Shown one piece after another: positions 1 through 64,000 of a stretch of DNA of 64,000 nucleotides; positions within the stretch are counted from its first letter, which is position 1; every line of letters begins with the position of its first letter. The notes under the pieces are model-generated. The model saw nothing but the letters and a program-made list of their open reading frames with translations. It did not search any database and was not told where the DNA came from. The stretch covers positions 434,001 to 498,000 of the forward strand of contig JAUCSD010000001.1 in NCBI GenBank assembly GCA_030445245.1. The letters run 5' to 3'. The position numbers and the translations under genes are program-made. The DNA is from Candidatus Saccharimonadota bacterium (GTDB lineage Bacteria; Patescibacteriota; Saccharimonadia; Saccharimonadales; Saccharimonadaceae).

Positions 1-2
1 AA

Positions 3-1022
3 ATTGTGGACCGTTCACGAGAAGTTATCTCAAAAAAAGAACAAGAAATTGCAGGACTTAATTCGAAGATTGAGACGATCGCAAGACAGACAGAGTCAGA
101 TGTGAAACTAAAGGCGCTTGAAGATAGGCAGCGGGTTGAAGAGGAATTTCGCCAGAAGCTGAGTGTCAAAGAGGCTGAGATCAATGACATTAAACACAAG
201 AAGGAACTTGATGAGGAAAAACTCAAAGAGCAACTTAGGTCCAGTGAGACTGCCCTAGTCTCCCTCAAGGAGATGCGTTCAAAAATGAGCACTAAAATGA
301 TCGGCGAATCTCTTGAACTGCACTGTGAAAATGAGTTTAATCGAATTCGAGCATTCGCCTTCCCTAACGCAGAATTCACAAAAGACAATAAAATATCCGG
401 CACTGGATCAAAAGGTGACTACATCTACCGTGAAAATGACGAAAATGGTAATGAGATACTATCGATCATGTTCGAGATGAAGAATGAGGATGACAACACT
501 GCTACCAAACATAAAAACAAAGACTTCTTTAAAGAGCTTGATAAAGATAGAAAAGAAAAAGGATGCGAGTATGCCGTACTCGTCAGTCTTCTCGAAAAGG
601 ACAACGAATATTATGACGACATAGTTACCGTCCACGAATACCCAAACATGTACTCTATCCGACCTCAGCATTTCATTACAACAATTGGCTTTTTACGCCA
701 AGGCAATATGAAGTCCCAAGCTCTTCGACACGAAATCCATCTATTAAATAATCAAAATATCGACGTGACAAATTTTGAAAGCAACATGCACGCATTTAAA
801 GATGCCTTCGCACGAAACTATAATCTTGCGTCTGATCAGTTCACTAAGGCGATCGACGAGATCGATAAAACAATTGACCATTTGAACAAAGTTAAAGATA
901 ACCTATTGAAGTCCGATAACAACTTGCGGCTCGCAAACAATAAAGCGACTGACTTATCTATAAAAAGACTCACGTCTAACAGTCCGAGTGTGGCAAAAGC
1001 ATTCGAAGAAACGAAGGATTAA
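3..1022 (+). CDS. DUF2130-family coiled-coil protein, 5' end outside window
   Basis: The reading frame is open to the window edge, so the start is probably missing. The visible N-terminal ~95 residues are a highly charged coiled coil rich in K, E and Q. They are followed by a globular part with the pattern of DUF2130 proteins: 'MIGESLELHCENEFNRIR', then 'GTGSKGDYIYRE' and 'SIMFEMKNEDD'. Family knowledge: DUF2130 proteins pair a long coiled coil with a putative restriction-endonuclease-like fold; the D of GDY and the E-x-K of FEMKNE fit such a core. A second helical segment follows residue 270. No partner gene is visible. The molecular role is unknown; a nucleic-acid or nuclease role is inference. 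Confidence 0.7.
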   Translation: MVDRSREVISKKEQEIAGLNSKIETIARQTESDVKLKALEDRQRVEEEFRQKLSVKEAEINDIKHKKELDEEKLKEQLRSSETALVSLKEMRSKMSTKMIGESLELHCENEFNRIRAFAFPNAEFTKDNKISGTGSKGDYIYRENDENGNEILSIMFEMKNEDDNTATKHKNKDFFKELDKDRKEKGCEYAVLVSLLEKDNEYYDDIVTVHEYPNMYSIRPQHFITTIGFLRQGNMKSQALRHEIHLLNNQNIDVTNFESNMHAFKDAFARNYNLASDQFTKAIDEIDKTIDHLNKVKDNLLKSDNNLRLANNKATDLSIKRLTSNSPSVAKAFEETKD

Positions 1023-1070
1023 CGATCAATATAACGTGCAATAGGTCTTCGATTCGTAAATTCACTGTTA

Positions 1071-1099
1071 TTGACTTAACATCGTAATAGTTTTATAAT
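1071..1099 (+). promoter_or_regulatory. Sigma70-type promoter of the Cys-rich small gene
   Basis: TTGACT, 17-nt spacer, TATAAT, located about 50 nt upstream of the GTG start at 1152. This is a near-consensus promoter dedicated to a single small gene. Confidence 0.75.
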
Positions 1100-1151
1100 A
1101 ATATTAGTCATGTCACTCGACTGACGTTCACCGACAGGAAGTGAGACACTC

Positions 1152-1409
1152 GTGCTCGTGCAAGAGACCCTCTTCTCTCTAACAGGAGTGGAGCCGCCAC
1201 GACGACTTGCGGCGAATGAACCGTTGCCCGAAGGGGCGACAACGCACACCGTCCTCATCACCGACGATTCCCAGGCGAGCCAGGAGACACTTCCTGTCGC
1301 CACGGGACCTACAGGCGATGATGACTGTGACGAATGCCCTCGCTGCGAGCAGGGCTTTCACGAGCAGTGCCGGGGAGGCAACTGCCCCCAAGCCATCACC
1401 TGGAATTGA
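1152..1409 (+). CDS. Small Cys-rich protein of unknown function
   Basis: This 85-residue protein starts at GTG behind AGGAAGTGA (spacing about 7 nt) and is followed immediately by a strong hairpin terminator, so it is a single-gene unit. The first ~55 residues are Thr/Pro/Glu-rich and likely disordered. The C-terminus contains a cluster of four Cys and one His in the order C-x2-C-x2-C-x4-H-x3-C-x4-C, which could bind zinc. Codon use is visibly GC-richer than in the flanking genes. I recognise no family. The dedicated promoter, ribosome binding site and terminator are the main reason to accept it as real. Confidence 0.6.
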   Translation: MLVQETLFSLTGVEPPRRLAANEPLPEGATTHTVLITDDSQASQETLPVATGPTGDDDCDECPRCEQGFHEQCRGGNCPQAITWN

Positions 1410-1444
1410 AACAGCCGCGCCCCAGATCGGGGTGCGGCTGTTTC
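1408..1444 (+). terminator. Intrinsic terminator of the Cys-rich small gene
   Basis: A stem of about 15 bp (GAAACAGCCGCGCCCC paired with its near-complement, one G-U) overlaps the stop codon and is followed by a T-rich stretch. Confidence 0.8.
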
Positions 1445-1464
1445 AATTCTTTGCATGATCCAAC

Positions 1465-1494
1465 AAAAAAGGCGGCTCTTTGTTAAGAGCCGCC
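1465..1494 (-). terminator. Intrinsic terminator of the 23-residue peptide gene
   Basis: Perfect 10-bp stem GGCGGCTCTT / AAGAGCCGCC with a TGTT loop; on the minus strand it is followed by TTTTTT. It lies 18 nt after the stop of the small peptide gene. Confidence 0.85.
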
Positions 1495-1511
1495 ATAACT
1501 TAAAATGCTAT

Positions 1512-1583
1512 TTATTGAGCAGAGATGCCAAGAGCTATACTTACTGCAACGACTACTGAAAGACCTAATCCAGATTCTAACAT
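1512..1583 (-). CDS. 23-residue hydrophobic membrane peptide
   Basis: A complete miniature gene. The ATG follows AAGGAG with 6-nt spacing, 24 codons end in TAA, and a perfect terminator follows at once. The peptide starts MLESGLGLSVVV and is almost entirely hydrophobic to its ISAQ end, enough for one membrane span, with one acidic residue near the N-terminus and no positive charge. Upstream are an extended -10 promoter and a 14-bp palindrome. The size and character resemble type I toxin peptides or small membrane regulators, but no antisense RNA or partner is identified, so that role is inference. It is easily missed by gene callers because of its length. Confidence 0.7.
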   Translation of the reverse strand: MLESGLGLSVVVAVSIALGISAQ

Positions 1584-1616
1584 ATCGTTCTCCTTCCCTA
1601 TTAATGATTGTCTTTT

Positions 1617-1646
1617 GTGGTGCGCACCACATATGTAATTATATCA
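1617..1646 (-). promoter_or_regulatory. Extended -10 promoter and 14-bp palindrome of the 23-residue peptide gene
   Basis: On the minus strand TGATATAAT (extended -10) is followed, at the expected transcription start, by the perfect palindrome GTGGTGCGCACCAC (1617-1630). It could be a 5'-terminal mRNA hairpin or a repressor operator. Confidence 0.6.
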
Positions 1647-1729
1647 ATTACCATTCGTGACATAAGGCTTTTATAACATCAAGCCATACGCTCCCCTGTT
1701 ATAAAATGTAGTAATTTTAAATGCTCTTA

Positions 1730-4051
1730 TTAGTCACGGTTACGATCATATTTGCGTTTGTGCTGCGGCTGCCATGGTCGTCGTTCGTGTTGTTCTCTGG
1801 TGTACCCGCCTCGTTTGGTCGTTCCTAGACGAGCCATAAATGCATCGCCAAGATGGGTCTGCATCTTCCCGAGCGCCATAAGCTCACTCCGCTGCTGGCT
1901 ACTAAGCACAGTGAGCGCGATAGCGCCGTGGGTAATCGATTGTACCTGTTGCTCAAGCTGACGCAGCGGTACAGCTGGAATGCGACGATTATGGCCTTTA
2001 CCGAGATACCGACGCTCACGCTCTAGTTGCTCATAGAGCCAAGCGGCAAACAGCTCACTAAAGAGACGGCTATTTTGTTTGGTTGCTTCCGTGATCAGCT
2101 CACTTGGACCCTCGATTGTCCGACCATTGAACTTCATAAGTTGCCGGGTCGCGAGAGCACCTTGCTGAGAATCATAGTAGGTTTTGCCTGTTCTAACTTT
2201 GAAAAGTTCTGGAGACATCTGTTGCAGCCAGAGCGGATCAACCGCAGTGATACCCTGGACAAGATGCAATGTCTCAAGTTCACCCTCATGTGTAGGAATT
2301 TGCAGGTCAAACGGCGTACCCGCGATTAGCTTCGGTCGCGAAACCACCGTACTACTCGAAAGCTCACGTTTTTGTTTGTTCATAAGATGCATCACTGTGC
2401 CGTCAGGTTCGACCGTCCATAATTGGTGAATCTGTCCCGCAACGATGCATTTGAGAAGTGGCATCGTTTCCGCTTCGCTAATAGGCGTAAGAATGCTTGG
2501 GTCGAAGCCAAGATCACGATCAAGCCGTTCCATAACATCCTGTGCTTTCGCGACGTTCTTGCTGATGATCCCAAGATCCTCATAGTCTTCTGGATATATA
2601 TTCGGCACGGCCAAGAAAACATCGTACTGAGCCAGGAGATCTGATTTAGTCTGTTTGGTATACTTACGCCAGCCAGTATAGCGTGTCCCACCTTTGACGA
2701 TGCCACCGATTTCCTGAATGCTAATAATTGCAGCCAGTTTAGTCTGTACTGCCTTATCATGCTGCTCGGCTTCAACGAGCATGCGCCCATAGGTTGATTC
2801 GACAGGAAAACGCTCCATGCGCCGTCCGATACTCGTAACTTCACCTCGTGGAGTCAGGGCACCGAGACTTATCAGGGTATGCTTGGCCATTTTAAGCGAA
2901 CGGTGGCTCGGTTCATGATAAAAATCAAGCTGTTCAATATCAATACCGACGTTTGCCAGGCGCAGCGTCAGGCGATCGATATGCTTTCGCAATATTTCAG
3001 GAGTGCCGTAGGGAGGACGATCATCAAAATCAAGACATGGCATTGTGTCGAGCGGTGCTAAGATATATTCACCTTTTTTGGTACGTCCAGCTCGTCCTGC
3101 TCGCTGTGAGCAATCCGCTTGGGATATCTGAGCGATAAAGAGGCCTTCGACACCATTACGAACCTCGCTACGGCGCTCAAGACCCGAATCTATAACGACA
3201 TCAATGTCATCGATCGTAACGCTCGTCTGGGCGATATTTGTGGCAAGAATAACCTTACCATTCGGGTATGAGGCGAACGCTTGCTGTTGGGCGTCAGCTT
3301 CGAGTTGGCTATGAAGCGGAATAATCGGCACAGCATTTTTAGCCGCAGCTAGCTTTATCATCGAAGCGACATTTTCAATTTCGGCCTTGCCAGGTAGGAA
3401 GACGAGCATGTTACTTGCGTGTGTATCAAGCTGTTTAATAATCTCTTCAACAACATCCTTACCCTTACGGCGGGTCACCTCAAAGCTCCGTCCCGGTACA
3501 TCAATGATGGCATCTGTTCCAAAATAGGTAGCAAGACTTTGAGTTTCAATCGTCGCGCTCATGATCACCACTTTAAAACGAGGCTCTTCTTGGCAACGCT
3601 TCTTCGCCCAGGCAACAAGCACTTCCATATTCTCATTCCATTCATGAACTTCATCAAGAACAAGAACTTGCTTTTCGGTCATACCGCTTCCCGTTAGCTC
3701 ACGGACAAGTTGCAGGCCATCAGTACAATAAAGGATCGTCGTGTCAGAACTGTCATTGCGCTCGTGGGCCGTTCGATAACCGATAATATCATCCGGGTCT
3801 TTCCCTGTACGCATAGCCCACTCTTCACGAACGCGTGATGACAGATTTCGGGCTGCGAGAATTCGAGGTTGGGTCACGATCACTTTCGTGTAACCATGTT
3901 CGGCTAAATACTGAGGCACCTGTGTACTCTTACCAGCCCCAGTCTCAGCGGTAATAATTGTCACCTGAGCATTATCGACGGCTGACACTATGTCCTGATG
4001 ACGATCAAAAATAGGTAGGTCTTGAGAAAATCCAAGCTCATTGGCATTCAT
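1730..4051 (-). CDS. DEAH-box ATP-dependent helicase, HrpA/HrpB type
   Basis: A superfamily 2 RNA helicase of 773 residues. Motif I ETGAGKST lies at about residues 36-43, motif II is DEVH at 133-136, motif III SAT at 165-167, and motif VI QRAGRAGR at 316-323. The HA2/OB-type region follows and the C-terminus is Arg/Lys-rich (RRPWQPQHKRK). The frame opens 24 codons earlier, but the ATG at 4051 is preferred: a TACAAT -10 box lies 6 nt upstream of it, so the mRNA is probably leaderless, and the longer form would enter the divergent NUDIX gene. HrpA/HrpB proteins act in RNA remodelling; the precise substrate is unknown. Confidence 0.9.
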   Translation of the reverse strand: MNANELGFSQDLPIFDRHQDIVSAVDNAQVTIITAETGAGKSTQVPQYLAEHGYTKVIVTQPRILAARNLSSRVREEWAMRTGKDPDDIIGYRTAHERNDSSDTTILYCTDGLQLVRELTGSGMTEKQVLVLDEVHEWNENMEVLVAWAKKRCQEEPRFKVVIMSATIETQSLATYFGTDAIIDVPGRSFEVTRRKGKDVVEEIIKQLDTHASNMLVFLPGKAEIENVASMIKLAAAKNAVPIIPLHSQLEADAQQQAFASYPNGKVILATNIAQTSVTIDDIDVVIDSGLERRSEVRNGVEGLFIAQISQADCSQRAGRAGRTKKGEYILAPLDTMPCLDFDDRPPYGTPEILRKHIDRLTLRLANVGIDIEQLDFYHEPSHRSLKMAKHTLISLGALTPRGEVTSIGRRMERFPVESTYGRMLVEAEQHDKAVQTKLAAIISIQEIGGIVKGGTRYTGWRKYTKQTKSDLLAQYDVFLAVPNIYPEDYEDLGIISKNVAKAQDVMERLDRDLGFDPSILTPISEAETMPLLKCIVAGQIHQLWTVEPDGTVMHLMNKQKRELSSSTVVSRPKLIAGTPFDLQIPTHEGELETLHLVQGITAVDPLWLQQMSPELFKVRTGKTYYDSQQGALATRQLMKFNGRTIEGPSELITEATKQNSRLFSELFAAWLYEQLERERRYLGKGHNRRIPAVPLRQLEQQVQSITHGAIALTVLSSQQRSELMALGKMQTHLGDAFMARLGTTKRGGYTREQHERRPWQPQHKRKYDRNRD

Positions 4052-4057
4052 ATGCTT

Positions 4058-4072
4058 ATTGTACAGTACAAT
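4058..4072. promoter_or_regulatory. Palindromic divergent promoter core for helicase and NUDIX genes
   Basis: ATTGTACAGTACAAT is a perfect palindrome around one central base. Each half reads TACAAT outward, a good -10 box. The left one lies 6 nt from the helicase ATG (4051) and the right one 7 nt from the NUDIX ATG (4080). Both transcripts should be leaderless. The two core promoters overlap, so simultaneous occupancy is unlikely. Confidence 0.65.
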
Positions 4073-4079
4073 AGTATCT

Positions 4080-4610
4080 ATGAAGCCATTTCTTACACTC
4101 GACGAAAGTTCAATTGACCCCACTCTCGAAGCCCCTAGCCGTGAAGGCTATTCCCTACGTCAAGCTGCTCGTGCAGTCGTTAGTGACGAGGCTGGCGCTA
4201 TAGCCCTCCTTCACGTAACACGTGATAGTTACTATAAACTACCCGGTGGCGGCATCGATGCTGGTGAAGACCCGCTTCAAGCACTTGAACGTGAACTTCT
4301 TGAAGAGATCGGATGCCGTGCGACCATTACTCATGACCTCGGTACGGTCCTCGAACAACGATACTACCAAGAGATGACACAGATATCCCACTGCTATATT
4401 GCGAATCTCATCGGCGAAAAAGGACAACCCGATTATACCGATGAAGAACGTGAGGCTGGGTTTGAAATCGTTTGGGCAAAAGATATCCATGCTGCAGTCG
4501 TACTTCTTGAAAGCAGTGTCGAGACGGCAGCTGATGACATCGATATCACTTTCATGCGGATGCGTGATGTTGCGATCACAAAGAGAGCTCTCACGTTTCT
4601 TACTCAATAA
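4080..4610 (+). CDS. NUDIX hydrolase
   Basis: Pyrophosphohydrolase fold of 176 residues. The NUDIX box reads GGGIDAGEDPLQALERELLEEIG, matching G-x5-E-x7-R-E-x2-E-E-x-G apart from a shortened first part. A leading 'REGYSLRQAARAVVSDEAGAIALLHVTRDSYYKLPGG' is typical of MutT-like proteins. Start at 4080: TACAAT sits 7 nt upstream, no Shine-Dalgarno is present, and the upstream in-frame start overlaps the promoter palindrome. The substrate (oxidised nucleotide, nucleotide sugar or similar) cannot be told from sequence. It is divergent from the DEAH helicase. Confidence 0.85.
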   Translation: MKPFLTLDESSIDPTLEAPSREGYSLRQAARAVVSDEAGAIALLHVTRDSYYKLPGGGIDAGEDPLQALERELLEEIGCRATITHDLGTVLEQRYYQEMTQISHCYIANLIGEKGQPDYTDEEREAGFEIVWAKDIHAAVVLLESSVETAADDIDITFMRMRDVAITKRALTFLTQ

Positions 4611-4616
4611 ATATTA

Positions 4617-4669
4617 TTGACACGAAATATCTATACTTCTTATAATAGAAGTAGAAGCATTATGCTTCT
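4617..4669 (+). promoter_or_regulatory. hsp20 promoter and 5'-terminal hairpin
   Basis: TTGACA, 18-nt spacer, TATAAT (4641-4646). At the expected transcription start lies a perfect hairpin, AGAAGCAT-T-ATGCTTCT (4653-4669). It is 28 nt or more from the AGGAG site, so it more likely stabilises the 5' end than masks the ribosome binding site. No CIRCE-like operator is seen. Confidence 0.75.
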
Positions 4670-4710
4670 CCCCATGTAATAAGTAATTAATACGAAAGGA
4701 GAAAAAAATA

Positions 4711-5151
4711 ATGAGTAATCTCGTAAGATACGACCCCCTCGCAGAGCTAAACGCTCTACAGAAACAATTCTTTGGGGATGATTGGCTTTCGCCGCTCAAA
4801 GGAGTCAACATCCCTACCACGGATGTCTATACGAACAAAGGAAATGAGCTCGTCGTCGAAGCACACCTTCCAAATTTTGCCGAGAATGATGTCGACGTAC
4901 ACATTGATAACGGCGCGCTGATCATTCAAGCCGAAAAACATGAGAAGGAAGAAGATAAAGATAAGAAATACGTCGTCCGTGAAAGCAGTAGCAGCTTCTA
5001 TCGCCGCATCCAGTTACCTGAAAGAGCAGACGACGGCAATGTCAGTGCTCACCTCGATGATGGTATTCTAAAAGTAACCGTACCGCTCACACCACTGCCT
5101 GAACCAAAGAAAATTGCCATAAAAAATAAGACTACAGCGAAGAAAAAATAA
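4711..5151 (+). CDS. Small heat-shock protein, Hsp20/alpha-crystallin family
   Basis: A 146-residue chaperone. The alpha-crystallin domain runs from about residue 35 (IPTTDVYTNKGNELVVEAHLP) to 125, ending in the family signature DGILKVTVPL. The N-terminal arm (LAELNALQKQFFGDDW) and a Lys-rich tail (KNKTTAKKK) flank it; the usual I-x-I tail motif appears as KKIAIK. Start set by AAAGGAG 10 nt upstream. The strong promoter, 5' hairpin and tight terminator show a monocistronic, probably highly expressed stress gene. It would hold unfolding proteins in soluble form without ATP. Confidence 0.93.
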   Translation: MSNLVRYDPLAELNALQKQFFGDDWLSPLKGVNIPTTDVYTNKGNELVVEAHLPNFAENDVDVHIDNGALIIQAEKHEKEEDKDKKYVVRESSSSFYRRIQLPERADDGNVSAHLDDGILKVTVPLTPLPEPKKIAIKNKTTAKKK

Positions 5152-5599
5152 AGACATAATCCAGCCCGCACATCCTTGACAAGAGAGTCCCTGAAGACTC
5201 ATCACTGTTAGGATGTGCGGGCATTTTTGATTGCCGCCTCATACGTGATCGTGTTCTCCGTATCAGTCGCCGTATCGTCCGCACAATGACGACGACACCG
5301 GCTGCAACGACCGTCACGATATCAACCGACCGATAGAGAAGCCACCGACTAATCGACGATGATTCAAGTAGCTCGAGTTCATCTTCGATTGGTACGTAGT
5401 CCTTCTCGCACAGCGCGTCCTGCTCGTCAAGGAGAATATACAGCTCCTTAATCTCAGTAACGGCTGCGTTGCCTCCGAGTAACACATCAAGTGCATTCAG
5501 CTGATCGCGCCGAGCCGACAGAACGTCATAACGAGCGTCCGAGGACTTGAGGCGACGTAGAAGCACTCTTCTTCTTAGCCAACACCGAAACCATCTCAT
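5132..5599 (-). CDS. Hypothetical single-span membrane protein, Arg-rich
   Basis: Start at 5599 (LLMRWFRCWL) is chosen because GAGAGG lies 8 nt upstream; the open frame continues 41 codons further without support. The 155-residue product has an Arg-rich N-terminus, a charged helical middle (LEKD-type, about residues 45-90), a membrane segment near residues 95-115 (VDIVTVVAAGVVVIV) and a second Arg cluster. The last ~35 codons run through the hsp20 terminator in the opposite direction and overlap the hsp20 3' end, which is unusual. No family is recognised; the C-terminal part could be an artefact of the missing stop. Confidence 0.4.
   Translation of the reverse strand: MRWFRCWLRRRVLLRRLKSSDARYDVLSARRDQLNALDVLLGGNAAVTEIKELYILLDEQDALCEKDYVPIEDELELLESSSISRWLLYRSVDIVTVVAAGVVVIVRTIRRLIRRTRSRMRRQSKMPAHPNSDESSGTLLSRMCGLDYVFIFSSL
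5164..5228 (+). terminator. hsp20 intrinsic terminator
   Basis: A 13-bp perfect stem, GCCCGCACATCCT pairing with AGGATGTGCGGGC, encloses a 33-nt loop and is followed by ATTTTTG. The loop is unusually long. Confidence 0.8.
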
Positions 5600-5694
5600 C
5601 AAGAGATCCTCTCCTAAACGGCAGATACGTGTATCGTACGTATGACGAGGTATATTATGATATGTATTGTATCTTTTTACAATTAAAATGTCTT

Positions 5695-6402
5695 CTAGCT
5701 TGGTAGCAATTGTCCGGGACAAGTCGAAAGAACCCCAGTAATCGCGTCTTTTTCAGCGGCCGTTACCCATAGCGTATACTTTTTCTTGACCGCGACCTGA
5801 CGTGCGACATACTGGCAGCGAAAGGGTTTATTCGGCGGCAACCAGGTTGCCGCATCACCATCCGATTTTTGTTGATTGGCCGTGCCATCAACAGCGAGAA
5901 GTTCGAGCGGATCGTTAGCGAGCGTCTCGCGCTGAACTAAAGAGAGTTGTTGAGCTCCCTTCTGCCACGCATCACTGAGTGCAACGACATGATCGATTTG
6001 CACATCGCTGCTTGAGGTTTCTCCTCGCTTAAATACAATAACGCTCCCCGTGTAGGGATCATTCAGCGTGCCGCTTACCACCTGACACTTTTCATTAGTG
6101 ACACTATTTGTAAGATCTCGTTTTAAGATACTGTTACGCGTGTCACAGCCCTGTATGCTATCCCAGCCATCGCCGAATTGGGCACGGGTATAGCCCGTTT
6201 TTGGGGCACGACCTTTGACCGTAAGCTCGTTTAATACCGTAGCGGCATCACCCGTAGCTGTCGCTCTCGCGGCAGACTTAGGAGTGGAGGATGATTGTGA
6301 GATTTGCTGCCGTATACTAGGATCGAGCAAGAATGTTGTCGCCGCGCCAACGATAAAAGTAAGGACCGCAAGGATCAGACGAAGTTTGGATGAACGTTGC
6401 AT
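5695..6402 (-). CDS. Secreted HNH (DUF1524-type) nuclease
   Basis: A 235-residue protein with an N-terminal signal or anchor segment (LRLILAVLTFIVGAATTFLL, residues 8-27) and a Ser/Ala-rich linker. The HNH domain carries 'YTRAQFGDGWD', 'GCDTRNSILKRDL', the catalytic IDHVVALSDAW with the His, and 'NDPLELLAVDGTANQQKSD', the pattern of actinobacterial extracellular DUF1524 endonucleases. It would act outside the cell on DNA, plausibly to feed nucleotide salvage in an organism that cannot make them; that role is inference. Start at 6402: TATAAT lies 6 nt upstream and there is no ribosome binding site, so the mRNA is probably leaderless. Divergent from pepN. Confidence 0.87.
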   Translation of the reverse strand: MQRSSKLRLILAVLTFIVGAATTFLLDPSIRQQISQSSSTPKSAARATATGDAATVLNELTVKGRAPKTGYTRAQFGDGWDSIQGCDTRNSILKRDLTNSVTNEKCQVVSGTLNDPYTGSVIVFKRGETSSSDVQIDHVVALSDAWQKGAQQLSLVQRETLANDPLELLAVDGTANQQKSDGDAATWLPPNKPFRCQYVARQVAVKKKYTLWVTAAEKDAITGVLSTCPGQLLPS

Positions 6403-6439
6403 ATATCCATTATACCTCTGTTACAATAGATATATGCAA
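6397..6439. promoter_or_regulatory. Divergent leaderless promoters with mirrored start codons
   Basis: Perfect 11-bp inverted arms TTGCATATATC (6397-6407) and GATATATGCAA (6429-6439) contain the start codons of both divergent genes (ATG CAA on each strand). Between them lie TATAAT for the leftward gene and TACAAT for the rightward gene, each 6 nt from its ATG. Confidence 0.7.
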
Positions 6440-8959
6440 ACCGTTTCTCGACTTATCGACCAATTCGTTCCCAAGCACTACCAATTAACTCTTACTCACG
6501 ACCGCAAAAACCGCACGTTTACTGGTTCCGTGAGCATCAATGGTACGTCACCAATGAGTACCGGACAGGTTGTCGTTCACGCCAAAGATCTCGTCATCGA
6601 ATCAGCGACGCTCGATGGTAAGCAAGCGAACGTGACGACCGGAGAAAATGACGAGTTGATAATCACCCACCACGATATCAATGAGGGTCGACATATTGTC
6701 GTTATTAGCTTCAGTGGCCGCATCACAGATTCAATGCATGGCCTCTACCCCTGCTACTACGAACATGAAGGAGCGAAGAAAGAACTTCTTGCAACCCAGT
6801 TTGAAAGCCACCATGCTCGTGAGGTTTTTCCATGTATTGACGAGCCTGAGGCTAAAGCGACATTTGAGCTTATCCTGACAACCGAGCCAGAAGTGACCGT
6901 ACTTAGCAACATGCCAATAAAGCAGCAACGACTTGAAAGCAATCAGCTTGTCACCTTCTTTGAAACGACTCCACGAATGAGCACCTACCTACTCGCCTGG
7001 GTTGTTGGAGAGCTTCACCGTAAAACCGCTATCACAAAGGGCGGCGTAGAGGTTAATGTTTGGGCTACCCCAGCGCAGTCACTCGAAAGCCTCGACTACG
7101 CGCTTGATTTCGCCGTTCGCTCAATCGATTTCTTTGATGACTATTTCGGAGAGCCGTACCCACTACCTAAATCTGACCATGTCGCCATACCCGATTTTAG
7201 TGCCGGCGCCATGGAAAACTGGGGACTTATCGTGTACCGTGAGGTCGCGCTGTTAGTCGACCCGGTTACAACAGGCATTAGCGGTAAACAGTATGTCGCC
7301 AGCGTCGTGGCGCATGAATTGAGCCATCAATGGTTTGGCAACCTCGTTACAATGAAGTGGTGGAATAACCTTTGGCTAAACGAAAGTTTTGCCAGATTTA
7401 TGGAGTCGTATGCCCCCGACGCCTTGCATCCCGAATGGAATACCTGGCTTGATTTTGCATCCAGTGAAACAATTTCGGCACTTCGTCGTGATAGTCTTGA
7501 GGGGATTCAGCCAGTGCAAACCGAGGTTAATCATCCGGATGAGATTAATACTCTATTCGATCCTGCCATCGTCTATTCAAAAGGTGCTCGACTCCTGCGC
7601 ATGCTTGAAGAGTATATCGGCGCCGATACGTTCCGTGCGGGTCTTGCGGCTTATTTTGCTGCCTACAAGTACGGTAATACAGAGGGTGATGATCTTTGGA
7701 AGATGTTTAGTGCTGCAAGTGATAAGGATATTGCCAGCTTTATGAATGCATGGATTACTCAGTCGGGATATCCCGTTGTTCATGCGACCCAAGTGAGCGA
7801 CCAGCTGACTTTGTCTCAGGAACAATTCTTCGTAGGGCCACATCAGCCCTCGGAAAAACTATGGCCTATTCCCCTTGGAGCCACTGACCCAGACGTACCA
7901 CAGATCCTTACAACCAAGAGCGTGACGGTGACACGATCGCTTGATGAGCCACTCCGTCTGAACGTCGGTGACACGGCGCATTTCATCACCCATTACGACA
8001 CACAGTTACTTAATGATCTCGTGCATCTCCTTCGTAATGGGGAAATGCCACCACTCGATCGGCTTCAATTGCTCAATGAACAGACACTTCTTGCCCGAGG
8101 TGGCGTCATCTCAAGTGCTAGCTTGATCCCATTGCTCGACGCGTATAAGCACGAAACAATTGAGGCCGTATGGAATATCATCAGCCTCACCATTAGTGAA
8201 CTACGAAAATTCGTCGAAACTGATACCGCAGCAGAGTCAAAGCTCCGTGGCCTAGTTGGCGTTCTTGCCCATGAACAATACGAACGCCTCGGCTGGAGCC
8301 AAGTCGCTGAGGAATCGGAGAGCGACACAAAACTCAGGGCAGCCATTATTAGTCTCATGGTTTATAGTGAAGATTCTGAGATTATCGAGACGGCGAAAAA
8401 GCTGTACGAGTCATCATCACTCGACAGTCTTGACCCTGAACTGCGTCCGTTAATTCTGAGCACGGTAGTACGCTACGGTAATGATCCGACGATCATCGAT
8501 ACGCTCCTCGCAGCACATAAAGCAACCCATTCAGCAGAGCTGCGTGAAGATATAGCAAATGCATTGACCTCAACACGCGATAAGGAGATCATAACACGTC
8601 TACTTGGTCTTATTTCCGATAGTAGTATTGTCCGATCTCAGGACATGACACACTGGCTCATATGGCTCCTTCGCAATCGTGATGGGAGAGAACTTGCCTG
8701 GCAATGGCTCCAGGACAACTGGTCATTCATTGAACGAACCTTTGGTAGTGATAAGAGCTACGATGCATTTCCAAAATACGCCGCAAGCTTTCTTGCCACC
8801 CGTACACAACTTGAAGAATATAAATCTTTCTTTACCCCGATGCTTACCAACCCTGCTCTCGCTCGTGTTATCACCATTGGCCTCAGTGAGATCGAGGGCC
8901 GAGTTGCCCTAATCGAACAAGACAGCGAAGCGGTTCACGCTGAACTGGCTAAGCTTTAG
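6434..8959 (+). CDS. pepN: M1-family zinc aminopeptidase
   Basis: An 841-residue gluzincin aminopeptidase. The exopeptidase motif GAMENWG is near residue 258, the zinc site HELSHQWFGN near 293, and the third ligand in NESFARF near 316; a catalytic Tyr region and a long HEAT-like ERAP1_C C-terminus follow. No signal peptide is visible, so it is cytoplasmic or exported by an unknown route. It trims N-terminal residues from peptides, fitting amino-acid recycling or scavenging. Start at 6434: TACAAT lies 6 nt upstream and no Shine-Dalgarno exists. Its last 11 bases overlap the 3' end of convergent rnhB. Confidence 0.95.
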   Translation: MQTVSRLIDQFVPKHYQLTLTHDRKNRTFTGSVSINGTSPMSTGQVVVHAKDLVIESATLDGKQANVTTGENDELIITHHDINEGRHIVVISFSGRITDSMHGLYPCYYEHEGAKKELLATQFESHHAREVFPCIDEPEAKATFELILTTEPEVTVLSNMPIKQQRLESNQLVTFFETTPRMSTYLLAWVVGELHRKTAITKGGVEVNVWATPAQSLESLDYALDFAVRSIDFFDDYFGEPYPLPKSDHVAIPDFSAGAMENWGLIVYREVALLVDPVTTGISGKQYVASVVAHELSHQWFGNLVTMKWWNNLWLNESFARFMESYAPDALHPEWNTWLDFASSETISALRRDSLEGIQPVQTEVNHPDEINTLFDPAIVYSKGARLLRMLEEYIGADTFRAGLAAYFAAYKYGNTEGDDLWKMFSAASDKDIASFMNAWITQSGYPVVHATQVSDQLTLSQEQFFVGPHQPSEKLWPIPLGATDPDVPQILTTKSVTVTRSLDEPLRLNVGDTAHFITHYDTQLLNDLVHLLRNGEMPPLDRLQLLNEQTLLARGGVISSASLIPLLDAYKHETIEAVWNIISLTISELRKFVETDTAAESKLRGLVGVLAHEQYERLGWSQVAEESESDTKLRAAIISLMVYSEDSEIIETAKKLYESSSLDSLDPELRPLILSTVVRYGNDPTIIDTLLAAHKATHSAELREDIANALTSTRDKEIITRLLGLISDSSIVRSQDMTHWLIWLLRNRDGRELAWQWLQDNWSFIERTFGSDKSYDAFPKYAASFLATRTQLEEYKSFFTPMLTNPALARVITIGLSEIEGRVALIEQDSEAVHAELAKL

Positions 8960-9545
8960 TTTTAGCATAATATGAATTATCTGGTACGGATGTATCACGA
9001 TACCTACGCAGCGGCGCGAATGATAACCGATGCAACGGCGATACGCCCAATGTTTCAATAGCCGCTCGATGCGCCGCCGTCCCATAGCCTACGTGTCCGG
9101 TAAACATATACCCCGGAAATACCTCATCGAGGTGTTTCATATAGTTATCCCTGGCTACTTTAGCAACAATTGAGGCTGCCGAGACACTGGGGATGAGTAG
9201 ATCAGCTTTTGGTAGCAACGTCACTCGTGGGTCATCGATAAGCGCAATCGTCCCGTCAATAATGATCTCCGTATAGTCCGGTCGAATGTGAGCCAGCGCC
9301 CGACGTGAAGCGAGCTTCAAGGCTGCGCTGAGGCCAATGGTATCGATTTGTTTTGCACTCACCCAACCGAGTCCAATCGCAAGTGCTTGCTGTCGAATCT
9401 GGATGTCGAGCGCTTCCCGTTGCTTCCTGGTAAGTTTTTTGCTGTCAGTAAGACCTGGAATCGATGCATCACCAAGCAGTACTGCACCGACCACCATCGG
9501 TCCGGCCCACGCTCCGCGTCCTACCTCGTCAATACCAACAATCAT
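8949..9545 (-). CDS. rnhB: Ribonuclease HII
   Basis: A 198-residue enzyme that removes ribonucleotides from DNA and RNA:DNA hybrids. Catalytic acidic residues are in MIVGIDEVGRGAWAGP (D and E) and IIIDGTIAL, with SIVAKVARDNYM as the usual C-terminal helix motif. The ATG at 9545 is used rather than an upstream one because an extended -10, TGATACCAT, ends 7 nt before it and the family normally begins directly at this motif. Convergent overlap with pepN. Confidence 0.95.
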   Translation of the reverse strand: MIVGIDEVGRGAWAGPMVVGAVLLGDASIPGLTDSKKLTRKQREALDIQIRQQALAIGLGWVSAKQIDTIGLSAALKLASRRALAHIRPDYTEIIIDGTIALIDDPRVTLLPKADLLIPSVSAASIVAKVARDNYMKHLDEVFPGYMFTGHVGYGTAAHRAAIETLGVSPLHRLSFAPLRRYRDTSVPDNSYYAKTKA

Positions 9546-9629
9546 ATATGCTATGGTATCACGATATATTCTATTCATCCGCGCATTGATGAATCAAATC
9601 TCCTCAGGTTATCCCGACTGACGAACTGG

Positions 9630-9671
9630 CATGATAGAGTCGCGCTGGCTCGTCAGCGGGATTCTATCATG
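9630..9671. terminator. Orphan hairpin resembling the small-gene terminators
   Basis: Perfect 9-bp stem CATGATAGA / TCTATCATG. Its right arm context GCGGGATTCT resembles the 3' hairpin of the gene at 10248-10574, but no plus-strand gene lies before it. A second pairing, CTGACGA (9618-9624) with TCGTCAG (9650-9656), interleaves with it. There is no clear T-tract, so terminator function is uncertain; an operator for rnhB is an alternative. Confidence 0.45.
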
Positions 9672-9705
9672 TTACTACTTAGACAATCTCTCAATTGAAC
9701 ATACA

Positions 9706-9734
9706 TTGACGAGCAATCCCGGTAATGCTACGCT
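9706..9734 (+). promoter_or_regulatory. Promoter of small paralogue 1
   Basis: TTGACG, 17-nt spacer, TACGCT preceded by TGC (extended -10). It shares TTGACGAG and the downstream ACCTTGAG-like leader with the next unit. Confidence 0.65.
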
Positions 9735-9773
9735 TTACTTGACCTTGAGAATCTGATTCGCAAAGGAGCCATC

Positions 9774-10094
9774 GTGCCTGAACGTAAGATGAGACTGCCA
9801 AGTGACACCGTACTGGTGCGACGCCTCAGGGGAGTCGGTCACTCGTCGTATGCCATCAAGCATCTTCATCCGCGCATCATCGAAGAGCTGAGAGCCGGCG
9901 AAGGTGCCCTCACTGCAGGAGTCATCATCGCACGTATCATCAACGCGATCGAGGACTACTCGAGATACAACTATCCCCTCTCTCCACGCCAGATGAGCAT
10001 ATGGCTAGAGCTCTATCTTCGAGCTGTGATCACAGACTCGAGGATCCGGGCCCAGGCACTGCGGATACTCATCCAAAGTCATGCCCCCGAGTAG
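9774..10094 (+). CDS. Small protein of unknown function, paralogue pair member 1
   Basis: A 106-residue soluble, mostly helical protein starting at GTG 6 nt after AAGGAG. It shares with the next gene the pattern RRLR...LHP.I.EEL.AGEG.L..VII and, at the C-terminus, W...YL.A.ITD..I..QAL, so the two are clear paralogues from tandem duplication. Own promoter and hairpin terminator make it a single-gene unit. Codons are GC-richer than in the flanking genes. I recognise no family and propose no function. Confidence 0.72.
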   Translation: MPERKMRLPSDTVLVRRLRGVGHSSYAIKHLHPRIIEELRAGEGALTAGVIIARIINAIEDYSRYNYPLSPRQMSIWLELYLRAVITDSRIRAQALRILIQSHAPE

Positions 10095-10100
10095 TCGTGC

Positions 10101-10144
10101 AAGATAGGATTCTGCTGCTACTCGGTGGGTCTTATCTTATTTTG
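10101..10144 (+). terminator. Terminator of small paralogue 1
   Basis: AAGATAGGA pairs with TCTTATCTT (one G-U) around a 20-nt loop, followed by ATTTTG. Confidence 0.65.
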
Positions 10145-10176
10145 CCATAACCTTATACCTATAAGCGAACGATGAA

Positions 10177-10205
10177 TTGACGAGTCATATTGAGCGTGTT
10201 AGTCT
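10177..10205 (+). promoter_or_regulatory. Promoter of small paralogue 2
   Basis: TTGACG, 17-nt spacer, TAGTCT with TGT before it. Same layout as the promoter of the preceding paralogue. Confidence 0.6.
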
Positions 10206-10247
10206 TTAACTAACCTTGAGGGTTCAATCCATTCAGGAGTTGAGACG

Positions 10248-10574
10248 GTGAATAGTCAGAAGAAATTCAAACTGCCAAACGACGCCGAGCTGGCTCGACG
10301 TCTTCGCATCGCCGACAATCGGCCAGAGATTGTCAAGAATCTTCACCCACTCATCGTCGAAGAGCTGAAGGCTGGCGAAGGCGTTCTTAGCTCGGCAGTC
10401 ATCATCTTACACCTAGCTAGCGCATTCGAGCGCTACGCGCCAGACAACACTCTTTCGATGATCCGCACCAAGAGTGAGTGGATGGATCGCTACCTCAAGG
10501 CTCTGATCACCGATCGGGAGATCCTGAGTCAAGCACTCGGACACTCTGATCAAGGTCGTCGTGCCCGCCGATAG
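10248..10574 (+). CDS. Small protein of unknown function, paralogue pair member 2
   Basis: A 108-residue paralogue of the gene at 9774. GTG start, 8 nt after AGGAG. Shared residues include LRPND-type start, RRLR, LHPLIVEELKAGEG, VII and the C-terminal YLKALITDREILSQAL. It ends in an Arg-rich tail. Like its partner it stands alone between its own promoter and a structured 3' end. Function unknown. Confidence 0.72.
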   Translation: MNSQKKFKLPNDAELARRLRIADNRPEIVKNLHPLIVEELKAGEGVLSSAVIILHLASAFERYAPDNTLSMIRTKSEWMDRYLKALITDREILSQALGHSDQGRRARR

Positions 10575-10575
10575 G

Positions 10576-10622
10576 ATGGCGAGAGGTCTCGCTTTCTTCG
10601 GCGGGATTCTCTCATCGCCATA
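10576..10622 (+). terminator. 3' hairpin of small paralogue 2
   Basis: GATGGCGA-GAG pairs with CTC-TCATCGCCAT around an inner structured loop containing GCGGGATTCT. No T-tract follows directly; the bidirectional terminator at 10626 comes next. Confidence 0.5.
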
Positions 10623-10625
10623 TCT

Positions 10626-10659
10626 AAAACAACCCCGATATAGTATCGGGGTTGTTTTT
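10626..10659. terminator. Bidirectional terminator between small paralogue 2 and rplS
   Basis: AAAACAACCCCGATA / TATCGGGGTTGTTTT is a perfect 15-bp stem with a 3-nt loop, with T-tracts usable on both strands. Confidence 0.88.
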
Positions 10660-10672
10660 AAAGAAACGAGAA

Positions 10673-11104
10673 TTATTTAGTTTCGGTTGGTTCAGTTGTT
10701 TCTGTTTGGGCTTCAGCTTCAGGTGTTTCAACATTGTTGATACCTTCACGGTCGAAGTTTTTAGCAACAAGACGAGCACTCTTACCGCTACGGTTGCGGA
10801 GAAATGAAAGATAGTTACGGCGAACCTTAGCACGACGGACTACTTCTACCTTGTCAACTAGGGGGCTGTGAAGCAAAAAGCTCTTCTCAACACCAACACC
10901 ACTCGTAATTTTACGAACGGTAATACGTGACGTGTGTGAATTTTTGTTATCGGTACGGATAACAACGCCTTCAAAGATCTGGATACGTTCTTTAGCGCCT
11001 TCTTTAATTTTTTGGTGAACACGAACCGTGTCACCGCTGCGGACGTCAACGACGGCTGACTTCTTCTGCTCGTCATTAACTTTTTGGATTAGTGCAAAAC
11101 TCAT
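10673..11104 (-). CDS. rplS: 50S ribosomal protein L19
   Basis: A 143-residue L19. The core (about residues 12-115) shows the signatures GDTVRVHQKIKEGAKERIQIFEGVVI, ITVRKITSGVGVEKSFLLHSP and VRRAKVRRNYLSFLR. The last ~20 residues form an acidic Glu/Thr-rich tail (EAEAQTETTEPTETK) not usual in L19. It acts in the 30S-50S interface. Monocistronic here, with its own extended -10 promoter and terminator. Confidence 0.96.
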   Translation of the reverse strand: MSFALIQKVNDEQKKSAVVDVRSGDTVRVHQKIKEGAKERIQIFEGVVIRTDNKNSHTSRITVRKITSGVGVEKSFLLHSPLVDKVEVVRRAKVRRNYLSFLRNRSGKSARLVAKNFDREGINNVETPEAEAQTETTEPTETK

Positions 11105-11148
11105 TATTCTCTCGCTTTACTCGTTTATATGAATACAATCAGTTACCT

Positions 11149-11177
11149 ACTATACCAGATCACTCTCTATTTTTAAA
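11149..11177 (-). promoter_or_regulatory. rplS promoter
   Basis: TTTAAA, 17-nt spacer, TGG-TATAGT extended -10. A 14-bp palindrome TTTAGCATGCTAAA (11192-11205) lies just upstream. Confidence 0.6.
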
Positions 11178-11216
11178 GGGGTTTGACGCATTTTAGCATG
11201 CTAAACAGCACTATGA

Positions 11217-11855
11217 CTACAATCGGTTAACTTGTTCGAGGATTTTGAGTGGATATAATAGAAATTCATCATGTTGGCCCTCGAGATTTTCATGCACAAT
11301 CGCTCCATACCGACGAGCCATATCCACGTGCACGTGCCGGGCAGATTTTGGATAGAGTACATCGTGATCCATAAAGCCCAAGGTAACTGTTGCACCTCGA
11401 TTGATCATCTTCACGGCAAGCTGCGCCGGATCAAATCGACGCACTCGCATCACTTGGCCCAAGTTATACCTAGGCTGCCGCACATGCTCACGAAAGACTC
11501 GCTTGTGATAGGCTTGTATTTTTTGCGCCCGCTCTTCCTTCAAATACCCACTTCTCATCAGCGATACGGTTTTAGCTAGCGTCCGCCATGCTATAACTAG
11601 CAATGGCCCGGGAACTGGCGGTGCTATGGCAATGATTTCTTTGGGTGTCATATCTTCACAGAGCAACAGACCTGCTGAATGCGTGATAACAATCCCATCA
11701 CGAACAATTTGAGAAATTTCGGCCAAATTCTGTTGCGCCTCACTAAATGACACGCCAATGACAGGCTGGTCATAATGCTCAGAAAGCTCATCAGCCACAA
11801 GGTCAACCTGTAAACGATTACTACCGAAACCGCCAATAAAAACTAGTTGTGCCAT
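11217..11855 (-). CDS. Alpha/beta-hydrolase-fold protein
   Basis: A 212-residue protein with an N-terminal beta strand and Gly turn (LVFIGGFGSN), a nucleophile elbow THSAG (variant of G-x-S-x-G), a candidate acid in FMDHDVLYP and a candidate His in EGQHDEFLLYP, in the correct order for a hydrolase triad. No signal peptide. The substrate is unknown; a lipase/esterase or an acyl hydrolase role is possible. A putative -10 box lies close to the ATG and no Shine-Dalgarno site is present. Downstream of pilB on the same strand with a 35-nt gap, so possibly co-transcribed. Confidence 0.7.
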   Translation of the reverse strand: MAQLVFIGGFGSNRLQVDLVADELSEHYDQPVIGVSFSEAQQNLAEISQIVRDGIVITHSAGLLLCEDMTPKEIIAIAPPVPGPLLVIAWRTLAKTVSLMRSGYLKEERAQKIQAYHKRVFREHVRQPRYNLGQVMRVRRFDPAQLAVKMINRGATVTLGFMDHDVLYPKSARHVHVDMARRYGAIVHENLEGQHDEFLLYPLKILEQVNRL

Positions 11856-11890
11856 AGGATTACTATTATCGTCACTATGATAAGATTTGT

Positions 11891-13537
11891 CTAGATGACC
11901 CGGTTGATCTCTTCGAGGGTCGTTTCACCTCGGAGCGCCGCGAGAACCCCGACCTGCAGAAGAGTCAACATCCCGCCACGAGTTGCAGCTTCTTCAATAA
12001 CCTCAGTATGAATATCTTTGACATCACCTCGAAGGAATTTTTGAATGTCTTCTGTTACGACCATCTGCTCCATGATAACCACACGACCTTTGTATCCAAA
12101 TGGAACATCGTCTGTGCTGACAGGACGCCATAGCTTGAAATTATCAAGGTCGGGCTTTTCTACGTCATCTGGTAGATTTTTGAGAACGTCTCGCACATAC
12201 TGGCGCGTGGCCTCGTCGGGTTCATACTCTTCCTTTGAGGCATCATGCAGACGCCGCACAAGACGTTGGGCGATAAGCAGACGGATTGCTGAGCTAAAGA
12301 TTGGGTTAACGCCAATGAGATCAATCATACGGCTAAAGGCCGCACTCGTTGAGTTGGCGTGAAAGCTGGAAAGTACAAGATGTCCCGTAATCGATGCCTG
12401 GATTGCAGTCCTTGCAGTATCCTGGTCACGGATCTCACCGACCATCACAACATCAGGGTCAAGTCGGAGGACTGCACGCAAACCATCGGCAAATGTTTGA
12501 CCGCCCGTAGTGTCGATAGGAATCTGTGAAATACCACTCAGCCCATACTCGACTGGATCTTCAAGAGTAATCAGTTTACGATCGGATGTATTGAGTGCAT
12601 TGAGAATGCTATAGAGTGTAGTCGACTTACCCGAACCAGTCGGTCCCACCATGAGAACCATGCCGCGAGGATGGCTAATGATCTCATCGATCTCCTTACG
12701 TTGCCTGGCAGGAATACCTAATAGATCAAGGTTCAGGAGACTTTCGTCGAAGTTAAAAAGACGAAGCACCGCGTCTTGGCCATACATGGTCGGTACGGTC
12801 TCTACACGTATGTTGAGCAGGTGGGTTGCATCGTCCCGAGTAATTTCTTTCTGGATGTGACCAGATTGAGGTTGAGAGGCTGCCGTAGAGATATTAGCTC
12901 GAGAACCCAGCTCGCCCATGATAATACGATATCGGTCTTTTTCAAGCTCGGCAACTGGGTGTAGCGCGCCATCAATACGCATACGAATTCGAATAAAGGC
13001 GCGTTCATTCTCAATATGAATGTCGCTGGCACCGAGTTTATCAGCCTGATTGATGAGATAATCGAATACCTGGTCACTACCGACCGAGTTAAGTGTCTTA
13101 CTTACCTGTGTAATCGTTTCGCTATCACCCTCTTTAGCGATTTCGATATCATCGTAGATAACTTTTTTCGGCGGATCATAGCGATTCATGAAGGCTTTGA
13201 AGCCACTACCGCTAATGAGCAAGAATTGAGTGTTACTACCGTGTTCGGTATAATTTGTTTCCATTTCGCGAATAAGTGACTGCGGTGTTTGGCTTGTTAC
13301 ACCAAAACGATAGGGTTCAGTACCACCTCCTGACATAAGAGGAACGATGTAGCCTTTATACATATCAGGAACTTCGAGTATACCGGTCGTAAGCGGTAAT
13401 GTCTTTTCAATTTCACGAGTATCGAGATATTGAAGGCCTAAGATGGCCGCGCGTTTTTGGGTGGATTTCTCATCTTCTTCGCGCCGATGCTGTTGAATTC
13501 TGTCTTCGTCCATTACATGTATGTTATCAGAAAACAT
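11891..13537 (-). CDS. pilB: GspE/PilB-family secretion or pilus assembly ATPase
   Basis: A 548-residue hexameric ATPase powering type IV pilus extension or type II-like secretion. Walker A GPTGSGKSTTLYSIL, Asp box ITLEDPVEYG, Walker B region LDPDVVMVGEIRD and His box GHLVLSSFHAN are all present. The zinc-binding Cys tetrad often found near the C-terminal third is absent. Start at 13537 (MFSDNIHVMDEDR): TATAAA lies 6 nt upstream; the longer frame would cross the divergent promoter. No other pilus gene is nearby. Type IV pili are common in Saccharibacteria and related to host contact. Confidence 0.92.
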   Translation of the reverse strand: MFSDNIHVMDEDRIQQHRREEDEKSTQKRAAILGLQYLDTREIEKTLPLTTGILEVPDMYKGYIVPLMSGGGTEPYRFGVTSQTPQSLIREMETNYTEHGSNTQFLLISGSGFKAFMNRYDPPKKVIYDDIEIAKEGDSETITQVSKTLNSVGSDQVFDYLINQADKLGASDIHIENERAFIRIRMRIDGALHPVAELEKDRYRIIMGELGSRANISTAASQPQSGHIQKEITRDDATHLLNIRVETVPTMYGQDAVLRLFNFDESLLNLDLLGIPARQRKEIDEIISHPRGMVLMVGPTGSGKSTTLYSILNALNTSDRKLITLEDPVEYGLSGISQIPIDTTGGQTFADGLRAVLRLDPDVVMVGEIRDQDTARTAIQASITGHLVLSSFHANSTSAAFSRMIDLIGVNPIFSSAIRLLIAQRLVRRLHDASKEEYEPDEATRQYVRDVLKNLPDDVEKPDLDNFKLWRPVSTDDVPFGYKGRVVIMEQMVVTEDIQKFLRGDVKDIHTEVIEEAATRGGMLTLLQVGVLAALRGETTLEEINRVI

Positions 13538-13543
13538 AAACAT

Positions 13544-13559
13544 TTTATAGTGGTATAAT
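13544..13559. promoter_or_regulatory. Divergent -10 boxes for pilB and the methyltransferase
   Basis: TATAAA (leftward, 6 nt from the pilB ATG) and TATAAT (13554-13559, rightward, 9 nt from the GTG at 13569) are only 4 nt apart. Neither gene has a Shine-Dalgarno site. Confidence 0.6.
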
Positions 13560-13568
13560 CGGTACAAC

Positions 13569-14078
13569 GTGCCGGAGATTATTGTTATTACCCATAATAT
13601 CCGCTCGACGCATAACGTCGGGTCAATTTTTCGTACCTGTGAAGGTTTTGGAGTATCCAAACTCATTCTTAGTGGATATACTCCCTATCCGACAACCAAG
13701 GATGACCCCCGTTTACCTCATATTCGAGACAAGTTAACCACCCAGATTCACAAAACAGCTCTCGATGCTGAGAATCTCGTACCGTTTGAATATCAGGAAG
13801 CTCCTGATATTACCCACTTACGTGCGGAAGGATATACTATTGTCGGCCTTGAACAGGACATGCGTTCAGTACCCCTTAGTACCTACACTCCTCCAGAAAA
13901 GATCGTGCTTTGGCTCGGTGAAGAGGTCGAAGGAATGACCACTGCGCAGCGTGACTTATGTGATGTCCTGGTTGAAATACCCATGCAGGGCCAGAAAGAA
14001 TCTTTTAACGTGAGCGTAGCCTGTGGGATTGCGCTCTATGGCCTAACGGTCGCGGAAGTGAACAAAGACAACACCTGA
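13569..14078 (+). CDS. SpoU/TrmH-family RNA 2'-O-methyltransferase
   Basis: A 169-residue SPOUT enzyme with the three family motifs: N-terminal NIRSTHNVGSIFRTCEGFGV, central IVLWLGEEVEGM and C-terminal IPMQGQKESFNVSVACGIALY. It transfers a methyl group from SAM to a ribose in tRNA or rRNA; target position unknown. GTG start is supported by its position 9 nt after TATAAT and by the motif beginning at residue 10. The 3' end overlaps the convergent CHAP gene by 36 nt. Confidence 0.92.
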   Translation: MPEIIVITHNIRSTHNVGSIFRTCEGFGVSKLILSGYTPYPTTKDDPRLPHIRDKLTTQIHKTALDAENLVPFEYQEAPDITHLRAEGYTIVGLEQDMRSVPLSTYTPPEKIVLWLGEEVEGMTTAQRDLCDVLVEIPMQGQKESFNVSVACGIALYGLTVAEVNKDNT

Positions 14079-15251
14079 TGAAGCGATCTCCATCGTACTG
14101 TACTGACCAGTACCACCAAAGTTGTACTGACTAACCGCTACCCAGCCACCGCCAAGAATAGCTTCAACCAGCATGGCGTGACCAATTGGGGCAAATCCTG
14201 GCGTTGAAGGGAGAATGGCAACCGCACCGACTGAAGGATTGTGATCGACTGTCGCGCCCATCATGCTCGACGTGCTAGATGGCCATTGATTTGCGTTACC
14301 AGCACCCGAGAAGTTCGTGACGTATTTACCATACTGCGTATAGGCAGCCCAAGCGGTGTAGCTCACACATTCTCGGTTGTATAGCCCCCATTGATCCGTA
14401 TAGCTATCTTGATCGCCACATAACGTATAGCCGCCACCGCCACAACCAGAGTTACCACTATAGTTACGGAACTGGAATGAGCCGACCGTACCATAGTTAC
14501 CACCATTGGTAACCCGAGCAAGCGCAGCACGTTGTTGAGCCGCCACTTCTGCCATCTGCGCTCGAGTACTCGCAATTTGGCTTTGGTATGCCGCTTCTTC
14601 GCCCTTTGTCTGATCGAGAAGCTGTTGCTGTTCTGCCTCCTTAGCAGCAAGAGATTCACGCTGAAGTTTCTGATCTTCGAGTACCTTCGTAACTGCCTTT
14701 TGATCAGTTTCAAGTTGAGCTTTGAGCGTCTTTACTGCCGTGATGGTTGAATCAAGTTTCGAACTAACTGAGTTGCGATACTCGTTCCTGTCCATGTAGT
14801 CGCCCACATTCTTACTACTCGCTAGCATTTCAAGAGGCGTGATGCCTTTATCGACATATAAATCGGCAACAATTTTTCCAAGAGCGTCCTGATTATCTGC
14901 AAGCTTTATCTTATTTGCTGCGATATCAGCGGTAAGTTGATCGTACTTTGCCTGAGAAAGGTTAAGTTGTGCTTGGATAGCGTTCTTTTCCTCGGTTAAT
15001 GCAGCGACTGCGGACTCTAGTGAGTCGGCCTGCTTATGGAGTTCGCCCGCTTTAGACTGATACTGGTTGATCTGGTCCTGCAAGGCGTTTATTTGTCCGT
15101 TGTAATCGACAGCATGTACGAGTGAATTTGTTAACTGAAGGGGTGCAGCTATCGATACAATAGCCGCGCAGACACCTAGTGCAATGCGTTTAGAGACGCT
15201 TTTTGGTATAAATACAAATATATTTTTAGTCACTATATTTAACGCTATCAT
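14043..15251 (-). CDS. Secreted coiled-coil CHAP peptidoglycan hydrolase
   Basis: A 402-residue protein with a signal segment (IALGVCAAIVSIAAP, residues 23-37), a long coiled coil from about 50 to 255 as in PcsB/CwlO-type hydrolases, a Gly/Ser linker with GCGGGGYTLCGDQ, and a C-terminal CHAP domain. Catalytic residues are the Cys in RECVSYTAWAA, His in IGHAMLVEA and polar partner in SQYNFGG. It should cleave peptide bonds in peptidoglycan during growth or division, possibly regulated through the coiled coil by an FtsEX-like complex (not in this window). Confidence 0.9.
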   Translation of the reverse strand: MIALNIVTKNIFVFIPKSVSKRIALGVCAAIVSIAAPLQLTNSLVHAVDYNGQINALQDQINQYQSKAGELHKQADSLESAVAALTEEKNAIQAQLNLSQAKYDQLTADIAANKIKLADNQDALGKIVADLYVDKGITPLEMLASSKNVGDYMDRNEYRNSVSSKLDSTITAVKTLKAQLETDQKAVTKVLEDQKLQRESLAAKEAEQQQLLDQTKGEEAAYQSQIASTRAQMAEVAAQQRAALARVTNGGNYGTVGSFQFRNYSGNSGCGGGGYTLCGDQDSYTDQWGLYNRECVSYTAWAAYTQYGKYVTNFSGAGNANQWPSSTSSMMGATVDHNPSVGAVAILPSTPGFAPIGHAMLVEAILGGGWVAVSQYNFGGTGQYSTMEIASSGVVFVHFRDR

Positions 15252-15293
15252 AAGCTTTATACAAGCGCAACGACCCTACCCCATAGACGTTGT

Positions 15294-18200
15294 TTATTTT
15301 AATACGACACAGTCTTCGCCAAGCTGTTTGACTAATTCGCCCAATAGATCATCACAGCCATCAACGCCAAATGGCAACTTAATTGCTGATTTTTTATCAG
15401 CCCCAAGAACGAGCACTATATCCGTGTGCCCCTTGTATTCTCCACATATTCGTTTGAGTTGCAAAAGAGCATCATGATCATCGGGATCTTTGATATGCAC
15501 AAATAACTTCTTAACAGGAGGTATGTCTATGATTGGACGAGGCTTAGGAACTGGAGAAGGTTCGTCTTTTGGCATCGTGCTCGCTGGAGCGCTCACCGTA
15601 TCACCCTTGCCATGCTTTGCTTTGAACTCAGCCACACGCATTGCCTTTACTTTAGCGCTCATCTTGGGTGCCTCCATTTTACGACCAGTCGATTCATATC
15701 CTCGCAGTTCAGCGTCACTGACTTCAATAATCTCATCAGCGATCATCTTAGCGTCATCTCCCATGTTACCGTCACGATCTCGAGCACTGATCTTACCTGT
15801 CACTCGTACGACCGCGTCCTGGACGAGCTTCGCGCCAACCTGTTCGTATAGATTCGGGAACACAATGATTTCCCCTTCACCGGATTTGTCTTCAATTCCG
15901 AGAAAGGCCATCTTCGTACCTGACTTCGTAATGATTGTCCGAACCGTACTGACAAGACCTCCGACAGTTGCCTTTTTGCCATCGACATCAGGTCGCATCT
16001 GCGAGAGCGGGATCGTCTGTTCATTAAAGTATGCGTCGTAGTTATCGAGTGGGTGCGCGCTAATGTAGAGACCGAGCAGTTCACGTTCCCAAGTGAGTCG
16101 TTCTTTCTCTGTATATTTGACTGGTGCCGCTTGAAGCGTAATTGTCGGTTGGATGTTCGTATTGTCACCCATACTCCCGAAGAGATCAGTTTGACCGCTA
16201 AGCGCTTCTTTTTGGACCTTACTGGCAAATGCCTGAATCGTCTCAAGGTTGAAAAGGAGATCCGAACGGTCACCAAAAGCATCGAAACCGCCCGACTTTA
16301 TGAGCGAATCCCAGGCCTTCTTGTTGAACTTACTTGTACTGACACGCTTCGCAAAGTCCTCGACACTCAGGAATTGACCGTGTTCACGAGCACGAAGTAT
16401 CTCTTCGACGGCTCCGGTTCCGACACCCTTGACCGCCGCCATACCGAAACGAATCTCGTTTGCGTTTGGTACGACTGCAAATTCAACGAAAGATGTGTTC
16501 ACGTCTGGAGCAAGTACGTTAATACCCATATGTCGACACTCGGCAATCTCAATCGCAAGTCGATCGATATCGTCTTGGTCACTTGTCATAACTGCCGCCA
16601 TGAAGGCGTCTGGATAGTGCGCCTTGAGATATGCTGTCCAGTACGAGATAAGACCGTAACAGGCCGCGTGAGACTTGTTGAAACAGTAGTTGGCAAACTC
16701 TTCAAGCTGATCCCAGAACTTCTCAGCTGTCGCTTTATCAGATCCACCGTGCTTGATTGCTCCTTCAACGAAATCAACTTTCACTTTACGCATGAGATCA
16801 ATTTTCTTTTTACCTACCGCTTTACGAAGCGTGTCGGCTTGGCCACCGGTAAATCCGCACCATTCTTTCGAAATCTGCATGAACTGCTCCTGATAGACGA
16901 GGATGCCGTAAGTACTCTTTAACGAGTTCTCCATGCCGCTATGGAGGTAGGAGATTGTTTCTTCACCATGTTTGCGCTTAATAAAGCTATCGATAAATTG
17001 CATTGGTCCTGGACGATATAAAGCCACCATAGCAATGATGTCTTCAAAGACGGTTGGTTTCAAATCACGAAGGTATCGTTTCATACCGGCTGACTCAAGC
17101 TGGAACACTCCGGTCGTATCACCTCGCTGGAATAGCTCGTACGTCTTTGCGTCATCAAGCGGAATCTTAGAAAGATCAATCTCATTTTTATATACCTTTT
17201 TGATAATGCGCAGTGCATTATTGATAATCGTCAGGTTCGAAAGACCTAAAAAGTCCATTTTGAGGAGTCCGAGTTCTTCTACTTCTCCCATCGGAAATTG
17301 TGTTGAGACCACTCCCTTTTGGGCCATCTCAAGAGGCAGGAACTTTACTAGATTATCCGGAGCAATCACAACACCACAGGCATGCACCCCGTGAGAACGA
17401 ATTGTTCCCTCAAGACGCACAGCATAATCAAACACCTGCTTAGCGGTCGGGTTCGTTTCATATTCTTTTTTAAGGTCGACGTCTTCTTTAATACTGACCT
17501 TGAGTGGAATGTGACGACCCTGGGCTGGGGGTGGAATCATCTTACTTAATCGGTCGGCTTCGGCGTATGGCACCTGCAACACACGCGCCACGTCACGCAC
17601 GGCAGCACGAGCCGCCATCTTACCAAACGTCACAATATTAGATACTCGATCAGAGCCATATTTGTTCGAACAGTATTGGATCACCTCATCACGACGCGTA
17701 TCCTGGATGTCCACATCAATATCCGGCATGCTAATACGATCAGGGTTCAAGAAACGCTCAAACAGAAGACCGTATTTCAATGGATCGAGATCGGTCACAT
17801 TCAGAGCATAGGCGATGATAGATCCGGCGGCGGATCCACGTCCAGGACCAAAAATAATTCCCTGAGCTTTACCCCAGTTAATAAAGTCCTGGACGATAAG
17901 GAAGTAGCCGTTATAGCCCATGTTCTCAAGCACTGCAAGTTCCATGTCGACACGTTCGCGAACTTCGTCGCTCAGGAGCGGACGAATATCCTCAATCGAC
18001 ATCTCGTTCGCCTCATCTTGAGATTTATCATGATATCTCTTAGCAAGACCCCGGAACACGAGCTTATCAAGGAAACTCTTTTCACTCTCCCCTTCTGGTA
18101 CGGGGAACTTAGGGATAAGAATGCCACCAAGATCAAGTTTTACGTTACATCGATCCGCAATACGGCGAGTGTTACGAACAGCCTCGGGATTAGTTTTCCC

Positions 18201-19031
18201 CCAGCGCTTGATGATCTCGACTGGATCAGTCACGTGAAGCTCAAAGTCTTTGAGGCTCATGCGCTTTTCATCCGACAAGAAAGCACCTGTGCCAACACAG
18301 AGAAGAATCTCGTGGGAAGCCTGATCATCGTGAGATATATAATGACCATCGCTAGTTACGACACAGGGAATATCGAGGTCTTCAGAAAGACGCTCGAGGT
18401 GCTTGTTAATTCCAACCTGCACGTCCCACTTCGCGGGACAATCTGGATGACCGTGATCTTGGAGCTCAAGATAGTAGCGATCACCAAAAACAGACTTGTA
18501 CCAAGCAGCAATTTCCTTGGCACCCTCATAATCATCATTACGCAATCTCTCGCCAACTTCACCACTTGCGCAGGCTGAGAGGATAATCAGTCCTTCGTTA
18601 TATTCCTCGAGGAGCTCATGATCGATACGTGGCTTGTAGTAGAGACCTTCAAGGTTAGCCTTCGTCGAAAGCATCATGAGGTTTTTATAGCCGACCTCAT
18701 TCATGGCAAGAATAATAAGGTGATAACGTGCCTTGTCCTTTTGTGGATCACGGTCATGACGAGACCGAGTGGCTACATATGCCTCCATACCAAGGACGGG
18801 TTTGACTCCTGAATCTTGAGCGAACTTATAGAACTCAACGACACCAGACATTGTGCCATGATCGGTAATGGCAACGGCTTCCATGCCCATCTCCTTGGTT
18901 ATTCCCACGAGTTCAGGTATCTTACTTAAACCATCTAGCAAGCTGTGGTGAGTGTGATTATGCAAATGTACATAATCTGCCGTCTTTAATTGCGTGTCTA
19001 CCGCAACCTTCTCTAGTGTGTCTACCCTCAT
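15294..19031 (-). CDS. dnaE: DNA polymerase III alpha subunit
   Basis: A 1245-residue replicative polymerase. The N-terminal PHP domain starts HLHNHTHHSLLDG; the palm acidic motif PDIDVDIQD is near residue 435 after FERFLNPDRISM; the finger region contains RSHGVHACGVVIAP and the tau-binding/OB region lies near 1000 (VGGLVSTVRTIITKSGTKMAFLGIEDKSG). A short Lys/Pro linker and C-terminal ~80 residues (KKLFVHIKDPDDHDAL) follow. Length and order match DnaE1. A TATACT box 10 nt upstream of the ATG and no Shine-Dalgarno suggest a very short leader. Confidence 0.97.
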   Translation of the reverse strand: MRVDTLEKVAVDTQLKTADYVHLHNHTHHSLLDGLSKIPELVGITKEMGMEAVAITDHGTMSGVVEFYKFAQDSGVKPVLGMEAYVATRSRHDRDPQKDKARYHLIILAMNEVGYKNLMMLSTKANLEGLYYKPRIDHELLEEYNEGLIILSACASGEVGERLRNDDYEGAKEIAAWYKSVFGDRYYLELQDHGHPDCPAKWDVQVGINKHLERLSEDLDIPCVVTSDGHYISHDDQASHEILLCVGTGAFLSDEKRMSLKDFELHVTDPVEIIKRWGKTNPEAVRNTRRIADRCNVKLDLGGILIPKFPVPEGESEKSFLDKLVFRGLAKRYHDKSQDEANEMSIEDIRPLLSDEVRERVDMELAVLENMGYNGYFLIVQDFINWGKAQGIIFGPGRGSAAGSIIAYALNVTDLDPLKYGLLFERFLNPDRISMPDIDVDIQDTRRDEVIQYCSNKYGSDRVSNIVTFGKMAARAAVRDVARVLQVPYAEADRLSKMIPPPAQGRHIPLKVSIKEDVDLKKEYETNPTAKQVFDYAVRLEGTIRSHGVHACGVVIAPDNLVKFLPLEMAQKGVVSTQFPMGEVEELGLLKMDFLGLSNLTIINNALRIIKKVYKNEIDLSKIPLDDAKTYELFQRGDTTGVFQLESAGMKRYLRDLKPTVFEDIIAMVALYRPGPMQFIDSFIKRKHGEETISYLHSGMENSLKSTYGILVYQEQFMQISKEWCGFTGGQADTLRKAVGKKKIDLMRKVKVDFVEGAIKHGGSDKATAEKFWDQLEEFANYCFNKSHAACYGLISYWTAYLKAHYPDAFMAAVMTSDQDDIDRLAIEIAECRHMGINVLAPDVNTSFVEFAVVPNANEIRFGMAAVKGVGTGAVEEILRAREHGQFLSVEDFAKRVSTSKFNKKAWDSLIKSGGFDAFGDRSDLLFNLETIQAFASKVQKEALSGQTDLFGSMGDNTNIQPTITLQAAPVKYTEKERLTWERELLGLYISAHPLDNYDAYFNEQTIPLSQMRPDVDGKKATVGGLVSTVRTIITKSGTKMAFLGIEDKSGEGEIIVFPNLYEQVGAKLVQDAVVRVTGKISARDRDGNMGDDAKMIADEIIEVSDAELRGYESTGRKMEAPKMSAKVKAMRVAEFKAKHGKGDTVSAPASTMPKDEPSPVPKPRPIIDIPPVKKLFVHIKDPDDHDALLQLKRICGEYKGHTDIVLVLGADKKSAIKLPFGVDGCDDLLGELVKQLGEDCVVLK

Positions 19032-19095
19032 AACTATCTCTAGTATAGCAAGTATTAGTCTACTTGCTGAGTCGTTTTGTTTACAACGCTTATGG

Positions 19096-19386
19096 CTATT
19101 TCTTATTATTTTGAATTGATTGCTGGATTTGTTCTACTTGATTGCCAATACCGGGAATATTGATGAAAAAACTTAATATCCATGCGAGTAACGCAATAAC
19201 AACCGTACCGCCGATTACAGTACCGACACCCAGGAAAATACCACGAAAGAAATTCATCTTGTAGACTTGTGCGCGATTACGGTTAAAATCGTAAAATAAA
19301 TCCTCAAGGATTGCTTGGCGGGCGTCTCGTTCATTATCTTTCTTTAATTTTTGCGTCACCTTGTGTATTGCATGTTTAATTGCCAT
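19096..19386 (-). CDS. DUF5665-like small membrane protein
   Basis: A 96-residue protein with a charged N-terminal helix, the segment LEDLFYDFNRNRAQVYKMNFFRGIFLGVGTVIGGTVV typical of DUF5665, one strong membrane span (about 47-73) and a Gln/Asn-rich tail. AGGAG lies 9 nt upstream of the ATG. Function unknown. First of four small envelope proteins on this strand; the others lie upstream beyond a terminator. Confidence 0.75.
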   Translation of the reverse strand: MAIKHAIHKVTQKLKKDNERDARQAILEDLFYDFNRNRAQVYKMNFFRGIFLGVGTVIGGTVVIALLAWILSFFINIPGIGNQVEQIQQSIQNNKK

Positions 19387-19403
19387 TAGACTGCTCCTCG
19401 TTT

Positions 19404-19442
19404 AAAAAAATGACACACTGATGTTTCTAGTGTGCCATTTTT
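19404..19442 (-). terminator. Terminator downstream of the YtxH-like gene
   Basis: AAAAATGaCACACT pairs with AGTGTGcCATTTTT, a stem of about 12 bp with one mismatch; T-tracts on both sides. Confidence 0.75.
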
Positions 19443-19469
19443 AAGATTCATGCGCAAGACGTCTTACAA

Positions 19470-19745
19470 CTAGCGCTTACCTGAGATATCTCTCTTTGCA
19501 TCATCAATAGCCGATTGACCGCGTTCTTTATATTCGTCGATTCGTCCGCGAACATCTTCAAGCGCTTGGCCCGATTGGTCTTTTATCTCCTCAGCACGGC
19601 TGGCGGCTTCGCGCTTTAGCTCGGCTGCCTTGCCTTTAATGTCTGCACGGGTCTCTTTACCAGATTTAGGAGCAGTAAGAACTCCAGCGACGATACCCGC
19701 AACGGCTCCGATGATAGCACCTACGGCAAATTTCGTTTTAGACAT
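19470..19745 (-). CDS. YtxH-domain protein
   Basis: A 91-residue protein: a Gly/Ala-rich N-terminal membrane segment (FAVGAIIGAVAGIVAGVLTAPKSGKETR), the YtxH hallmark, then a Lys/Glu/Ala-rich amphipathic helix with repeated heptads similar to LEA or apolipoprotein-like tails. Good AGGAG 6 nt upstream. YtxH proteins are general-stress envelope proteins in Firmicutes; the function here is not known. Confidence 0.85.
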   Translation of the reverse strand: MSKTKFAVGAIIGAVAGIVAGVLTAPKSGKETRADIKGKAAELKREAASRAEEIKDQSGQALEDVRGRIDEYKERGQSAIDDAKRDISGKR

Positions 19746-19763
19746 ACAATCTCCTTTTTTGGA

Positions 19764-20003
19764 TTATTTTTTTCGCTTATTAAACATTTTTTTCGCAAGA
19801 CCGAATATGAACATCGGTGAGCTGAACTTACTGAATCCAGCAGCCGCAGATTCCATGTGTTCGACAGTACGCTGGGCTGAATTTGTAACTGTCTTGATCT
19901 GACGCGTCACCTTTATGAGCATCGCAACCAGTACGATCGCGAGCAGTAAGAATATCGCCAGAAAAATCGACAGTATAATTACAAGAATTTGCGCCCATTC
20001 CAT
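19764..20003 (-). CDS. Small membrane protein, DUF948-like
   Basis: A 79-residue protein with a long N-terminal membrane helix (VIILSIFLAIFLLLAIVLVAMLIKV), an amphipathic stretch (RQIKTVTNSAQRTVEHMESA) resembling DUF948 proteins, and a basic end (KKMFNKRKK). AAAGGAG lies 7-8 nt before the ATG. Only 18 nt separate it from the YtxH gene, so they are co-transcribed. Confidence 0.65.
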   Translation of the reverse strand: MEWAQILVIILSIFLAIFLLLAIVLVAMLIKVTRQIKTVTNSAQRTVEHMESAAAGFSKFSSPMFIFGLAKKMFNKRKK

Positions 20004-20047
20004 TATGAATTCTCCTTTATAAGAGTCACGTTACGTAGCCAGGCAGG

Positions 20048-20290
20048 CTACTTTTTAATCATGCGTACGATGTAGATAAGTAGAATCGCACCAAGTACTG
20101 CTACAACGAAGCTATAGAGGTTAAACCCGTTGACACCGCTGCCACCGATCAGCTGCACAAGCCAGCCGCCAACAAGTCCACCGATAATACCAAGAACAAT
20201 ATTCTTAAGCAGTCCGCCTTCTTCGTGAGTAATCATATTCGCGACAAATCCCGCGAGACCGCCAAGTATAATCCATCCGAGCCAACCCAT
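20048..20290 (-). CDS. GlsB/YeaQ/YmgE-family stress membrane protein
   Basis: An 80-residue, three-span, glycine-rich protein starting WLGWIILGGLAGFVANM with a GxxG-rich second helix (IVLGIIGGLVGGWLVQLIGG), the pattern of transglycosylase-associated stress proteins. AAGGAGG lies 7 nt upstream. Likely the promoter-proximal gene of the GlsB-DUF948-YtxH unit. Actual activity unknown. Confidence 0.9.
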   Translation of the reverse strand: MGWLGWIILGGLAGFVANMITHEEGGLLKNIVLGIIGGLVGGWLVQLIGGSGVNGFNLYSFVVAVLGAILLIYIVRMIKK

Positions 20291-20333
20291 ATACGTTCCT
20301 CCTTATGTCTTATGTTGTATTTCCATTGTAAAT

Positions 20334-20357
20334 GATTTTTCAATAAATTGAAAAATC
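20334..20357. repeat. AT-rich perfect inverted repeat between galU and the GlsB gene
   Basis: GATTTTTCAA and TTGAAAAATC form a perfect 10-bp stem with a 4-nt loop. It may end galU transcription or form part of the promoter region of the stress-protein genes (TTGAAA is a possible -35). Confidence 0.5.
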
Positions 20358-20374
20358 ATCCATTGTTTGTAAGC

Positions 20375-21268
20375 TTATCCTAACTTGGATTTGATATGTG
20401 CCAACAGGTCAGGCCCGAGTTCCTCATGATTGAGACCGAAGTCGATAACCGTTTTGAGATACTCGAGTTTATCACCCGTGTCGTAATAGGTGCCATTTTG
20501 TATCTCATAAGCAAAATAGCTGTGACCTTCGTTAATCATTTTTTGCATAATCGGCTGGAATGTAAACTCTCCTTCACCATTGAACTCATGAAAAGCAGGT
20601 TCAAGATAATTGAAGAAATCACCTTTTAGTAGGTAGCTGCTGACTGATGCGAGATCAGAAGGGGCATCTTCTTTGCCCGGCTTCTCAACAATATGAGACA
20701 TCTTGATAAGACCATCATCAATGACTTGACCAGCGGCAATACCATAGCGATCATATTCGCCATCTGAGAGTACCTTTTTACATGACAGCACCGCAGCGTC
20801 GTTTTGCATATGAACATCGATCATTTGTTGAAAACGACTTGGTGATGCAACAATAAAGTCATCTGCCCAGGTATAAATGAACGATTCGTCCTTACCGATA
20901 AGATGAGCGGCACTCATGAGCGGCGTTGCGTTGCCGTAAGGGCCTTTCTGACGAACATAGATGAAGTTCGCAAGGTTTGACAGCGCTTCAAGTTCAGCGA
21001 TATAGTGTTCCTTCTTAGGTCCACCGGCACGAAGATTTGCAAGTAGGTCTTCGTTAGGCTGATCGAAGTGGTCTTCGATTGCACGCTTGTTACTGCTACC
21101 GACAATAATGATATCTTTAATACCCGCTGCCACAAGTTCCTCAACAACGTACTGGATGATTGGCTTATCGATAAGTGGCATCATCTCTTTAGGCATCGCT
21201 TTTGTCTGGGGTAAAAATCGTGTGCCGAATCCGGCTGCTGCAATAATTGCTTTGGTTGGTTGTTTCAT
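20375..21268 (-). CDS. galU: UTP-glucose-1-phosphate uridylyltransferase
   Basis: A 297-residue nucleotidyltransferase producing UDP-glucose. Signature GFGTRFLPQTKAMPKEMMPL, substrate strand DKPIIQYVVEE, TWADDF metal site region and VEKPGKEDAPSDLASVSSYLL are all as in GalU. The start overlaps the stop of a short upstream frame (TAATG), with AAGGAG 7 nt before it. Likely supplies sugars for cell-envelope glycans. Confidence 0.96.
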   Translation of the reverse strand: MKQPTKAIIAAAGFGTRFLPQTKAMPKEMMPLIDKPIIQYVVEELVAAGIKDIIIVGSSNKRAIEDHFDQPNEDLLANLRAGGPKKEHYIAELEALSNLANFIYVRQKGPYGNATPLMSAAHLIGKDESFIYTWADDFIVASPSRFQQMIDVHMQNDAAVLSCKKVLSDGEYDRYGIAAGQVIDDGLIKMSHIVEKPGKEDAPSDLASVSSYLLKGDFFNYLEPAFHEFNGEGEFTFQPIMQKMINEGHSYFAYEIQNGTYYDTGDKLEYLKTVIDFGLNHEELGPDLLAHIKSKLG

Positions 21269-21387
21269 TACGTAGTCTCCTTTTTCTGTATTTCCATTAG
21301 TTGATCGTAGGCCACTAACACTGCGTCGGAACCTGTCGCCTCACCTCGCTTTGCGTTGTCGCTATGGTCGGTTCGATTCGTTGCCAT
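21268..21387 (-). CDS. Putative 39-residue coupled leader gene of galU
   Basis: A short frame beginning MATNRTDHSDNAKRGE and ending KKETT, whose TAA stop overlaps the galU ATG. It contains the galU Shine-Dalgarno site, as expected for translational coupling. A GTG six codons earlier (21405) is an alternative start, with AGGAG about 13 nt before it. An outer stem ATGCACC / GGTGCAT encloses that upstream AGGAG. It is polar, with no recognised family; coupling is the main support, and it could be a chance frame. Confidence 0.4.
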   Translation of the reverse strand: MATNRTDHSDNAKRGEATGSDAVLVAYDQLMEIQKKETT

Positions 21388-21458
21388 GCCTGCATTTTTA
21401 TGCACCGCCTTCTTTTATCTCCTCTGGGGACTTAAGACGCTTCCAGGGGTGCATCTAT

Positions 21459-22910
21459 CTACAGTCTTTCGCGGATTAGTTTTTGCGCCAATGCCGGATT
21501 AGCTTTACCTTGAGACTTCTTCATAACTTGACCGACGAGATAACCGATCGCTTTGTCTTTACCTTCTTTAATGTCAGCAATAGATCGCGCGCTAGCTGGA
21601 TCTGCGAGGACTTCTTCGACGATACCTACAATAAAGCCTTCGTCACTTACCTGAAGAAGATTCTTGCGCTCAGCAATTGCCCGGGGAGATTCGTCATTCG
21701 TCAGCAGCTCAATGAAAATCTCCTTAGCAGCTGTGCTGCTCAGTTCACTTTTTTCAACCATGGCTGCAAGCTCCACAAATCCATCTGGAGATAGTGCCTT
21801 AATTTCAGCTACCGTTTCACTATCCTCATCAGATCCTCGCGCACTTGCGAACCAGTGAGCTACTCGTTTTGCTATCTGATCTCCCGATTTTTCTTGAATC
21901 TCTGTCACAAGTACGGCATACTCCCGTGTTGAGAGGAGTGAGTCGATCACCGAGCGATCAAGCTCGAGCGTCAGCCATTTCTCACGATATTCAGGAGGAA
22001 GCATCGGTACGCTCAGTTGGATCTGGGTGATTTCTTCAGTGGTCAGTACAATAGGTGGGATATCAGCATCAGGCATATAGCGGTAATCCTGTGCATCTTC
22101 TTTTGAACGCTGGCTGTTCGTTATCTGCTTAACTTCATCCCAACCACGTGTCTCTTGGACAATCTTCTCGCCACTCTCAATTCGCTCTACCTGACGGCGA
22201 AATTCATATTCGGCAGCCTTTTCGACGCTACGGAATGAGTTCAGATTCTTTACCTCCGCACGAGTACCAAGTTCGATCGCACCTTTTGGAGCAACGGAAA
22301 CATTTACATCAAAACGCATATTGCCATGGTAGAGATCACCCCGAGTGACACCGGCATATGTCATCAATCGATGAAGTTCCGAGGCGTACGCTTTGGCACC
22401 TGCAGCCGAGTGGATATCCGGTTCAGAGACGATTTCAATAAGCGGTGTTCCCGCACGGTTGAGGTCAACCAGACTGTATCCTTCGTAGTGTGTCAGCTTA
22501 CCGGCATCCTCTTCCATATGGGCATGGTGAATGCGTACTTTGACGCTCGTACCGTCCTCAAGCGGCGCATCAACATGTCCAGCAAGGATAATCGGGTGGT
22601 ACATCTGTGTTGTCTGGTAGCCCTTAGGGAGGTCAGGATAGAAATAGTGTTTGCGATCGAATCGACTGACGCGCGCAATGTCTGCGTTCAGAGCTTTTCC
22701 CGCCATGATAGCAAGATCTACTGCTTTACGGTTCAGCACCGGCAACATGCCTGGCAAACCGTAGTCAACAGGACTGACGACACTGTTTGGCGAACGGTCG
22801 CGCGCATCATTATCGGCTCCGCTAAATAATTTCGTGTCGGTCGCAAGTTGAACATGGCATTCAATGCCAATCGTCATGTCATACGTATCGAGTGTTTCTT
22901 GGGTAACCAT
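21459..22910 (-). CDS. gatB: Asp/Glu-tRNA(Asn/Gln) amidotransferase subunit B
   Basis: A 483-residue GatB. The N-terminal cradle has IGIECHVQLATDTKLFSGADN, then GLPGMLPVLN, RKHYFYPDLPKGYQ and LVDLNRAGTPLIEIVSEPD; the YqeY-like tail domain ends QGKANPALAQKLIRERL. It phosphorylates or activates mischarged Glu-tRNA(Gln)/Asp-tRNA(Asn) for amidation. It overlaps the preceding membrane-protein gene by one base in the order gatC-gatA-membrane protein-gatB. Confidence 0.97.
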   Translation of the reverse strand: MVTQETLDTYDMTIGIECHVQLATDTKLFSGADNDARDRSPNSVVSPVDYGLPGMLPVLNRKAVDLAIMAGKALNADIARVSRFDRKHYFYPDLPKGYQTTQMYHPIILAGHVDAPLEDGTSVKVRIHHAHMEEDAGKLTHYEGYSLVDLNRAGTPLIEIVSEPDIHSAAGAKAYASELHRLMTYAGVTRGDLYHGNMRFDVNVSVAPKGAIELGTRAEVKNLNSFRSVEKAAEYEFRRQVERIESGEKIVQETRGWDEVKQITNSQRSKEDAQDYRYMPDADIPPIVLTTEEITQIQLSVPMLPPEYREKWLTLELDRSVIDSLLSTREYAVLVTEIQEKSGDQIAKRVAHWFASARGSDEDSETVAEIKALSPDGFVELAAMVEKSELSSTAAKEIFIELLTNDESPRAIAERKNLLQVSDEGFIVGIVEEVLADPASARSIADIKEGKDKAIGYLVGQVMKKSQGKANPALAQKLIRERL

Positions 22911-23332
22911 TAGATTGCTCCTATATCCTTGAGTGCCTGTTTAAAGCTCGCAAGAGCTCGCCGAGCATCATCATAACTTACTTGTACGTCTGATTCATGG
23001 GCGATCTGATTGCGGAGCTTGTGAGCCGTCCATACACCATTCGCGTTTGACCATGAATCCTTGGCAGCCTTCATACGTTCGCCCATCGTCTCGCCCTTGA
23101 CGCCTCGTTCTTTGAGTGCCTGGTCAAGGAGCTTGTCAGCGTTCAGTACCGCTAGGTGAGCACTCGATTGCTCTTCCCTGATGAGTTGTTTTTCAATCGC
23201 GAGCCAACGAAGACGGTATTTATCAACATCAAGCGGCGATGCGCCTTTTTTTGTCAGCATAATAACGGCAACGAGAAGGATGCCAACGATTAAGACACCG
23301 ACGATAAAAATAAGTAATGCCGTGCTATCCAT
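22910..23332 (-). CDS. Membrane-anchored protein with a HEPN-like R-x4-H motif
   Basis: A 140-residue protein with an N-terminal span (LLIFIVGVLIVGILLVAVIML, residues 6-26), then an all-helical domain. Helix near residues 104-114 contains LRNQIAHES: R107 to H112 is an R-x4-H spacing with a polar residue after the Arg, as in HEPN RNases and RNA-binding domains. It sits between gatA and gatB with a 2-nt gap and a 1-nt overlap, so it is made with the tRNA amidotransferase. HEPN assignment rests on a short motif and helical layout; it may be catalytically inactive or unrelated. Confidence 0.65.
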   Translation of the reverse strand: MDSTALLIFIVGVLIVGILLVAVIMLTKKGASPLDVDKYRLRWLAIEKQLIREEQSSAHLAVLNADKLLDQALKERGVKGETMGERMKAAKDSWSNANGVWTAHKLRNQIAHESDVQVSYDDARRALASFKQALKDIGAI

Positions 23333-23334
23333 AA

Positions 23335-24738
23335 TTATCTATTCTCCATTTCACGGGCAAGAGCAAGTAAAGCCGCATCTGATTTATGATTACCAATGAG
23401 CTGTACGCCAATAGGCAATCCTTGTTCACTCGCTCCGGCTGGCACACTGATTGCCGGCAGACCCGCTAAGCTTACCGGCACGGTCATGATATCAGCGAGA
23501 TACATAAGTATTGGGTCAGATGTATTCTCCCCAAGATTAAAGGCGGGAGTCGGAGCGGTTGGCGTAATTAGTACGTCATATGTTTCAAAGAGTTTTCTAT
23601 ATTCGTTGATCAAGATTGTGCGAGCTTTTTGTGCGTGCAAGTAATACGCGTCAAAGAAGCCACTCGAGAGCACGTAGCTACCGATCATGATACGACGCTT
23701 ATTTTCAGTTACAAAACCCTGATCACGTGTCTTACCATATAGCTCAGCGAGTGTCTGAACGCCTTCGGCACGAAGACCATATCGAATACCGTCGTAACGC
23801 CCGAGGTTACTACTAACCTCGGCTGGCACAATAATGTAATACATAGCAAGTGCATGATTCGTCATCGGAACACTTACTTCTTCGACAGTGTGGCCATTTG
23901 CACGCAGTTTATCAACATATTCGCTGACCCGCGCACGTACCTGAATATCGACATCCTCACTCATTGATTCTTTTATGAGACCAATTTTCTGAGATGGCTT
24001 GGCAGTTTTTTCAGGTACAAAGAAATCAGGTAATGTTGTCATGTCTTTCACGTCACAGCCACTCATGATTTTCATCACCAGTTCAGCATCGTCGATACTA
24101 CCCGCTAGACAGCCGATCGTATCGGTACTGCTCGCCATCGCAACAACGCCATAACGGCTTACCATACCGTAGGTTGGCTTCACGCCAATGACCCCGTTGA
24201 AACTGGCGGGCTGACGAATTGAGCCGCCCGTATCGGTGCCAAGAGCAAAAGGTACAACATCAAGAGCGGTAATGACGGCAGAGCCACCACTGCTACCACC
24301 AGCAACCTTGGTTGTGTCGTGAGCATTCTTAGTTGGACCATAAGCCGAATTCTCAGTACTTCCACCATGAGCAAACGAGTCAAGGTTTGCTTTACCAATA
24401 CAGATTGCACCAGCAGCCTCTAATTTTTCAATCGCCGTCGCTTGAAGGGGGGCATCAAAATGTTCGAGCATTTTGCTCGCGGCTGTCGTTGGAGCACCAA
24501 ACGCTAAGAAGTTATCTTTCGCGACAAATGGCACACCAGCTAGTTCACCAAGTTGTTCTCCCGCGGCCTTGCGAGCATCAATGTCGTCGGCACGTTCAAG
24601 CGCTCGCTTCTCAGTAAGGCTCAGTAGCGCATGATAATCACTGTTTGCATTAGCTTTTTCAATAGCGACTTCTACTTCATGACGAGCTGTGGTCTCGCCC
24701 TGGTTGATGCGATTTACGATAGTTTGGATTGAGCTCAT
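23335..24738 (-). CDS. gatA: Asp/Glu-tRNA amidotransferase subunit A (amidase)
   Basis: A 467-residue amidase-signature enzyme. The Ser-cisSer-Lys triad is supplied by the Lys in VPFVAKDNF, the cis-Ser in GGSSGGSA and the nucleophile in DTGGSIRQPA. It releases ammonia from glutamine for GatB. The gene starts one base after the gatC stop, in a gatCA(x)B operon. Confidence 0.97.
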   Translation of the reverse strand: MSSIQTIVNRINQGETTARHEVEVAIEKANANSDYHALLSLTEKRALERADDIDARKAAGEQLGELAGVPFVAKDNFLAFGAPTTAASKMLEHFDAPLQATAIEKLEAAGAICIGKANLDSFAHGGSTENSAYGPTKNAHDTTKVAGGSSGGSAVITALDVVPFALGTDTGGSIRQPASFNGVIGVKPTYGMVSRYGVVAMASSTDTIGCLAGSIDDAELVMKIMSGCDVKDMTTLPDFFVPEKTAKPSQKIGLIKESMSEDVDIQVRARVSEYVDKLRANGHTVEEVSVPMTNHALAMYYIIVPAEVSSNLGRYDGIRYGLRAEGVQTLAELYGKTRDQGFVTENKRRIMIGSYVLSSGFFDAYYLHAQKARTILINEYRKLFETYDVLITPTAPTPAFNLGENTSDPILMYLADIMTVPVSLAGLPAISVPAGASEQGLPIGVQLIGNHKSDAALLALAREMENR

Positions 24739-25029
24739 TTATAATACCTTTGGCACTTTTACTTGATGATTGAGAGATTCAGTTGATAAACTGAGCAGTT
24801 GTTCTCGAGTTACCTTATCGTCGATAACGACGTCGTCCCGCCAAACATTCTCAAGGTCAGTTACTTGATAGGTCGGCTCGACGCCACTGGTGTCAAGTTC
24901 ACTAAGTTGATGGACATAGCCTAAAATATTACCGATGTCTTTTTGAAGATCATCGATTTCTGTATCTGATAATTGCAAACTACTTAGTTGTGCCAAGTGA
25001 AGCACGTCGTCACGAGAAATCTGTGTCAT
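24739..25029 (-). CDS. gatC: Asp/Glu-tRNA amidotransferase subunit C
   Basis: A 96-residue GatC: ISRDDVLHLAQLSSLQL, the helical DIGNILGYVHQLSELDTSGVEPT motif and the C-terminal DVV...LL region. The ATG at 25029 is used because TATAAT lies exactly 6 nt upstream; a longer frame would cross this promoter. It wraps around and stabilises GatA. It heads the operon and is probably translated from a leaderless mRNA, although AAGGAT next to the ATG could give weak anti-SD pairing. Confidence 0.95.
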   Translation of the reverse strand: MTQISRDDVLHLAQLSSLQLSDTEIDDLQKDIGNILGYVHQLSELDTSGVEPTYQVTDLENVWRDDVVIDDKVTREQLLSLSTESLNHQVKVPKVL

Positions 25030-25077
25030 ATCCTTATTATACCCGATGAAAAGAGAAAAGACACCTTCCTGACACAT

Positions 25078-25111
25078 AAAAAGAGCGTCCTAGTGATAGG
25101 ACGCTCTTTTA
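25078..25111. terminator. Bidirectional terminator between gatC and ABC exporter
   Basis: AAAAGAGCGTCCTA / TAGGACGCTCTTTT, a perfect 14-bp stem with a GTGA loop. It ends the ABC-exporter operon on the minus strand, just upstream of the gatC promoter. Confidence 0.9.
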
Positions 25112-25124
25112 CACGTAATGTGTT

Positions 25125-26234
25125 CTATTCCCAGCGGAATACCTTAAAGGCAATCGCGTAGATAACAATCATCCAGATACCGATCTCGCCAAGTTGCGGC
25201 AAGATATCGATAAGATGCTTGCCTTCAGTGGCAATCAAGCGAATACCATCGATGATCGGCGTCAATGGTAAAAAGGCTGAGAGATTCTGTAGCCATTCAG
25301 GCATAAGAAAGCGAGGGAAGAACGTACCTGAGAGGAACATCATTGGAAAAACAATAATGTTCGACAGTGGTGCGGCTTGTCGCTCATTCTTTGCCCATCC
25401 GCCAAGTGCCAGACCAATACCAAGAATCGTAATGATACCAAGTACCAGGAAGATAGCCAGTTCAAAGTAATTGCCGACCACATGGAGATGGAAGACACTA
25501 ATAGCAACGGCAAACATTATCGCGAGTGAAATCAGTCCGATGATAGCCTGACCAATCATCGTTGAGAGGAAATATTGCCAGACCTTCAGCGGTGTTGTAC
25601 TGAGGCGACGTAGGATACCCATCTTCTTTAGCTCTGGGAAGACGTTAACCGGCCCAAAGATGCCCATACCAATGATCGCAAAACCAAGAAGCCCGGCGAA
25701 GGTATAATCAAACGCGGAGAGACTTCGCTCATTGAGCTGTTCACTCTTTACCCTAAACGGCGTTTCATTTTTAACAAACTGGCTGTTGATGCCTTTAAAC
25801 TCTGCATCAAGAATGCTGCTGAGGGCTTGTCCTGATTGTTGGTTATTCTGCGTGTAAACAATTTTTGCCTGGCCACTTGGAGTTTTAGCTCCAGATTGTA
25901 TCTGGCCAAAATCCTTTGGCAAAATAATTGCCGCATCAAGTTGTGACTGACTCATCTTCGCTTTGGCTTCATCAAGGGTTGTGATTTTTGAATCTACCTT
26001 AAGCACCTTGCTGTCATTTGATTTTTGTACAAAATCTTTCGCAAACGTCGTTGTCGACTCGTTGATCAGCGCCACCTTAAAGGAGACGTCTGAGCTACCA
26101 CTGTTGAGGCCACCAAAAACAAACAAGAAGATTAACGGGAAGCCGATAGTAAAGAACAATGCGAGCTTATCACGGAAGAATCGTCGAGTGTTGATCTTAA
26201 CAAATGTCATGACCGTGTAAAATGATTTATTCAT
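25125..26234 (-). CDS. ABC-2-type exporter permease
   Basis: A 369-residue membrane protein with one N-terminal span (LALFFTIGFPLIFLFVFGGL), a ~120-residue extracytoplasmic domain, and five C-terminal spans including the ABC-2 signature NIIVFPMMFLSGTFFPRFLMPEWLQ. It pairs with the ATPase that ends 2 nt upstream. Families of this layout export drugs, lipids or peptides; no substrate can be named. Confidence 0.92.
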   Translation of the reverse strand: MNKSFYTVMTFVKINTRRFFRDKLALFFTIGFPLIFLFVFGGLNSGSSDVSFKVALINESTTTFAKDFVQKSNDSKVLKVDSKITTLDEAKAKMSQSQLDAAIILPKDFGQIQSGAKTPSGQAKIVYTQNNQQSGQALSSILDAEFKGINSQFVKNETPFRVKSEQLNERSLSAFDYTFAGLLGFAIIGMGIFGPVNVFPELKKMGILRRLSTTPLKVWQYFLSTMIGQAIIGLISLAIMFAVAISVFHLHVVGNYFELAIFLVLGIITILGIGLALGGWAKNERQAAPLSNIIVFPMMFLSGTFFPRFLMPEWLQNLSAFLPLTPIIDGIRLIATEGKHLIDILPQLGEIGIWMIVIYAIAFKVFRWE

Positions 26235-26236
26235 GA

Positions 26237-26995
26237 CTATTCTCCCTTTAGCCCTTTCCCAGTAAGATCAATGAAGACATCCTCAAGATTAGCTTGCTCA
26301 ACATGCTGGCTCTTCGTAAAGCCACGCTTGAGAAGCTGTTTGATGAGATTTTGCGGTGTATCAATAGCGACAATCTTACCATTGTCCATCACAGCAATAC
26401 GATCACAGAGGATTTCAGCCTCATCCATGTAGTGCGTCGTCATGATGACACTGATTCCCTTGTCGCGCACTTGTTTAATCAACTCCCAGAGGTGGCGACG
26501 CGCTTGAGGGTCAAGGCCAGTTGTTGGCTCATCGAGGAAAAATACCTTTGGACCGTGGACGAGTGCTGTCGTGATACTGAGTCGTTGTTTCTGGCCGCCA
26601 GAAAGATCCTCGACAAAGTTGTTAGCCTTTTCTTCGAGCTCAACGTCACGGAGAAACGCCATCGGATCAACTCGCTCACCATACGCAGCAGCAAACATTT
26701 CAACCACTTCGGTTAATTTTGTCTTGTCTTGGAATGCTGGTGTCTGCGGTTGAACACCGATAATGTACTTAATTTTGTCTGGGTCTTGGGCAACATCAAT
26801 ACCGTCGATAATCACTTGTCCATCATCGATAGGACGTAGCGTCTCCATCATTTCAAGTGTCGTTGTTTTACCTGCGCCGTTTGGTCCTAAAATACCAAAT
26901 ATTTCACCTTTTTTAACGGTGAAACTGATACCATCGACCGCCTGTTTATCGCCGTAGCGTTTCTTGAGATCTTTAACTTCTATCATAGCTTTCAT
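26237..26995 (-). CDS. ABC exporter ATP-binding protein
   Basis: A 252-residue nucleotide-binding domain: Walker A GPNGAGKTTTLE, Q-loop GVQPQTP, signature LSGGQKQRLSI, Walker B VFFLDEPTTGLDPQ and switch His in MTTHYMDEA, with the DrrA-like C-terminal tail. Start at 26995: TAAAAT is 7 nt upstream and no Shine-Dalgarno exists, so the message is probably leaderless. Two-gene operon with the permease. Confidence 0.95.
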   Translation of the reverse strand: MKAMIEVKDLKKRYGDKQAVDGISFTVKKGEIFGILGPNGAGKTTTLEMMETLRPIDDGQVIIDGIDVAQDPDKIKYIIGVQPQTPAFQDKTKLTEVVEMFAAAYGERVDPMAFLRDVELEEKANNFVEDLSGGQKQRLSITTALVHGPKVFFLDEPTTGLDPQARRHLWELIKQVRDKGISVIMTTHYMDEAEILCDRIAVMDNGKIVAIDTPQNLIKQLLKRGFTKSQHVEQANLEDVFIDLTGKGLKGE

Positions 26996-27063
26996 AATTA
27001 CTATTTTACACTAAGTACCCGATATAAATTAATCAACTTACATTAATCAGTTATGAGTACATT

Positions 27064-27114
27064 TTGTAAAATTGTCTAAATGATGCTATAAAGATAGTAT
27101 CTGCAACCGCAGAT
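27064..27114 (+). promoter_or_regulatory. Promoter and 5'-terminal hairpin of lone small gene
   Basis: TTGTAA, 17-nt spacer, TGC-TATAAA. A 6-bp hairpin ATCTGC/GCAGAT (27099-27114) sits at the expected transcription start. Confidence 0.6.
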
Positions 27115-27152
27115 GCCTCTGAGGAGGTTGGCTCCCCGTCGGATGGATTCAC

Positions 27153-27569
27153 ATGCCCAGCGTTAGGGTGTACTTCCCGCGACACATTCTGCGAGGCGCG
27201 CGCAATCGGCGTGCCTTCATGACAGACATACAGACCGCAGTCGCCCTCCACATGGAGGGACTCAACTACGAAGGTCAGCACACAGACCTGATTCCGGACG
27301 ACGTCGACGTCATGCTTCGTTCATACGAAGCTGAAGACGTCATCGCCGGGGCGATGTTCCTCGTGGAGATCATGGGGTATGACTACCCGGATCGAATGGT
27401 TTCTATCGAGGTTCGTCTGAGGAAGATCGCCAGAGATATCCATGAAGTCGTGGGCGTCTTTGTCGATCCAAGCCTCGTGGACTACGAAGGCGAGGACGAT
27501 GAGGACAGGCTAGATCTCGTCTCCATCACCTTCCTTCCCTACCAGAGGGGATGCTGGACGTCCGTGTAG
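27153..27569 (+). CDS. Small protein, possible tautomerase-superfamily relative
   Basis: A 138-residue product starting MPSVRVYFPRHIL, with RRAFMTDIQTAVALHMEGL after it. A Pro directly after Met, a first beta strand, and a helix of the A-x2-I-x3-A-V type, followed by a second similar half (IEVRLRKIARDIHEVVG), recall the tautomerase superfamily, in which Pro-1 is catalytic. This is a weak, pattern-based suggestion. GAGGAGG lies 25 nt before this ATG; a seven-codon frame (ATG at 27143) stops inside the gene start and could couple translation. Own promoter and two 3' hairpins; GC-rich codons like the other small accessory genes. Confidence 0.6.
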   Translation: MPSVRVYFPRHILRGARNRRAFMTDIQTAVALHMEGLNYEGQHTDLIPDDVDVMLRSYEAEDVIAGAMFLVEIMGYDYPDRMVSIEVRLRKIARDIHEVVGVFVDPSLVDYEGEDDEDRLDLVSITFLPYQRGCWTSV

Positions 27570-27624
27570 AGTGAAGTCGTAAAAGACTTTGCGAGGTATC
27601 TTGATGAGGAGGCAGTAAGGCTTG

Positions 27625-27655
27625 CCGGTGCCTTTCCTAGCAAAGGAAAAACCGG
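27625..27655 (+). terminator. First 3' hairpin after the lone small gene
   Basis: CCGGT / ACCGG with an inner CCTTT / AAAGG stem. Confidence 0.4.
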
Positions 27656-27657
27656 TG

Positions 27658-27696
27658 CACTACCTAAGTACTTAATTCTTAAGTGTTTAGGTAGTG
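27658..27696 (+). terminator. Second, long 3' hairpin after the lone small gene
   Basis: CACTACCTAA pairs with TTAGGTAGTG and the inner ACTTAA with TTAAGT, giving a long stem of about 17 bp with one or two internal irregularities. No T-tract follows, so it may stabilise a 3' end rather than terminate. Confidence 0.5.
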
Positions 27697-27783
27697 TTAA
27701 TGAGAATAAAGTACTATTTATATATATAGGATATACTTGAGTGCCTATTTTGTAAGAGTTTCTTTCTTTGCTATCATTGGTCT

Positions 27784-28233
27784 ATGAGCGCTTCCGAACA
27801 CCCTCTTAGCCAAAAAGAATTTGATGACATTTTTTCTAAAGTCCCTCGCCTGACGGTTGAGATCATCGTAAAGAATAAAGAGAATTCGATTTATCTCACG
27901 AAAAGAGCCATAGAACCCTGCAAAAACCAGTGGCATTTGCCGGGAGGCACTGTTCGCTTTGGAGAACCAATGACTGAAGCTGTGAAGCGCATAGCAGCAA
28001 GAGAGCTCGGCATTCACGTTATGGATATGAAAAACAAAGGCTATATCGAGTATCCTAGTCATTATGAAAACGGCCTAGACTCACCAGTTGGTATTGTTTT
28101 TGAGGTAACTTCCTTTTCGGGTAGCTCACGGGTAAACGAAGAGGCGAAAGATGGTGGATGGTTTAAAAGTATTCCGAGTACTATGCACGCGGATCAAGAT
28201 ACTTTTCTTCTAGCCAATGGCTATCTGAAGTAA
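27784..28233 (+). CDS. NUDIX hydrolase
   Basis: A 149-residue MutT-like protein. Box: GGTVRFGEPMTEAVKRIAARELG, with the E of REE-x-x-E-E partly replaced (RIAARELG), close to the GDP-mannose mannosyl hydrolase or ADP-ribose type rather than canonical MutT, so catalytic potency is uncertain. ATG 6 nt after TATCAT (with TGC before it) and no Shine-Dalgarno: probable leaderless mRNA. Followed by another NUDIX gene. Confidence 0.85.
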   Translation: MSASEHPLSQKEFDDIFSKVPRLTVEIIVKNKENSIYLTKRAIEPCKNQWHLPGGTVRFGEPMTEAVKRIAARELGIHVMDMKNKGYIEYPSHYENGLDSPVGIVFEVTSFSGSSRVNEEAKDGGWFKSIPSTMHADQDTFLLANGYLK

Positions 28234-28298
28234 TTACATGTTTCTTGTTTGTCATATTACCAGTTTAGATAGCGTAAGACACATGGTATTGTAAGTAT

Positions 28299-28703
28299 AT
28301 GAATCTACAAGTTGGCGTCAAAGTTCTTATTACAAACACCGAGGGCAAGCACCTCTTCCTTCAACGAGCCGCTGTGATGGACAATGAAACCGAAGCGCAT
28401 TGGGATATTCCCGGTGGACGGATTGAGCCCAATGAGGCGCTCCTCGTAGCACTCGCCCGTGAGATTAAAGAAGAGACAGGATTAAGCCTTGCGGGGACTC
28501 CTCATCTTCTTGGTGCACAGGATATATTCGTTCCGTCCAAAGATCTTCACGTCGTCCGACTAACCTACGAGGCCGATGGAAATGGCGAGGTGACGGTCAG
28601 CCACGAACATCAAAAGGTACGCTGGGCAACACGGGACGAGGCCTTAGACGTCAATCTCGATCCCTATCTGCGCGAAATACTCAGCCAACAAAAAAACACC
28701 TGA
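28299..28703 (+). CDS. NUDIX hydrolase
   Basis: A 134-residue protein with a complete NUDIX box GGRIEPNEALLVALAREIKEETGL and a leading VGVKVLITNTEGKHLFLQR strand. It hydrolyses a nucleoside-diphosphate derivative; substrate unknown. Start: TATTGT with TGG before it lies 6 nt upstream (TTTAGA at 17-nt spacing), again a leaderless arrangement. Terminator overlaps the gene end. Confidence 0.9.
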   Translation: MNLQVGVKVLITNTEGKHLFLQRAAVMDNETEAHWDIPGGRIEPNEALLVALAREIKEETGLSLAGTPHLLGAQDIFVPSKDLHVVRLTYEADGNGEVTVSHEHQKVRWATRDEALDVNLDPYLREILSQQKNT

Positions 28704-28724
28704 TCACTCAGGTGTTTTTGTTTT
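28689..28724. terminator. Bidirectional terminator between NUDIX and DEAD-box genes
   Basis: AAAAAACACCTGA / TCAGGTGTTTTT, 12-bp stem, 4-nt loop, T-tracts on both strands. Confidence 0.88.
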
Positions 28725-28733
28725 AAAGAGAGA

Positions 28734-29975
28734 CTAGCGTCGGTCGATAAAGGTGTGAGCGTGACCACGAGCACCACCACGACCAGTACGGCCGATACGG
28801 TGAATGTAATCTTCGTACGTTTGTGGCGTATCGAAGTTGATTACGTGTGTCACATTTGGAATGTCGAGTCCACGAGCAGCAACGTCAGTTGCAACAAGTA
28901 CACGAACGCGCTCGTCTTTGAATTGCTTCAAAGCACGCTGACGCTGTGACTGGTTTTTGTTACCGTGGATGGCAGCTGATGGGATACCGCTATTATCAAG
29001 GTGATCACTCAAACGCTGAACGCCGAACTTCGTTTCACCAAAGACAAGTACCTTCTCGTATCCTTTTTGACCAAGCATTTCAGTCAAGATTTCAAGCTTG
29101 TGAGCTTTGTCACGAGACTCGATAACATCTTGCTCAACATGCTCAGCTGTTTCAGATGTACGAACAGATACAGTAACTGGATCTTTCAAGAACGTGTTAA
29201 CAAGTGCTGAGATCTCAGGAGTAATGGTTGCACTAAAGAACAATGTTTGGCGCTCTTCAGGCATTTCATTAACGATCTGACGAATGTCAGGTAGGAAACC
29301 CATGTCAAGCATGCGGTCTGCTTCGTCAAGAACAAGAGTAGTCATGTTCTTAAGTTGCAATACGCGACGCATCATAAGGTCTTTAAGACGACCAGGTGTA
29401 CCAATGATAACGTGTGGACGACGCTTAAGATCACGAATCTGACGATCGATGTTAACACCACCAACGATGAGCGTTGAGTAGAGGTCAAGACCACGACTAA
29501 ATTCGCGGAACTGTTCGTCAATTTGCTGAGCAAGCTCACGCGTTGGAGCGACGATCAATACACTTGGACGAAGTGTGATACCACTCTGGCGTTCGATAAT
29601 TGGAAGCAAGAATGCTGCGGTCTTACCGGTACCAGTGTTAGCAAGTCCAATAACGTCGCGGCCTTCAATAATGTAAGGAATCGCTTGGTCCTGGATTGCG
29701 CTTGGGTTTTCGTAGCCTTTACTCGCTACGTTGTGGTGCAACTGGGCACCGAATGGGAAGTCAGCAAACTTGTGCTTAGACTCGTACACAACTTCGTCAG
29801 CTTTTGAGACTGCTTTGTTGATAAATTTTGAAGGATGGATGTACTTCTTAGCTGGACCGCGATTACCGCCGCCACGTCGGCCACCGCCACCTCCGCCGCC
29901 ACCGAAGCTACGGCCACCGCCACCACCTTGGTAACCTTGATTAGGGCGTCCGCCCCGTGATTGTTGATATGCCAT
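28734..29975 (-). CDS. DEAD-box RNA helicase with N-terminal Gly/Arg-rich tail
   Basis: A 413-residue RhlE/CshA-type helicase: Q motif region, motif I ANTGTGKTA, PTRELAQQ, motif II DEAD (LDEADRMLDMGF), SAT, and motif VI HRIGRTGRGG. The N-terminal ~45 residues form a Gly/Arg/Gln-rich low-complexity tail (RGG-like) that should bind RNA and may promote condensation; in most bacterial DEAD proteins such tails are C-terminal. The C-terminus is abrupt (FIDRR). The mRNA has a ~170-nt structured leader, consistent with autoregulation or cold control of RNA helicases. Confidence 0.94.
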   Translation of the reverse strand: MAYQQSRGGRPNQGYQGGGGGRSFGGGGGGGGRRGGGNRGPAKKYIHPSKFINKAVSKADEVVYESKHKFADFPFGAQLHHNVASKGYENPSAIQDQAIPYIIEGRDVIGLANTGTGKTAAFLLPIIERQSGITLRPSVLIVAPTRELAQQIDEQFREFSRGLDLYSTLIVGGVNIDRQIRDLKRRPHVIIGTPGRLKDLMMRRVLQLKNMTTLVLDEADRMLDMGFLPDIRQIVNEMPEERQTLFFSATITPEISALVNTFLKDPVTVSVRTSETAEHVEQDVIESRDKAHKLEILTEMLGQKGYEKVLVFGETKFGVQRLSDHLDNSGIPSAAIHGNKNQSQRQRALKQFKDERVRVLVATDVAARGLDIPNVTHVINFDTPQTYEDYIHRIGRTGRGGARGHAHTFIDRR

Positions 29976-30146
29976 AAAAAATAGGCCTTTCGTTTATTCT
30001 AGTAATTTTAGCTGTATGCAGTCTTATAGGCCTGGCCTATGGAGAACAGCGAGAGGATATTTCGGTGGTGGCGCCAGCTACCTTAGTAGCAAATCGTTTT
30101 AGTGCGCGCATCTTTGAAAGAGGCTCGACATTCATTGAATGCAATG
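29976..30146 (-). promoter_or_regulatory. Long structured 5' leader of the DEAD-box gene
   Basis: Transcription should begin near 30146. The leader contains ATAGGCC and GGCCTAT as a palindrome (30026-30040) and a second GGCCTAT (29981-29987) that overlaps the AAAGG ribosome-binding site and is followed by a T6 run up to the ATG. The first ATAGGCC can pair with either GGCCTAT copy, giving exclusive open and closed states. Confidence 0.5.
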
Positions 30147-30152
30147 TTTCTA

Positions 30153-30181
30153 ATAATAGCACAAGTTGAAAGAAAAAGCAA
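30153..30181 (-). promoter_or_regulatory. Promoter of the DEAD-box helicase gene
   Basis: TTGCTT, 17-nt spacer, TGC-TATTAT extended -10. Confidence 0.65.
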
Positions 30182-30227
30182 TACAAGCCGCCTATATACA
30201 CATAGGATGTGCTCTTTTAATTTTGTT

Positions 30228-32201
30228 TTACATTCGAGCTTTGATGTCTGCGATCTGGTCTCGAAGTTCGGCTGCTTTCTCGAACTCGAGGTTAGCACTC
30301 GCAAGTTCCATCTGTCCAGTGAGCTCCTTGATAAGGCCTTTGTATTCATCTTTTGGAATCTTACTTAGGTTGAGTTTTTGAGGTTTGCCTTTTTCTTTGT
30401 CCGGTATAAGTGCGCGAAGGCCTTCGTCGATAGCCTTGGCAATACTGATCGGCTTCTGATTGTGCTCGGTATTATACGCTTCCTGGATCGCACGACGACG
30501 GTTTGTCTCGTCGATTGCCGCTTGCATGGAACGAGTAATCTTATCAGCGTACATGAATACTTTACCTTCCTGATGACGAGCAGCACGGCCGATCGTCTGG
30601 ATAAGCGCACTCTCACTTCGAAGGAAACCTTCTTTATCGGCATCCATGATCGCAACCATGCTGACTTCCGGCAGGTCAAGACCTTCACGAAGCAAGTTGA
30701 TACCGATGAGCACATCATAAACGCCCGTTCGGAGATCCTTGAGGATATCACCGCGCTCAAGTGTATCAACCTCGCTATGGATATAGGCCGTTTTCATGCC
30801 AATCTCGAGCAGGTAGGTTGAAAGGTCTTCAGCCATGCGTTTAGTAAGCGTCGTCACGAGAACACGCTGGTTTTTCGCGACGCGCTCATTAATTTCGGCA
30901 ATCAGATCATCAATCTGACCTTTGGTTGGGCGAATAATAATTTCCGGATCCAACAGACCTGTTGGGCGAATAATCTGCTGAGCTGGCGGTGGACTATGTT
31001 CCAATTCGTAGTCGCTTGGAGTAGCCGAGACATAAATTGCCTGATTGATATGCGTATCAAACTCGGCAAAGGTTAGCGGCCGGTTATCCATGGCGCTTGG
31101 CATTCGAAAACCATGCTCGACAAGTACTTCCTTACGAGCTCGGTCACCATTATACATGCCCCGTACCTGCGGCAGGCTCTGGTGGCTTTCATCAACGAGT
31201 AAGAGAAAGTCATCAGAGAAATAATCAAGAAGCGTGGCCGGCTGTTCCCCCGGTTCGCGATTAGTAAGATACCTTGAGTAGTTCTCGATACCTTTTACGA
31301 AGCCGGTCTCTTCAAGCATCTCGATGTCATACTTGGTACGCTGTGAGAGTCGTTGGGCTTCAAGCAACCTATCGTGTTTTTCAAACCATTCCATACGTTC
31401 AGCAAACTCTTTTTTGATACCTTCGATAGCATGCTCAAGCTTCTGTTTTGGGGTGACGTAGTGACTGCTTGGAAATACCATACAACTATCAGGTTCACCG
31501 AGTATTTCACCCGTCAGAGGGTCAATCTGCGTAATGCGATCAACTTCATCTCCAAAAAACTCAATTCGATAAGCCAAGTCACTACCAGCAGGAAAGACGT
31601 CAACAACATCGCCCTTCACGCGGAACGTACCACGATGAAAATCAATATCGTTGCGCTGGTATTGGATATCGGTTAGAAGACGGACGAATTTGTCTTGCTG
31701 GCGACGCTCACCTTTGGTGATTGTGATCGACATAGCCGAGTAATCATCCGGCGAACCGATACCGTAGATACAACTCACACTGGCTACGATAATCGTATCG
31801 CGACGCGTTAAAAGCGCCATGGTCGCCGCATGACGAAGTCGGTCGATCTCGTCATTGATCTTACTGTCTTTTTCAATATAGGTGTCACTGCTGCTAATGT
31901 AAGCCTCAGGCTGATAGTAATCGAAGTAGCTTACGAAGTAGTGGACCTCATTATGAGGAAAGAACGATTTAAATTCACTGTAGAGTTGAGCGGCCAGTGT
32001 CTTGTTGTGTGCGAGGACAAGCGTCGGCACTTGACGATTCTGGATAATATTTGCCATCGTAAACGTTTTACCTGATCCCGTCACACCGAGTAGTGTTTGT
32101 TCACGTTCACCATTTTCAAGCCCTTCGATAAGTTGCTTAATCGCACTCGGCTGGTCACCGGTTGGCTGGTATTTAGTTTCAAGATTAAACTTCTGGCTCA
32201 T
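30228..32201 (-). CDS. uvrB: UvrABC excision nuclease subunit B
   Basis: A 657-residue UvrB. Walker [11 protein letters not shown], the beta-hairpin region [11 protein letters not shown], motif II VDESHQS, motif [11 protein letters not shown], and a C-terminal UVR domain ([29 protein letters not shown]) that binds UvrC. It verifies DNA damage in nucleotide excision repair. CATAAT lies 7 nt before the ATG and no Shine-Dalgarno is seen. Confidence 0.97.
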
Positions 32202-32320
32202 ATCTACTATTATGACATATCCCGATGAATACCATTACATACAATACATCCGACTAAGCTTAAACAACCTTAATATTCACAAGATAGCTGAATCTTAGCA
32301 GTAGGACTCTTAATTTACGC

Positions 32321-33121
32321 CTACACTTTTTTGGAGAAAAAATCTATTAACGCAGGAGCAAGCACGTCAGCCGAAACATCGTGCGATTCGCCCTCTAGTA
32401 TTCGGTGTTCCGCTCCAGGAATCGCATCTGCGACAGCCTTCGACGTTACCTGAATCCAGTTCCAACTTGCTCCACCGTTTATAACAATGGTTGGTGTCTT
32501 GAGCTTGCTCATTTGCTGAGCAGGTATAAGAAAATCACCATTCTTCGTAGCCGAAATAGTTGCATCATATACTACAGTGTGTGCTATCGCTTCCAACCCT
32601 GGCCACATTGGTGACCGTTTCATGCCTGCTGCCATTTCAGCTGGCAGTCCAACCAGTTGGGTCATAAAGAATTCAACCATATCGCCGCGACGATTTGCTG
32701 CCATCATATCCTTCAACTGCTTCACTGCGTCGGTTGGAGGATTACGATCACCGGTATGGTCTGCAATATAGGGCGGTTCGTAGAGTGCTAGTGTTTTGAC
32801 ACCCAAGCCGGCTGCAGTAGCCTCGAACGCTAGCGCCGCACCGGACGAAGTACCGTACAGAAACGCCGACCCACCGGCCTCGGTGATCAGAGCGTCAATG
32901 TCTTCAACTTCGCGCTGGACGGCGTATGGCTGCGTATCATCACTCTCGCCATGGCCACGACGGTCATAGTTATAAACTGTGAAGTGTTTTGCCAGTTGTT
33001 CGGCAAGCGGCAAGAATGAAGCGTGGTCCATGAATGCACCGGCAACCAAAATTACTGCCGGCCCTTGGCCTGTTTTTTCGTAAGCAATACTCGTGCCGTC
33101 TTTGGAAATTACTTTGTACAT
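32321..33121 (-). CDS. Alpha/beta hydrolase, last gene of the ArsR operon
   Basis: A 266-residue hydrolase: oxyanion region VAGAFMDHA, YDRRGHGESDD, nucleophile elbow GTSSGAA, and C-terminal His in EGESHDVSADV. It is a paralogue of the hydrolase at 33695 (shared VYNYDRRG-G-S, G-SSGAALA, ALIDFF end). Strong GAGGAGG 7 nt upstream. Substrate unknown. Co-transcribed with ArsR, AHSA1-like, hydrolase and DHFR-like genes. Confidence 0.88.
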   Translation of the reverse strand: MYKVISKDGTSIAYEKTGQGPAVILVAGAFMDHASFLPLAEQLAKHFTVYNYDRRGHGESDDTQPYAVQREVEDIDALITEAGGSAFLYGTSSGAALAFEATAAGLGVKTLALYEPPYIADHTGDRNPPTDAVKQLKDMMAANRRGDMVEFFMTQLVGLPAEMAAGMKRSPMWPGLEAIAHTVVYDATISATKNGDFLIPAQQMSKLKTPTIVINGGASWNWIQVTSKAVADAIPGAEHRILEGESHDVSADVLAPALIDFFSKKV

Positions 33122-33149
33122 GCTATCCTCCTCTATGTTATGTAACTGA

Positions 33150-33689
33150 TTATTTTTTGACTGGGCTATATGTCAGCACGACAGCACCCGTATCGAATGG
33201 CTTCGCAGACACTAACGTAAACTTAGCGATATCATTGTCTTTGAAAAGCCGCTTACCTTCTCCGAGCACAATCGGACAGACAAAGAGCCTGAGTTCATCG
33301 ACAAGATTATTGTCCAGCAATGTCTTCACAAGTATGCCGCTACCCACTACCAAGATATCTTTCCCCAACTGCTCTTTCAGTTTAGCTACCTCGGCTACGA
33401 TGTTTTCTTTAATCGCATGCGAATTATTCCACATCAGCTCTTCGTCACTTGTTATGACTACGTATTTAGAGAGACTGTTCATGCGATCGGCAAAGTCACC
33501 ATCTCGAGAAGGCCAGCTGTTGGCAAAAACTTCGTAGGTCGCGTGGCCCACTAAGAGCACATCGCTCTCGAAAAGTTCACCTTTCTTAAACTCACCGGTC
33601 ACATCATCCTGAAAGTCAAACGCCCATTTTTCCGGTGCTTCCATAATGCCATCTAGTGTTATGAATTCTGATACGATTAGCTTCCTCAT
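33150..33689 (-). CDS. RibD C-terminal/dihydrofolate-reductase-like protein
   Basis: A 179-residue protein with the RibD_C-type DHFR fold: MRKLIVSEFITLDGIMEAPE, LLVGHATYEVFANSWPS, GKDILVVGSGILVKTLLDNNLVDELRLFVCPIVLGEGKRLF. Such stand-alone proteins use NADPH to reduce small molecules, but the physiological substrate is usually unknown and it need not be a folate enzyme. Start at 33689, 5 nt after the preceding hydrolase; a longer frame runs back through that gene and is not used. Confidence 0.88.
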   Translation of the reverse strand: MRKLIVSEFITLDGIMEAPEKWAFDFQDDVTGEFKKGELFESDVLLVGHATYEVFANSWPSRDGDFADRMNSLSKYVVITSDEELMWNNSHAIKENIVAEVAKLKEQLGKDILVVGSGILVKTLLDNNLVDELRLFVCPIVLGEGKRLFKDNDIAKFTLVSAKPFDTGAVVLTYSPVKK

Positions 33690-33694
33690 ATCAT

Positions 33695-34501
33695 TTAGTC
33701 TCTGAAGAAGTCTATTAGCACGGGTGCAATGACCTTGGCAGATAGTTGTTTGGTGTGACCTAATCCTTTTTTCGACACTAACTTGGCGTTTGGTAGCACC
33801 TTGGCGAGCACCTCTGCTGCGTGGACTAATAGTGGCGGACTTTCCGGGCCCGACATGACAATTGTCGGCATAGTGACCGAGCGCCATAGTTCAGATGGCA
33901 ATGGTTTACCGGATTGGAAACCGTCTACAAGCTGGGCGTCATATGGTAGTGTCTGAGCAACGGCGGTTAATTTTGACCACATACCAGGCATCAGATGCAT
34001 CAGGGGAATTACAAACCCCGGGGCGCCCATAACATCACGCATGAAATACGTAACGGCATCTCCGCGCTTATCTTCAGCAATCAGTTTTGTGACATGCGCT
34101 GTAAAGTCAACTGGTGGTCGTCGGTCACTCGGATCAACTACAAATGGGGGTTCATGTAACGCCAGTTTGGTAATATTTAGACTACTAGCAGCTGCATGCA
34201 GCGCTAGTGCCGCCCCGGAGGATAGCCCCCACACATACGCCGATCCACCGGCAACATCAATAAGCGCTTGAATATCTTCAATCTCACGCTTTATTGCATA
34301 CGGCATCGTGTCGCTGCTGTCACCCCGTCCGCGACGGTCATAGTTGTATACAGTAAAATAGGGTTCGAGTAACATACTAATCTTTACTGTTGCTGGGAAC
34401 TTTCGATAACTGAAGGCTCCAGCTATCAATATAACTGCCGGCCCTTTACCTGCCTTGTCATAAGCTATTTTTGTTCCATCTTTTGAAGTTACTGCTTGCA
34501 T
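33695..34501 (-). CDS. Alpha/beta hydrolase
   Basis: A 268-residue paralogue of the gene at 32321: LIAGAFSYRKF, YDRRGRGDSSD, nucleophile elbow GLSSGAA and His in LGHTKQLSAKV. The acidic member is likely in MSGPESPPL. No signal peptide. Ten nucleotides after the AHSA1-like gene. Confidence 0.87.
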   Translation of the reverse strand: MQAVTSKDGTKIAYDKAGKGPAVILIAGAFSYRKFPATVKISMLLEPYFTVYNYDRRGRGDSSDTMPYAIKREIEDIQALIDVAGGSAYVWGLSSGAALALHAAASSLNITKLALHEPPFVVDPSDRRPPVDFTAHVTKLIAEDKRGDAVTYFMRDVMGAPGFVIPLMHLMPGMWSKLTAVAQTLPYDAQLVDGFQSGKPLPSELWRSVTMPTIVMSGPESPPLLVHAAEVLAKVLPNAKLVSKKGLGHTKQLSAKVIAPVLIDFFRD

Positions 34502-34510
34502 AATTACCCC

Positions 34511-35011
34511 TTATTTATCTTCAATTTTATCTAAAAGCTCACGCAGGTTAGCGAGTGCACTCTGGAAGCCTGGCATAAAGCCCATGTCAACAAGTTGCTG
34601 GCGTTCAGCGACCGATGCTAGTTGGACATGTATGTTGACATGCGTCTCCCTGTTAACGTCATCGAACGTCACCGCGACCTTCTTGGATGGTTTTCCATCG
34701 ATTACGTCGCCTTCCGCCGTACTAAAATAGTCAGTGAAGACGATGCGCTCATTCACTGTAATTTCGTCATAAATCGCTTTAGCCCAGTGCTCCTCGCCGC
34801 CGGAAGTGCGAAGAGAGTATCGCCATTCGCCACCAACTCGGAAGTCAACCGTGCAGCTTGATACCGGACAGTTTTTTGGACCCCACCACTTTCGCAAATG
34901 TTCGGCTTCAGAAAATGTCTGAAAGACCAGTTCCCGAGGCGCGTCAAGCACCAGGCTAAATGAGATTTCTGTATCAGTTTGGACTATATCTATTGCCCTA
35001 CTCAAGTCCAT
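34511..35011 (-). CDS. AHSA1/SRPBCC-family protein
   Basis: A 166-residue SRPBCC (START/Bet v 1-like) protein: SFSLVLDAPRELVFQTFSEAEHLRKWWGP, VDFRVGGEWRYSLRTSGGEEH, and ERQQLVDMGFMPGFQSALANLRELL. AHSA1-like proteins bind hydrophobic ligands and are often encoded next to ArsR-type regulators, as here. Its ATG overlaps the arsR stop (TAATG), so translation is coupled. Confidence 0.9.
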   Translation of the reverse strand: MDLSRAIDIVQTDTEISFSLVLDAPRELVFQTFSEAEHLRKWWGPKNCPVSSCTVDFRVGGEWRYSLRTSGGEEHWAKAIYDEITVNERIVFTDYFSTAEGDVIDGKPSKKVAVTFDDVNRETHVNIHVQLASVAERQQLVDMGFMPGFQSALANLRELLDKIEDK

Positions 35012-35388
35012 TATTTCTCTCCTCTTTTCTTGCTTTGCTCTGCTTGCAAACTAGCCAGGTAGTCTTTCAGGTTGCCTAGGCTTGCCTCCCAAAGTTCTCG
35101 ATAACTGTTCATATAATCTGCCCCTTCTTTTAATGTCGCTGCTTCTAATCGACAGGGTCGCCACTGGGCATTTCGACCACGCGAAATCAAGCCCGCCCGC
35201 TCCAACACCTTTAGGTGCCGTGAGATTGCGGGCATACTCAATGCAAATGGCTTGGCAAGCTCACTAACTGTAGCCTCACCTTTGCTTAAAGATTCCAAAA
35301 TCGCGCGACGGGTAGGATCACCGAGCGCCAAGAATACTTTGCTCAGTGAATCAGCAGTATCGTATTTAACAATTTCGTTAATTAACAT
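35011..35388 (-). CDS. ArsR-family transcriptional regulator
   Basis: A 125-residue winged-helix repressor: ALGDPTRRAILESLSKGEATVSELAKPFALSMPAISRHLKVLERAGLI. Metal-binding Cys pairs are absent, so it is of the SdpR-like non-metal group. Start at 35388: TATTTT is 6 nt upstream and TTGACA is 18 nt further, a leaderless start. The palindrome GTTAATTAAC overlaps codons 1-4 and could be an autoregulatory site. Confidence 0.9.
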   Translation of the reverse strand: MLINEIVKYDTADSLSKVFLALGDPTRRAILESLSKGEATVSELAKPFALSMPAISRHLKVLERAGLISRGRNAQWRPCRLEAATLKEGADYMNSYRELWEASLGNLKDYLASLQAEQSKKRGEK

Positions 35389-35394
35389 ACTTGT

Positions 35395-35424
35395 AAAATA
35401 CACCGTTCGATAACCGGCTGTCAA
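35395..35424 (-). promoter_or_regulatory. Promoter of the arsR-AHSA1-hydrolase operon
   Basis: TTGACA, 18-nt spacer, TATTTT; 6 nt from the ATG at 35388. Confidence 0.7.
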
Positions 35425-35537
35425 GTCTTATCCAATCGCGGTGCACTAACTTCGTTTACGATACACGCCTTGGCTTGTCCATAACAGGTTACAAGGTGAT
35501 TTGATTAGCTACATATATTGGCACTACGCTCACCGTA

Positions 35538-35566
35538 TTGTAGGTATATCTATATTATTTTATAAT
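35538..35566 (+). promoter_or_regulatory. Promoter of small paralogue 3
   Basis: TTGTAG, 17-nt spacer, TATAAT. Confidence 0.7.
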
Positions 35567-35598
35567 TATACCTGTTACCTCAAGTGATGGAGGACGTC

Positions 35599-35919
35599 AT
35601 GGGATTCATCGGCCCCGGAGACCGCTACGCAGAGAACAGCGTCATCTTCCTCGTCGCACTTGACCGGAACGTGTCCTCGGTGAGGCAGGCGGACGACATC
35701 CGGAAGCAAATGGAGACACCGGATCCGCGCGCGCCTCGGCTCGCTCCGCTCTCGTTTGTCTTCATGGCAAACAGACCAGGAGAGACAACGGTGACCTTCT
35801 CAAGATCGCTCAGCGACCGCGAACTGAGGCACGCGCTCAGGCTCATGGCTGAAAAGCTGGTCAGACTTCACTTCTTCGATTCGATGCCCGCACTTCCCGA
35901 TCCTGTCCGCTCGAGGTAG
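35599..35919 (+). CDS. Small protein of unknown function, paralogue pair member 3
   Basis: A 106-residue protein. The ATG at 35599 is preferred over the GTG at 35584 because GGAGG lies 5 nt before it and the same geometry is seen in its paralogue downstream. Shared pattern with that gene: an N-terminal strand (VIFLVALD), a basic helix, LSFVFMANRPGE-TVTFSRSLSD-E, a second helix LMAEKLVRLH and an end -PALPDP/-RIPDP. Overall it looks like a small alpha/beta protein. Own promoter and a 3' hairpin. GC-rich, Arg/Asp-rich codons unlike the neighbours. No family recognised. Confidence 0.7.
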   Translation: MGFIGPGDRYAENSVIFLVALDRNVSSVRQADDIRKQMETPDPRAPRLAPLSFVFMANRPGETTVTFSRSLSDRELRHALRLMAEKLVRLHFFDSMPALPDPVRSR

Positions 35920-35925
35920 CATATA

Positions 35926-35954
35926 CCCTGGTTTCCTTTCGAGTGAAACCGGGG
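35926..35954 (+). terminator. 3' hairpin after small paralogue 3
   Basis: CCCTGGTTTC pairs with GAAACCGGGG (one G-U). No T-tract follows, so termination is uncertain. Confidence 0.45.
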
Positions 35955-36031
35955 TGTGCCTACAATTTCATCAAACAGCAGCTCGACTGTTATTTTTTAT
36001 TATCAAACGAGATACCCGCTAAACAATACGG

Positions 36032-36061
36032 TTGTTTAGAATATGTTGAATGTTTTATAAT
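36032..36061 (+). promoter_or_regulatory. Promoter of small paralogue 4
   Basis: TTGTTT, 18-nt spacer, TATAAT. Confidence 0.65.
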
Positions 36062-36093
36062 CATACGTGCAGACTCAACGAGTGGAGGATGTT

Positions 36094-36411
36094 ATGGCAT
36101 ATGTCCATGGAGGCAAGACCCAGGACGATGGTAGTGTCGCCTTCGAGATTGTACTCGATGTAGCAGTTCCCCGCGCGAAGCTGAGAGAGCTTGAAGAAGT
36201 ACTGAAGAAAGTGACTGTGCGTGGTACTGAACGACTGATGCCAAGGTCGTTCAGTATTCTACGAAACGGTCACGCCTCAGCCGTCTTCGCCGACCCCCTG
36301 AGCAACCATGACTTCAAACAGGCACTCAAAATCCTGACGGCCAGGCTTCGTATTCACGGATACGTACAAAGCACACCAAGAATCCCAGATCCCGCCCACA
36401 CGAAGAAGTGA
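36094..36411 (+). CDS. Small protein of unknown function, paralogue pair member 4
   Basis: A 105-residue paralogue of the gene at 35599. ATG chosen 5 nt after GGAGG; the GTG nine codons earlier lacks such a site. Shared features include DDGSVAFEIVLD, a helix, RSFSILRNGHASAVFADPLS and the end RIPDPAHTKK. Like its partner it is a single-gene unit in a GC-rich island between the ArsR operon and the PfkB operon. Function unknown. Confidence 0.7.
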   Translation: MAYVHGGKTQDDGSVAFEIVLDVAVPRAKLRELEEVLKKVTVRGTERLMPRSFSILRNGHASAVFADPLSNHDFKQALKILTARLRIHGYVQSTPRIPDPAHTKK

Positions 36412-36416
36412 TGCAG

Positions 36417-36443
36417 GCCCTAGTCTCCCTGTGGGGCTAGGGC
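36417..36443 (+). terminator. 3' hairpin after small paralogue 4
   Basis: GCCCTAG / CTAGGGC, 7-bp stem, followed 9 nt later by GTCCTTTTAT. Confidence 0.55.
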
Positions 36444-36490
36444 GAACGTCTTGTCCTTTTATATATCAGTATGGTATTTTCTGGCGTCGC

Positions 36491-37258
36491 CTACTCTTTA
36501 TGAGCTGACTCAAGAATCTTTACTGCCGCTTTATACGCATCCGTCGTCATCACATCTTTGATCTGCTGCATATCTTTTATAGCAACGCTACTTTTCGGCT
36601 GTAGTTTTGGAAAGTTAATCGTCGCAAGGATGGTTGGCTTAGCTAGTTTGTATATACCAGCTATTGCCGTAGAGGCGGTACCAACATCTTTTACGTTACA
36701 GTGGCTATCACCAATCGCCGCGTGCGTTCCACCACCGTCGGGTGTCAGACCAATCGTATAGTTGTAGCCGCCGCCTGGGCTGTCGACAATCGCCTCGACA
36801 AGATAGACAGGCACATCTGCAAGATTTGCAACTGATGTGCCGTTGATGTGGTATGAACTAACCTTTAATCCATCGCCCACGTTACATGTAGTATCCGGCG
36901 CTTTTTCAGATACGGTAAAGGATGCCTGAACGCTTCCGTCATGACTCGTCAATGTCGTCACACTAGCACCAGCCGTCGAGCTCTCGATCTTTTTCGTTTC
37001 ACTGTTCCAGTCTTTTGGGTAATCAAGGCTATAGATATCACTATCGAACGCAACTCGGGTTGTTAGAGGCTTAACATCAACCGACGTATTCGTCTCAACG
37101 ACCACTTGCTTCTTAGCGATAAAATTCTGGTAAAACACCGTACCAAGCGCTGCCATGAGCGCCACAAACAAGACGACAATAATGACCACGTGCAGGCTTC
37201 CCGCCTGCACGTTCTGTCGTTCTGTAAATCGCCTATCCACGTCCTGCTCGCTTCTCAC
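36491..37258 (-). CDS. Single-span anchored extracytoplasmic protein
   Basis: A 255-residue protein. N-terminal 20 residues are charged, one span follows (VVIIVVLFVALMAALGTVFYQNF), then a beta-rich outer domain with SLDYPKDWNSETKK, reminiscent of PsbP/LpqN-like surface domains, and two Cys (TTCNVGD, SHCNVKD) that may form a disulfide. Its GTG start overlaps the preceding LOG-like gene by 26 nt. No function is assignable. Confidence 0.7.
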   Translation of the reverse strand: MRSEQDVDRRFTERQNVQAGSLHVVIIVVLFVALMAALGTVFYQNFIAKKQVVVETNTSVDVKPLTTRVAFDSDIYSLDYPKDWNSETKKIESSTAGASVTTLTSHDGSVQASFTVSEKAPDTTCNVGDGLKVSSYHINGTSVANLADVPVYLVEAIVDSPGGGYNYTIGLTPDGGGTHAAIGDSHCNVKDVGTASTAIAGIYKLAKPTILATINFPKLQPKSSVAIKDMQQIKDVMTTDAYKAAVKILESAHKE

Positions 37259-37841
37259 TCACCTGACTATCGGTGCCGTCATGGATAAAGTCAGCGTACT
37301 TAACATCAAGTGCATCAATAACTTTTTTTACTAATCTGACCGGGTCGTTATCGTAAATGATGTCTTTGCTACCAGGCGCTTCAATGTGTTCAATAAGCGT
37401 TGGAACATAATCAGCGAGTCCACCGCTTCCTAAAAGGATGCCGCATACCTTTCGGCTTTCGAGTGCCGTTGAAAGTTCATGGAGACTGCCCATTCGTCCA
37501 CCCACTGTGATAACCGCATCGCTGCTACGCACAAGGTGAACATCACGTCCAACGTATTCCATACCAGTGAAGTTGATATAGTCGAACTCTTTGGTTGGAA
37601 GACGATAGGTAGCGACATGCTCACGAAATGAGGTGGCCGGCGAAAAGCCAACCGATACGCCATGCGCACCCTCAACAGCCATGAACCCCATTGCTGCGTA
37701 GTGAGGCAATCCAACAGTAGCACCAGTAAGAAGTGTCTTACCCTGCTGAGCAATTGCCTGACCAAGCTCATATGCTAACTGGTGTGACGCACCGACCGTC
37801 CCACCACTAGCTGCGCCTGACACACAGATCTGATACCTCAT
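37233..37841 (-). CDS. LOG/SLOG-superfamily Rossmann protein
   Basis: A 202-residue protein with a Rossmann start (ICVSGAASGGTVGA), LLTGATVGLPHYAAMG, and the PGGxGT-like position replaced by VGGRMGSLHELSTAL. The family includes cytokinin-activating LOG phosphoribohydrolases and SLOG nucleotide sensors; the altered PGG motif argues against standard LOG activity. It starts 1 nt after the PfkB fusion gene, so both are translated together. Confidence 0.75.
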   Translation of the reverse strand: MRYQICVSGAASGGTVGASHQLAYELGQAIAQQGKTLLTGATVGLPHYAAMGFMAVEGAHGVSVGFSPATSFREHVATYRLPTKEFDYINFTGMEYVGRDVHLVRSSDAVITVGGRMGSLHELSTALESRKVCGILLGSGGLADYVPTLIEHIEAPGSKDIIYDNDPVRLVKKVIDALDVKYADFIHDGTDSQVSEKRAGRG

Positions 37842-37842
37842 G

Positions 37843-39327
37843 TTATGCTAAATCCTCTGCATGATATGATTCTGGGGCATCTTGTAAAAATGCTTCTATT
37901 TTTTCTTTTGAAAGTAAGCCACCTTGAGCACCTAAATTCTGAACAACATTCATACTGTTAATTGGTGCCCAACGAAGTGCCGTTTCAAGTGACTCACCAA
38001 GAGCAAGTGTAGCAACGATCGTTGAAGCAAATGCATCACCGGCACCGGTACGGTCTACGGGTGGACCTGGATCTGGATAATTTGGCATCTTAATCAGCTT
38101 GCCTTCGCCTGAGGCGTAGGCACCGTCAGGACCATCGGTAATAACGGCAATCTTTGGCCCAAGCGCATGGAGTCCGTCTGCAAGCTCCTTGATAGAGTCA
38201 TAGCTCTTCCCGGTAACAAGAACAGCTTCTTCGCGGTTCATAACCACGATCTCAGCTCGAGCGTAGAGGCGCTGTAGTTTTTCTGGGCCCCAATCAAACT
38301 GGAATGTACCAGGTTGGAATGCGAACTTCACTTCAGGATGAACTTCAAGATAGGTCATGAGGTCTTCATGGAGCTGCCACGATTTGTCGCTGATGAGTGA
38401 AAGATAAATCCAATCAGGAACAGTTGTAGGTTCTTGCCATTTATAATCGTAATCTTCATCCTTTACGAGGATCGTGCGATCCGCACCATAACGAAGCACA
38501 TAATAATAGTTCGACTTCATATCAGGGGCGACAAAGGTAAGACTGGTATCAATACCTTCTTTATGAAGACTAGCGAGTGAATTCTTACCAGGGAGGTCAT
38601 CACCAAGAAATGACATGAGGCTTGAATTAAGGCCAAGACGGCTAAAGGCCACTGCAGCATTCGGTGATGGGCCAACACCTTCAACGATATCAACACGATC
38701 ATACGGTGGCTTTGATCCAAATTCCATACTGAGTCGTTTGCTACCATCAGGATCAACGTCAATGCGTGCCTTGTCTTCACGTAGTTTGATGAATGCGTCT
38801 GTAAAAATATCGCCAATGCTCAGAATTTTCGGCTTGTCCATTGTTTCTTCCTTATCTACGTTTATATGTTCACCCTCGCACCTGTGAAGGCCGGCGTCCG
38901 TGGCGAACTGCGCCACTACTTTTTCATCCGTCCGTTCATGTTGGACGTAGCGGTCAACCAGTTCACGTTGCAGCGCACACTTCATATTCTCTGTCGTGTG
39001 CTCACCGTACGTCTTATTGAGGTTTTCTCGGATGTCAGCCAGGTTAAATGATACGACGATACCACCCATGAACAAACCGACGTATGCCGTCTCGCTAAAT
39101 AGGCCCTCATCGTTTACATGTGCTTTGAGGGCATTATAGAGTTCAAGACCAGTGGTATCTGCCGGATCAAGTCCAATGTGACGCATCGTATTATGAGCCT
39201 CAATCAGAATATCGCCGATTAGTCTTGCATCCAGTCCCGAATGCCCGGAAGCTCGCTCAAGATTCTGGAGCGCTATTCCAAAAAATGGTTCTTGCGCGCC
39301 AAGTAAATCACGTAAAAATTTAGCCAC
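37843..39327 (-). CDS. PfkB-family sugar kinase with extra N-terminal helical domain
   Basis: A 494-residue fusion. Residues 1-160 form an unrecognised helical domain (ERASGHSGLDARLIGDI, MRHIGLDPADTTGLELYNALK). From 163 (MDKPKILSIGDIFTD) a complete PfkB kinase follows, with GPSPNAAVAFSRLG and the catalytic PPVDRTGAGDAFAST motif. AAGGAAG lies about 8 nt before M163 (38841), so a second, kinase-only product may be made. The full start is GTG at 39327, 7 nt after AAGGA. The kinase is a relative of the PfkB gene at 40062. Sugar specificity unknown. Confidence 0.88.
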   Translation of the reverse strand: MAKFLRDLLGAQEPFFGIALQNLERASGHSGLDARLIGDILIEAHNTMRHIGLDPADTTGLELYNALKAHVNDEGLFSETAYVGLFMGGIVVSFNLADIRENLNKTYGEHTTENMKCALQRELVDRYVQHERTDEKVVAQFATDAGLHRCEGEHINVDKEETMDKPKILSIGDIFTDAFIKLREDKARIDVDPDGSKRLSMEFGSKPPYDRVDIVEGVGPSPNAAVAFSRLGLNSSLMSFLGDDLPGKNSLASLHKEGIDTSLTFVAPDMKSNYYYVLRYGADRTILVKDEDYDYKWQEPTTVPDWIYLSLISDKSWQLHEDLMTYLEVHPEVKFAFQPGTFQFDWGPEKLQRLYARAEIVVMNREEAVLVTGKSYDSIKELADGLHALGPKIAVITDGPDGAYASGEGKLIKMPNYPDPGPPVDRTGAGDAFASTIVATLALGESLETALRWAPINSMNVVQNLGAQGGLLSKEKIEAFLQDAPESYHAEDLA

Positions 39328-39372
39328 TTGTGTTCCTTTTCTATTCTTTAGGCTAGTATATCATGATTATGC

Positions 39373-39401
39373 TTGTACCGGCCACTGTTGACTCCTATAC
39401 T
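39373..39401 (+). promoter_or_regulatory. Promoter of the CDP-alcohol phosphatidyltransferase-like gene
   Basis: TTGTAC, 17-nt spacer, TATACT, 7 nt from the ATG at 39409 (leaderless geometry). Confidence 0.7.
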
Positions 39402-39408
39402 TAGCAGC

Positions 39409-40065
39409 ATGTCTCTAGCTGAACAGCTGCCACTTATAACCTCAATCGAAGAAACAGTCGACGACTGGGATAAGCTTGCAACTAAGCAGAGGATAGGCGC
39501 TATTGCGGCACTTACTATTACCGTTTCTCGGCCGATTCTTCGTGCACTTCATGAGGCTGAGCGGAGCGGTCGTCAAGATACGACTGCAGTTGATCTCATC
39601 AAAGAAATCGGTCTTGATATAAGCGACAAAGCCGATGGCATGACAGCACGAGCTACCGGAGGCGTCACCGAATTAGGCAAAGAACTCGACCCGCTGATGG
39701 ATAAGATTGATTTTTTCATTCAGGAAGCCGCTCAGAATCGCCGGGGTGCATTGCCTCTTGGCCATCTCGCCGTACGGCTTGCCCGCGACATCATCGTTAC
39801 GCTCGTCAGGTCACACGTGAACGCGATGACTCAAGGTGAAGTTGATATTAGTGCCGGCTGGCAAGGTAAAGCAAGCACCGCAATACGCCTCGCGTCTTTG
39901 CGTATAACCGGTCTTCCTATCGAACGTGATCATCCCAAACTACGAAAAGCTCACCAAGCAATAGCGACCACGGCTGTGGTCGCTTCGGGGGTTAAAAATG
40001 TCGTCAATCTACTCAATGCTAAGAGTGAGTATCTCGATAATAAATCGATAGAGCTCGAGCCTTAA
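39409..40065 (+). CDS. CDP-alcohol phosphatidyltransferase-like protein
   Basis: A 218-residue protein with an exact CDP-OH-P signature: D-G-x2-A-R-x8-G-x3-D-x3-D (DGMTARATGGVTELGKELDPLMDK, residues about 81-104). Family members join CDP-diacylglycerol or similar to an alcohol in phospholipid synthesis. Oddly, the usual six clear membrane helices are missing: hydrophobic stretches (IGAIAALTITVSR, AIATTAVVASG) are short and interrupted by charges. It may be a peripheral or degenerate version. Overlaps the 3' end of the convergent pfkB by 4 nt. Confidence 0.78.
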   Translation: MSLAEQLPLITSIEETVDDWDKLATKQRIGAIAALTITVSRPILRALHEAERSGRQDTTAVDLIKEIGLDISDKADGMTARATGGVTELGKELDPLMDKIDFFIQEAAQNRRGALPLGHLAVRLARDIIVTLVRSHVNAMTQGEVDISAGWQGKASTAIRLASLRITGLPIERDHPKLRKAHQAIATTAVVASGVKNVVNLLNAKSEYLDNKSIELEP

Positions 40066-41030
40066 AACGGCTTCTCGTGGATTGGCATCTCATGCAGATG
40101 TGTATGACGATGAAGAATACCTGTCTTAGCACCAATTTTTGCCACAACTGAGGTTGAGTTTGCACTGGCAAAGATAATTGATTCTTTCAAAGATTTGCCG
40201 GCTGCCCATTGACTTAAGAAACCAGAACCAAAGGCATCACCTGCGCCCGTGCGATCGATTACTTTCACGTCTTCGTACATACCAGCACGGACAATCGTTT
40301 TACCGTCAGACGCAAGTACGCCATCAGGTCCGTCACTAACGATCACTACAGGAACGTAATGATGTGCGTGTCTTACAATCTCTTCCATGTCGTTACCTTC
40401 AACGATCGTCTGCATCTCTTCACGGTTCACGGAGAGGACTTCAACATCCTCAAGCAGTGACTTGAGTTTAGCGGTCTGCTTCAGCTCACCTTTACCTGGA
40501 TTAAACATGATTTTGATACCAAGCTTCTTTGCTTGAGTAAAGATCTTATCGATCGCTTCCATACTTCCGGCCATACTTGAGACATAAATCCAATCGGCAT
40601 CAGAGTCCTTAAGATCGAAGTTCTTTGCGTCGTAGTGCGTCGAAGCGCCACGATAGGTCAGAATTGTTCGTTCACCTGAAGGAGCGAGTAGCAATACCGA
40701 ATATCCGGTATTGTACTTGTCTGAATAACTAATCATCGATGTGTCGACGCCTTCTTGGTCCAGCTCGTTAAGCACGGCGAGTCCGGCAGGGTCATGTCCA
40801 ACCGTACCCATAAATTCTGATCGGAGTCCCTGACGTGCAAAGGTTACGGCAGCATTTGTCGCTCCACCACCAGTGGTGAAGTTAATGTTATTAACATCCG
40901 CTTTAGCACCCATTTCAAGCTTCATGAAGCTTTCTTCTGGGTTCTCGACAACGGGTTTGAATTCATCGCTATGACTTAAGAATACATCCTGCACGGCAGC
41001 GCCGATGGATACAATTTTCGGTCCTGGCAT
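40062..41030 (-). CDS. PfkB-family carbohydrate kinase
   Basis: A 322-residue ribokinase-like enzyme: MPGPKIVSIGAAVQDVF, GGGATNAAVTFARQGL, and C-terminal VIDRTGAGDAFGSGF with the catalytic Asp. It is the last gene of a pentose-phosphate operon, directly after fba (overlap of 1 nt), so its sugar substrate is likely a fructose-, sedoheptulose- or ribose-type phosphate. That assignment is inference from context. Confidence 0.92.
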   Translation of the reverse strand: MPGPKIVSIGAAVQDVFLSHSDEFKPVVENPEESFMKLEMGAKADVNNINFTTGGGATNAAVTFARQGLRSEFMGTVGHDPAGLAVLNELDQEGVDTSMISYSDKYNTGYSVLLLAPSGERTILTYRGASTHYDAKNFDLKDSDADWIYVSSMAGSMEAIDKIFTQAKKLGIKIMFNPGKGELKQTAKLKSLLEDVEVLSVNREEMQTIVEGNDMEEIVRHAHHYVPVVIVSDGPDGVLASDGKTIVRAGMYEDVKVIDRTGAGDAFGSGFLSQWAAGKSLKESIIFASANSTSVVAKIGAKTGILHRHTHLHEMPIHEKPF

Positions 41031-41941
41031 TACATGACTGCCTTATTAGCGCTACCAAATGCATTGATTTTTTCTTCAACGACTGCCTGAACAGCGCCGT
41101 ATACCTCTGGCATCAGTTTGACGATAGCGTATTCATCTGGGTGCTCAGCAAGCACTTTTTCGAGTGTCTCGCGGAAAGCAACACGCATATCACTATTGAT
41201 GTTAATCTTACTCACACCGATCTTGGCAGCTTCCTCAAAGTAGTGAAGAGGCGTACCACTACCACCGTGAAGGCTGATCTGGCAGGTAATACTATCACGA
41301 ATTCGTTGGAGTAGCTCTAAGTCAAGCTCTTTTGGTACTGGATACTTACCATGAAGGTTGCCGATAGCTGCTGCGTAGGTATCAATACCGGTCGCTTCAA
41401 CAAATGCCTTCGTGCCTTCTGGAGTACTAAAGGTTTTCTTAATTTCTTCGTAGTCAATGTTCTCAGTGTGAACATTTGAAGATCCACCAAAGTAGTGTGG
41501 TTCACTTTCGACTAGCGCACCAGTAAAACGAGCATACTCAACGACTTCTTTTGTCTTTGCAACAATTTCTTCAGTTGTTGCGTCATGGTTAGCTTGTGAG
41601 ATGTCGATATGGATGAATTCATATCCTGCATCGATTGCACGTTTACATGATTCAACCGTTGGACTGTGGTCGAGGTTGATATACATTTCAATGCCATACT
41701 CGTCCTTGTAGTTGTCAACGAGGTCGCGAATGTTATCAAGACCAATTGCGTCAACTTCACCCTGGCTTACTTCAACGAGCACTGGTGACTGCAGTTTCTG
41801 TGCCGCCTTACAGACAGCGATCAGCGTCTCTTGGTTATCAATATTGAATGCACCGACAGCAAAACCCTGTGAACGGCTTCGTTGCATGAGATGGCGTGCC
41901 CGAATAGTATTGTTACGAATTTCTTTAATTGTTAAGCCCAT
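41030..41941 (-). CDS. fba: Class II fructose-bisphosphate aldolase
   Basis: A 303-residue zinc aldolase. Metal ligands appear in INLDHSP, ESEPHYFGG and SLHGGSGTP; substrate-binding NINSDMR and HGKYP are present. It cleaves or forms fructose-1,6-bisphosphate, and class II enzymes can also handle sedoheptulose-1,7-bisphosphate. Located between tktC and a PfkB kinase in one operon. Confidence 0.94.
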   Translation of the reverse strand: MGLTIKEIRNNTIRARHLMQRSRSQGFAVGAFNIDNQETLIAVCKAAQKLQSPVLVEVSQGEVDAIGLDNIRDLVDNYKDEYGIEMYINLDHSPTVESCKRAIDAGYEFIHIDISQANHDATTEEIVAKTKEVVEYARFTGALVESEPHYFGGSSNVHTENIDYEEIKKTFSTPEGTKAFVEATGIDTYAAAIGNLHGKYPVPKELDLELLQRIRDSITCQISLHGGSGTPLHYFEEAAKIGVSKININSDMRVAFRETLEKVLAEHPDEYAIVKLMPEVYGAVQAVVEEKINAFGSANKAVM

Positions 41942-41949
41942 AGTCCTCC

Positions 41950-42945
41950 TTAAAAGCCTTGATGGTATTTCGGCGTACGGTTAATAAATTCATGCACCTC
42001 ATGAGCGATGGATGCGTGATCCAGCCCAAATTTCTGTAGCAGCTCACGAGGTTCACCACTTTCACCAAAGCGGTCTTCCATGCCAATCCGAAGTAGTGGT
42101 GTTGGTAACTGTTCGCTGAGTAGTTCAGCGACAGCGCCACCAAATCCACCAGCTTTCTGTGCCTCTTCCGCGGTGAGAACGCGACCAGTCTTGCGTACTG
42201 AAGTAAGGATTGTTTCAGTATCGAGTGGTTTAATCGTCGGTACATGGACTACTTCTGCACTGATGCCTTTTGCTTCAAGTGTTTTAGCGGCAATAATCAG
42301 TTCGTAGGTCATCATACCGGTACCCAGCAGAGTGATATCGTTACCTTCACGCAGAACATAGGCTTTACCAATTTCAAATGGCGAGTCCTTTGTGCTAAAG
42401 ATGGCTGACTTATCACGAGCCAGGCGAAGATAGCTTGGCTTGCCGTTTTCTGCAATGGCGAGTGTCGCCTTTTCGGCCTCAATGCTATCACCAGGTGCGA
42501 CTACTATCATGTTAGGGAGTACGCGCATGAGTGCGATATCCTCAAGCATTTGGTGGGTCGCGCCGTCTGGCCCGACACTAACACCGGCGTGTGAGCCAAC
42601 AATCTTGACTGGCTGATCATTCAAAGCAATTGTCGTTCGGATTTGCTCCCAGTTACGGCCAGGGCTAAACGCAGCGTAACTACTTGTGAATGGAATCTTG
42701 CCGGCTCGGGCTAGCCCACTGGCGACCGTTACGAGATTCTGTTCGGCTACGCCCATTTCAATGAAGCGCTCTGGAAAGGCTTCTTTAAAACCAGACATTT
42801 TCGTACTATCGGTTAGATCGGCGCAAAGAGCAACAATCAGTTTGTTTGCTTCACCGGCAGCCTTAAGACCACGTCCGAAGCCAGCGCGAATCGGTTCTTG
42901 CTCAACGTCTTTGTCGTAAACCTGAGGGTTAAGTGGGTAGCTCAT
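41950..42945 (-). CDS. Transketolase, C-terminal subunit
   Basis: A 331-residue half-transketolase holding the pyrimidine-binding and C-terminal domains: ALCADLTDSTKM, MGVAEQNLVTVASGLARAG, SHAGVSVGPDGATHQ, and a last domain with EAQKAGGFGGAVAELL. The TPP-binding first half is the next gene upstream, and the two reading frames abut (one-base overlap). Split transketolases are usual in archaea and CPR bacteria. Confidence 0.95.
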   Translation of the reverse strand: MSYPLNPQVYDKDVEQEPIRAGFGRGLKAAGEANKLIVALCADLTDSTKMSGFKEAFPERFIEMGVAEQNLVTVASGLARAGKIPFTSSYAAFSPGRNWEQIRTTIALNDQPVKIVGSHAGVSVGPDGATHQMLEDIALMRVLPNMIVVAPGDSIEAEKATLAIAENGKPSYLRLARDKSAIFSTKDSPFEIGKAYVLREGNDITLLGTGMMTYELIIAAKTLEAKGISAEVVHVPTIKPLDTETILTSVRKTGRVLTAEEAQKAGGFGGAVAELLSEQLPTPLLRIGMEDRFGESGEPRELLQKFGLDHASIAHEVHEFINRTPKYHQGF

Positions 42946-43808
42946 TATTCTAAATCTCCAGAGGTAATTTTTCCATCAAGGGTACGCAGTTTCTTTAGCG
43001 CTATCTTAGCCTGCTCACTGTTAGGGGGCGTCCCGTGCCACTTATAGTCGTATTCCATAAAATCGACGCCTTTGCCTGGAATAGTATGAGAGATAATGAC
43101 GCTTGGTCGGTTGGATATAGCTCGGGCCATACTCGCAGCGTCGATAATACTTTCAATATTGTGGCCATCGATTTCCTGGACATGCCAACCAAATGCTTCC
43201 CATTTGCCACGAAGATCTTCGAGCGGCATTATCTCGTCGGTTGAGCCATCGATCTGAATATTGTTACGGTCGATGAAAACAATCAGCTGACTGAGCTTGT
43301 ATTTACCAGCAAACATTGCTGCTTCCCAGATATTTCCTTCGTTGAGTTCACCGTCGCCTGTTACGACGTAGACAAAGCGATGCTTAGCATCATCAAGATA
43401 TTGAAGGCTGTACGCATATCCAGCAGCCTGGCTAAGGCCGCTGCCGAGTGGACCACTGGTGTTTTCAAGGCCGGGTAGTTTCGTGCGCTCAGGGTGTCCC
43501 TGAAGCCTGCTTCCAAGTTTACGAAGTGTTTGTAACTCTTTTACCGGGAAGTAGCCACGTTCAGCCATAGCCGCGTACTGAACAGGAACGGTGTGACCGT
43601 TACTCAAGAAGAAGAGATCACGATCTGCCCACTCAGGTCTTTTCGGGTCAATATTCATAATATTGAAATACAGAGCCGTTAGAATATCGGCAAGATCAAG
43701 CGGTCCGGCACTGTGGCCGCTCCCAGCCTCCTCGAGCATTCGAATGATATCTTTTCGGATGTCGTTGGCTTTTTGTCTCAGTTGGATGATTGTTAATTGC
43801 CCACTCAC
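42945..43808 (-). CDS. Transketolase, N-terminal subunit
   Basis: A 287-residue TPP-binding half: SGHSAGPLDLADILTALYF, HTVPVQYAAMAERGYF, and the TPP motif VTGDGELNEGNIWEAAMFAGKYKLSQLIVFIDRNN. Start: GTG at 43808 (VSGQLTI), 1 nt after the rpe stop; an upstream in-frame ATG lies inside rpe and is unlikely. Together with the next gene it forms a complete transketolase. Confidence 0.95.
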   Translation of the reverse strand: MSGQLTIIQLRQKANDIRKDIIRMLEEAGSGHSAGPLDLADILTALYFNIMNIDPKRPEWADRDLFFLSNGHTVPVQYAAMAERGYFPVKELQTLRKLGSRLQGHPERTKLPGLENTSGPLGSGLSQAAGYAYSLQYLDDAKHRFVYVVTGDGELNEGNIWEAAMFAGKYKLSQLIVFIDRNNIQIDGSTDEIMPLEDLRGKWEAFGWHVQEIDGHNIESIIDAASMARAISNRPSVIISHTIPGKGVDFMEYDYKWHGTPPNSEQAKIALKKLRTLDGKITSGDLE

Positions 43809-43809
43809 G

Positions 43810-44454
43810 TTAAATAACCCCGTGTTTATTAATTTCATTTACCAGTGTAGCATAAACACTAGCAGGATCAGCTGCATGTGCGATCGTCGAGCCAACATTG
43901 AGTACATCGACACCGCCTTGGGATAGGCTATAGGCATTCTCGATGTTCACACCGCCGTCCCAGCCTATCTCAACGTCCTGACGAATATTACGTATGAGGC
44001 GAACTTTCTCAAGCTGCATCATACTGGCCGTGCCACCATATTTACCAAGATCACCGCTAAAGATCATGACATGATCCGCCGCTTCAATCGCCGCCTTCAC
44101 AGTCCCTGGTACGGTTGTGCGAAGCAGGGCAACACCAGCTTTAATACCAAATTTCTTGACGTGTTCAAGAACAGGCACAATGTCCTCCGATGATTCGGCG
44201 TGAAAGATGATCATATGAGGCTTCAGGCTGACAAGTGTCTCGAGATGCTCACTTGGCCGTGCCACCATCGCGTGAATGTCTACGATCCATTCCTGAGGCC
44301 ACCACACCTGGGCAGCGCCCACGGTAAAGCTTGGGGCAAACTCACCATCACAAATATCAATATGAACTCGTTCGGTAAACGCGTGAATTTTCTCGATTTG
44401 CGCTTTGTAGTCGTCAGGAGTCTCGGCGAGTACGGCAGGTGCGATAACAGTCAT
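43810..44454 (-). CDS. rpe: Ribulose-phosphate 3-epimerase
   Basis: A 214-residue TIM-barrel epimerase: IAPAVLAETPDDY, VHIDICDGEFAPS (catalytic Asp and metal His), DIHAMVARP, and WDGGVNIENAYSL (second catalytic Asp). It interconverts ribulose-5-P and xylulose-5-P. Between rpiB (2-nt gap) and tktN (1-nt gap). Confidence 0.92.
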   Translation of the reverse strand: MTVIAPAVLAETPDDYKAQIEKIHAFTERVHIDICDGEFAPSFTVGAAQVWWPQEWIVDIHAMVARPSEHLETLVSLKPHMIIFHAESSEDIVPVLEHVKKFGIKAGVALLRTTVPGTVKAAIEAADHVMIFSGDLGKYGGTASMMQLEKVRLIRNIRQDVEIGWDGGVNIENAYSLSQGGVDVLNVGSTIAHAADPASVYATLVNEINKHGVI

Positions 44455-44456
44455 CC

Positions 44457-44909
44457 TTAGAGCTCATCAATCTGCGCATTACGGCGCTTATATCTAGGGG
44501 CTGCAGCAAATGGCGTCTTCAGCCATGTATCGATGATGTTCTGCCAGTCGGTATCGTCATCTTCTAATATCCTTGATGGCAAACACAGTACATTACTATC
44601 GTTATCGTTTCGAGTCATCTTAGCTTCGTACTCATCCCAGATAACGCTTGCTCGGATACCACGAAAACGGTTGGCAGCCATACACATACCTTGTCCGCCA
44701 CCACAGATGAGTATTGCCCGTGGATCGTCTTTCGGATCATCACCTAGTACCTGGAGCGCTGCCATCTGAGCAAACTCAGGAAAGTCATCACCAGGATCGA
44801 GTTCACGATCACCTACATCTTCTACTGTATAGCCGCGTTTTGCTAAATACGCGAACACATGCTCTTTCATAGCAAAGCCATTGTGGTCTGCACCCAAGTA
44901 TATTTTCAT
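44457..44909 (-). CDS. rpiB: Ribose-5-phosphate isomerase B
   Basis: A 150-residue RpiB/LacAB: YLGADHNGFAMKEHV, VEDVGDRELDPGDDFPEFA, and the anion-hole segment ICGGGQGMCMAANRFRGIRAS. The extended C-terminus carries basic residues. It heads the pentose-phosphate operon: TATACT lies exactly 6 nt before the ATG, with no Shine-Dalgarno, and the gap terminator separates it from the gene upstream. Confidence 0.95.
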   Translation of the reverse strand: MKIYLGADHNGFAMKEHVFAYLAKRGYTVEDVGDRELDPGDDFPEFAQMAALQVLGDDPKDDPRAILICGGGQGMCMAANRFRGIRASVIWDEYEAKMTRNDNDSNVLCLPSRILEDDDTDWQNIIDTWLKTPFAAAPRYKRRNAQIDEL

Positions 44910-44935
44910 ATCTTAAGTATAAGCATTTTTGCTAC

Positions 44936-44977
44936 AAAACAAAAGCATCTCGTAATTGTTTCGAGATGCTTTTGTTT
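44936..44977. terminator. Terminator between gap and rpiB
   Basis: AAACAAAAGCATCTCG / CGAGATGCTTTTGTTT, about 16-bp stem, T-tracts on both sides. On the minus strand it ends gap and lies just upstream of the rpiB promoter. Confidence 0.9.
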
Positions 44978-44980
44978 ATT

Positions 44981-46000
44981 CTAGTGTTGGAGTGAGCGGC
45001 CGACGTCGGCTACGAGCTCAACAAGGCGGTTACTGTAACCCCATTCGTTGTCATACCAAGCGACTACCTTGATCAAATTACCACCAACAACGTTGGTTAA
45101 TTTTAGGTCAACGATAGCGCTGTGGCTATTACCTTTGAAGTCGCTACTGACGAGCTCTTCTTCAGTTACGTCAAGGATGCCTTGGTAGAATGGCTGACCA
45201 GCAGCTTCTTTGAAGACAGTGTTAATCTCATCGATTGTTGTGTCTCGTTTGAGTACTACTGAAAAGTCACTCATACTCACAACTGGGGTTGGAACACGAA
45301 CGCTCAATCCACCGAAGATACCTTCGAGAGCTGGAAGTGCTTTAGCGGCTGCTATGCTTGCGCCAGTTGTTGTTGGAACGATGTTTTCAGCTGCGGCACG
45401 AGCTTCGCGAAGATCTTTAGCTGGAGCATCTTGCAGGCGTTGGCTTGCTGTATAGCTGTGAACAGTAGTCATGAGGGCTTTTTCGATACCGAAGTGACCT
45501 TCAAGAACTGCCATGACTGGAGTAATACAGTTAGTCGTACAGCTTGCATTACTGATGATATCGCTAGCACCTTCGATTTTGTCTTCGTTTACGCCAAGCA
45601 CGATCGTATCGACGCCGTCGCCTTTGGCTGGAGCTGAGATGACAACTTTCTTAGCACCGCCGCCATCAATGTGAGCGCGTGCCTTAGCTGCGTCAGTAAA
45701 GAAGCCAGTACTTTCAATGACAACGTCAACATTGTGATCTTTCCATGGAAGTACTGCTGGGTCGCGTTCAGCAAGTACGGCAATGTGCTTACCGTTGACG
45801 ATAATACCTGCTTCGTCATACCCAACTTCGTGTTGGTACAAACCATACGATGAGTCATGTTTAAGAAGATGCGCTAAAGTTTTTGTATCTGTTAGGTCGT
45901 TAATCGCAACGATACTCAAATCACTGCGTTCAAATGCAATCTTAAAGGCATTGCGGCCAATGCGACCAAAACCATTGATCGCGATGTTTACTTGACTCAT
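44981..46000 (-). CDS. gap: Glyceraldehyde-3-phosphate dehydrogenase
   Basis: A 339-residue type I GAPDH. NAD site INGFGRIGRNAF and INDLTD; catalytic Cys in SNASCTTNCITPV; His in HSYTASQ; VKVVAWYDNEWGYSNRLVEL at the end. It is monocistronic, with AAGGAG about 11 nt upstream and its own promoter and terminator, and belongs to lower glycolysis fed by the pentose-phosphate operon. Confidence 0.97.
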   Translation of the reverse strand: MSQVNIAINGFGRIGRNAFKIAFERSDLSIVAINDLTDTKTLAHLLKHDSSYGLYQHEVGYDEAGIIVNGKHIAVLAERDPAVLPWKDHNVDVVIESTGFFTDAAKARAHIDGGGAKKVVISAPAKGDGVDTIVLGVNEDKIEGASDIISNASCTTNCITPVMAVLEGHFGIEKALMTTVHSYTASQRLQDAPAKDLREARAAAENIVPTTTGASIAAAKALPALEGIFGGLSVRVPTPVVSMSDFSVVLKRDTTIDEINTVFKEAAGQPFYQGILDVTEEELVSSDFKGNSHSAIVDLKLTNVVGGNLIKVVAWYDNEWGYSNRLVELVADVGRSLQH

Positions 46001-46044
46001 GTAATTCTCACTCCTTTTAAATATGCTTATGCATTTCGTTGTCT

Positions 46045-46072
46045 ATTATATACTGTAAAACGCTTGTGGCAA
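46045..46072 (-). promoter_or_regulatory. gap promoter
   Basis: TTGCCA, 16-nt spacer, TATAAT on the minus strand. Confidence 0.7.
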
Positions 46073-46112
46073 AACAATTTAATCGAAATAAACATAAAAT
46101 CGAGTGAATAAC

Positions 46113-46128
46113 GTAAAAGACGGCCGAC
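46113..46128. repeat. 3' inverted-repeat element of small-gene unit 6
   Basis: On the plus strand GTAAAAGACGGCCGAC. On the gene (minus) strand it follows the terminator hairpin and reads GTCGGCCGTCTTTTAC. Complementary to the 5' element at 46547-46562. Confidence 0.75.
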
Positions 46129-46140
46129 AAAATCGTGCCA

Positions 46141-46175
46141 GTGATAGAGCGGCGAAATCGCTACCACTCCATCAC
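46141..46175 (-). terminator. 3' hairpin of small-gene unit 6
   Basis: GTGATGGAG pairs with CTCTATCAC (one G-U); followed by ACGATTTTG and the inverted-repeat element. Confidence 0.6.
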
Positions 46176-46218
46176 CCAGATGCCAGGAATCATACTTCAA
46201 AGCGGAGGGGGCAAGAAT

Positions 46219-46524
46219 TTAGCCCTTTCCTTGTTGTTTCATATGCTCAAGGATCTTCTCGACAATCCCTTGTGCTAATGGATCCCTGAAGTGCATGAGC
46301 TGGGGGATCCTCGGCACGATCACGTGCTGAATGTGATGCTTGCGTAGTGTGGCCGTGAATACTTTTGCCACGGCGTCGTTGGTGATGAGGACATAGTACT
46401 GTCCTCGGAATGGAATTGGCGTGACGAGAATCACACACTCGACACCCCTTGAGACACCTTCCTTCGCCCACTCATCAAGTTTTTCGGGAAGTGCATTTCG
46501 CGGACTGATACGGACGATCTTCAT
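46219..46524 (-). CDS. Small protein of unknown function, inverted-repeat unit 6
   Basis: A 101-residue alpha/beta protein beginning MKIVRISPRN, with ECVILVTPIPFRGQYYVLI, then VAKVFTATLRKHHIQHVIVPRIPQ and a helical end. It is a paralogue of the next gene (shared MK-[IL]-[VI]-RI start, Y-x-V/M, VFTATLR/VFQLRR, I-x-H-x-VI). GAGGAG lies 8 nt before the ATG. The unit lies between two 16-nt inverted repeats. The basic helix plus beta strands could bind nucleic acid, but I recognise no family. Confidence 0.72.
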   Translation of the reverse strand: MKIVRISPRNALPEKLDEWAKEGVSRGVECVILVTPIPFRGQYYVLITNDAVAKVFTATLRKHHIQHVIVPRIPQLMHFRDPLAQGIVEKILEHMKQQGKG

Positions 46525-46546
46525 GCGGCCAACTCCTCATTGGTTT

Positions 46547-46562
46547 GACAGCCGTCTTTTAC
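46547..46562. repeat. 5' inverted-repeat element of small-gene unit 6
   Basis: On the minus strand GTAAAAGACGGCTGTC, located at the predicted mRNA 5' end, about 24 nt before the ATG. Pairs with the 3' element at 46113-46128 with 14 Watson-Crick pairs, one G-U and one mismatch. Confidence 0.75.
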
Positions 46563-46693
46563 ATATCAGATAAAGCCTGCGCTACTAAATTAAGCACAAG
46601 CGATATCCGAATGCCTGTATTATGTCATACACATACCGTACTCACAATATAAAAACAATCCGAAAAAATGGATTACTGTAGTCCGATGAAAGA

Positions 46694-46709
46694 GTAAAAG
46701 ACGGTCGAC
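46694..46709. repeat. 3' inverted-repeat element of small-gene unit 5
   Basis: Plus strand GTAAAAGACGGTCGAC; on the gene strand GTCGACCGTCTTTTAC after the terminator hairpin. Confidence 0.75.
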
Positions 46710-46714
46710 ACGAT

Positions 46715-46753
46715 GTCGGTGGAAGCAGCGATACACGCCGCCGCTCCACCGAC
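46715..46753 (-). terminator. 3' hairpin of small-gene unit 5
   Basis: GTCGGTGGA pairs perfectly with TCCACCGAC and an inner GCGGCG with CGCTGC (one G-U), a stem of about 15 bp; CGTCTTTTAC follows. Confidence 0.75.
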
Positions 46754-46759
46754 ACTCCC

Positions 46760-47089
46760 TCACTTAGCGGTAGGCTGTCTGTGCCGTCCGACGCTCGTTT
46801 GAGCGGTGACGAGGGCAAGCAGCTTCATGAACCTCTCCGGAGAGCGCGCATCCAGGACGCGATACCCTGCCGGAAGCTTTGTGATGACTTCGTGCCCGAT
46901 CCGCATCCGCCGCAGTTGGAAGACGAACGCGGCAGCAACGACGTCATAAGGCACCATCGCGTAGTGATAGCCGTTGTACGGCGAGATAGTAAGCAGTGAC
47001 TCGCACCGCAACCTCCCGCGACTCGCCTCCAGACGTGCTGCTATTGTTGGTAAATCAGTGCCATCGACATTGATACGAATGAGTTTCAC
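46760..47089 (-). CDS. Small protein of unknown function, inverted-repeat unit 5
   Basis: A 109-residue paralogue of the gene at 46219, beginning MKLIRINVDG. GTG start, 7 nt after AAGGAG. It keeps the strand-helix pattern: LLTISPYNGYHYAMVPYDVVAAAFVFQLRRMRIGHEVITKLP, and ends in an Arg/Lys/Pro tail. Codons are distinctly GC-rich compared with rsh and gap on either side. Own 5' and 3' structured ends. Function unknown. Confidence 0.72.
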   Translation of the reverse strand: MKLIRINVDGTDLPTIAARLEASRGRLRCESLLTISPYNGYHYAMVPYDVVAAAFVFQLRRMRIGHEVITKLPAGYRVLDARSPERFMKLLALVTAQTSVGRHRQPTAK

Positions 47090-47108
47090 GCATCCGCTCC
47101 TTAAGGCT

Positions 47109-47124
47109 GACGACCGTCTCTTAC
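47109..47124. repeat. 5' inverted-repeat element of small-gene unit 5
   Basis: Minus strand GTAAGAGACGGTCGTC, about 20 nt before the GTG. Pairs with the 3' element at 46694-46709 (14 Watson-Crick, one G-U, one mismatch). Confidence 0.75.
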
Positions 47125-47310
47125 GTCAGACGTGATGCTTTCATCTGACAGAAGGGACAAAAACACACTCTGATACTATAATTATTTCACTTATTTATTT
47201 GGTCGTAAATATTTGACACATTATATACGTAAATATGTCAATGATCGTTTTGTCGTACTTTCCATTACTCAACTTGCTATTATCCACCAGTGTTTTATAC
47301 TAGTAATACA

Positions 47311-48849
47311 ATGAACAAGCGTGAATTGCTACATCGGGCGGCCCCGCATTACAGCGAGAACCAACAGCTCGAGCTTGCTCATGCGATTGACTTTGCCACG
47401 AGCGCCCATGAAGGACAGAAACGCCGCAGTGGCGAACCCTACATTATTCACCCGCTGGCGGTCGCCGATACCCTGGTGGAGTGGGGTATGGACATCGATA
47501 CGGTGATCGCTGGTATTCTCCACGACACGGTCGAAGATACCGACGCCACCCTCGAAACGATCGAGAATTTATTCGGTCGCGACGTCGCTTTTCTCGTTGA
47601 TGGTGTTACGAAAGTATCGCAGGCTCGAGCAGGTATGCGTAACCTTGAAAGTTATCTCCCTCAGACCAAAGATAATCTGTCCAAGCTCCTGATTGCAGTG
47701 GGCCAGGATGTCCGAGTCATTATCATTAAGTTAGCGGACCGGTTGCATAACTTGTCGACCCTGCAGCATATGAACCGCGAAAAACAGCTTAAAATTGCCC
47801 GTGAGAGTCTTGAGGTTTTTGCCCCTATGGCCGACAAACTCGGTATGGGACGAGTCCGCATGCAGATCGAAGAGCTTGCGTTCTCCTACATTGATCCGAC
47901 TGAGTTTAAACGGCTCGAAAACATGATGAAGAAACGACTCGGAAAAAGCACCCGCAAGCTCGGTGCTGTTCGTCAGGACGTTGAGCGTGAACTAAAAAAA
48001 CAAAACATTGAAGCCGAAGTAAACGGCCGCGTTAAGAGCATCTACAGTTTGTACAAGAAATTGAAGAAGGTCGATGGCAATATCGATGACATCTACGATC
48101 TGATGGCACTTCGCATCATCGTTAAGGATAAGGAAGAATGCTACAAGGTGCTTGGCATTCTCCATTCGATGTACCAACCAATGATCTCACGTATCAAAGA
48201 CTACATTGGCATTCCTAAACCAAACGGCTACCAAAGCCTTCACACGACCGTTATCACACCAAGCAAACAGATCGTTGAATTCCAAATTCGTACCCGTGAT
48301 ATGCACGAGTATGCCGAACGCGGACTTGCTGCTGGCTTTCACTATCACGAACAAAAGGATACGAAGAACTACATTCGCGGACGGAGCACGGCAGCGAGCC
48401 TCCCAACACAGTTGCAATGGATTACTCAGTTGCAAGAAATCGCCGCACGCCTTGGTTCGGGTGATGATATTTCCCAAGATGAATTAAATATCGACCTATT
48501 CGGCAACCGTATCTTCGTCTACTCGCCAAAAGGTGACATCTATAACCTACCCGAAGGAGCCCTACCCCTCGACTTTGCGTTCATGGTCCATAGCGATATC
48601 GGTCGACACGCCTATAGCTTTCGGGTGAACGGCAATATCCATTCGTTTGATAAGCCACTGCAAAATGGTGACGTGGTTGAAGTTGTGACTCGTAAACTAT
48701 CTATGCCAAAACAGGCTTGGCTTGATCTCGTCAAGACGGGACATGCCCGCGAGAAACTACGCTCCCAATTGAAAAAGATGGAACTGATCGAGACGCTCAC
48801 TGGCGCCGCCAACATCATTCGACAGAAAACGCTTCGTCGAAAAAAATAA
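47311..48849 (+). CDS. RelA/SpoT-homologue (ppGpp synthetase/hydrolase), short form
   Basis: A 512-residue Rsh. HD hydrolase domain: SGEPYIIHPLAVADTLVEWG and HDTVEDTDAT (H71, D72). Synthetase domain: GRVKSIYSLYKKLKK, YDLMALRIIV, KDYIGIPKPNGYQSLHTTV. TGS domain: IFVYSPKGDIYNLPEGALPLDFAF. The protein ends about 60 residues later, lacking the ZBD and ACT domains of full-length RelA/SpoT. The residues for both activities look intact, so it should make and degrade ppGpp. Start at 47311; TATACT ends 9 nt upstream with no Shine-Dalgarno. Confidence 0.95.
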   Translation: MNKRELLHRAAPHYSENQQLELAHAIDFATSAHEGQKRRSGEPYIIHPLAVADTLVEWGMDIDTVIAGILHDTVEDTDATLETIENLFGRDVAFLVDGVTKVSQARAGMRNLESYLPQTKDNLSKLLIAVGQDVRVIIIKLADRLHNLSTLQHMNREKQLKIARESLEVFAPMADKLGMGRVRMQIEELAFSYIDPTEFKRLENMMKKRLGKSTRKLGAVRQDVERELKKQNIEAEVNGRVKSIYSLYKKLKKVDGNIDDIYDLMALRIIVKDKEECYKVLGILHSMYQPMISRIKDYIGIPKPNGYQSLHTTVITPSKQIVEFQIRTRDMHEYAERGLAAGFHYHEQKDTKNYIRGRSTAASLPTQLQWITQLQEIAARLGSGDDISQDELNIDLFGNRIFVYSPKGDIYNLPEGALPLDFAFMVHSDIGRHAYSFRVNGNIHSFDKPLQNGDVVEVVTRKLSMPKQAWLDLVKTGHAREKLRSQLKKMELIETLTGAANIIRQKTLRRKK

Positions 48850-48888
48850 CCCGTCTTCTTTTTAGGGAAACGGGTTATTTTTATATAT
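48845..48888. terminator. Terminator between rsh and ppa
   Basis: AATAACCCGT / ACGGGTTATT, 10-bp stem, 15-nt loop, T-tract on the plus strand. Shared by the convergent genes. Confidence 0.8.
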
Positions 48889-48901
48889 TTATGCTATGTA
48901 T

Positions 48902-49432
48902 TTATTTCTGGTTCCAGCGTTCAATTGATTCGTGAATGACTTGCTTTGCTTCGTCAATATCACCCCAGCTCTTCACGATAGTCGTACCAGGCTTTTTAAG
49001 ATCCTTATAGTGATTAAAGTGGAATTCGATCTGCTGAATAAGTCTTTCAGGCACGTCGGCAAGTGTCGTGACAGCATTACCATTATTGCGGTCGTCTGCA
49101 GGTACGACGACTACCTTATCATCAACTTCACCGTCATCTTCGAACTTCATAACACCAATCACACGGGCTTCGAGGAAGATGCCCGTTGGAAGTGGTTCGC
49201 TCGTAATAATAAGTACGTCGAGTTCGTCGCCATCCTCATCAAGTGTCTGAGGAATGAAGCCGTAGTTGGTAGGCTTTGCAAAAATCGCTGGTTCAACTCG
49301 GTCGAGTTGCATAACCGCAAGTTCACGATTCCATTCAACTTTATGTGCACTGCCAGTTGGAATTTCCACGACAACATTGATGATACCACCGTCTACGTCA
49401 CCAGGAGTTAATATTTTATTGAAATCAGCCAT
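48902..49432 (-). CDS. ppa: Inorganic pyrophosphatase, family I
   Basis: A 176-residue soluble PPase: VVVEIPTGSAHKVEWN, PTNYGFIPQTLDEDGDELDVLII (the D-G-D-E-L-D-V-L metal site), MKFEDDGEVDDKVVVVPADD, and a C-terminal FFNHYKDL-like segment. GGAGG lies 7 nt before the ATG. It hydrolyses PPi and pulls biosynthetic reactions. Faces rsh across a shared terminator. Confidence 0.96.
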   Translation of the reverse strand: MADFNKILTPGDVDGGIINVVVEIPTGSAHKVEWNRELAVMQLDRVEPAIFAKPTNYGFIPQTLDEDGDELDVLIITSEPLPTGIFLEARVIGVMKFEDDGEVDDKVVVVPADDRNNGNAVTTLADVPERLIQQIEFHFNHYKDLKKPGTTIVKSWGDIDEAKQVIHESIERWNQK

Positions 49433-49460
49433 GTAAGCCTCCGTTATTTGTCTAGTATCT

Positions 49461-49482
49461 ATTGTAACAAATTTGTTATAAT
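49461..49482. promoter_or_regulatory. Palindromic divergent promoter for ppa and GDPD genes
   Basis: A 22-nt palindrome with one mismatch per arm, core TAACAAATTTGTTA. Outward TACAAT (toward ppa) and TATAAT (toward GDPD) form its two ends. Same architecture as 4058-4072. Confidence 0.6.
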
Positions 49483-49492
49483 GAGAACAATT

Positions 49493-50188
49493 ATGTTAGT
49501 TATTGGACACCGAGGGGCTGCCGGGCTTGCAGCCGAAAATAGCCTGGCAGCTCTTCGAGCTGGTATGGATGCAGGCGCTGATATGCTCGAATTCGATATT
49601 CGTCTTACTAAAGATAAGATCCCTGTACTCACGCATGACTTTCATACGCTTCGCACGCACCATGACACCTCGATTATCTCGCGCCATACGCTTGATGAAC
49701 TCCAAACGCGAACAGAGCCTCAACCTATCGTACCGCTCACTGACGTCCTTGATGAGTTCTTCGGTAAGATACTCCTCAACATCGAGCTAAAGGGGCGTGG
49801 TACTGCAACTGCTACGGTTGAGCTTGTCAAGAAAAGATACATAAAGAAGCCAAGCGACTGGGATTATATACTTTTCTCATCATTTCGAGGCAGCGAGCTT
49901 ACCATCATCCGAAAAGCAAGCAGCAAGGCAAATCTTTCGCTACTCCATACAGAAAACCCCTTCATGTTCGTCGCCTACCACCGCCCATTGCGACTAACTG
50001 CAGTTGGCTTCCATCGATTGTACGTAAACCGTTTTGCACTTGAGATTGCTCGTCGGGCTGGAATATTTACCTACGCCTATACGGTAAATCGTCCACGAAG
50101 CGCGGCAATCCTTGCAGACAAAGGAATCGATGGAATCGTGACCGACCATCCTGATTACATTCTCAGCGAAATAAAAAAGAAGGCATAA
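49493..50188 (+). CDS. Glycerophosphodiester phosphodiesterase
   Basis: A 231-residue GDPD TIM barrel: GHRGAAGLAAENSLAALRAGMDAGADMLEFDIRLTKDKIPVLTHD holds the catalytic His pair and metal residues (HR, E, D, H). It releases glycerol-3-phosphate or acts on lysophospholipid-like diesters; cytoplasmic, as no signal is visible. ATG at 49493, with TATAAT 10 nt upstream, is chosen because the fold begins there; ATG at 49481 is an alternative. Confidence 0.92.
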   Translation: MLVIGHRGAAGLAAENSLAALRAGMDAGADMLEFDIRLTKDKIPVLTHDFHTLRTHHDTSIISRHTLDELQTRTEPQPIVPLTDVLDEFFGKILLNIELKGRGTATATVELVKKRYIKKPSDWDYILFSSFRGSELTIIRKASSKANLSLLHTENPFMFVAYHRPLRLTAVGFHRLYVNRFALEIARRAGIFTYAYTVNRPRSAAILADKGIDGIVTDHPDYILSEIKKKA

Positions 50189-50202
50189 CGCCTTCTTTTT
50201 CT
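50174..50202. terminator. Terminator at the end of the GDPD gene
   Basis: AAAAAGAAGGC / GCCTTCTTTTT, 11-bp stem; the left arm overlaps the last codons of the gene. Shared with convergent trxB. Confidence 0.85.
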
Positions 50203-50214
50203 CTTCTCAGTTTA

Positions 50215-51156
50215 TTAAACAGCAAGCTTTTGTTTATCAAGATATTCGCGAATAGACAGGGCTGCGGAAGCTCCTTCACCAACGGCGCTGGCAATTTGCA
50301 TTGTTGCACCGCTTCGTACGTCACCTGAGGCAAAGATACCAGGAATATTTGTTGCTAGGTGGAGATCAGTCTTAATAAGACCATACTCATCAAGTTCAAC
50401 ACCACTTCCTTCAAGAAACTGTGTGTTTGGCTTGAGGCCAACGAAGATGAAGACACCATCAGTAGCAAATGAAACCGACGCGCCTTCTTTAGTCGCCTTT
50501 ACTTCAGTTACCTTTTTATCAACAGCAACGATCTCGTCAGTTGTTGTCTGCAGATGAACTGTAATCTTACCGTCATCAACATACTTTTGGAGTTCATGCT
50601 GAAGCACCTCGCTCGCCTTAATCGTGCTACGAACCAAGAGGTCGATGTGCGTCGTAAAGCGGGTAAGGAAAATAGCTTCTTGAACGGCTGAGTTACCGCC
50701 ACCGACCACCACGAGTCGCTTCTCGCGGTAAAAGGCGCCGTCGCAAGTTGCGCAGTAGTGCACGCCACGACCATAGTATTCAACTTCACCAGGCACGCCC
50801 AGCTTGTTGTAGTCACTTCCGGTTGCAATGAGGACCGTCTTTGCTTCTACTTCAACGTCATCAACAACGACTATCTTCGTGTCGCCGTTATCACGGAGAC
50901 TCGAGACGTCCCCAAAGTCAATATGCGCTCCAAATCGTTCAGCTTGTTTCTGAAGCTGATCCGCAAGAGTTAGTCCGGCAATGCCATCGGCAAAACCGGG
51001 ATAATTATCTATCTGATCAGTAATGGCCGCAAGGCCGCCGATCACACCCTTTTCATAGAGTACCGTGTCGATATCTTCGCGAGTCGTATACACAGCTGCG
51101 GCGAGGGCGCTTGGACCAGCGCCAATCATGACGACATCTCTTACAACTTTATCCAT
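50215..51156 (-). CDS. trxB: Thioredoxin reductase
   Basis: A 313-residue FAD/NADPH enzyme. FAD motif GAGPSALAAAVYTTRE, redox-active CATCDGAFY, NADPH motif VVGGGNSAVQEA and second FAD motif GIFASGDVRSGATMQIASAVGEG. AAAGGA lies 5 nt before the ATG. It keeps thioredoxin reduced. Confidence 0.96.
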   Translation of the reverse strand: MDKVVRDVVMIGAGPSALAAAVYTTREDIDTVLYEKGVIGGLAAITDQIDNYPGFADGIAGLTLADQLQKQAERFGAHIDFGDVSSLRDNGDTKIVVVDDVEVEAKTVLIATGSDYNKLGVPGEVEYYGRGVHYCATCDGAFYREKRLVVVGGGNSAVQEAIFLTRFTTHIDLLVRSTIKASEVLQHELQKYVDDGKITVHLQTTTDEIVAVDKKVTEVKATKEGASVSFATDGVFIFVGLKPNTQFLEGSGVELDEYGLIKTDLHLATNIPGIFASGDVRSGATMQIASAVGEGASAALSIREYLDKQKLAV

Positions 51157-51201
51157 ATGATCCTTTTATTAGTTACTGTACTTAGTATAGCAAGTATCGA
51201 T

Positions 51202-51783
51202 TTATTTTGTGGCAATAATCATCACGATGAACTTGATTGGAGTGTTAGCAGGAATGTCACTACCGCTTCCCTTTTCACCGTAGGCAAGATCTGACGGAAT
51301 CGTAATCTCACGTATACCGCCAACTTTCATACCCACAACACCTTGGTTCCAACCTTCAATAAGGCTCGTCTGGCTCGTGTCGATTGGTGCTTTAAGCTTA
51401 TCCCCGTCGAATGAGCTATCGAATGACTTGCCGCGTGGGTTCCAGCCGATATAATATGCCTGGTATTTCGTATCTGCCGCAATGTCCGCACCATCGCCCT
51501 GCTTAAGGTCGTTAGTCGTAACTTTGTCACCCACTGCGTCTTTATCAAACGTTGCGGCTGAATCCTTGTACGCACCAAACGTTGGATAGTACTGCGCTGA
51601 AAGCTTCGTTGCTTCTTCAGCTACCTGTTTTTGGTAATCGGCAAGTGCCTTGTTTTGCGCTGCCTGATCATTTTGGTTATTTTGATTCGCTAAAATCATC
51701 ACAACAAAAGAACCGATTGTTCCAATCAGCATTACAACTGCAATAATCCAAATACCGATACGCTGACTTTTCGGTGTCGCCAT
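51202..51783 (-). CDS. Membrane-anchored FKBP-type peptidyl-prolyl isomerase
   Basis: A 193-residue protein. N-terminal anchor (GIWIIAVVMLIGTIGSFVVMIL, residues 9-30), a Gln/Asn/Lys linker, and an FKBP domain with YIGWNPRGKSFDSSFDGDK, LIEGWNQGVVGMKVGGIREITIPSDLAYGEKG and IKFIVMII. The domain faces the outside and may help fold exported proteins. Some FK506-pocket residues (D, W) are kept. Confidence 0.92.
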   Translation of the reverse strand: MATPKSQRIGIWIIAVVMLIGTIGSFVVMILANQNNQNDQAAQNKALADYQKQVAEEATKLSAQYYPTFGAYKDSAATFDKDAVGDKVTTNDLKQGDGADIAADTKYQAYYIGWNPRGKSFDSSFDGDKLKAPIDTSQTSLIEGWNQGVVGMKVGGIREITIPSDLAYGEKGSGSDIPANTPIKFIVMIIATK

Positions 51784-51850
51784 AATTTATTCTCTTTCCC
51801 TCACTAATTTACTTGTTCTAGTATACCAAATCTATGGGGTAATATTGAAA

Positions 51851-53035
51851 TTACTTTTCTGTTTCGTCGAGGATGAGATAATCTTCGTCATCGACAAGTG
51901 ATGCACGCCATACTCCAAGCGCCTGCCCAAGCGGCAACATGTCTGAATAGCCTATAAAGTCAGCTGCTCGACGAAGAACCGACGCGGACCAGCCCGATAG
52001 CCGTAAGCCATGCCATTCAAACACAGCCCAGCCTTCACCTACTGGTACAACCACTGGCGGCATGACTGCCTTGTATTTCTTAGGCGTCTCGCCGGCAGAT
52101 TTACGCTTCAGGTTGCCAGCGACAAAGAGCGCATCGTGTAAAGCCGTCTGAGCAAGACCGGTAAACGTTGTTGCGGCGTTATCACCGATAACGTAAATGC
52201 CATCTTTTGTTTGCATATATTCATTCACTTCAACACGGCCGTTTTTAGCAAATGTAAAGTGTTCTGCGTTTTCTTTATAGAACGGGTTGTTTGCAACACC
52301 TGACGTCCAGATGATCGTTTGACTTTTAATTGGCCGACCACTTACCATGATCGTATCTGCCGTAGCTGACTCAACTGCCTTACCGGTTTGGATATGAACA
52401 CCAAGCTTCTTAAGACGGTTAGCGACACGGTCGCTCGATCGCTTGCTCATGCGGGGCAATACTCGTGGTGCTGCCTCAATAAGGTTAATGTGGATTTTCG
52501 GATTCTTAATACCGTGATATGTACATAGCTTATGAAGATATGCTCCCAATGCCGAAGAAAGCTCAACACCCGTTGGACCAGCACCAACAATAACGTAGTG
52601 CTTATCGATTGTGTGGTTTTCAACGATATCCGTGCGTAGGTGATGCTTAAGACGCTTGATTTCCTCGGCTGATTTGATGCCGTACGAGAATGTGTCGAGT
52701 CCTTCAATGCCAAAGTAGGTCGTTACCGTTCCAAGAGCAAGGATACATTTGTCGTATTTATACGTCTCCGTCTTGCCAACAAGCGTTTTCGCATGAGGAT
52801 TAATCTTCGTGATTGTATCGATCTTTATTGTTACATTCTTTTTGCCGGTAAATATCTTACTCAGTGGAACCCAAAATTCAAGGTGACTCTTTTCAGTTAC
52901 CGCACCGTAGAGCGCTGGGTAATACTGAAAGTTTGGCTTATTGGTAATGAGCGTAATGTGGTTCGTAGCCTCTTTTGCAAGTTCGAGCGCTGCTTTTACG
53001 CCGCCGAATCCGCCGCCGACAATAGTAATATTCAT
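51851..53035 (-). CDS. ndh: Type II NADH:quinone oxidoreductase
   Basis: A 394-residue flavoprotein. FAD motif VGGGFGGVKAALEL, NAD motif VIVGAGPTGVELSSALG, second FAD motif GIYVIGDNAATT, and a C-terminal amphipathic region (GWSASVLRRAADFIGYSD) that can bind the membrane. It passes electrons from NADH to quinone without pumping protons. It lies just downstream of the cyo genes on the same strand and would feed the bo3 oxidase. Confidence 0.93.
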   Translation of the reverse strand: MNITIVGGGFGGVKAALELAKEATNHITLITNKPNFQYYPALYGAVTEKSHLEFWVPLSKIFTGKKNVTIKIDTITKINPHAKTLVGKTETYKYDKCILALGTVTTYFGIEGLDTFSYGIKSAEEIKRLKHHLRTDIVENHTIDKHYVIVGAGPTGVELSSALGAYLHKLCTYHGIKNPKIHINLIEAAPRVLPRMSKRSSDRVANRLKKLGVHIQTGKAVESATADTIMVSGRPIKSQTIIWTSGVANNPFYKENAEHFTFAKNGRVEVNEYMQTKDGIYVIGDNAATTFTGLAQTALHDALFVAGNLKRKSAGETPKKYKAVMPPVVVPVGEGWAVFEWHGLRLSGWSASVLRRAADFIGYSDMLPLGQALGVWRASLVDDEDYLILDETEK

Positions 53036-53050
53036 GGAAAAAGTCCTATT

Positions 53051-53341
53051 TTAATTTAATTCAGTATGCACATCTACGGACACCATTTGCATGCGAGCCA
53101 ATTTAGCGCGCGCTGCGACGATGCCGATAGAGACAACGCCCAGATACATGAGACCCGATGTACACGCCTCTACCATGTGCGCAGGGGCCATGGCAACGAG
53201 GTAAAAACCAGTAGCGAACGTGAGGCCGATAGCCACATATGCTGCACGCAGATGAGCCGCAGATGGTCGGAAGTACGCGTATGTCGTTAGAGCAATTCCT
53301 GAAAGCGCAATAATGATATGGGTAATTAATGTTAGATTCAT
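53051..53341 (-). CDS. Small three-span membrane protein next to cyoE
   Basis: A 96-residue protein with three hydrophobic segments (LITHIIIALSGIALTTYAYF, AAYVAIGLTFATGFYLVAM, GLMYLGVVSIGIVAAR). ATG at 53341 is chosen because TATAAT lies 7 nt upstream; the longer frame enters cyoE. Placed between cyoE and ndh, so perhaps linked to the respiratory chain. No family recognised. Confidence 0.7.
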   Translation of the reverse strand: MNLTLITHIIIALSGIALTTYAYFRPSAAHLRAAYVAIGLTFATGFYLVAMAPAHMVEACTSGLMYLGVVSIGIVAARAKLARMQMVSVDVHTELN

Positions 53342-53358
53342 ATTTAGGATTATATCAC

Positions 53359-54222
53359 TTATGGTAACCAGGCGTCTATTGAAATGATGGCGCAAAATGC
53401 CAAGAGAATAATCAGTGAAAAACGAAACATCTTTCGCGCCCAAGCATCACCGCTCTCACGTCTTAGACCGATGAATCCTAGCCAGAGCCAGTAGACTCCG
53501 AGTATGGTCATGGCAACAAAGTAGGTGATGCCGGTTATACCAAATACTGTCAGCAGTAATGTACTAACGACAAACAAGAGCGTATAGATAAAGATCTGTA
53601 CTTTCGTCTGCGGGATGCCTTTTACAACTGAGATGACGGGGACGCCGGCCGCTTTGTATTCCTTTTGGCGATAGACGGCGATCGAATAGAACTCTGGCAT
53701 TTGCCAAAAAAAGAGAATAAGAAATACGAGTAACGCGCCGATATCAAGTGTTCCCGTAACGGCGACGTATCCCGCTAAAATAGGGGCTGCACCAGAGACA
53801 CTTCCAACGAGCGTTCCATGCATCGACAAACGCTTAGATAGCGCACCGTACAGCCAAACGTAGACGACAAATCCCCCAACACCGATCCAGACAACCAGCA
53901 TGTTCGTCCACGCAATAAGAATGGCGAGGCCAACAATGCCGAGTATGATTGAAAATATGACGGCATGACTTCCAGGAATTTCCTTCTGGACAAGTGCCCG
54001 CTTTTTCGTTCGTTCCATTTTCTGATCAATATCCTGATCGAGGTAATTATTCAGCACGCAGGCTGAGGCAATGATAAGGGTTGTGCCAATACAAAGTGCA
54101 AGGAATAGCCAGAGGTTAACATGTCCGCCGCTGGCAAGGAGGAATCCGGCAGCAGCCGTCAGCGCGTTGCCATAGAGAACGCCCGGCTTTGTTAGTGAGT
54201 AATAGGTTTTAATTGTAGCCAT
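53359..54222 (-). CDS. cyoE: Protoheme IX farnesyltransferase (heme O synthase)
   Basis: A 287-residue polyprenyltransferase with about nine spans. KPGVLYGNALTAAAGF, the metal-binding NNYLDQDIDQKMERTKKRAL and the second acidic region near FWQMPEFYSIAVYRQKEYKAAGVPV define the UbiA/CtaB family. It makes heme O for the oxidase. The ATG follows the cyoD end by 11 nt with no strong ribosome site. Confidence 0.95.
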   Translation of the reverse strand: MATIKTYYSLTKPGVLYGNALTAAAGFLLASGGHVNLWLFLALCIGTTLIIASACVLNNYLDQDIDQKMERTKKRALVQKEIPGSHAVIFSIILGIVGLAILIAWTNMLVVWIGVGGFVVYVWLYGALSKRLSMHGTLVGSVSGAAPILAGYVAVTGTLDIGALLVFLILFFWQMPEFYSIAVYRQKEYKAAGVPVISVVKGIPQTKVQIFIYTLLFVVSTLLLTVFGITGITYFVAMTILGVYWLWLGFIGLRRESGDAWARKMFRFSLIILLAFCAIISIDAWLP

Positions 54223-54233
54223 TATAGGTAATG

Positions 54234-54632
54234 TTAAAAGCCTCTCATACTTTGGTCGAGCATAAATTTATTCATTTCTTCAGGGCTCATCATCATGTTG
54301 TAGTTGAGGTTACTCATAATCCATAGTGACCCTCCGACGAAGATTACCAGCACGAGCAACATAAAGTAAAACGACGCCACGTTCCAGCGAGAATTCTTAT
54401 CCCGTCCAAGGTGCAGGAAGAAGACAAGTTGCACGAGTAGTTGCACAGCGGCAAGTCCAAGAAGCGTTGCAAGCAAGGTGAAGCCGGTAGCCAAATGATT
54501 CACGACGATAACGTACGCAAGCAGCGTCAACGTGACGGCGAGAACGAATCCAATGACATATGACCAAATACCAGAGTGTGCGACCTTGGTCTTTGGTTGT
54601 GTTGAATGATGTTGGTTAGTCATACTACGCAA
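54234..54632 (-). CDS. cyoD: Cytochrome bo3-type oxidase subunit IV
   Basis: A 132-residue protein with three spans (IWSYVIGFVLAVTLTLLAYVIVV, GFTLLATLLGLAAVQLLVQLVFFLHLG, FYFMLLVLVIFVGGSLWIM). The VQLVFFLHLG motif and size match CyoD/CtaF assembly subunits. Overlaps cyoC by 8 nt. Confidence 0.92.
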   Translation of the reverse strand: MRSMTNQHHSTQPKTKVAHSGIWSYVIGFVLAVTLTLLAYVIVVNHLATGFTLLATLLGLAAVQLLVQLVFFLHLGRDKNSRWNVASFYFMLLVLVIFVGGSLWIMSNLNYNMMMSPEEMNKFMLDQSMRGF

Positions 54633-55230
54633 CTCCTATGAGATAGACGATTGTAAAAATAAATATCCAGACAACATCCAAGAAGTGCCAGAAGAGGCTA
54701 AATAGAATCAGTCGCCGGGTTACGCCTGGTGTAAAGCCACGCTTATAAAGTTGCCAGCTCATGACACCGATCCAAAGCAGGCCGACAGCAATGTGAAGTC
54801 CGTGCGTCCCGACAAGCGTGAAGAATGCCGAAAGGAATCCACTCGCCCACCAGCCATGGCCTTCGCTTGCCAGTTTAGAAAACTCACTGAGCTCTAGGCC
54901 GAGGAACGTGGCACCGAGCAGGAACGTCGCACCGAGAAGTATCAATGTGAGCTGCTTACGACCAGCGTGTGCCGCGAGGATCGCCATACCACAGACAAAG
55001 GTACTCACGAGAAGCACCATCGTCTCAAGCAAGACGAACGGCATATTGAATAGATCGTGGCTCGTGGCCCCTCCGAAGGTACTAGTGTGAAGGACGATGT
55101 AGGTTGCAAACAATGCGCCAAACAGCACACAGTCGGTCATAAGGTAAATCCAGAAACCAAGTGATTTTGTATCTAACTGCTCTTTGATTTCAGCTTCTGT
55201 TTCGACAGCTGGGGCTAGATGATGACTCAT
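54625..55230 (-). CDS. cyoC: Cytochrome bo3-type oxidase subunit III
   Basis: A 201-residue five-span subunit III: FWIYLMTDCVLFGALFATY, FVLLETMVLLVSTFVCGMA, GTHGLHIAVGLLWIGVM and FWHFLDVVWIFIFTIVYLIG, the CyoC pattern. Overlaps cyoB by 4 nt. Confidence 0.95.
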   Translation of the reverse strand: MSHHLAPAVETEAEIKEQLDTKSLGFWIYLMTDCVLFGALFATYIVLHTSTFGGATSHDLFNMPFVLLETMVLLVSTFVCGMAILAAHAGRKQLTLILLGATFLLGATFLGLELSEFSKLASEGHGWWASGFLSAFFTLVGTHGLHIAVGLLWIGVMSWQLYKRGFTPGVTRRLILFSLFWHFLDVVWIFIFTIVYLIGVA

Positions 55231-57209
55231 ACTGTAGGCTCCTGAAGTTTATATAATTTATCATATTGTTCCATGTGTTTAGCAGTGATCATGTATTCCG
55301 TCTCATCGTTACTCACCCGCAAGATAACACTGACGATCACACCAACGAAACCAACGACGACCAACCACCACATGTGCCAAATCAGCCCGAATCCAATCAT
55401 AAAAGCGAAGGCGGCGATAATGACTCCGACGCCACTGTTCTTCGGCAACGTGATCGCTTCGTATTGCAGCTTCGCGGTTGACTTGTGTTTAAGAGCCGCC
55501 TGTTTTTCTACCCAGAAGTTATCACGGTCAGTCACGGTAGGCGTTATAGCGAAGTTGTAGAACGGTGCTGGAGATGGCACTGACCATTCGAGTGTCCGTC
55601 CGTTCCATGGGTCGCTTCCGGCAATATTCTTCTTACGCTGCCAGATACTGACGATCAGTTGCAATACCATGAGAGCCGCACCAAGACAGATGATCAGAAC
55701 CCCGCAGCCGGCGATAACAAAGAGCATTTGCCAGCCCGGTCCGTCATAGTGATCTAGGCGCCTCGTTGCACCCATAAGACCAAGTGCATAGAGTGGCAGG
55801 AATGCGACTAGAAAGCCGACAAGCCAACAGTACGTTGCGTACTTGCCGATTCGTTCATTAAGCGTAAAGCCAAAGATCTTTGGGAACCAATACATGAGTC
55901 CGGCGAAGTAGCCAAACAATGCACCACCGATAATAACGTTATGGAAGTGAGCCACCAGAAACAAACTGTTATGAACCTGGAAGTCGATTGCTGGCACTGC
56001 CATGAGTACTCCGCTGAGACCGCCGAGGGTAAAGGTAACGACAAAACACATGAACCACAGCATCGGTGTCTTAAAGCGAATCCGCCCACCGAACATCGTA
56101 AAGAGCCAGTTGAATACTTTTACGCCCGTCGGGATAGCAATCACCATAGTCATGATACCAAAGAATGCATTCACATCCGCGCCCGCGCCCATGGTAAAGA
56201 AGTGATGTAGCCAAACGATGAATGAGAGTATCATGATGGCAAAAAGTGCACCAACCATTGTCTTATAGCCGAACAATCGCTTCTGCGAGAACGTTGCGAC
56301 AACTTCAGAGAAAATACCGAATGCCGGAAGCACCAGAATGTAGACCTCCGGATGTCCCCAGGCCCAGATGAGGTTAATGTATAACATTGGATTTCCACCC
56401 TGAGTTGCCGTAAAGAAATGCATGCCCATCAAGCGATCGAGACCGAGCATACCGAGTGTTGCCGTCAGGATCGGGAAAGCAAAGATGATTAGGATAGTCG
56501 TCACCAAGACACTCCAAGCAAAGATTGGCATTTTCATAAGTGCCATACCGGGAGCTCGTTTTTTAAGAATGGTAACTAGGAAGTTAATGCCGGAGAGAAG
56601 GCTGCCGATACCAGCGATCTGCAGGGCCCATATCCAGTAGTCAACACCAGGACCCGGACTGTAAGCGAGCTCGGTGAGCGGTGGGTAGCCAAGCCAGCCA
56701 CCAGGTGAAAAGCCACCGACAATAAGTGACACGTTGATGAGGATCATGCCGGCTGCAAAGAGCCAGAAACTCACTGAGTTTAAGAATGGAAACGCAACAT
56801 CTCGGGCACCGATCATCAGTGGCAAAACAAGGTTGATAAGTCCAAACATCAGACCCATAGCAACAAAGAAAATCATGATCGTACCGTGCGCAGAGACGAC
56901 CTGTTGGAATGTATCCGAGCTAACAATACCGTGAGCATCACCGCTAGCAAGTGCCTGTTGAGCTCGAATCATCAAGGCATCTGCCGCGCCACGCGCAAGC
57001 ATGAGAACGGCTATAGCAATATACATAATGCCAATCTTCTTCGCATCGAGCGTCGTAAACCAATTTTTCCAGAGCCAGCCAACTTTTTTAAAATAGATCA
57101 ATGCAGCCACGACAAGAATACCGCCGATAACAATCGAGATTGCCCCACCCTGGGTAATCAACTCTTTAGGCAATGAATCGAATGACAGTCGTCCGAGTAT
57201 AAAATCCAT
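55227..57209 (-). CDS. cyoB: Cytochrome bo3-type oxidase subunit I
   Basis: A 660-residue heme-copper oxidase core. The low-spin heme His lies in SAHGTIMIFFVAMGLM; the Cu-B His-Tyr ligand in WAWGHPEVYILVLPAFG; further Cu-B His pair in WLHHFFTMGA; high- and low-spin heme His in HNSLFLVAHFHNVIIGG. Gly-rich LGGLSGVLMAVPAIDFQ lies between. It reduces oxygen to water and pumps protons. Overlaps cyoA by 1 nt. Confidence 0.97.
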   Translation of the reverse strand: MDFILGRLSFDSLPKELITQGGAISIVIGGILVVAALIYFKKVGWLWKNWFTTLDAKKIGIMYIAIAVLMLARGAADALMIRAQQALASGDAHGIVSSDTFQQVVSAHGTIMIFFVAMGLMFGLINLVLPLMIGARDVAFPFLNSVSFWLFAAGMILINVSLIVGGFSPGGWLGYPPLTELAYSPGPGVDYWIWALQIAGIGSLLSGINFLVTILKKRAPGMALMKMPIFAWSVLVTTILIIFAFPILTATLGMLGLDRLMGMHFFTATQGGNPMLYINLIWAWGHPEVYILVLPAFGIFSEVVATFSQKRLFGYKTMVGALFAIMILSFIVWLHHFFTMGAGADVNAFFGIMTMVIAIPTGVKVFNWLFTMFGGRIRFKTPMLWFMCFVVTFTLGGLSGVLMAVPAIDFQVHNSLFLVAHFHNVIIGGALFGYFAGLMYWFPKIFGFTLNERIGKYATYCWLVGFLVAFLPLYALGLMGATRRLDHYDGPGWQMLFVIAGCGVLIICLGAALMVLQLIVSIWQRKKNIAGSDPWNGRTLEWSVPSPAPFYNFAITPTVTDRDNFWVEKQAALKHKSTAKLQYEAITLPKNSGVGVIIAAFAFMIGFGLIWHMWWLVVVGFVGVIVSVILRVSNDETEYMITAKHMEQYDKLYKLQEPTV

Positions 57210-58174
57210 TACATTCCCTCCATTCCAGGCATATCCATCATGCCGGGATTACCATGATCACTAGGTGTTGATTTATCATTTGTATTATTTTGTGTCTCAT
57301 CTTGACCATTGGTCATCGGAGCCATGTATTTCATCACTATTCTATCATAGAGGTCATTATCCTTTACGACGTAATACATAGGCGTATCGAGGCTCGCTGG
57401 AAGCGCAAGTGCGTCATATCCAGATTGATCAAGTGTTGTCGATGTTTTTCGGACTCGTCCTACCCATGAATGAAACTCAGCCATTGAAGTCGAGCGAGCG
57501 GTAAACTTCATGTCAGCAAATCCCTTGCCACTGATGTTGGCTGATGAACCTCGATAGTCACCAGTGTGGTCAGCAATCAAGTGAAGCTGGGTCGACATGC
57601 CTGTCATGGCATATACCTGGCTACCAAGACTTGGGATCCAGAATGAGTTCATTGGTGCATCCGCGGTGATCGTAAAGTTTACTGGTGTCTTTTCTGGAAT
57701 CTCGAGAAGATTAGCACTTGCCACACCAAGATCAGGGTAGATAAAGAGCCACTTCCACTGCAGCGCTACTACCTGAACATTAAGTGGCTTAACGTCTGAA
57801 CTCAGTGCTTTATAGGGATCAAGATCATGGCTTGTGCGCCATGTGACGACGCTAAGCACTAAAATAATAGCACAGGGGATCCCCCACCATACTATCTCAA
57901 GATACTTATTGCCATCCCACTCTGGACGGTAATTTGCTTTATGGTTACCTTCACGAAATTTCCAAGCAAAAATACCAAGCATAGCGAATACCGGTATGAC
58001 CACAGCCATGCCAAGAACAGTCGTAAAGACGATAAGATCACGCTCTTGTCGCGCAATGTCGCCTTGAGGATTTAAAACAGCTACGTTGTAATGTTGAAAA
58101 AAGTATGTAGCAGCAGCAATGATAGCTCCAACAACAAGAAGTATCGGCAGGACAATTTTAATCGACTTTTTCAC
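57209..58174 (-). CDS. cyoA: Cytochrome bo3-type oxidase subunit II
   Basis: A 321-residue subunit II: N-terminal span, second span (VFTTVLGMAVVIPVFAMLGIFAWKF), then a cupredoxin domain with VNFTITADAPMNSFWIPSLGSQVYAMTGMSTQLHLIAD. The CuA ligands (C-x3-C) are absent, so it takes electrons from quinol rather than cytochrome c. The usual lipobox Cys is missing. It ends in an Asn/Met-rich tail (GMMDMPGMEGM) that might bind copper. GTG start 6 nt after AGGA. Confidence 0.95.
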   Translation of the reverse strand: MKKSIKIVLPILLVVGAIIAAATYFFQHYNVAVLNPQGDIARQERDLIVFTTVLGMAVVIPVFAMLGIFAWKFREGNHKANYRPEWDGNKYLEIVWWGIPCAIILVLSVVTWRTSHDLDPYKALSSDVKPLNVQVVALQWKWLFIYPDLGVASANLLEIPEKTPVNFTITADAPMNSFWIPSLGSQVYAMTGMSTQLHLIADHTGDYRGSSANISGKGFADMKFTARSTSMAEFHSWVGRVRKTSTTLDQSGYDALALPASLDTPMYYVVKDNDLYDRIVMKYMAPMTNGQDETQNNTNDKSTPSDHGNPGMMDMPGMEGM

Positions 58175-58215
58175 TCTATTCCTATCTAGACCATAAGCGT
58201 TTACTGTGTGCTCTC

Positions 58216-58244
58216 ATCATACATGGTTATAGGCATTAAGCCAA
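58216..58244 (-). promoter_or_regulatory. cyo operon promoter
   Basis: TTGGCT, 17-nt spacer, TATGAT, about 40 nt before the cyoA GTG. Confidence 0.6.
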
Positions 58245-58269
58245 TCGTTTTAAAAGTGTATGTTTAGGA

Positions 58270-60375
58270 TTAATAGCGTTGAATAAAATCCTGTGCAATT
58301 CGTCCCTCAAAACCATTTAGATCAACAACGAGGTGTTGCAGAGCATTCACCGCTTCATCCGTTGAACCAAATGGCAGGCTATATTTCTTAGAAAGCTCTA
58401 TCGGCAGCCCTAGTTCATCAAGCTGAACATACACCGGTTTCGTATCCAGAAATTCAATCCGACTAGCTATCGGTTCAAGATCTCCAGCCTCATTACCGAG
58501 AGCATATTTTTGAAGTCGATCGAGTGCGCGCAAAAATTTTGGTAAGTCGTAGCTCATGCCATTCTTCAGAAAACGGATAGAATCTTCAATTGCACCGTCT
58601 GTTACGTCAGATTGAGAGCTCTGGCTCCGGACCAGCCCCCTGAACCCTTCTCTAAAGTAGGCATCAATAAGAATGGTGAGTCTTGTGACACTTTTCTGCT
58701 GGTTATTACCAATTGAATGGGCATACTTGAAAGTGTTAAGCCCCAGCATCGACGCGAGATTAAGAACAACAGCCCATTGAGACCTAGATAGACTTGGCTC
58801 ACGGATCGTCCGAATAACCTTCTTAATAGTATCGTGACTATTTAGCAAATCAACAACTGCTTCCTGATATTCGAAATGGATAAAATGATTCGTACGTAAG
58901 ATTTCGTTCGGTATATATGTACCACCACGATGCGTTGACACAGATTCGCGCTGCCCTGCTGTTAGCTGATTATCATCTAGTAGTCCAAGTACACTTGCTG
59001 AAGTTGATTCGTTTTCACTGCCGATAGGATCATTCACGATAATTTCACTATCGCTCTTTGGTTCTTCGTAAAAATAAACCGTTCCCCAAAAGTGATTGAA
59101 CATTCTACCCGCTCGGCCGGATATATTACGAAAAGTTAAAATATCTCCAGTGAACTTTCTTTTTCCATTGTGGATGATAATCGTCTTTGCACAAGTATTA
59201 ACTCCTTCGATGAGCGATGACGTACAGAGTAGCACTTTAATTTTTCCATTGCTAAACCGTTTGATCATTTCATGAGCAAGGAATCGAGGTAACTGACCGT
59301 GGTGTATTCCTACGCCTCGTCGTAAAGCATCACATACATACCACTCAGGTCCAATATTCTCCTGGATCCAAGCCACGAGATCATCATTATCGTTGATAAT
59401 CTCAAGGCTATCGTGAAGATTCTCTTTATAAAAATCTCGTAATGTTCCGGGAGACGAGAAGTAAACCATCACTTCTCGTCCCTCTGCACTAATAATCTCA
59501 AGTGTTTGACGCTTGCGATCCTCCATGTTTTTTGCAGACAGTTTTTTCCTAACAATGTAGGTAGTGTTATCGTCACTTTCTATCCAGACCGGATTATGTT
59601 TCGACGTATCGTAACCATTCGCACCATCAATATAAGGCCCGAGCAAGTAGACTTGCCTAGCTACGTCGCTAAACTTCCTATATACAACACTAAGCATGTT
59701 CGCGCGATCTGCATCATCTTTTTCAAGAAGATCACGATCCATCTTATAGAACTCATCAATGATCAGTAGATCAATTCCAAGCGTTGCAATCACGCCATAC
59801 ATTTCGAATGCTCGTTCTTGAGTTAAAATATATACATTTTTATCCGAGGGTTCCTGATTCGTAAAACTAATTCGCTTGTGTGGGATATGCAGCTTCTTAA
59901 TCTTTTGACGAATCTCTTCAATTAATGCAATTGTTGGAACCACGATTAAAACGTTATCGTACTTACCACTAAGCAGGATCTCTTCAATCAAAAAACTCTT
60001 CCCAAAGCTTGTTGGCGCACTTAGAATGACAGACTCGTCATTGAACAATCGACTAAGCACTCCATATTGGGCGCGATGCATGTACACATCACGAGTATCG
60101 GATCGGTGTAACTCTTTCGCTAGCGCATTGCCTAAACTTAAATTACCTGACGTGTAGTCAGGTAAGTACGGAAATAAACCACGTGAACGGACAATTGAGG
60201 ACGCAATTTCTTCATAACCCTCCCATTCATTATCCTTTAGACGCATAGCAATCAAAACTGCCAGGTCATTATCGTCATTATAGTGACTTACGATATTCAA
60301 GAGATCGAACTTATCCGCCGCATTAAATAGTTCGTCGTCAATGAGGGTATTCGCAACGTCTTCCTTGCTGACCAT
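58270..60375 (-). CDS. hamB: Hachiman defence helicase HamB
   Basis: A 701-residue superfamily 2 helicase. Motif I APTSFGKS at 120-127, motif II DEFY at 207-210 (DExH variant), motif III-IV region and motif VI NISGRAGRMF follow; a helical C-terminal module completes it. DEFYK and overall layout fit Ski2-like HamB. Family knowledge: in Hachiman, HamB senses phage or damaged DNA and controls HamA. Its ATG overlaps the hamA stop (TAATG), so the pair is coupled 1:1. Confidence 0.87.
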   Translation of the reverse strand: MVSKEDVANTLIDDELFNAADKFDLLNIVSHYNDDNDLAVLIAMRLKDNEWEGYEEIASSIVRSRGLFPYLPDYTSGNLSLGNALAKELHRSDTRDVYMHRAQYGVLSRLFNDESVILSAPTSFGKSFLIEEILLSGKYDNVLIVVPTIALIEEIRQKIKKLHIPHKRISFTNQEPSDKNVYILTQERAFEMYGVIATLGIDLLIIDEFYKMDRDLLEKDDADRANMLSVVYRKFSDVARQVYLLGPYIDGANGYDTSKHNPVWIESDDNTTYIVRKKLSAKNMEDRKRQTLEIISAEGREVMVYFSSPGTLRDFYKENLHDSLEIINDNDDLVAWIQENIGPEWYVCDALRRGVGIHHGQLPRFLAHEMIKRFSNGKIKVLLCTSSLIEGVNTCAKTIIIHNGKRKFTGDILTFRNISGRAGRMFNHFWGTVYFYEEPKSDSEIIVNDPIGSENESTSASVLGLLDDNQLTAGQRESVSTHRGGTYIPNEILRTNHFIHFEYQEAVVDLLNSHDTIKKVIRTIREPSLSRSQWAVVLNLASMLGLNTFKYAHSIGNNQQKSVTRLTILIDAYFREGFRGLVRSQSSQSDVTDGAIEDSIRFLKNGMSYDLPKFLRALDRLQKYALGNEAGDLEPIASRIEFLDTKPVYVQLDELGLPIELSKKYSLPFGSTDEAVNALQHLVVDLNGFEGRIAQDFIQRY

Positions 60376-61292
60376 TAGAAGATACTCTTCTTCCCATCAA
60401 TAAATTTATCTACGGTAGCGACCAAGGTGGCTTTATCTTTCAGCGGCATAAAGAAAATGTGGATATCAATTTCATTAATACCCTCAACTTGCTTAAAAAA
60501 AGAGTCGAACAGAGGAGCTAACTCCGCGTCGAGCTGTTCTATGAACTGAGCATTTACAGCATTGTGCGCCTTCGTCACTGGCGACTCATAGGTTACAAGT
60601 ACCGGTACGCAAATCTTCGCTTTAATTTCGTCGAGCGACACAGCGTTCGAAATTAATTTTTCAACCTTCTCCCTGTTTGAGTCGTCTTTATCTAGATGAT
60701 GACGAATAAAAATAAACTCTTTTCGATCCTTAAGCCGATCGATCATGCCCGTAATAGATGCGACAGCGGCTGAAATTCCTTTCGCACTATCCATATAAAA
60801 TTTTGCTTCTCCTAACCATAGACTATCAACTTCACCATCTTTTATAATAGCGTGAACAGCATCAGCTCCCTTCACGGGGTCACCTGGCGCAGTTTTATAA
60901 TAGATCTTTGAAATTAAAGGTGTCGTAGCATATATATCACGCATGACTCCATGGAGGATGAGTTCACCAACTTCTCCGCGAGTGTCATATTTTCCCTTTG
61001 GACGCTTATCAAAGAAGATTCCAGCAGCACGCTCCAGCTTGTCCGTCAGTCCTCTGTCCGAAATAACACTTAATTCACTTGGCGTAAGTGCAAATGATGG
61101 TAAATGTTCACCGAACCAAGTGATAAACTGTCGATAATTCCATTCACCCGACTCATAATCAACATAAATTCCGGTTTGACCACGTTTCGTGCCATCCACA
61201 TCTCGGTGGCTTGAATATTTAAGCTTAAAATCATCAAATTGCCCGATAAACCGGGGGGAAGAATCATCATTCTGAGAAACAGGTGTCGACAT
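60375..61292 (-). CDS. hamA: Hachiman defence nuclease HamA (DUF1837)
   Basis: A 305-residue DUF1837 protein. The PD-(D/E)xK core reads GADAVHAI with D144, and WLGEAKFY with E162 and K164; E107/E110 in RGEVGELILHG form the first helix. HamA is a DNA nuclease normally held by HamB and released on infection, degrading DNA and stopping phage. Start: TATAAT lies exactly 6 nt before the ATG, so it is leaderless. All catalytic positions look intact. Confidence 0.87.
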   Translation of the reverse strand: MSTPVSQNDDSSPRFIGQFDDFKLKYSSHRDVDGTKRGQTGIYVDYESGEWNYRQFITWFGEHLPSFALTPSELSVISDRGLTDKLERAAGIFFDKRPKGKYDTRGEVGELILHGVMRDIYATTPLISKIYYKTAPGDPVKGADAVHAIIKDGEVDSLWLGEAKFYMDSAKGISAAVASITGMIDRLKDRKEFIFIRHHLDKDDSNREKVEKLISNAVSLDEIKAKICVPVLVTYESPVTKAHNAVNAQFIEQLDAELAPLFDSFFKQVEGINEIDIHIFFMPLKDKATLVATVDKFIDGKKSIF

Positions 61293-61429
61293 GTCTTAAT
61301 TATAATGTCTTACCTCAGTAAATACTAGCAACATAATGAAAACATTAACTATGCAAAGCTTAAGCTTAATTACTATAACTGAACGAATCAATTTTAATCT
61401 AAGCTATAATGCTGCTAGATATTTCTTTT

Positions 61430-63916
61430 TTATACAACTACTGCATCCGTTACAAGAATAACCTGAGCGATCACCTGGGTCATAACGGTAGACACTTCAT
61501 TACTCGTAAGCGTTCGATCATGTGGAGTTAGACGTATGCGAACTGTAATGTTCTTTGTATCAGTTTCTTCGGCCTGGTAGATGTCGACAGGAAGAATCGT
61601 TGATTCAAGATCCGTTACCTTCAACGCTTGTTCGATTGAATCAACAATCTGACTGTAGTGAATCGATTGACTTACCTTAAAACAAACATCGCGTTCTGTA
61701 CTTGGGTAACGGCTAAGCGGACGATAGCTGCTGGTTAGTTTTTGAATCGCATCAAGAAGTGGTACTGAACCAATCTCAAAACCAGCCGAGTATTCAGGAA
61801 GTTTAAAGCCTCGAACAACTGACTTTTTGTATTCACCAACGATACCAAGAGAAGTATCTGTTTTTCTGTCTGTCACCATAGCCGAACGACGATACTCAAA
61901 CGGTGCCGCAGCAGGATAGTTTGATTCAGATTCAAATGGTACGTACATCAAGTCTAGGCCAAGTGAGGTACCCAGATAATCAAGCATCTTCTTAGCCTGG
62001 TAGTATGGAGCGCCTTCATCAAGCTTTTTACTCGCAACAACAAGTGCAAGCATGTCAGCCTCAGCTGGAACGTTTTCGTCCGTCATGCCGTGCTGACGTG
62101 GGTGTGCCTTATTAACTTCGAATAAAGCGAAGTTATCGTAGCCATGTTTAATGTTGCCATGGACTGCTCCAAGCAAACTTGGCGTTAGTGTCTGGCGATA
62201 GTATTGGAGTTGAGGACTAATTGAATTAGTAATTCGGTACGAGTCTTCTGGTTTCTGGCCGGCTTTGAGCAAATCATTACCGTGCACGAAACTGTAGGTC
62301 AGGACTTCATTAGCACCAGCCCTGACAAGACTACGACGAATATCAGCACGTATCTGATCGAAGTGACTAATGCGTACTGCGGTAAAGTCACGTTTTGGAA
62401 GGGTCGGCGTAATCTCATCGAAGCCGCTGAGGCGTCCGATTTCTTCGATAACATCCTCATCAATATGGATGTCTGCACGCCAGTATGGCGCTGTAAACGA
62501 AACGAGATTACCATTAACTGACGTCTCAAACTCAACGTTGCCTAAAACCTGTGCAACTTGCTCAGCCGTGAACGTGCTGCCGAGAACACCATTAATCTTT
62601 TCGATTGAAATAGTAATAGTCGAAGGCGTAACGGGCGCTGGATAGCTTTCCGCAACATCACTCACTCGCTTGCCGCCAGCATTTGCCATCAAACGAACAG
62701 CTTCGGCAAGTACTGGAGCCGTCAGGTCAGCAGGCTGGCCTTTAGTAAAGCGTGTAATCGCTTCACTAAAAATACCGTGACGCATCTGAGTTGCGCGGAG
62801 ATTATACAAATTGAACGTCGCGCTCTCGATGATGATATTTTTCGTGTTATCGTCGATCGCCGTATTAGCACCACCCATAGCCCCGGCAAGGCCGATTGCC
62901 GTCTCACCTGCCGCGATAACGATGTCGCCCTGGTCAAGTTCGATCTCTCGGCCATCAAGCAGTTCGAGTTTTTCTTTATCTTTTCCGGCACGTACGTGAA
63001 TCTCTGCTTTGCCACCACCAACACGAACGAGTTTGTCGTAATCAAATGCATGAAGCGGCTGGCCGGTTGCGAGCATCAGGTAATTAGTGACGTCTACGAC
63101 GGCGCTAATCGGTCGGACACCAACTCGTGCCAAGTAGGTTTGCATTTGAAGTGGCGACTTCACACTGCCATCAGATTCCGAAAGGACAACGGCTTGATAA
63201 CGAGCGGAGAGTGATGGATCGTCGATCGCTACCTGTGGCGTTAGCACGTCACCAAATCGATCACCAAAATCAGGTGTCAGTCCAGCGAGCCAGTCAGGTG
63301 TTTTAAACGGCTTACCTTGGATGGCCGCAACTTCGCGGGCAAATCCGATAACACCAAAACAATCAGGACGGTGAGTCAGTGATTTGTTTTCAATATCAAG
63401 CAGATAGTCATCAAGTTCGTAAGCTTTAGCAAAGCTCTCACCAGGAGCCAAGTCTTTATCAATTTCAAGAATTCCGTCGTGTTCGTCAGTAAGCCCAAGC
63501 TCACGCGAGCTTGCAATCATACCGTTGCTCATCACGCCACGGAGCTTGCGGCTACCAAGCACGAATGGCTCAGCGTCGCCATGCGTTTCAGGAACAATAC
63601 TGCCAGGAGGCAGCCACGCAACGAGAATGCCAGCACGTACATTTGGCGCACCACAAACAACTTGGATAAGCCCGGCTCCATCACGCTCGATGTCAGGCGT
63701 CTTACCACCATCGTCAAGTTTCGTAACGTTCAAATGGTCTGAACCTTCGAGCTTTTCGCAGGTTACGACTTTGGCGATCACAACGTCTTTATACTTGAAG
63801 CCAAGATCGATCACTTCTTCGATTTCAACAAGCCGCGCACCAATCAGAGTCGCGAGTTCGCTCACAGGAATATCAATATCGGTGAGTTGTTTGAGCCAGT
63901 TTACTGAAATAATCAT
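61430..63916 (-). CDS. pheT: Phenylalanyl-tRNA synthetase beta subunit
   Basis: An 828-residue PheT: N-terminal EMAP-like tRNA-binding domain (YKDVVIAKVVTCEKLEGSDHLNVTKL), B3/4 editing domain, B5 (RVSDVAESYPAP region), core with FALFEVNKAHP and C-terminal FDX-ACB domain (YRPLSRYPSTERDVCFKVS). It forms the alpha2-beta2 enzyme with PheS, which is not in the window. ATG at 63916, 8 nt after GGAGG, overlaps the stop of an upstream frame (ATGA). Confidence 0.97.
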   Translation of the reverse strand: MIISVNWLKQLTDIDIPVSELATLIGARLVEIEEVIDLGFKYKDVVIAKVVTCEKLEGSDHLNVTKLDDGGKTPDIERDGAGLIQVVCGAPNVRAGILVAWLPPGSIVPETHGDAEPFVLGSRKLRGVMSNGMIASSRELGLTDEHDGILEIDKDLAPGESFAKAYELDDYLLDIENKSLTHRPDCFGVIGFAREVAAIQGKPFKTPDWLAGLTPDFGDRFGDVLTPQVAIDDPSLSARYQAVVLSESDGSVKSPLQMQTYLARVGVRPISAVVDVTNYLMLATGQPLHAFDYDKLVRVGGGKAEIHVRAGKDKEKLELLDGREIELDQGDIVIAAGETAIGLAGAMGGANTAIDDNTKNIIIESATFNLYNLRATQMRHGIFSEAITRFTKGQPADLTAPVLAEAVRLMANAGGKRVSDVAESYPAPVTPSTITISIEKINGVLGSTFTAEQVAQVLGNVEFETSVNGNLVSFTAPYWRADIHIDEDVIEEIGRLSGFDEITPTLPKRDFTAVRISHFDQIRADIRRSLVRAGANEVLTYSFVHGNDLLKAGQKPEDSYRITNSISPQLQYYRQTLTPSLLGAVHGNIKHGYDNFALFEVNKAHPRQHGMTDENVPAEADMLALVVASKKLDEGAPYYQAKKMLDYLGTSLGLDLMYVPFESESNYPAAAPFEYRRSAMVTDRKTDTSLGIVGEYKKSVVRGFKLPEYSAGFEIGSVPLLDAIQKLTSSYRPLSRYPSTERDVCFKVSQSIHYSQIVDSIEQALKVTDLESTILPVDIYQAEETDTKNITVRIRLTPHDRTLTSNEVSTVMTQVIAQVILVTDAVVV

Positions 63917-63999
63917 GCCGTTTCCTCCGCGTGCCACGTAAGTGCATATTTGTTACGGTCGCCGCTATATTCATCCGTAAGATAAAAGTTTTCAACATT
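63913..63999 (-). CDS. C-terminal fragment of an upstream gene coupled to pheT
   Basis: The last 28 codons of a minus-strand gene whose start lies outside the window, ending TWHAEETA. Its TGA overlaps the pheT ATG. The tail does not look like a PheS C-terminus; identity unknown. Confidence 0.55.
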   Translation of the reverse strand, partial: NVENFYLTDEYSGDRNKYALTWHAEETA

Positions 64000-64000
64000 A

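Follow-up and report, generated by a model that had tools for sequence, protein, structure and literature searches.

Small-gene units in a Saccharimonadota genome whose mRNAs are predicted to close into panhandles

Two orphan genes inside inverted repeats between rsh and gap

We analysed a 64,000-nt stretch of the genome of a Candidatus Saccharimonadota bacterium (the window). Between gap (44981-46000, minus strand) and, on the other side, rsh (47290-48849, plus strand), the minus strand of the spacer carries two small orphan genes, A and B, each inside its own inverted repeat (P1). In both units, the order along the RNA is a leader hairpin (P0), the P1 5' arm, a Shine-Dalgarno (SD) sequence and the small ORF, after which come a large hairpin rich in GC (P2) and the P1 3' arm (P1'). 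This bears out the order of element, gene, hairpin and element that an earlier note on this DNA had described, with the 3' arm just after P2.

Unit A, on the minus strand, has a predicted promoter (TTTACG-17-AATAAT with TG before the -10, 47181..47209), a 50-nt P0 leader hairpin that runs up to the first base of P1 (47125..47174; minimum free energy (MFE) -16.4, z -3.5 against dinucleotide shuffles), the P1 5' arm GTAAGAGACGGTCGTCA (47108..47124), a gene for 109 aa with a GTG start (46760..47089), the P2 hairpin (46713..46755; MFE -31.2, z -4.4) and, with P2 directly 5' of it, the P1 3' arm TGTCGACCGTCTTTTAC (46694..46710). Unit B, on the same strand, consists of a predicted promoter (TTGTGA-17-CATAAT, again with TG before the -10, 46619..46647), a 50-nt P0 (46563..46612; MFE -22.1, z -5.5), the P1 5' arm GTAAAAGACGGCTGTCAAA (46544..46562), a gene for 101 aa with an ATG start (46219..46524) and a P2 hairpin (46138..46184; MFE -24.0, z -2.5) directly 5' of the P1 3' arm TTTGTCGGCCGTCTTTTAC (46113..46131). 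Both promoters match the consensus at 9/12 positions only, and about 2.5 such matches are expected in the region. Upstream of rsh lies a near-perfect palindrome (TTGACAYA...TACGTA...TGTGTCAA, 47215-47250), possibly a regulatory site.

The proteins of units A and B are paralogues, as had been claimed from the sequence (33% amino acid identity, E=6e-10 in a two-sequence comparison), and their genes are indeed GC-richer (58% and 51%, respectively) than rsh (49%) and gap (47%). Searches for homologues in the genome itself, 393 genomes of the order, genome contigs, viral contigs, phages, plasmids, Pfam and PHROGs found the two proteins only each other. Two weak matches in the order (L011 and L012) were dismissed, as they run across stop codons and lie in unrelated contexts. 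The AlphaFold2 model of the unit B protein is weak and ferredoxin-like (pLDDT 67), with no significant match when compared with the PDB, and the model of the unit A protein was unusable (pLDDT 40).

We found both inverted repeats where they had been reported, 47108-47124 with 46694-46710 (17 nt, 88%) and 46544-46562 with 46113-46131 (19 nt, 89%). The 16-nt consensus GTAARAGACGGYYGWC fits all four arms with 0 mismatches, every other site in the window has at least 2 mismatches, and GTAARAGACGG is common to the four. This 11-mer core occurs in the 1.16-Mb genome at the four arm sites and at three sites inside other genes, and the reversed control gives one match. About five other inverted-repeat pairs of like quality and spacing lie in the window, so a single repeat is unremarkable. 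Of the 337 spacer ORFs scanned in 464 kb of this genome, the ORFs of units A and B alone are enclosed by at least 14/16 Watson-Crick pairs. What goes beyond chance is that one sequence is used four times and that the arms were retained in diverged copies.

Between units A and B, the 5' arms are identical at 14/17 and the 3' arms at 16/17 positions (30/34 bases kept). The two genes are 46, 52 and 33% identical at codon positions 1, 2 and 3, as expected of old coding paralogues, with the third position near random. These figures bear on the possibility that the complementarity arose by chance and was inherited through tandem duplication. The other repeats of the window and the shared descent of A and B would suit such an origin, but the arms have been kept against saturated third codon positions, and the hold-out and syntenic covariation tests given below also speak against it; we consider it highly improbable. 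The earlier note had further described a covarying pair at position 12; the change itself is real, but two sequences give it no statistical weight (262/500 shuffles).

The 16-mer arm had 3 foreign matches in 387 related genomes, compared with 2 for the reversed control. The paired-arm pattern had no match in viral contigs and five in genome contigs, about the chance rate that we expected, several of them inside other genes. A match at G000:C1:296324 was judged to be chance, being without leader structure and having its 3' arm within a hairpin loop.

In several relatives, rsh and gap are divergent neighbours. Their spacer is empty, at about 100-150 nt, in six genomes (G286, G151, G396, G397, G035 and G124), and in three other genomes it contains other small GC-rich orphans, unrelated and on the strand opposite to gap (L020, 2644-3069; L025, 934-1356; L032, 370-774 and 955-1359, the last again a tandem paralogous pair). 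Hence, the rsh-gap spacer is a hotspot of unrelated orphan genes, since it is empty in some relatives and orphan-filled in others.

This pattern of occupancy would suit a small mobile cassette, with the repeats as its terminal inverted repeats and the genes as cargo, which was one of two readings in the earlier note. The GC-richness of the genes, the sharp stop of A-B similarity at the arms and the TA at the unit edges, which would fit a TA duplication, agree with a cassette. However, the DNA gained at rsh-gap reaches past the repeats and includes the promoters, and no target duplication longer than TA was seen. Moreover, the four arms lie at one locus, further copies were absent from the genome and from 387 related ones, viral contigs had no paired copies, and the paired-repeat matches in the genome collection are unrelated.

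Predicted transcripts of units A and B

The 5' element had been taken to lie where the transcript begins. In either unit, the predicted promoter puts about 50 nt between the transcript start and the 5' arm downstream of it, and the earlier placement is therefore not quite right. The distance from the -10 to P1 is 56 nt in A and B alike, and both 50-nt leaders form one hairpin that ends at P1, though their sequences are unrelated. As for the 3' element, which had been said to hold the T-run of a terminator, the T-run does lie inside the paired 3' arm, but the big hairpin ends about 13 nt before it. A terminator scan of both units gave only weak matches, at the shuffled background, and the 3' arm is no obvious terminator.

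The minimum-energy folds of both units contain P1 and the flanking hairpins (z -4.7 and -4.6 relative to shuffled sequences), and P1 closes with a probability of about 1 in each predicted transcript. Upon in-silico removal of P1', the unpaired fraction of the SD went from 0.51 to 0.58 in A and from 0.36 to 0.34 in B, and the folding test on the two units showed no sequestration of the ribosome-binding site by P1. Hence, translational masking as in the aapA and icaR mRNAs is not supported, because P1' removal hardly alters SD accessibility. Neither the rsh-gap region nor four atp loci (see below) had an Rfam match at the gathering score.

These folds also bear on whether the units are inert mRNAs like those of type I toxin-antitoxin systems (hok/aapA type), in which the panhandle would silence a small toxin until 3' processing. 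Such small-protein mRNAs with conserved 5'-3' pairing are known, stable and inert (PMC6733600), and several of the recurring units described below code for small membrane proteins. Against this, the A and B proteins, at 109 and 101 aa and with no obvious membrane segment, do not resemble a short hydrophobic toxin peptide, the folds show no SD sequestration by P1, and no antisense RNA was identified, a consensus scan having given no plus-strand promoter match within the A and B ORFs. We regard a toxin mRNA of this type as improbable here.

Recurrence of the layout and covariation in atpD-atpC units

In about 390 related genomes, neither the P1 sequence nor the A and B proteins turned up; the layout did. 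We scanned spacers in sampled stretches of relatives for a promoter, a P1 arm, a small ORF, a P2 hairpin within 14 nt and a P1' arm, using as the null the permutation of 3' windows among genes; this permutation test took the place of a loose descriptor scan with a parallel-pairing null, which was not discriminating. At the threshold score of at least 32, the first set gave 3 spacers versus 0.28 expected (0/274 permutations), and a hold-out of 795 kb of new sequence gave 5 spacers versus 0.16 expected (0/100 permutations). Across the several thresholds tabulated for both sets, the excess over the null shrinks at looser scores, and in the hold-out at a score of at least 36 it depends on one unit. 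Several of the matches are probably chance, such as G286:C1:208030 and G141:C2:218992.

The clearest single case (G205:C1:171257, minus strand) has the same layout, with a perfect TTGACA-17-TATAAT promoter, a leader hairpin, a P1 of perfect 15 bp and P2 directly before P1'. Its P1 lies 55 nt from the -10 (56 nt in A and B) and is unrelated to theirs in sequence, and the membrane protein that it encodes is likewise unrelated to the A and B proteins. In general, P1 sequences vary widely among units, even inside one genome, and leader hairpins are strong in some recurring units and absent in others.

Two of the hold-out matches occupy orthologous positions between atpD and atpC. We collected this spacer from 30 relatives; 8 genomes, which represent 5 genera and include that of the window, carry a unit in it. 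Of the other spacers, 15 are at most 59 nt, one is 105 nt, four are long and lack a recognised P1, and two were left undecided. The window's own genome thus has a second kind of unit, a panhandle unit among its ATP synthase genes, between atpD and atpC (L195, G000:C1:198233-198897), that encodes a 191-aa membrane protein. The proteins of all eight units are small membrane proteins (90-191 aa) that have diverged from one another, and the position of the units is syntenic and their orientation the same in 8/8 genomes.

In the predicted folds, each of the 8 atp transcripts forms 12-17 P1 pairs. In the P1 alignment, for which the arms were joined without gaps and anchored by hand and in which related sequences share changes, 93.3% of cells are paired, in comparison with 72% when shuffled and 35-40% when slid (0/500). 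Double compensatory changes occur at 7/13 pairs, with up to four pair types per position (0/500 shuffles), and the covariation is 0.511 versus 0.095 (0/500). Hence, in the atp units the predicted transcript has complementary ends whose pairing is kept by covariation, where A and B alone offer n=2. For the atp units, chance as an explanation is refuted by the hold-out and covariation results.

The kind of mismatch bears on whether the pairing is in DNA or RNA. On the gene strand, the interior non-Watson-Crick pairs of the atp units, A and B are 7 G-U and 0 A-C (p about 0.008; the numbers are small, and one G-U case belongs to a unit that a G-U-tolerant scan had picked up). If the repeat acted at the DNA level, the two mismatch types should be equally frequent; hence, pairing in RNA is favoured over a DNA repeat, and we infer that the arms pair in the gene-strand RNA.

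The atp units also weigh against both DNA-level explanations. A single transposase could not serve all units, because P1 differs in sequence between units of one genome; together with the synteny and uniform orientation of the atp units and with the extent of the gained DNA at rsh-gap, this variation disfavours the mobile cassette, which we regard as distinctly unlikely. The repeats could instead be DNA inversion sites (an inverton) that flip the gene relative to an external promoter. The predicted promoters do lie outside the repeats, and the genome has a serine-resolvase match and phage-integrase matches, but none of these recombinases is near units A and B, the generic Phage_integrase matches lying far from them. 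Furthermore, the assemblies show one orientation in 8/8 atp units, the arms have mismatches of the G-U type and vary in sequence between loci, and the big hairpin is on the 3' side in every clear case. Inversion is very unlikely indeed.

Proposed sealing of mRNA ends, related RNAs and other orphan genes

We arrive at a probability of about two in three (0.66) that the units are self-contained transcription units whose mRNA closes into a panhandle with sealed ends; the function is the least certain part. This mRNA panhandle, the other reading of the earlier note, draws on the closing of P1 with a probability of about 1, the layout around unrelated genes, the compensatory changes in the atp units and the restriction of wobbles to G-U. 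Units A and B would belong to the class by layout and geometry and not by covariation of their own, because they are known in one genome only.

In the mechanism that we propose, the P1 5' arm would pair with the 3' arm over 16-19 bp and so close the panhandle. P0 would seal the 5' end against 5'-sensing nucleases, and P2 with P1' would seal the 3' end against 3' exonucleases. The sealed ends could then yield long-lived, slowly translated or processing-gated mRNAs for fast-evolving small proteins. We suggest, with lower confidence than the structure, that end protection or dependence on processing is what the sealed ends are for.

Long inverted repeats that close a transcript segment are familiar from rRNA processing stems, and P1 could similarly be a processing stem at which a cut by RNase III releases or destroys the message, as in pre-rRNA stems or the icaR mRNA. 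P1 has 12-19 bp, and processing remains a rival because the genome encodes RNase III; on the other hand, many P1 helices are at or under the usual length need of this enzyme. The structure is the same as in the panhandle with protected ends, and the outcome alone differs. We think processing of this kind rather unlikely, though a precedent exists in the 5'-3' pairing of icaR, which makes an RNase III substrate (PMC3868564). The present units differ from rRNA processing stems in that they enclose one ORF.

Only a few individual bacterial mRNAs are known to have paired ends. The hok and aapA type I toxin mRNAs have a 5'-3' long-distance interaction, a fold supported by covariation and a stable primary transcript (PMC6733600). 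Our units are alike in being small-protein mRNAs with two paired ends and a fold backed by covariation, transcript stability being a feature of hok and aapA. They are unlike them in encoding proteins of 90-191 aa from many unrelated families, in a P1 that leaves the SD uncovered, in having a separate leader hairpin and a large P2, and in that no antisense RNA was found. In the icaR mRNA of Staphylococcus aureus, pairing of the 5'-UTR with the 3'-UTR covers the SD and recruits RNase III (PMC3868564); icaR is a single gene with a long 3'-UTR, whereas the 3'-UTR of the present units is only about 70-110 nt. The large structured bacterial RNAs in Rfam share the closing stem with internal hairpins, but the region enclosed in our units is coding and has no Rfam match. 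Hence, the hok, aapA and icaR mRNAs are mechanistic relatives and not family members.

A literature search of partial coverage found no description of such a class of sealed mRNAs. More tentatively, and with the odds somewhat against it, the leader hairpin, P1, ORF and P2 may form a general RNA chassis that expresses many unrelated, fast-evolving small proteins in housekeeping spacers, with a shared factor or nuclease acting on the class, so that the members of this regulon would share an RNA shape rather than a sequence. To our knowledge, gene regulation is almost unknown in this ultra-small, host-dependent group; the syntenic, covarying units in the F-ATPase operon spacer of five genera, together with the recurrence around unrelated orphans, would make end-sealed mRNAs a feature of the whole lineage. 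Searching for the panhandle layout would also help to find overlooked small proteins regardless of their sequence.

The other tandem orphan pairs in the window are without a panhandle. Two tandem GC-rich paralogues, 42% identical, lie between rnhB and rplS (9774-10094 and 10248-10574, plus strand); both have a promoter-like sequence and a 3' hairpin of their own, but neither has a panhandle. This family has a relative in the same spacer of G286 and more members elsewhere in G286 and in G366. Upstream of the pair, a hairpin (9624-9672) looks like the 3' hairpin (10577-10620) and could be a relic of one more unit. A second pair of tandem GC-rich orphan paralogues, diverged to 30% identity (35584-35919 and 36067-36411, plus strand), has conserved -10 regions. 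Finally, a single GC-rich orphan of 138 aa (27153-27569, plus strand) has a large hairpin on its 3' side, and its 5' and 3' ends are partly complementary.
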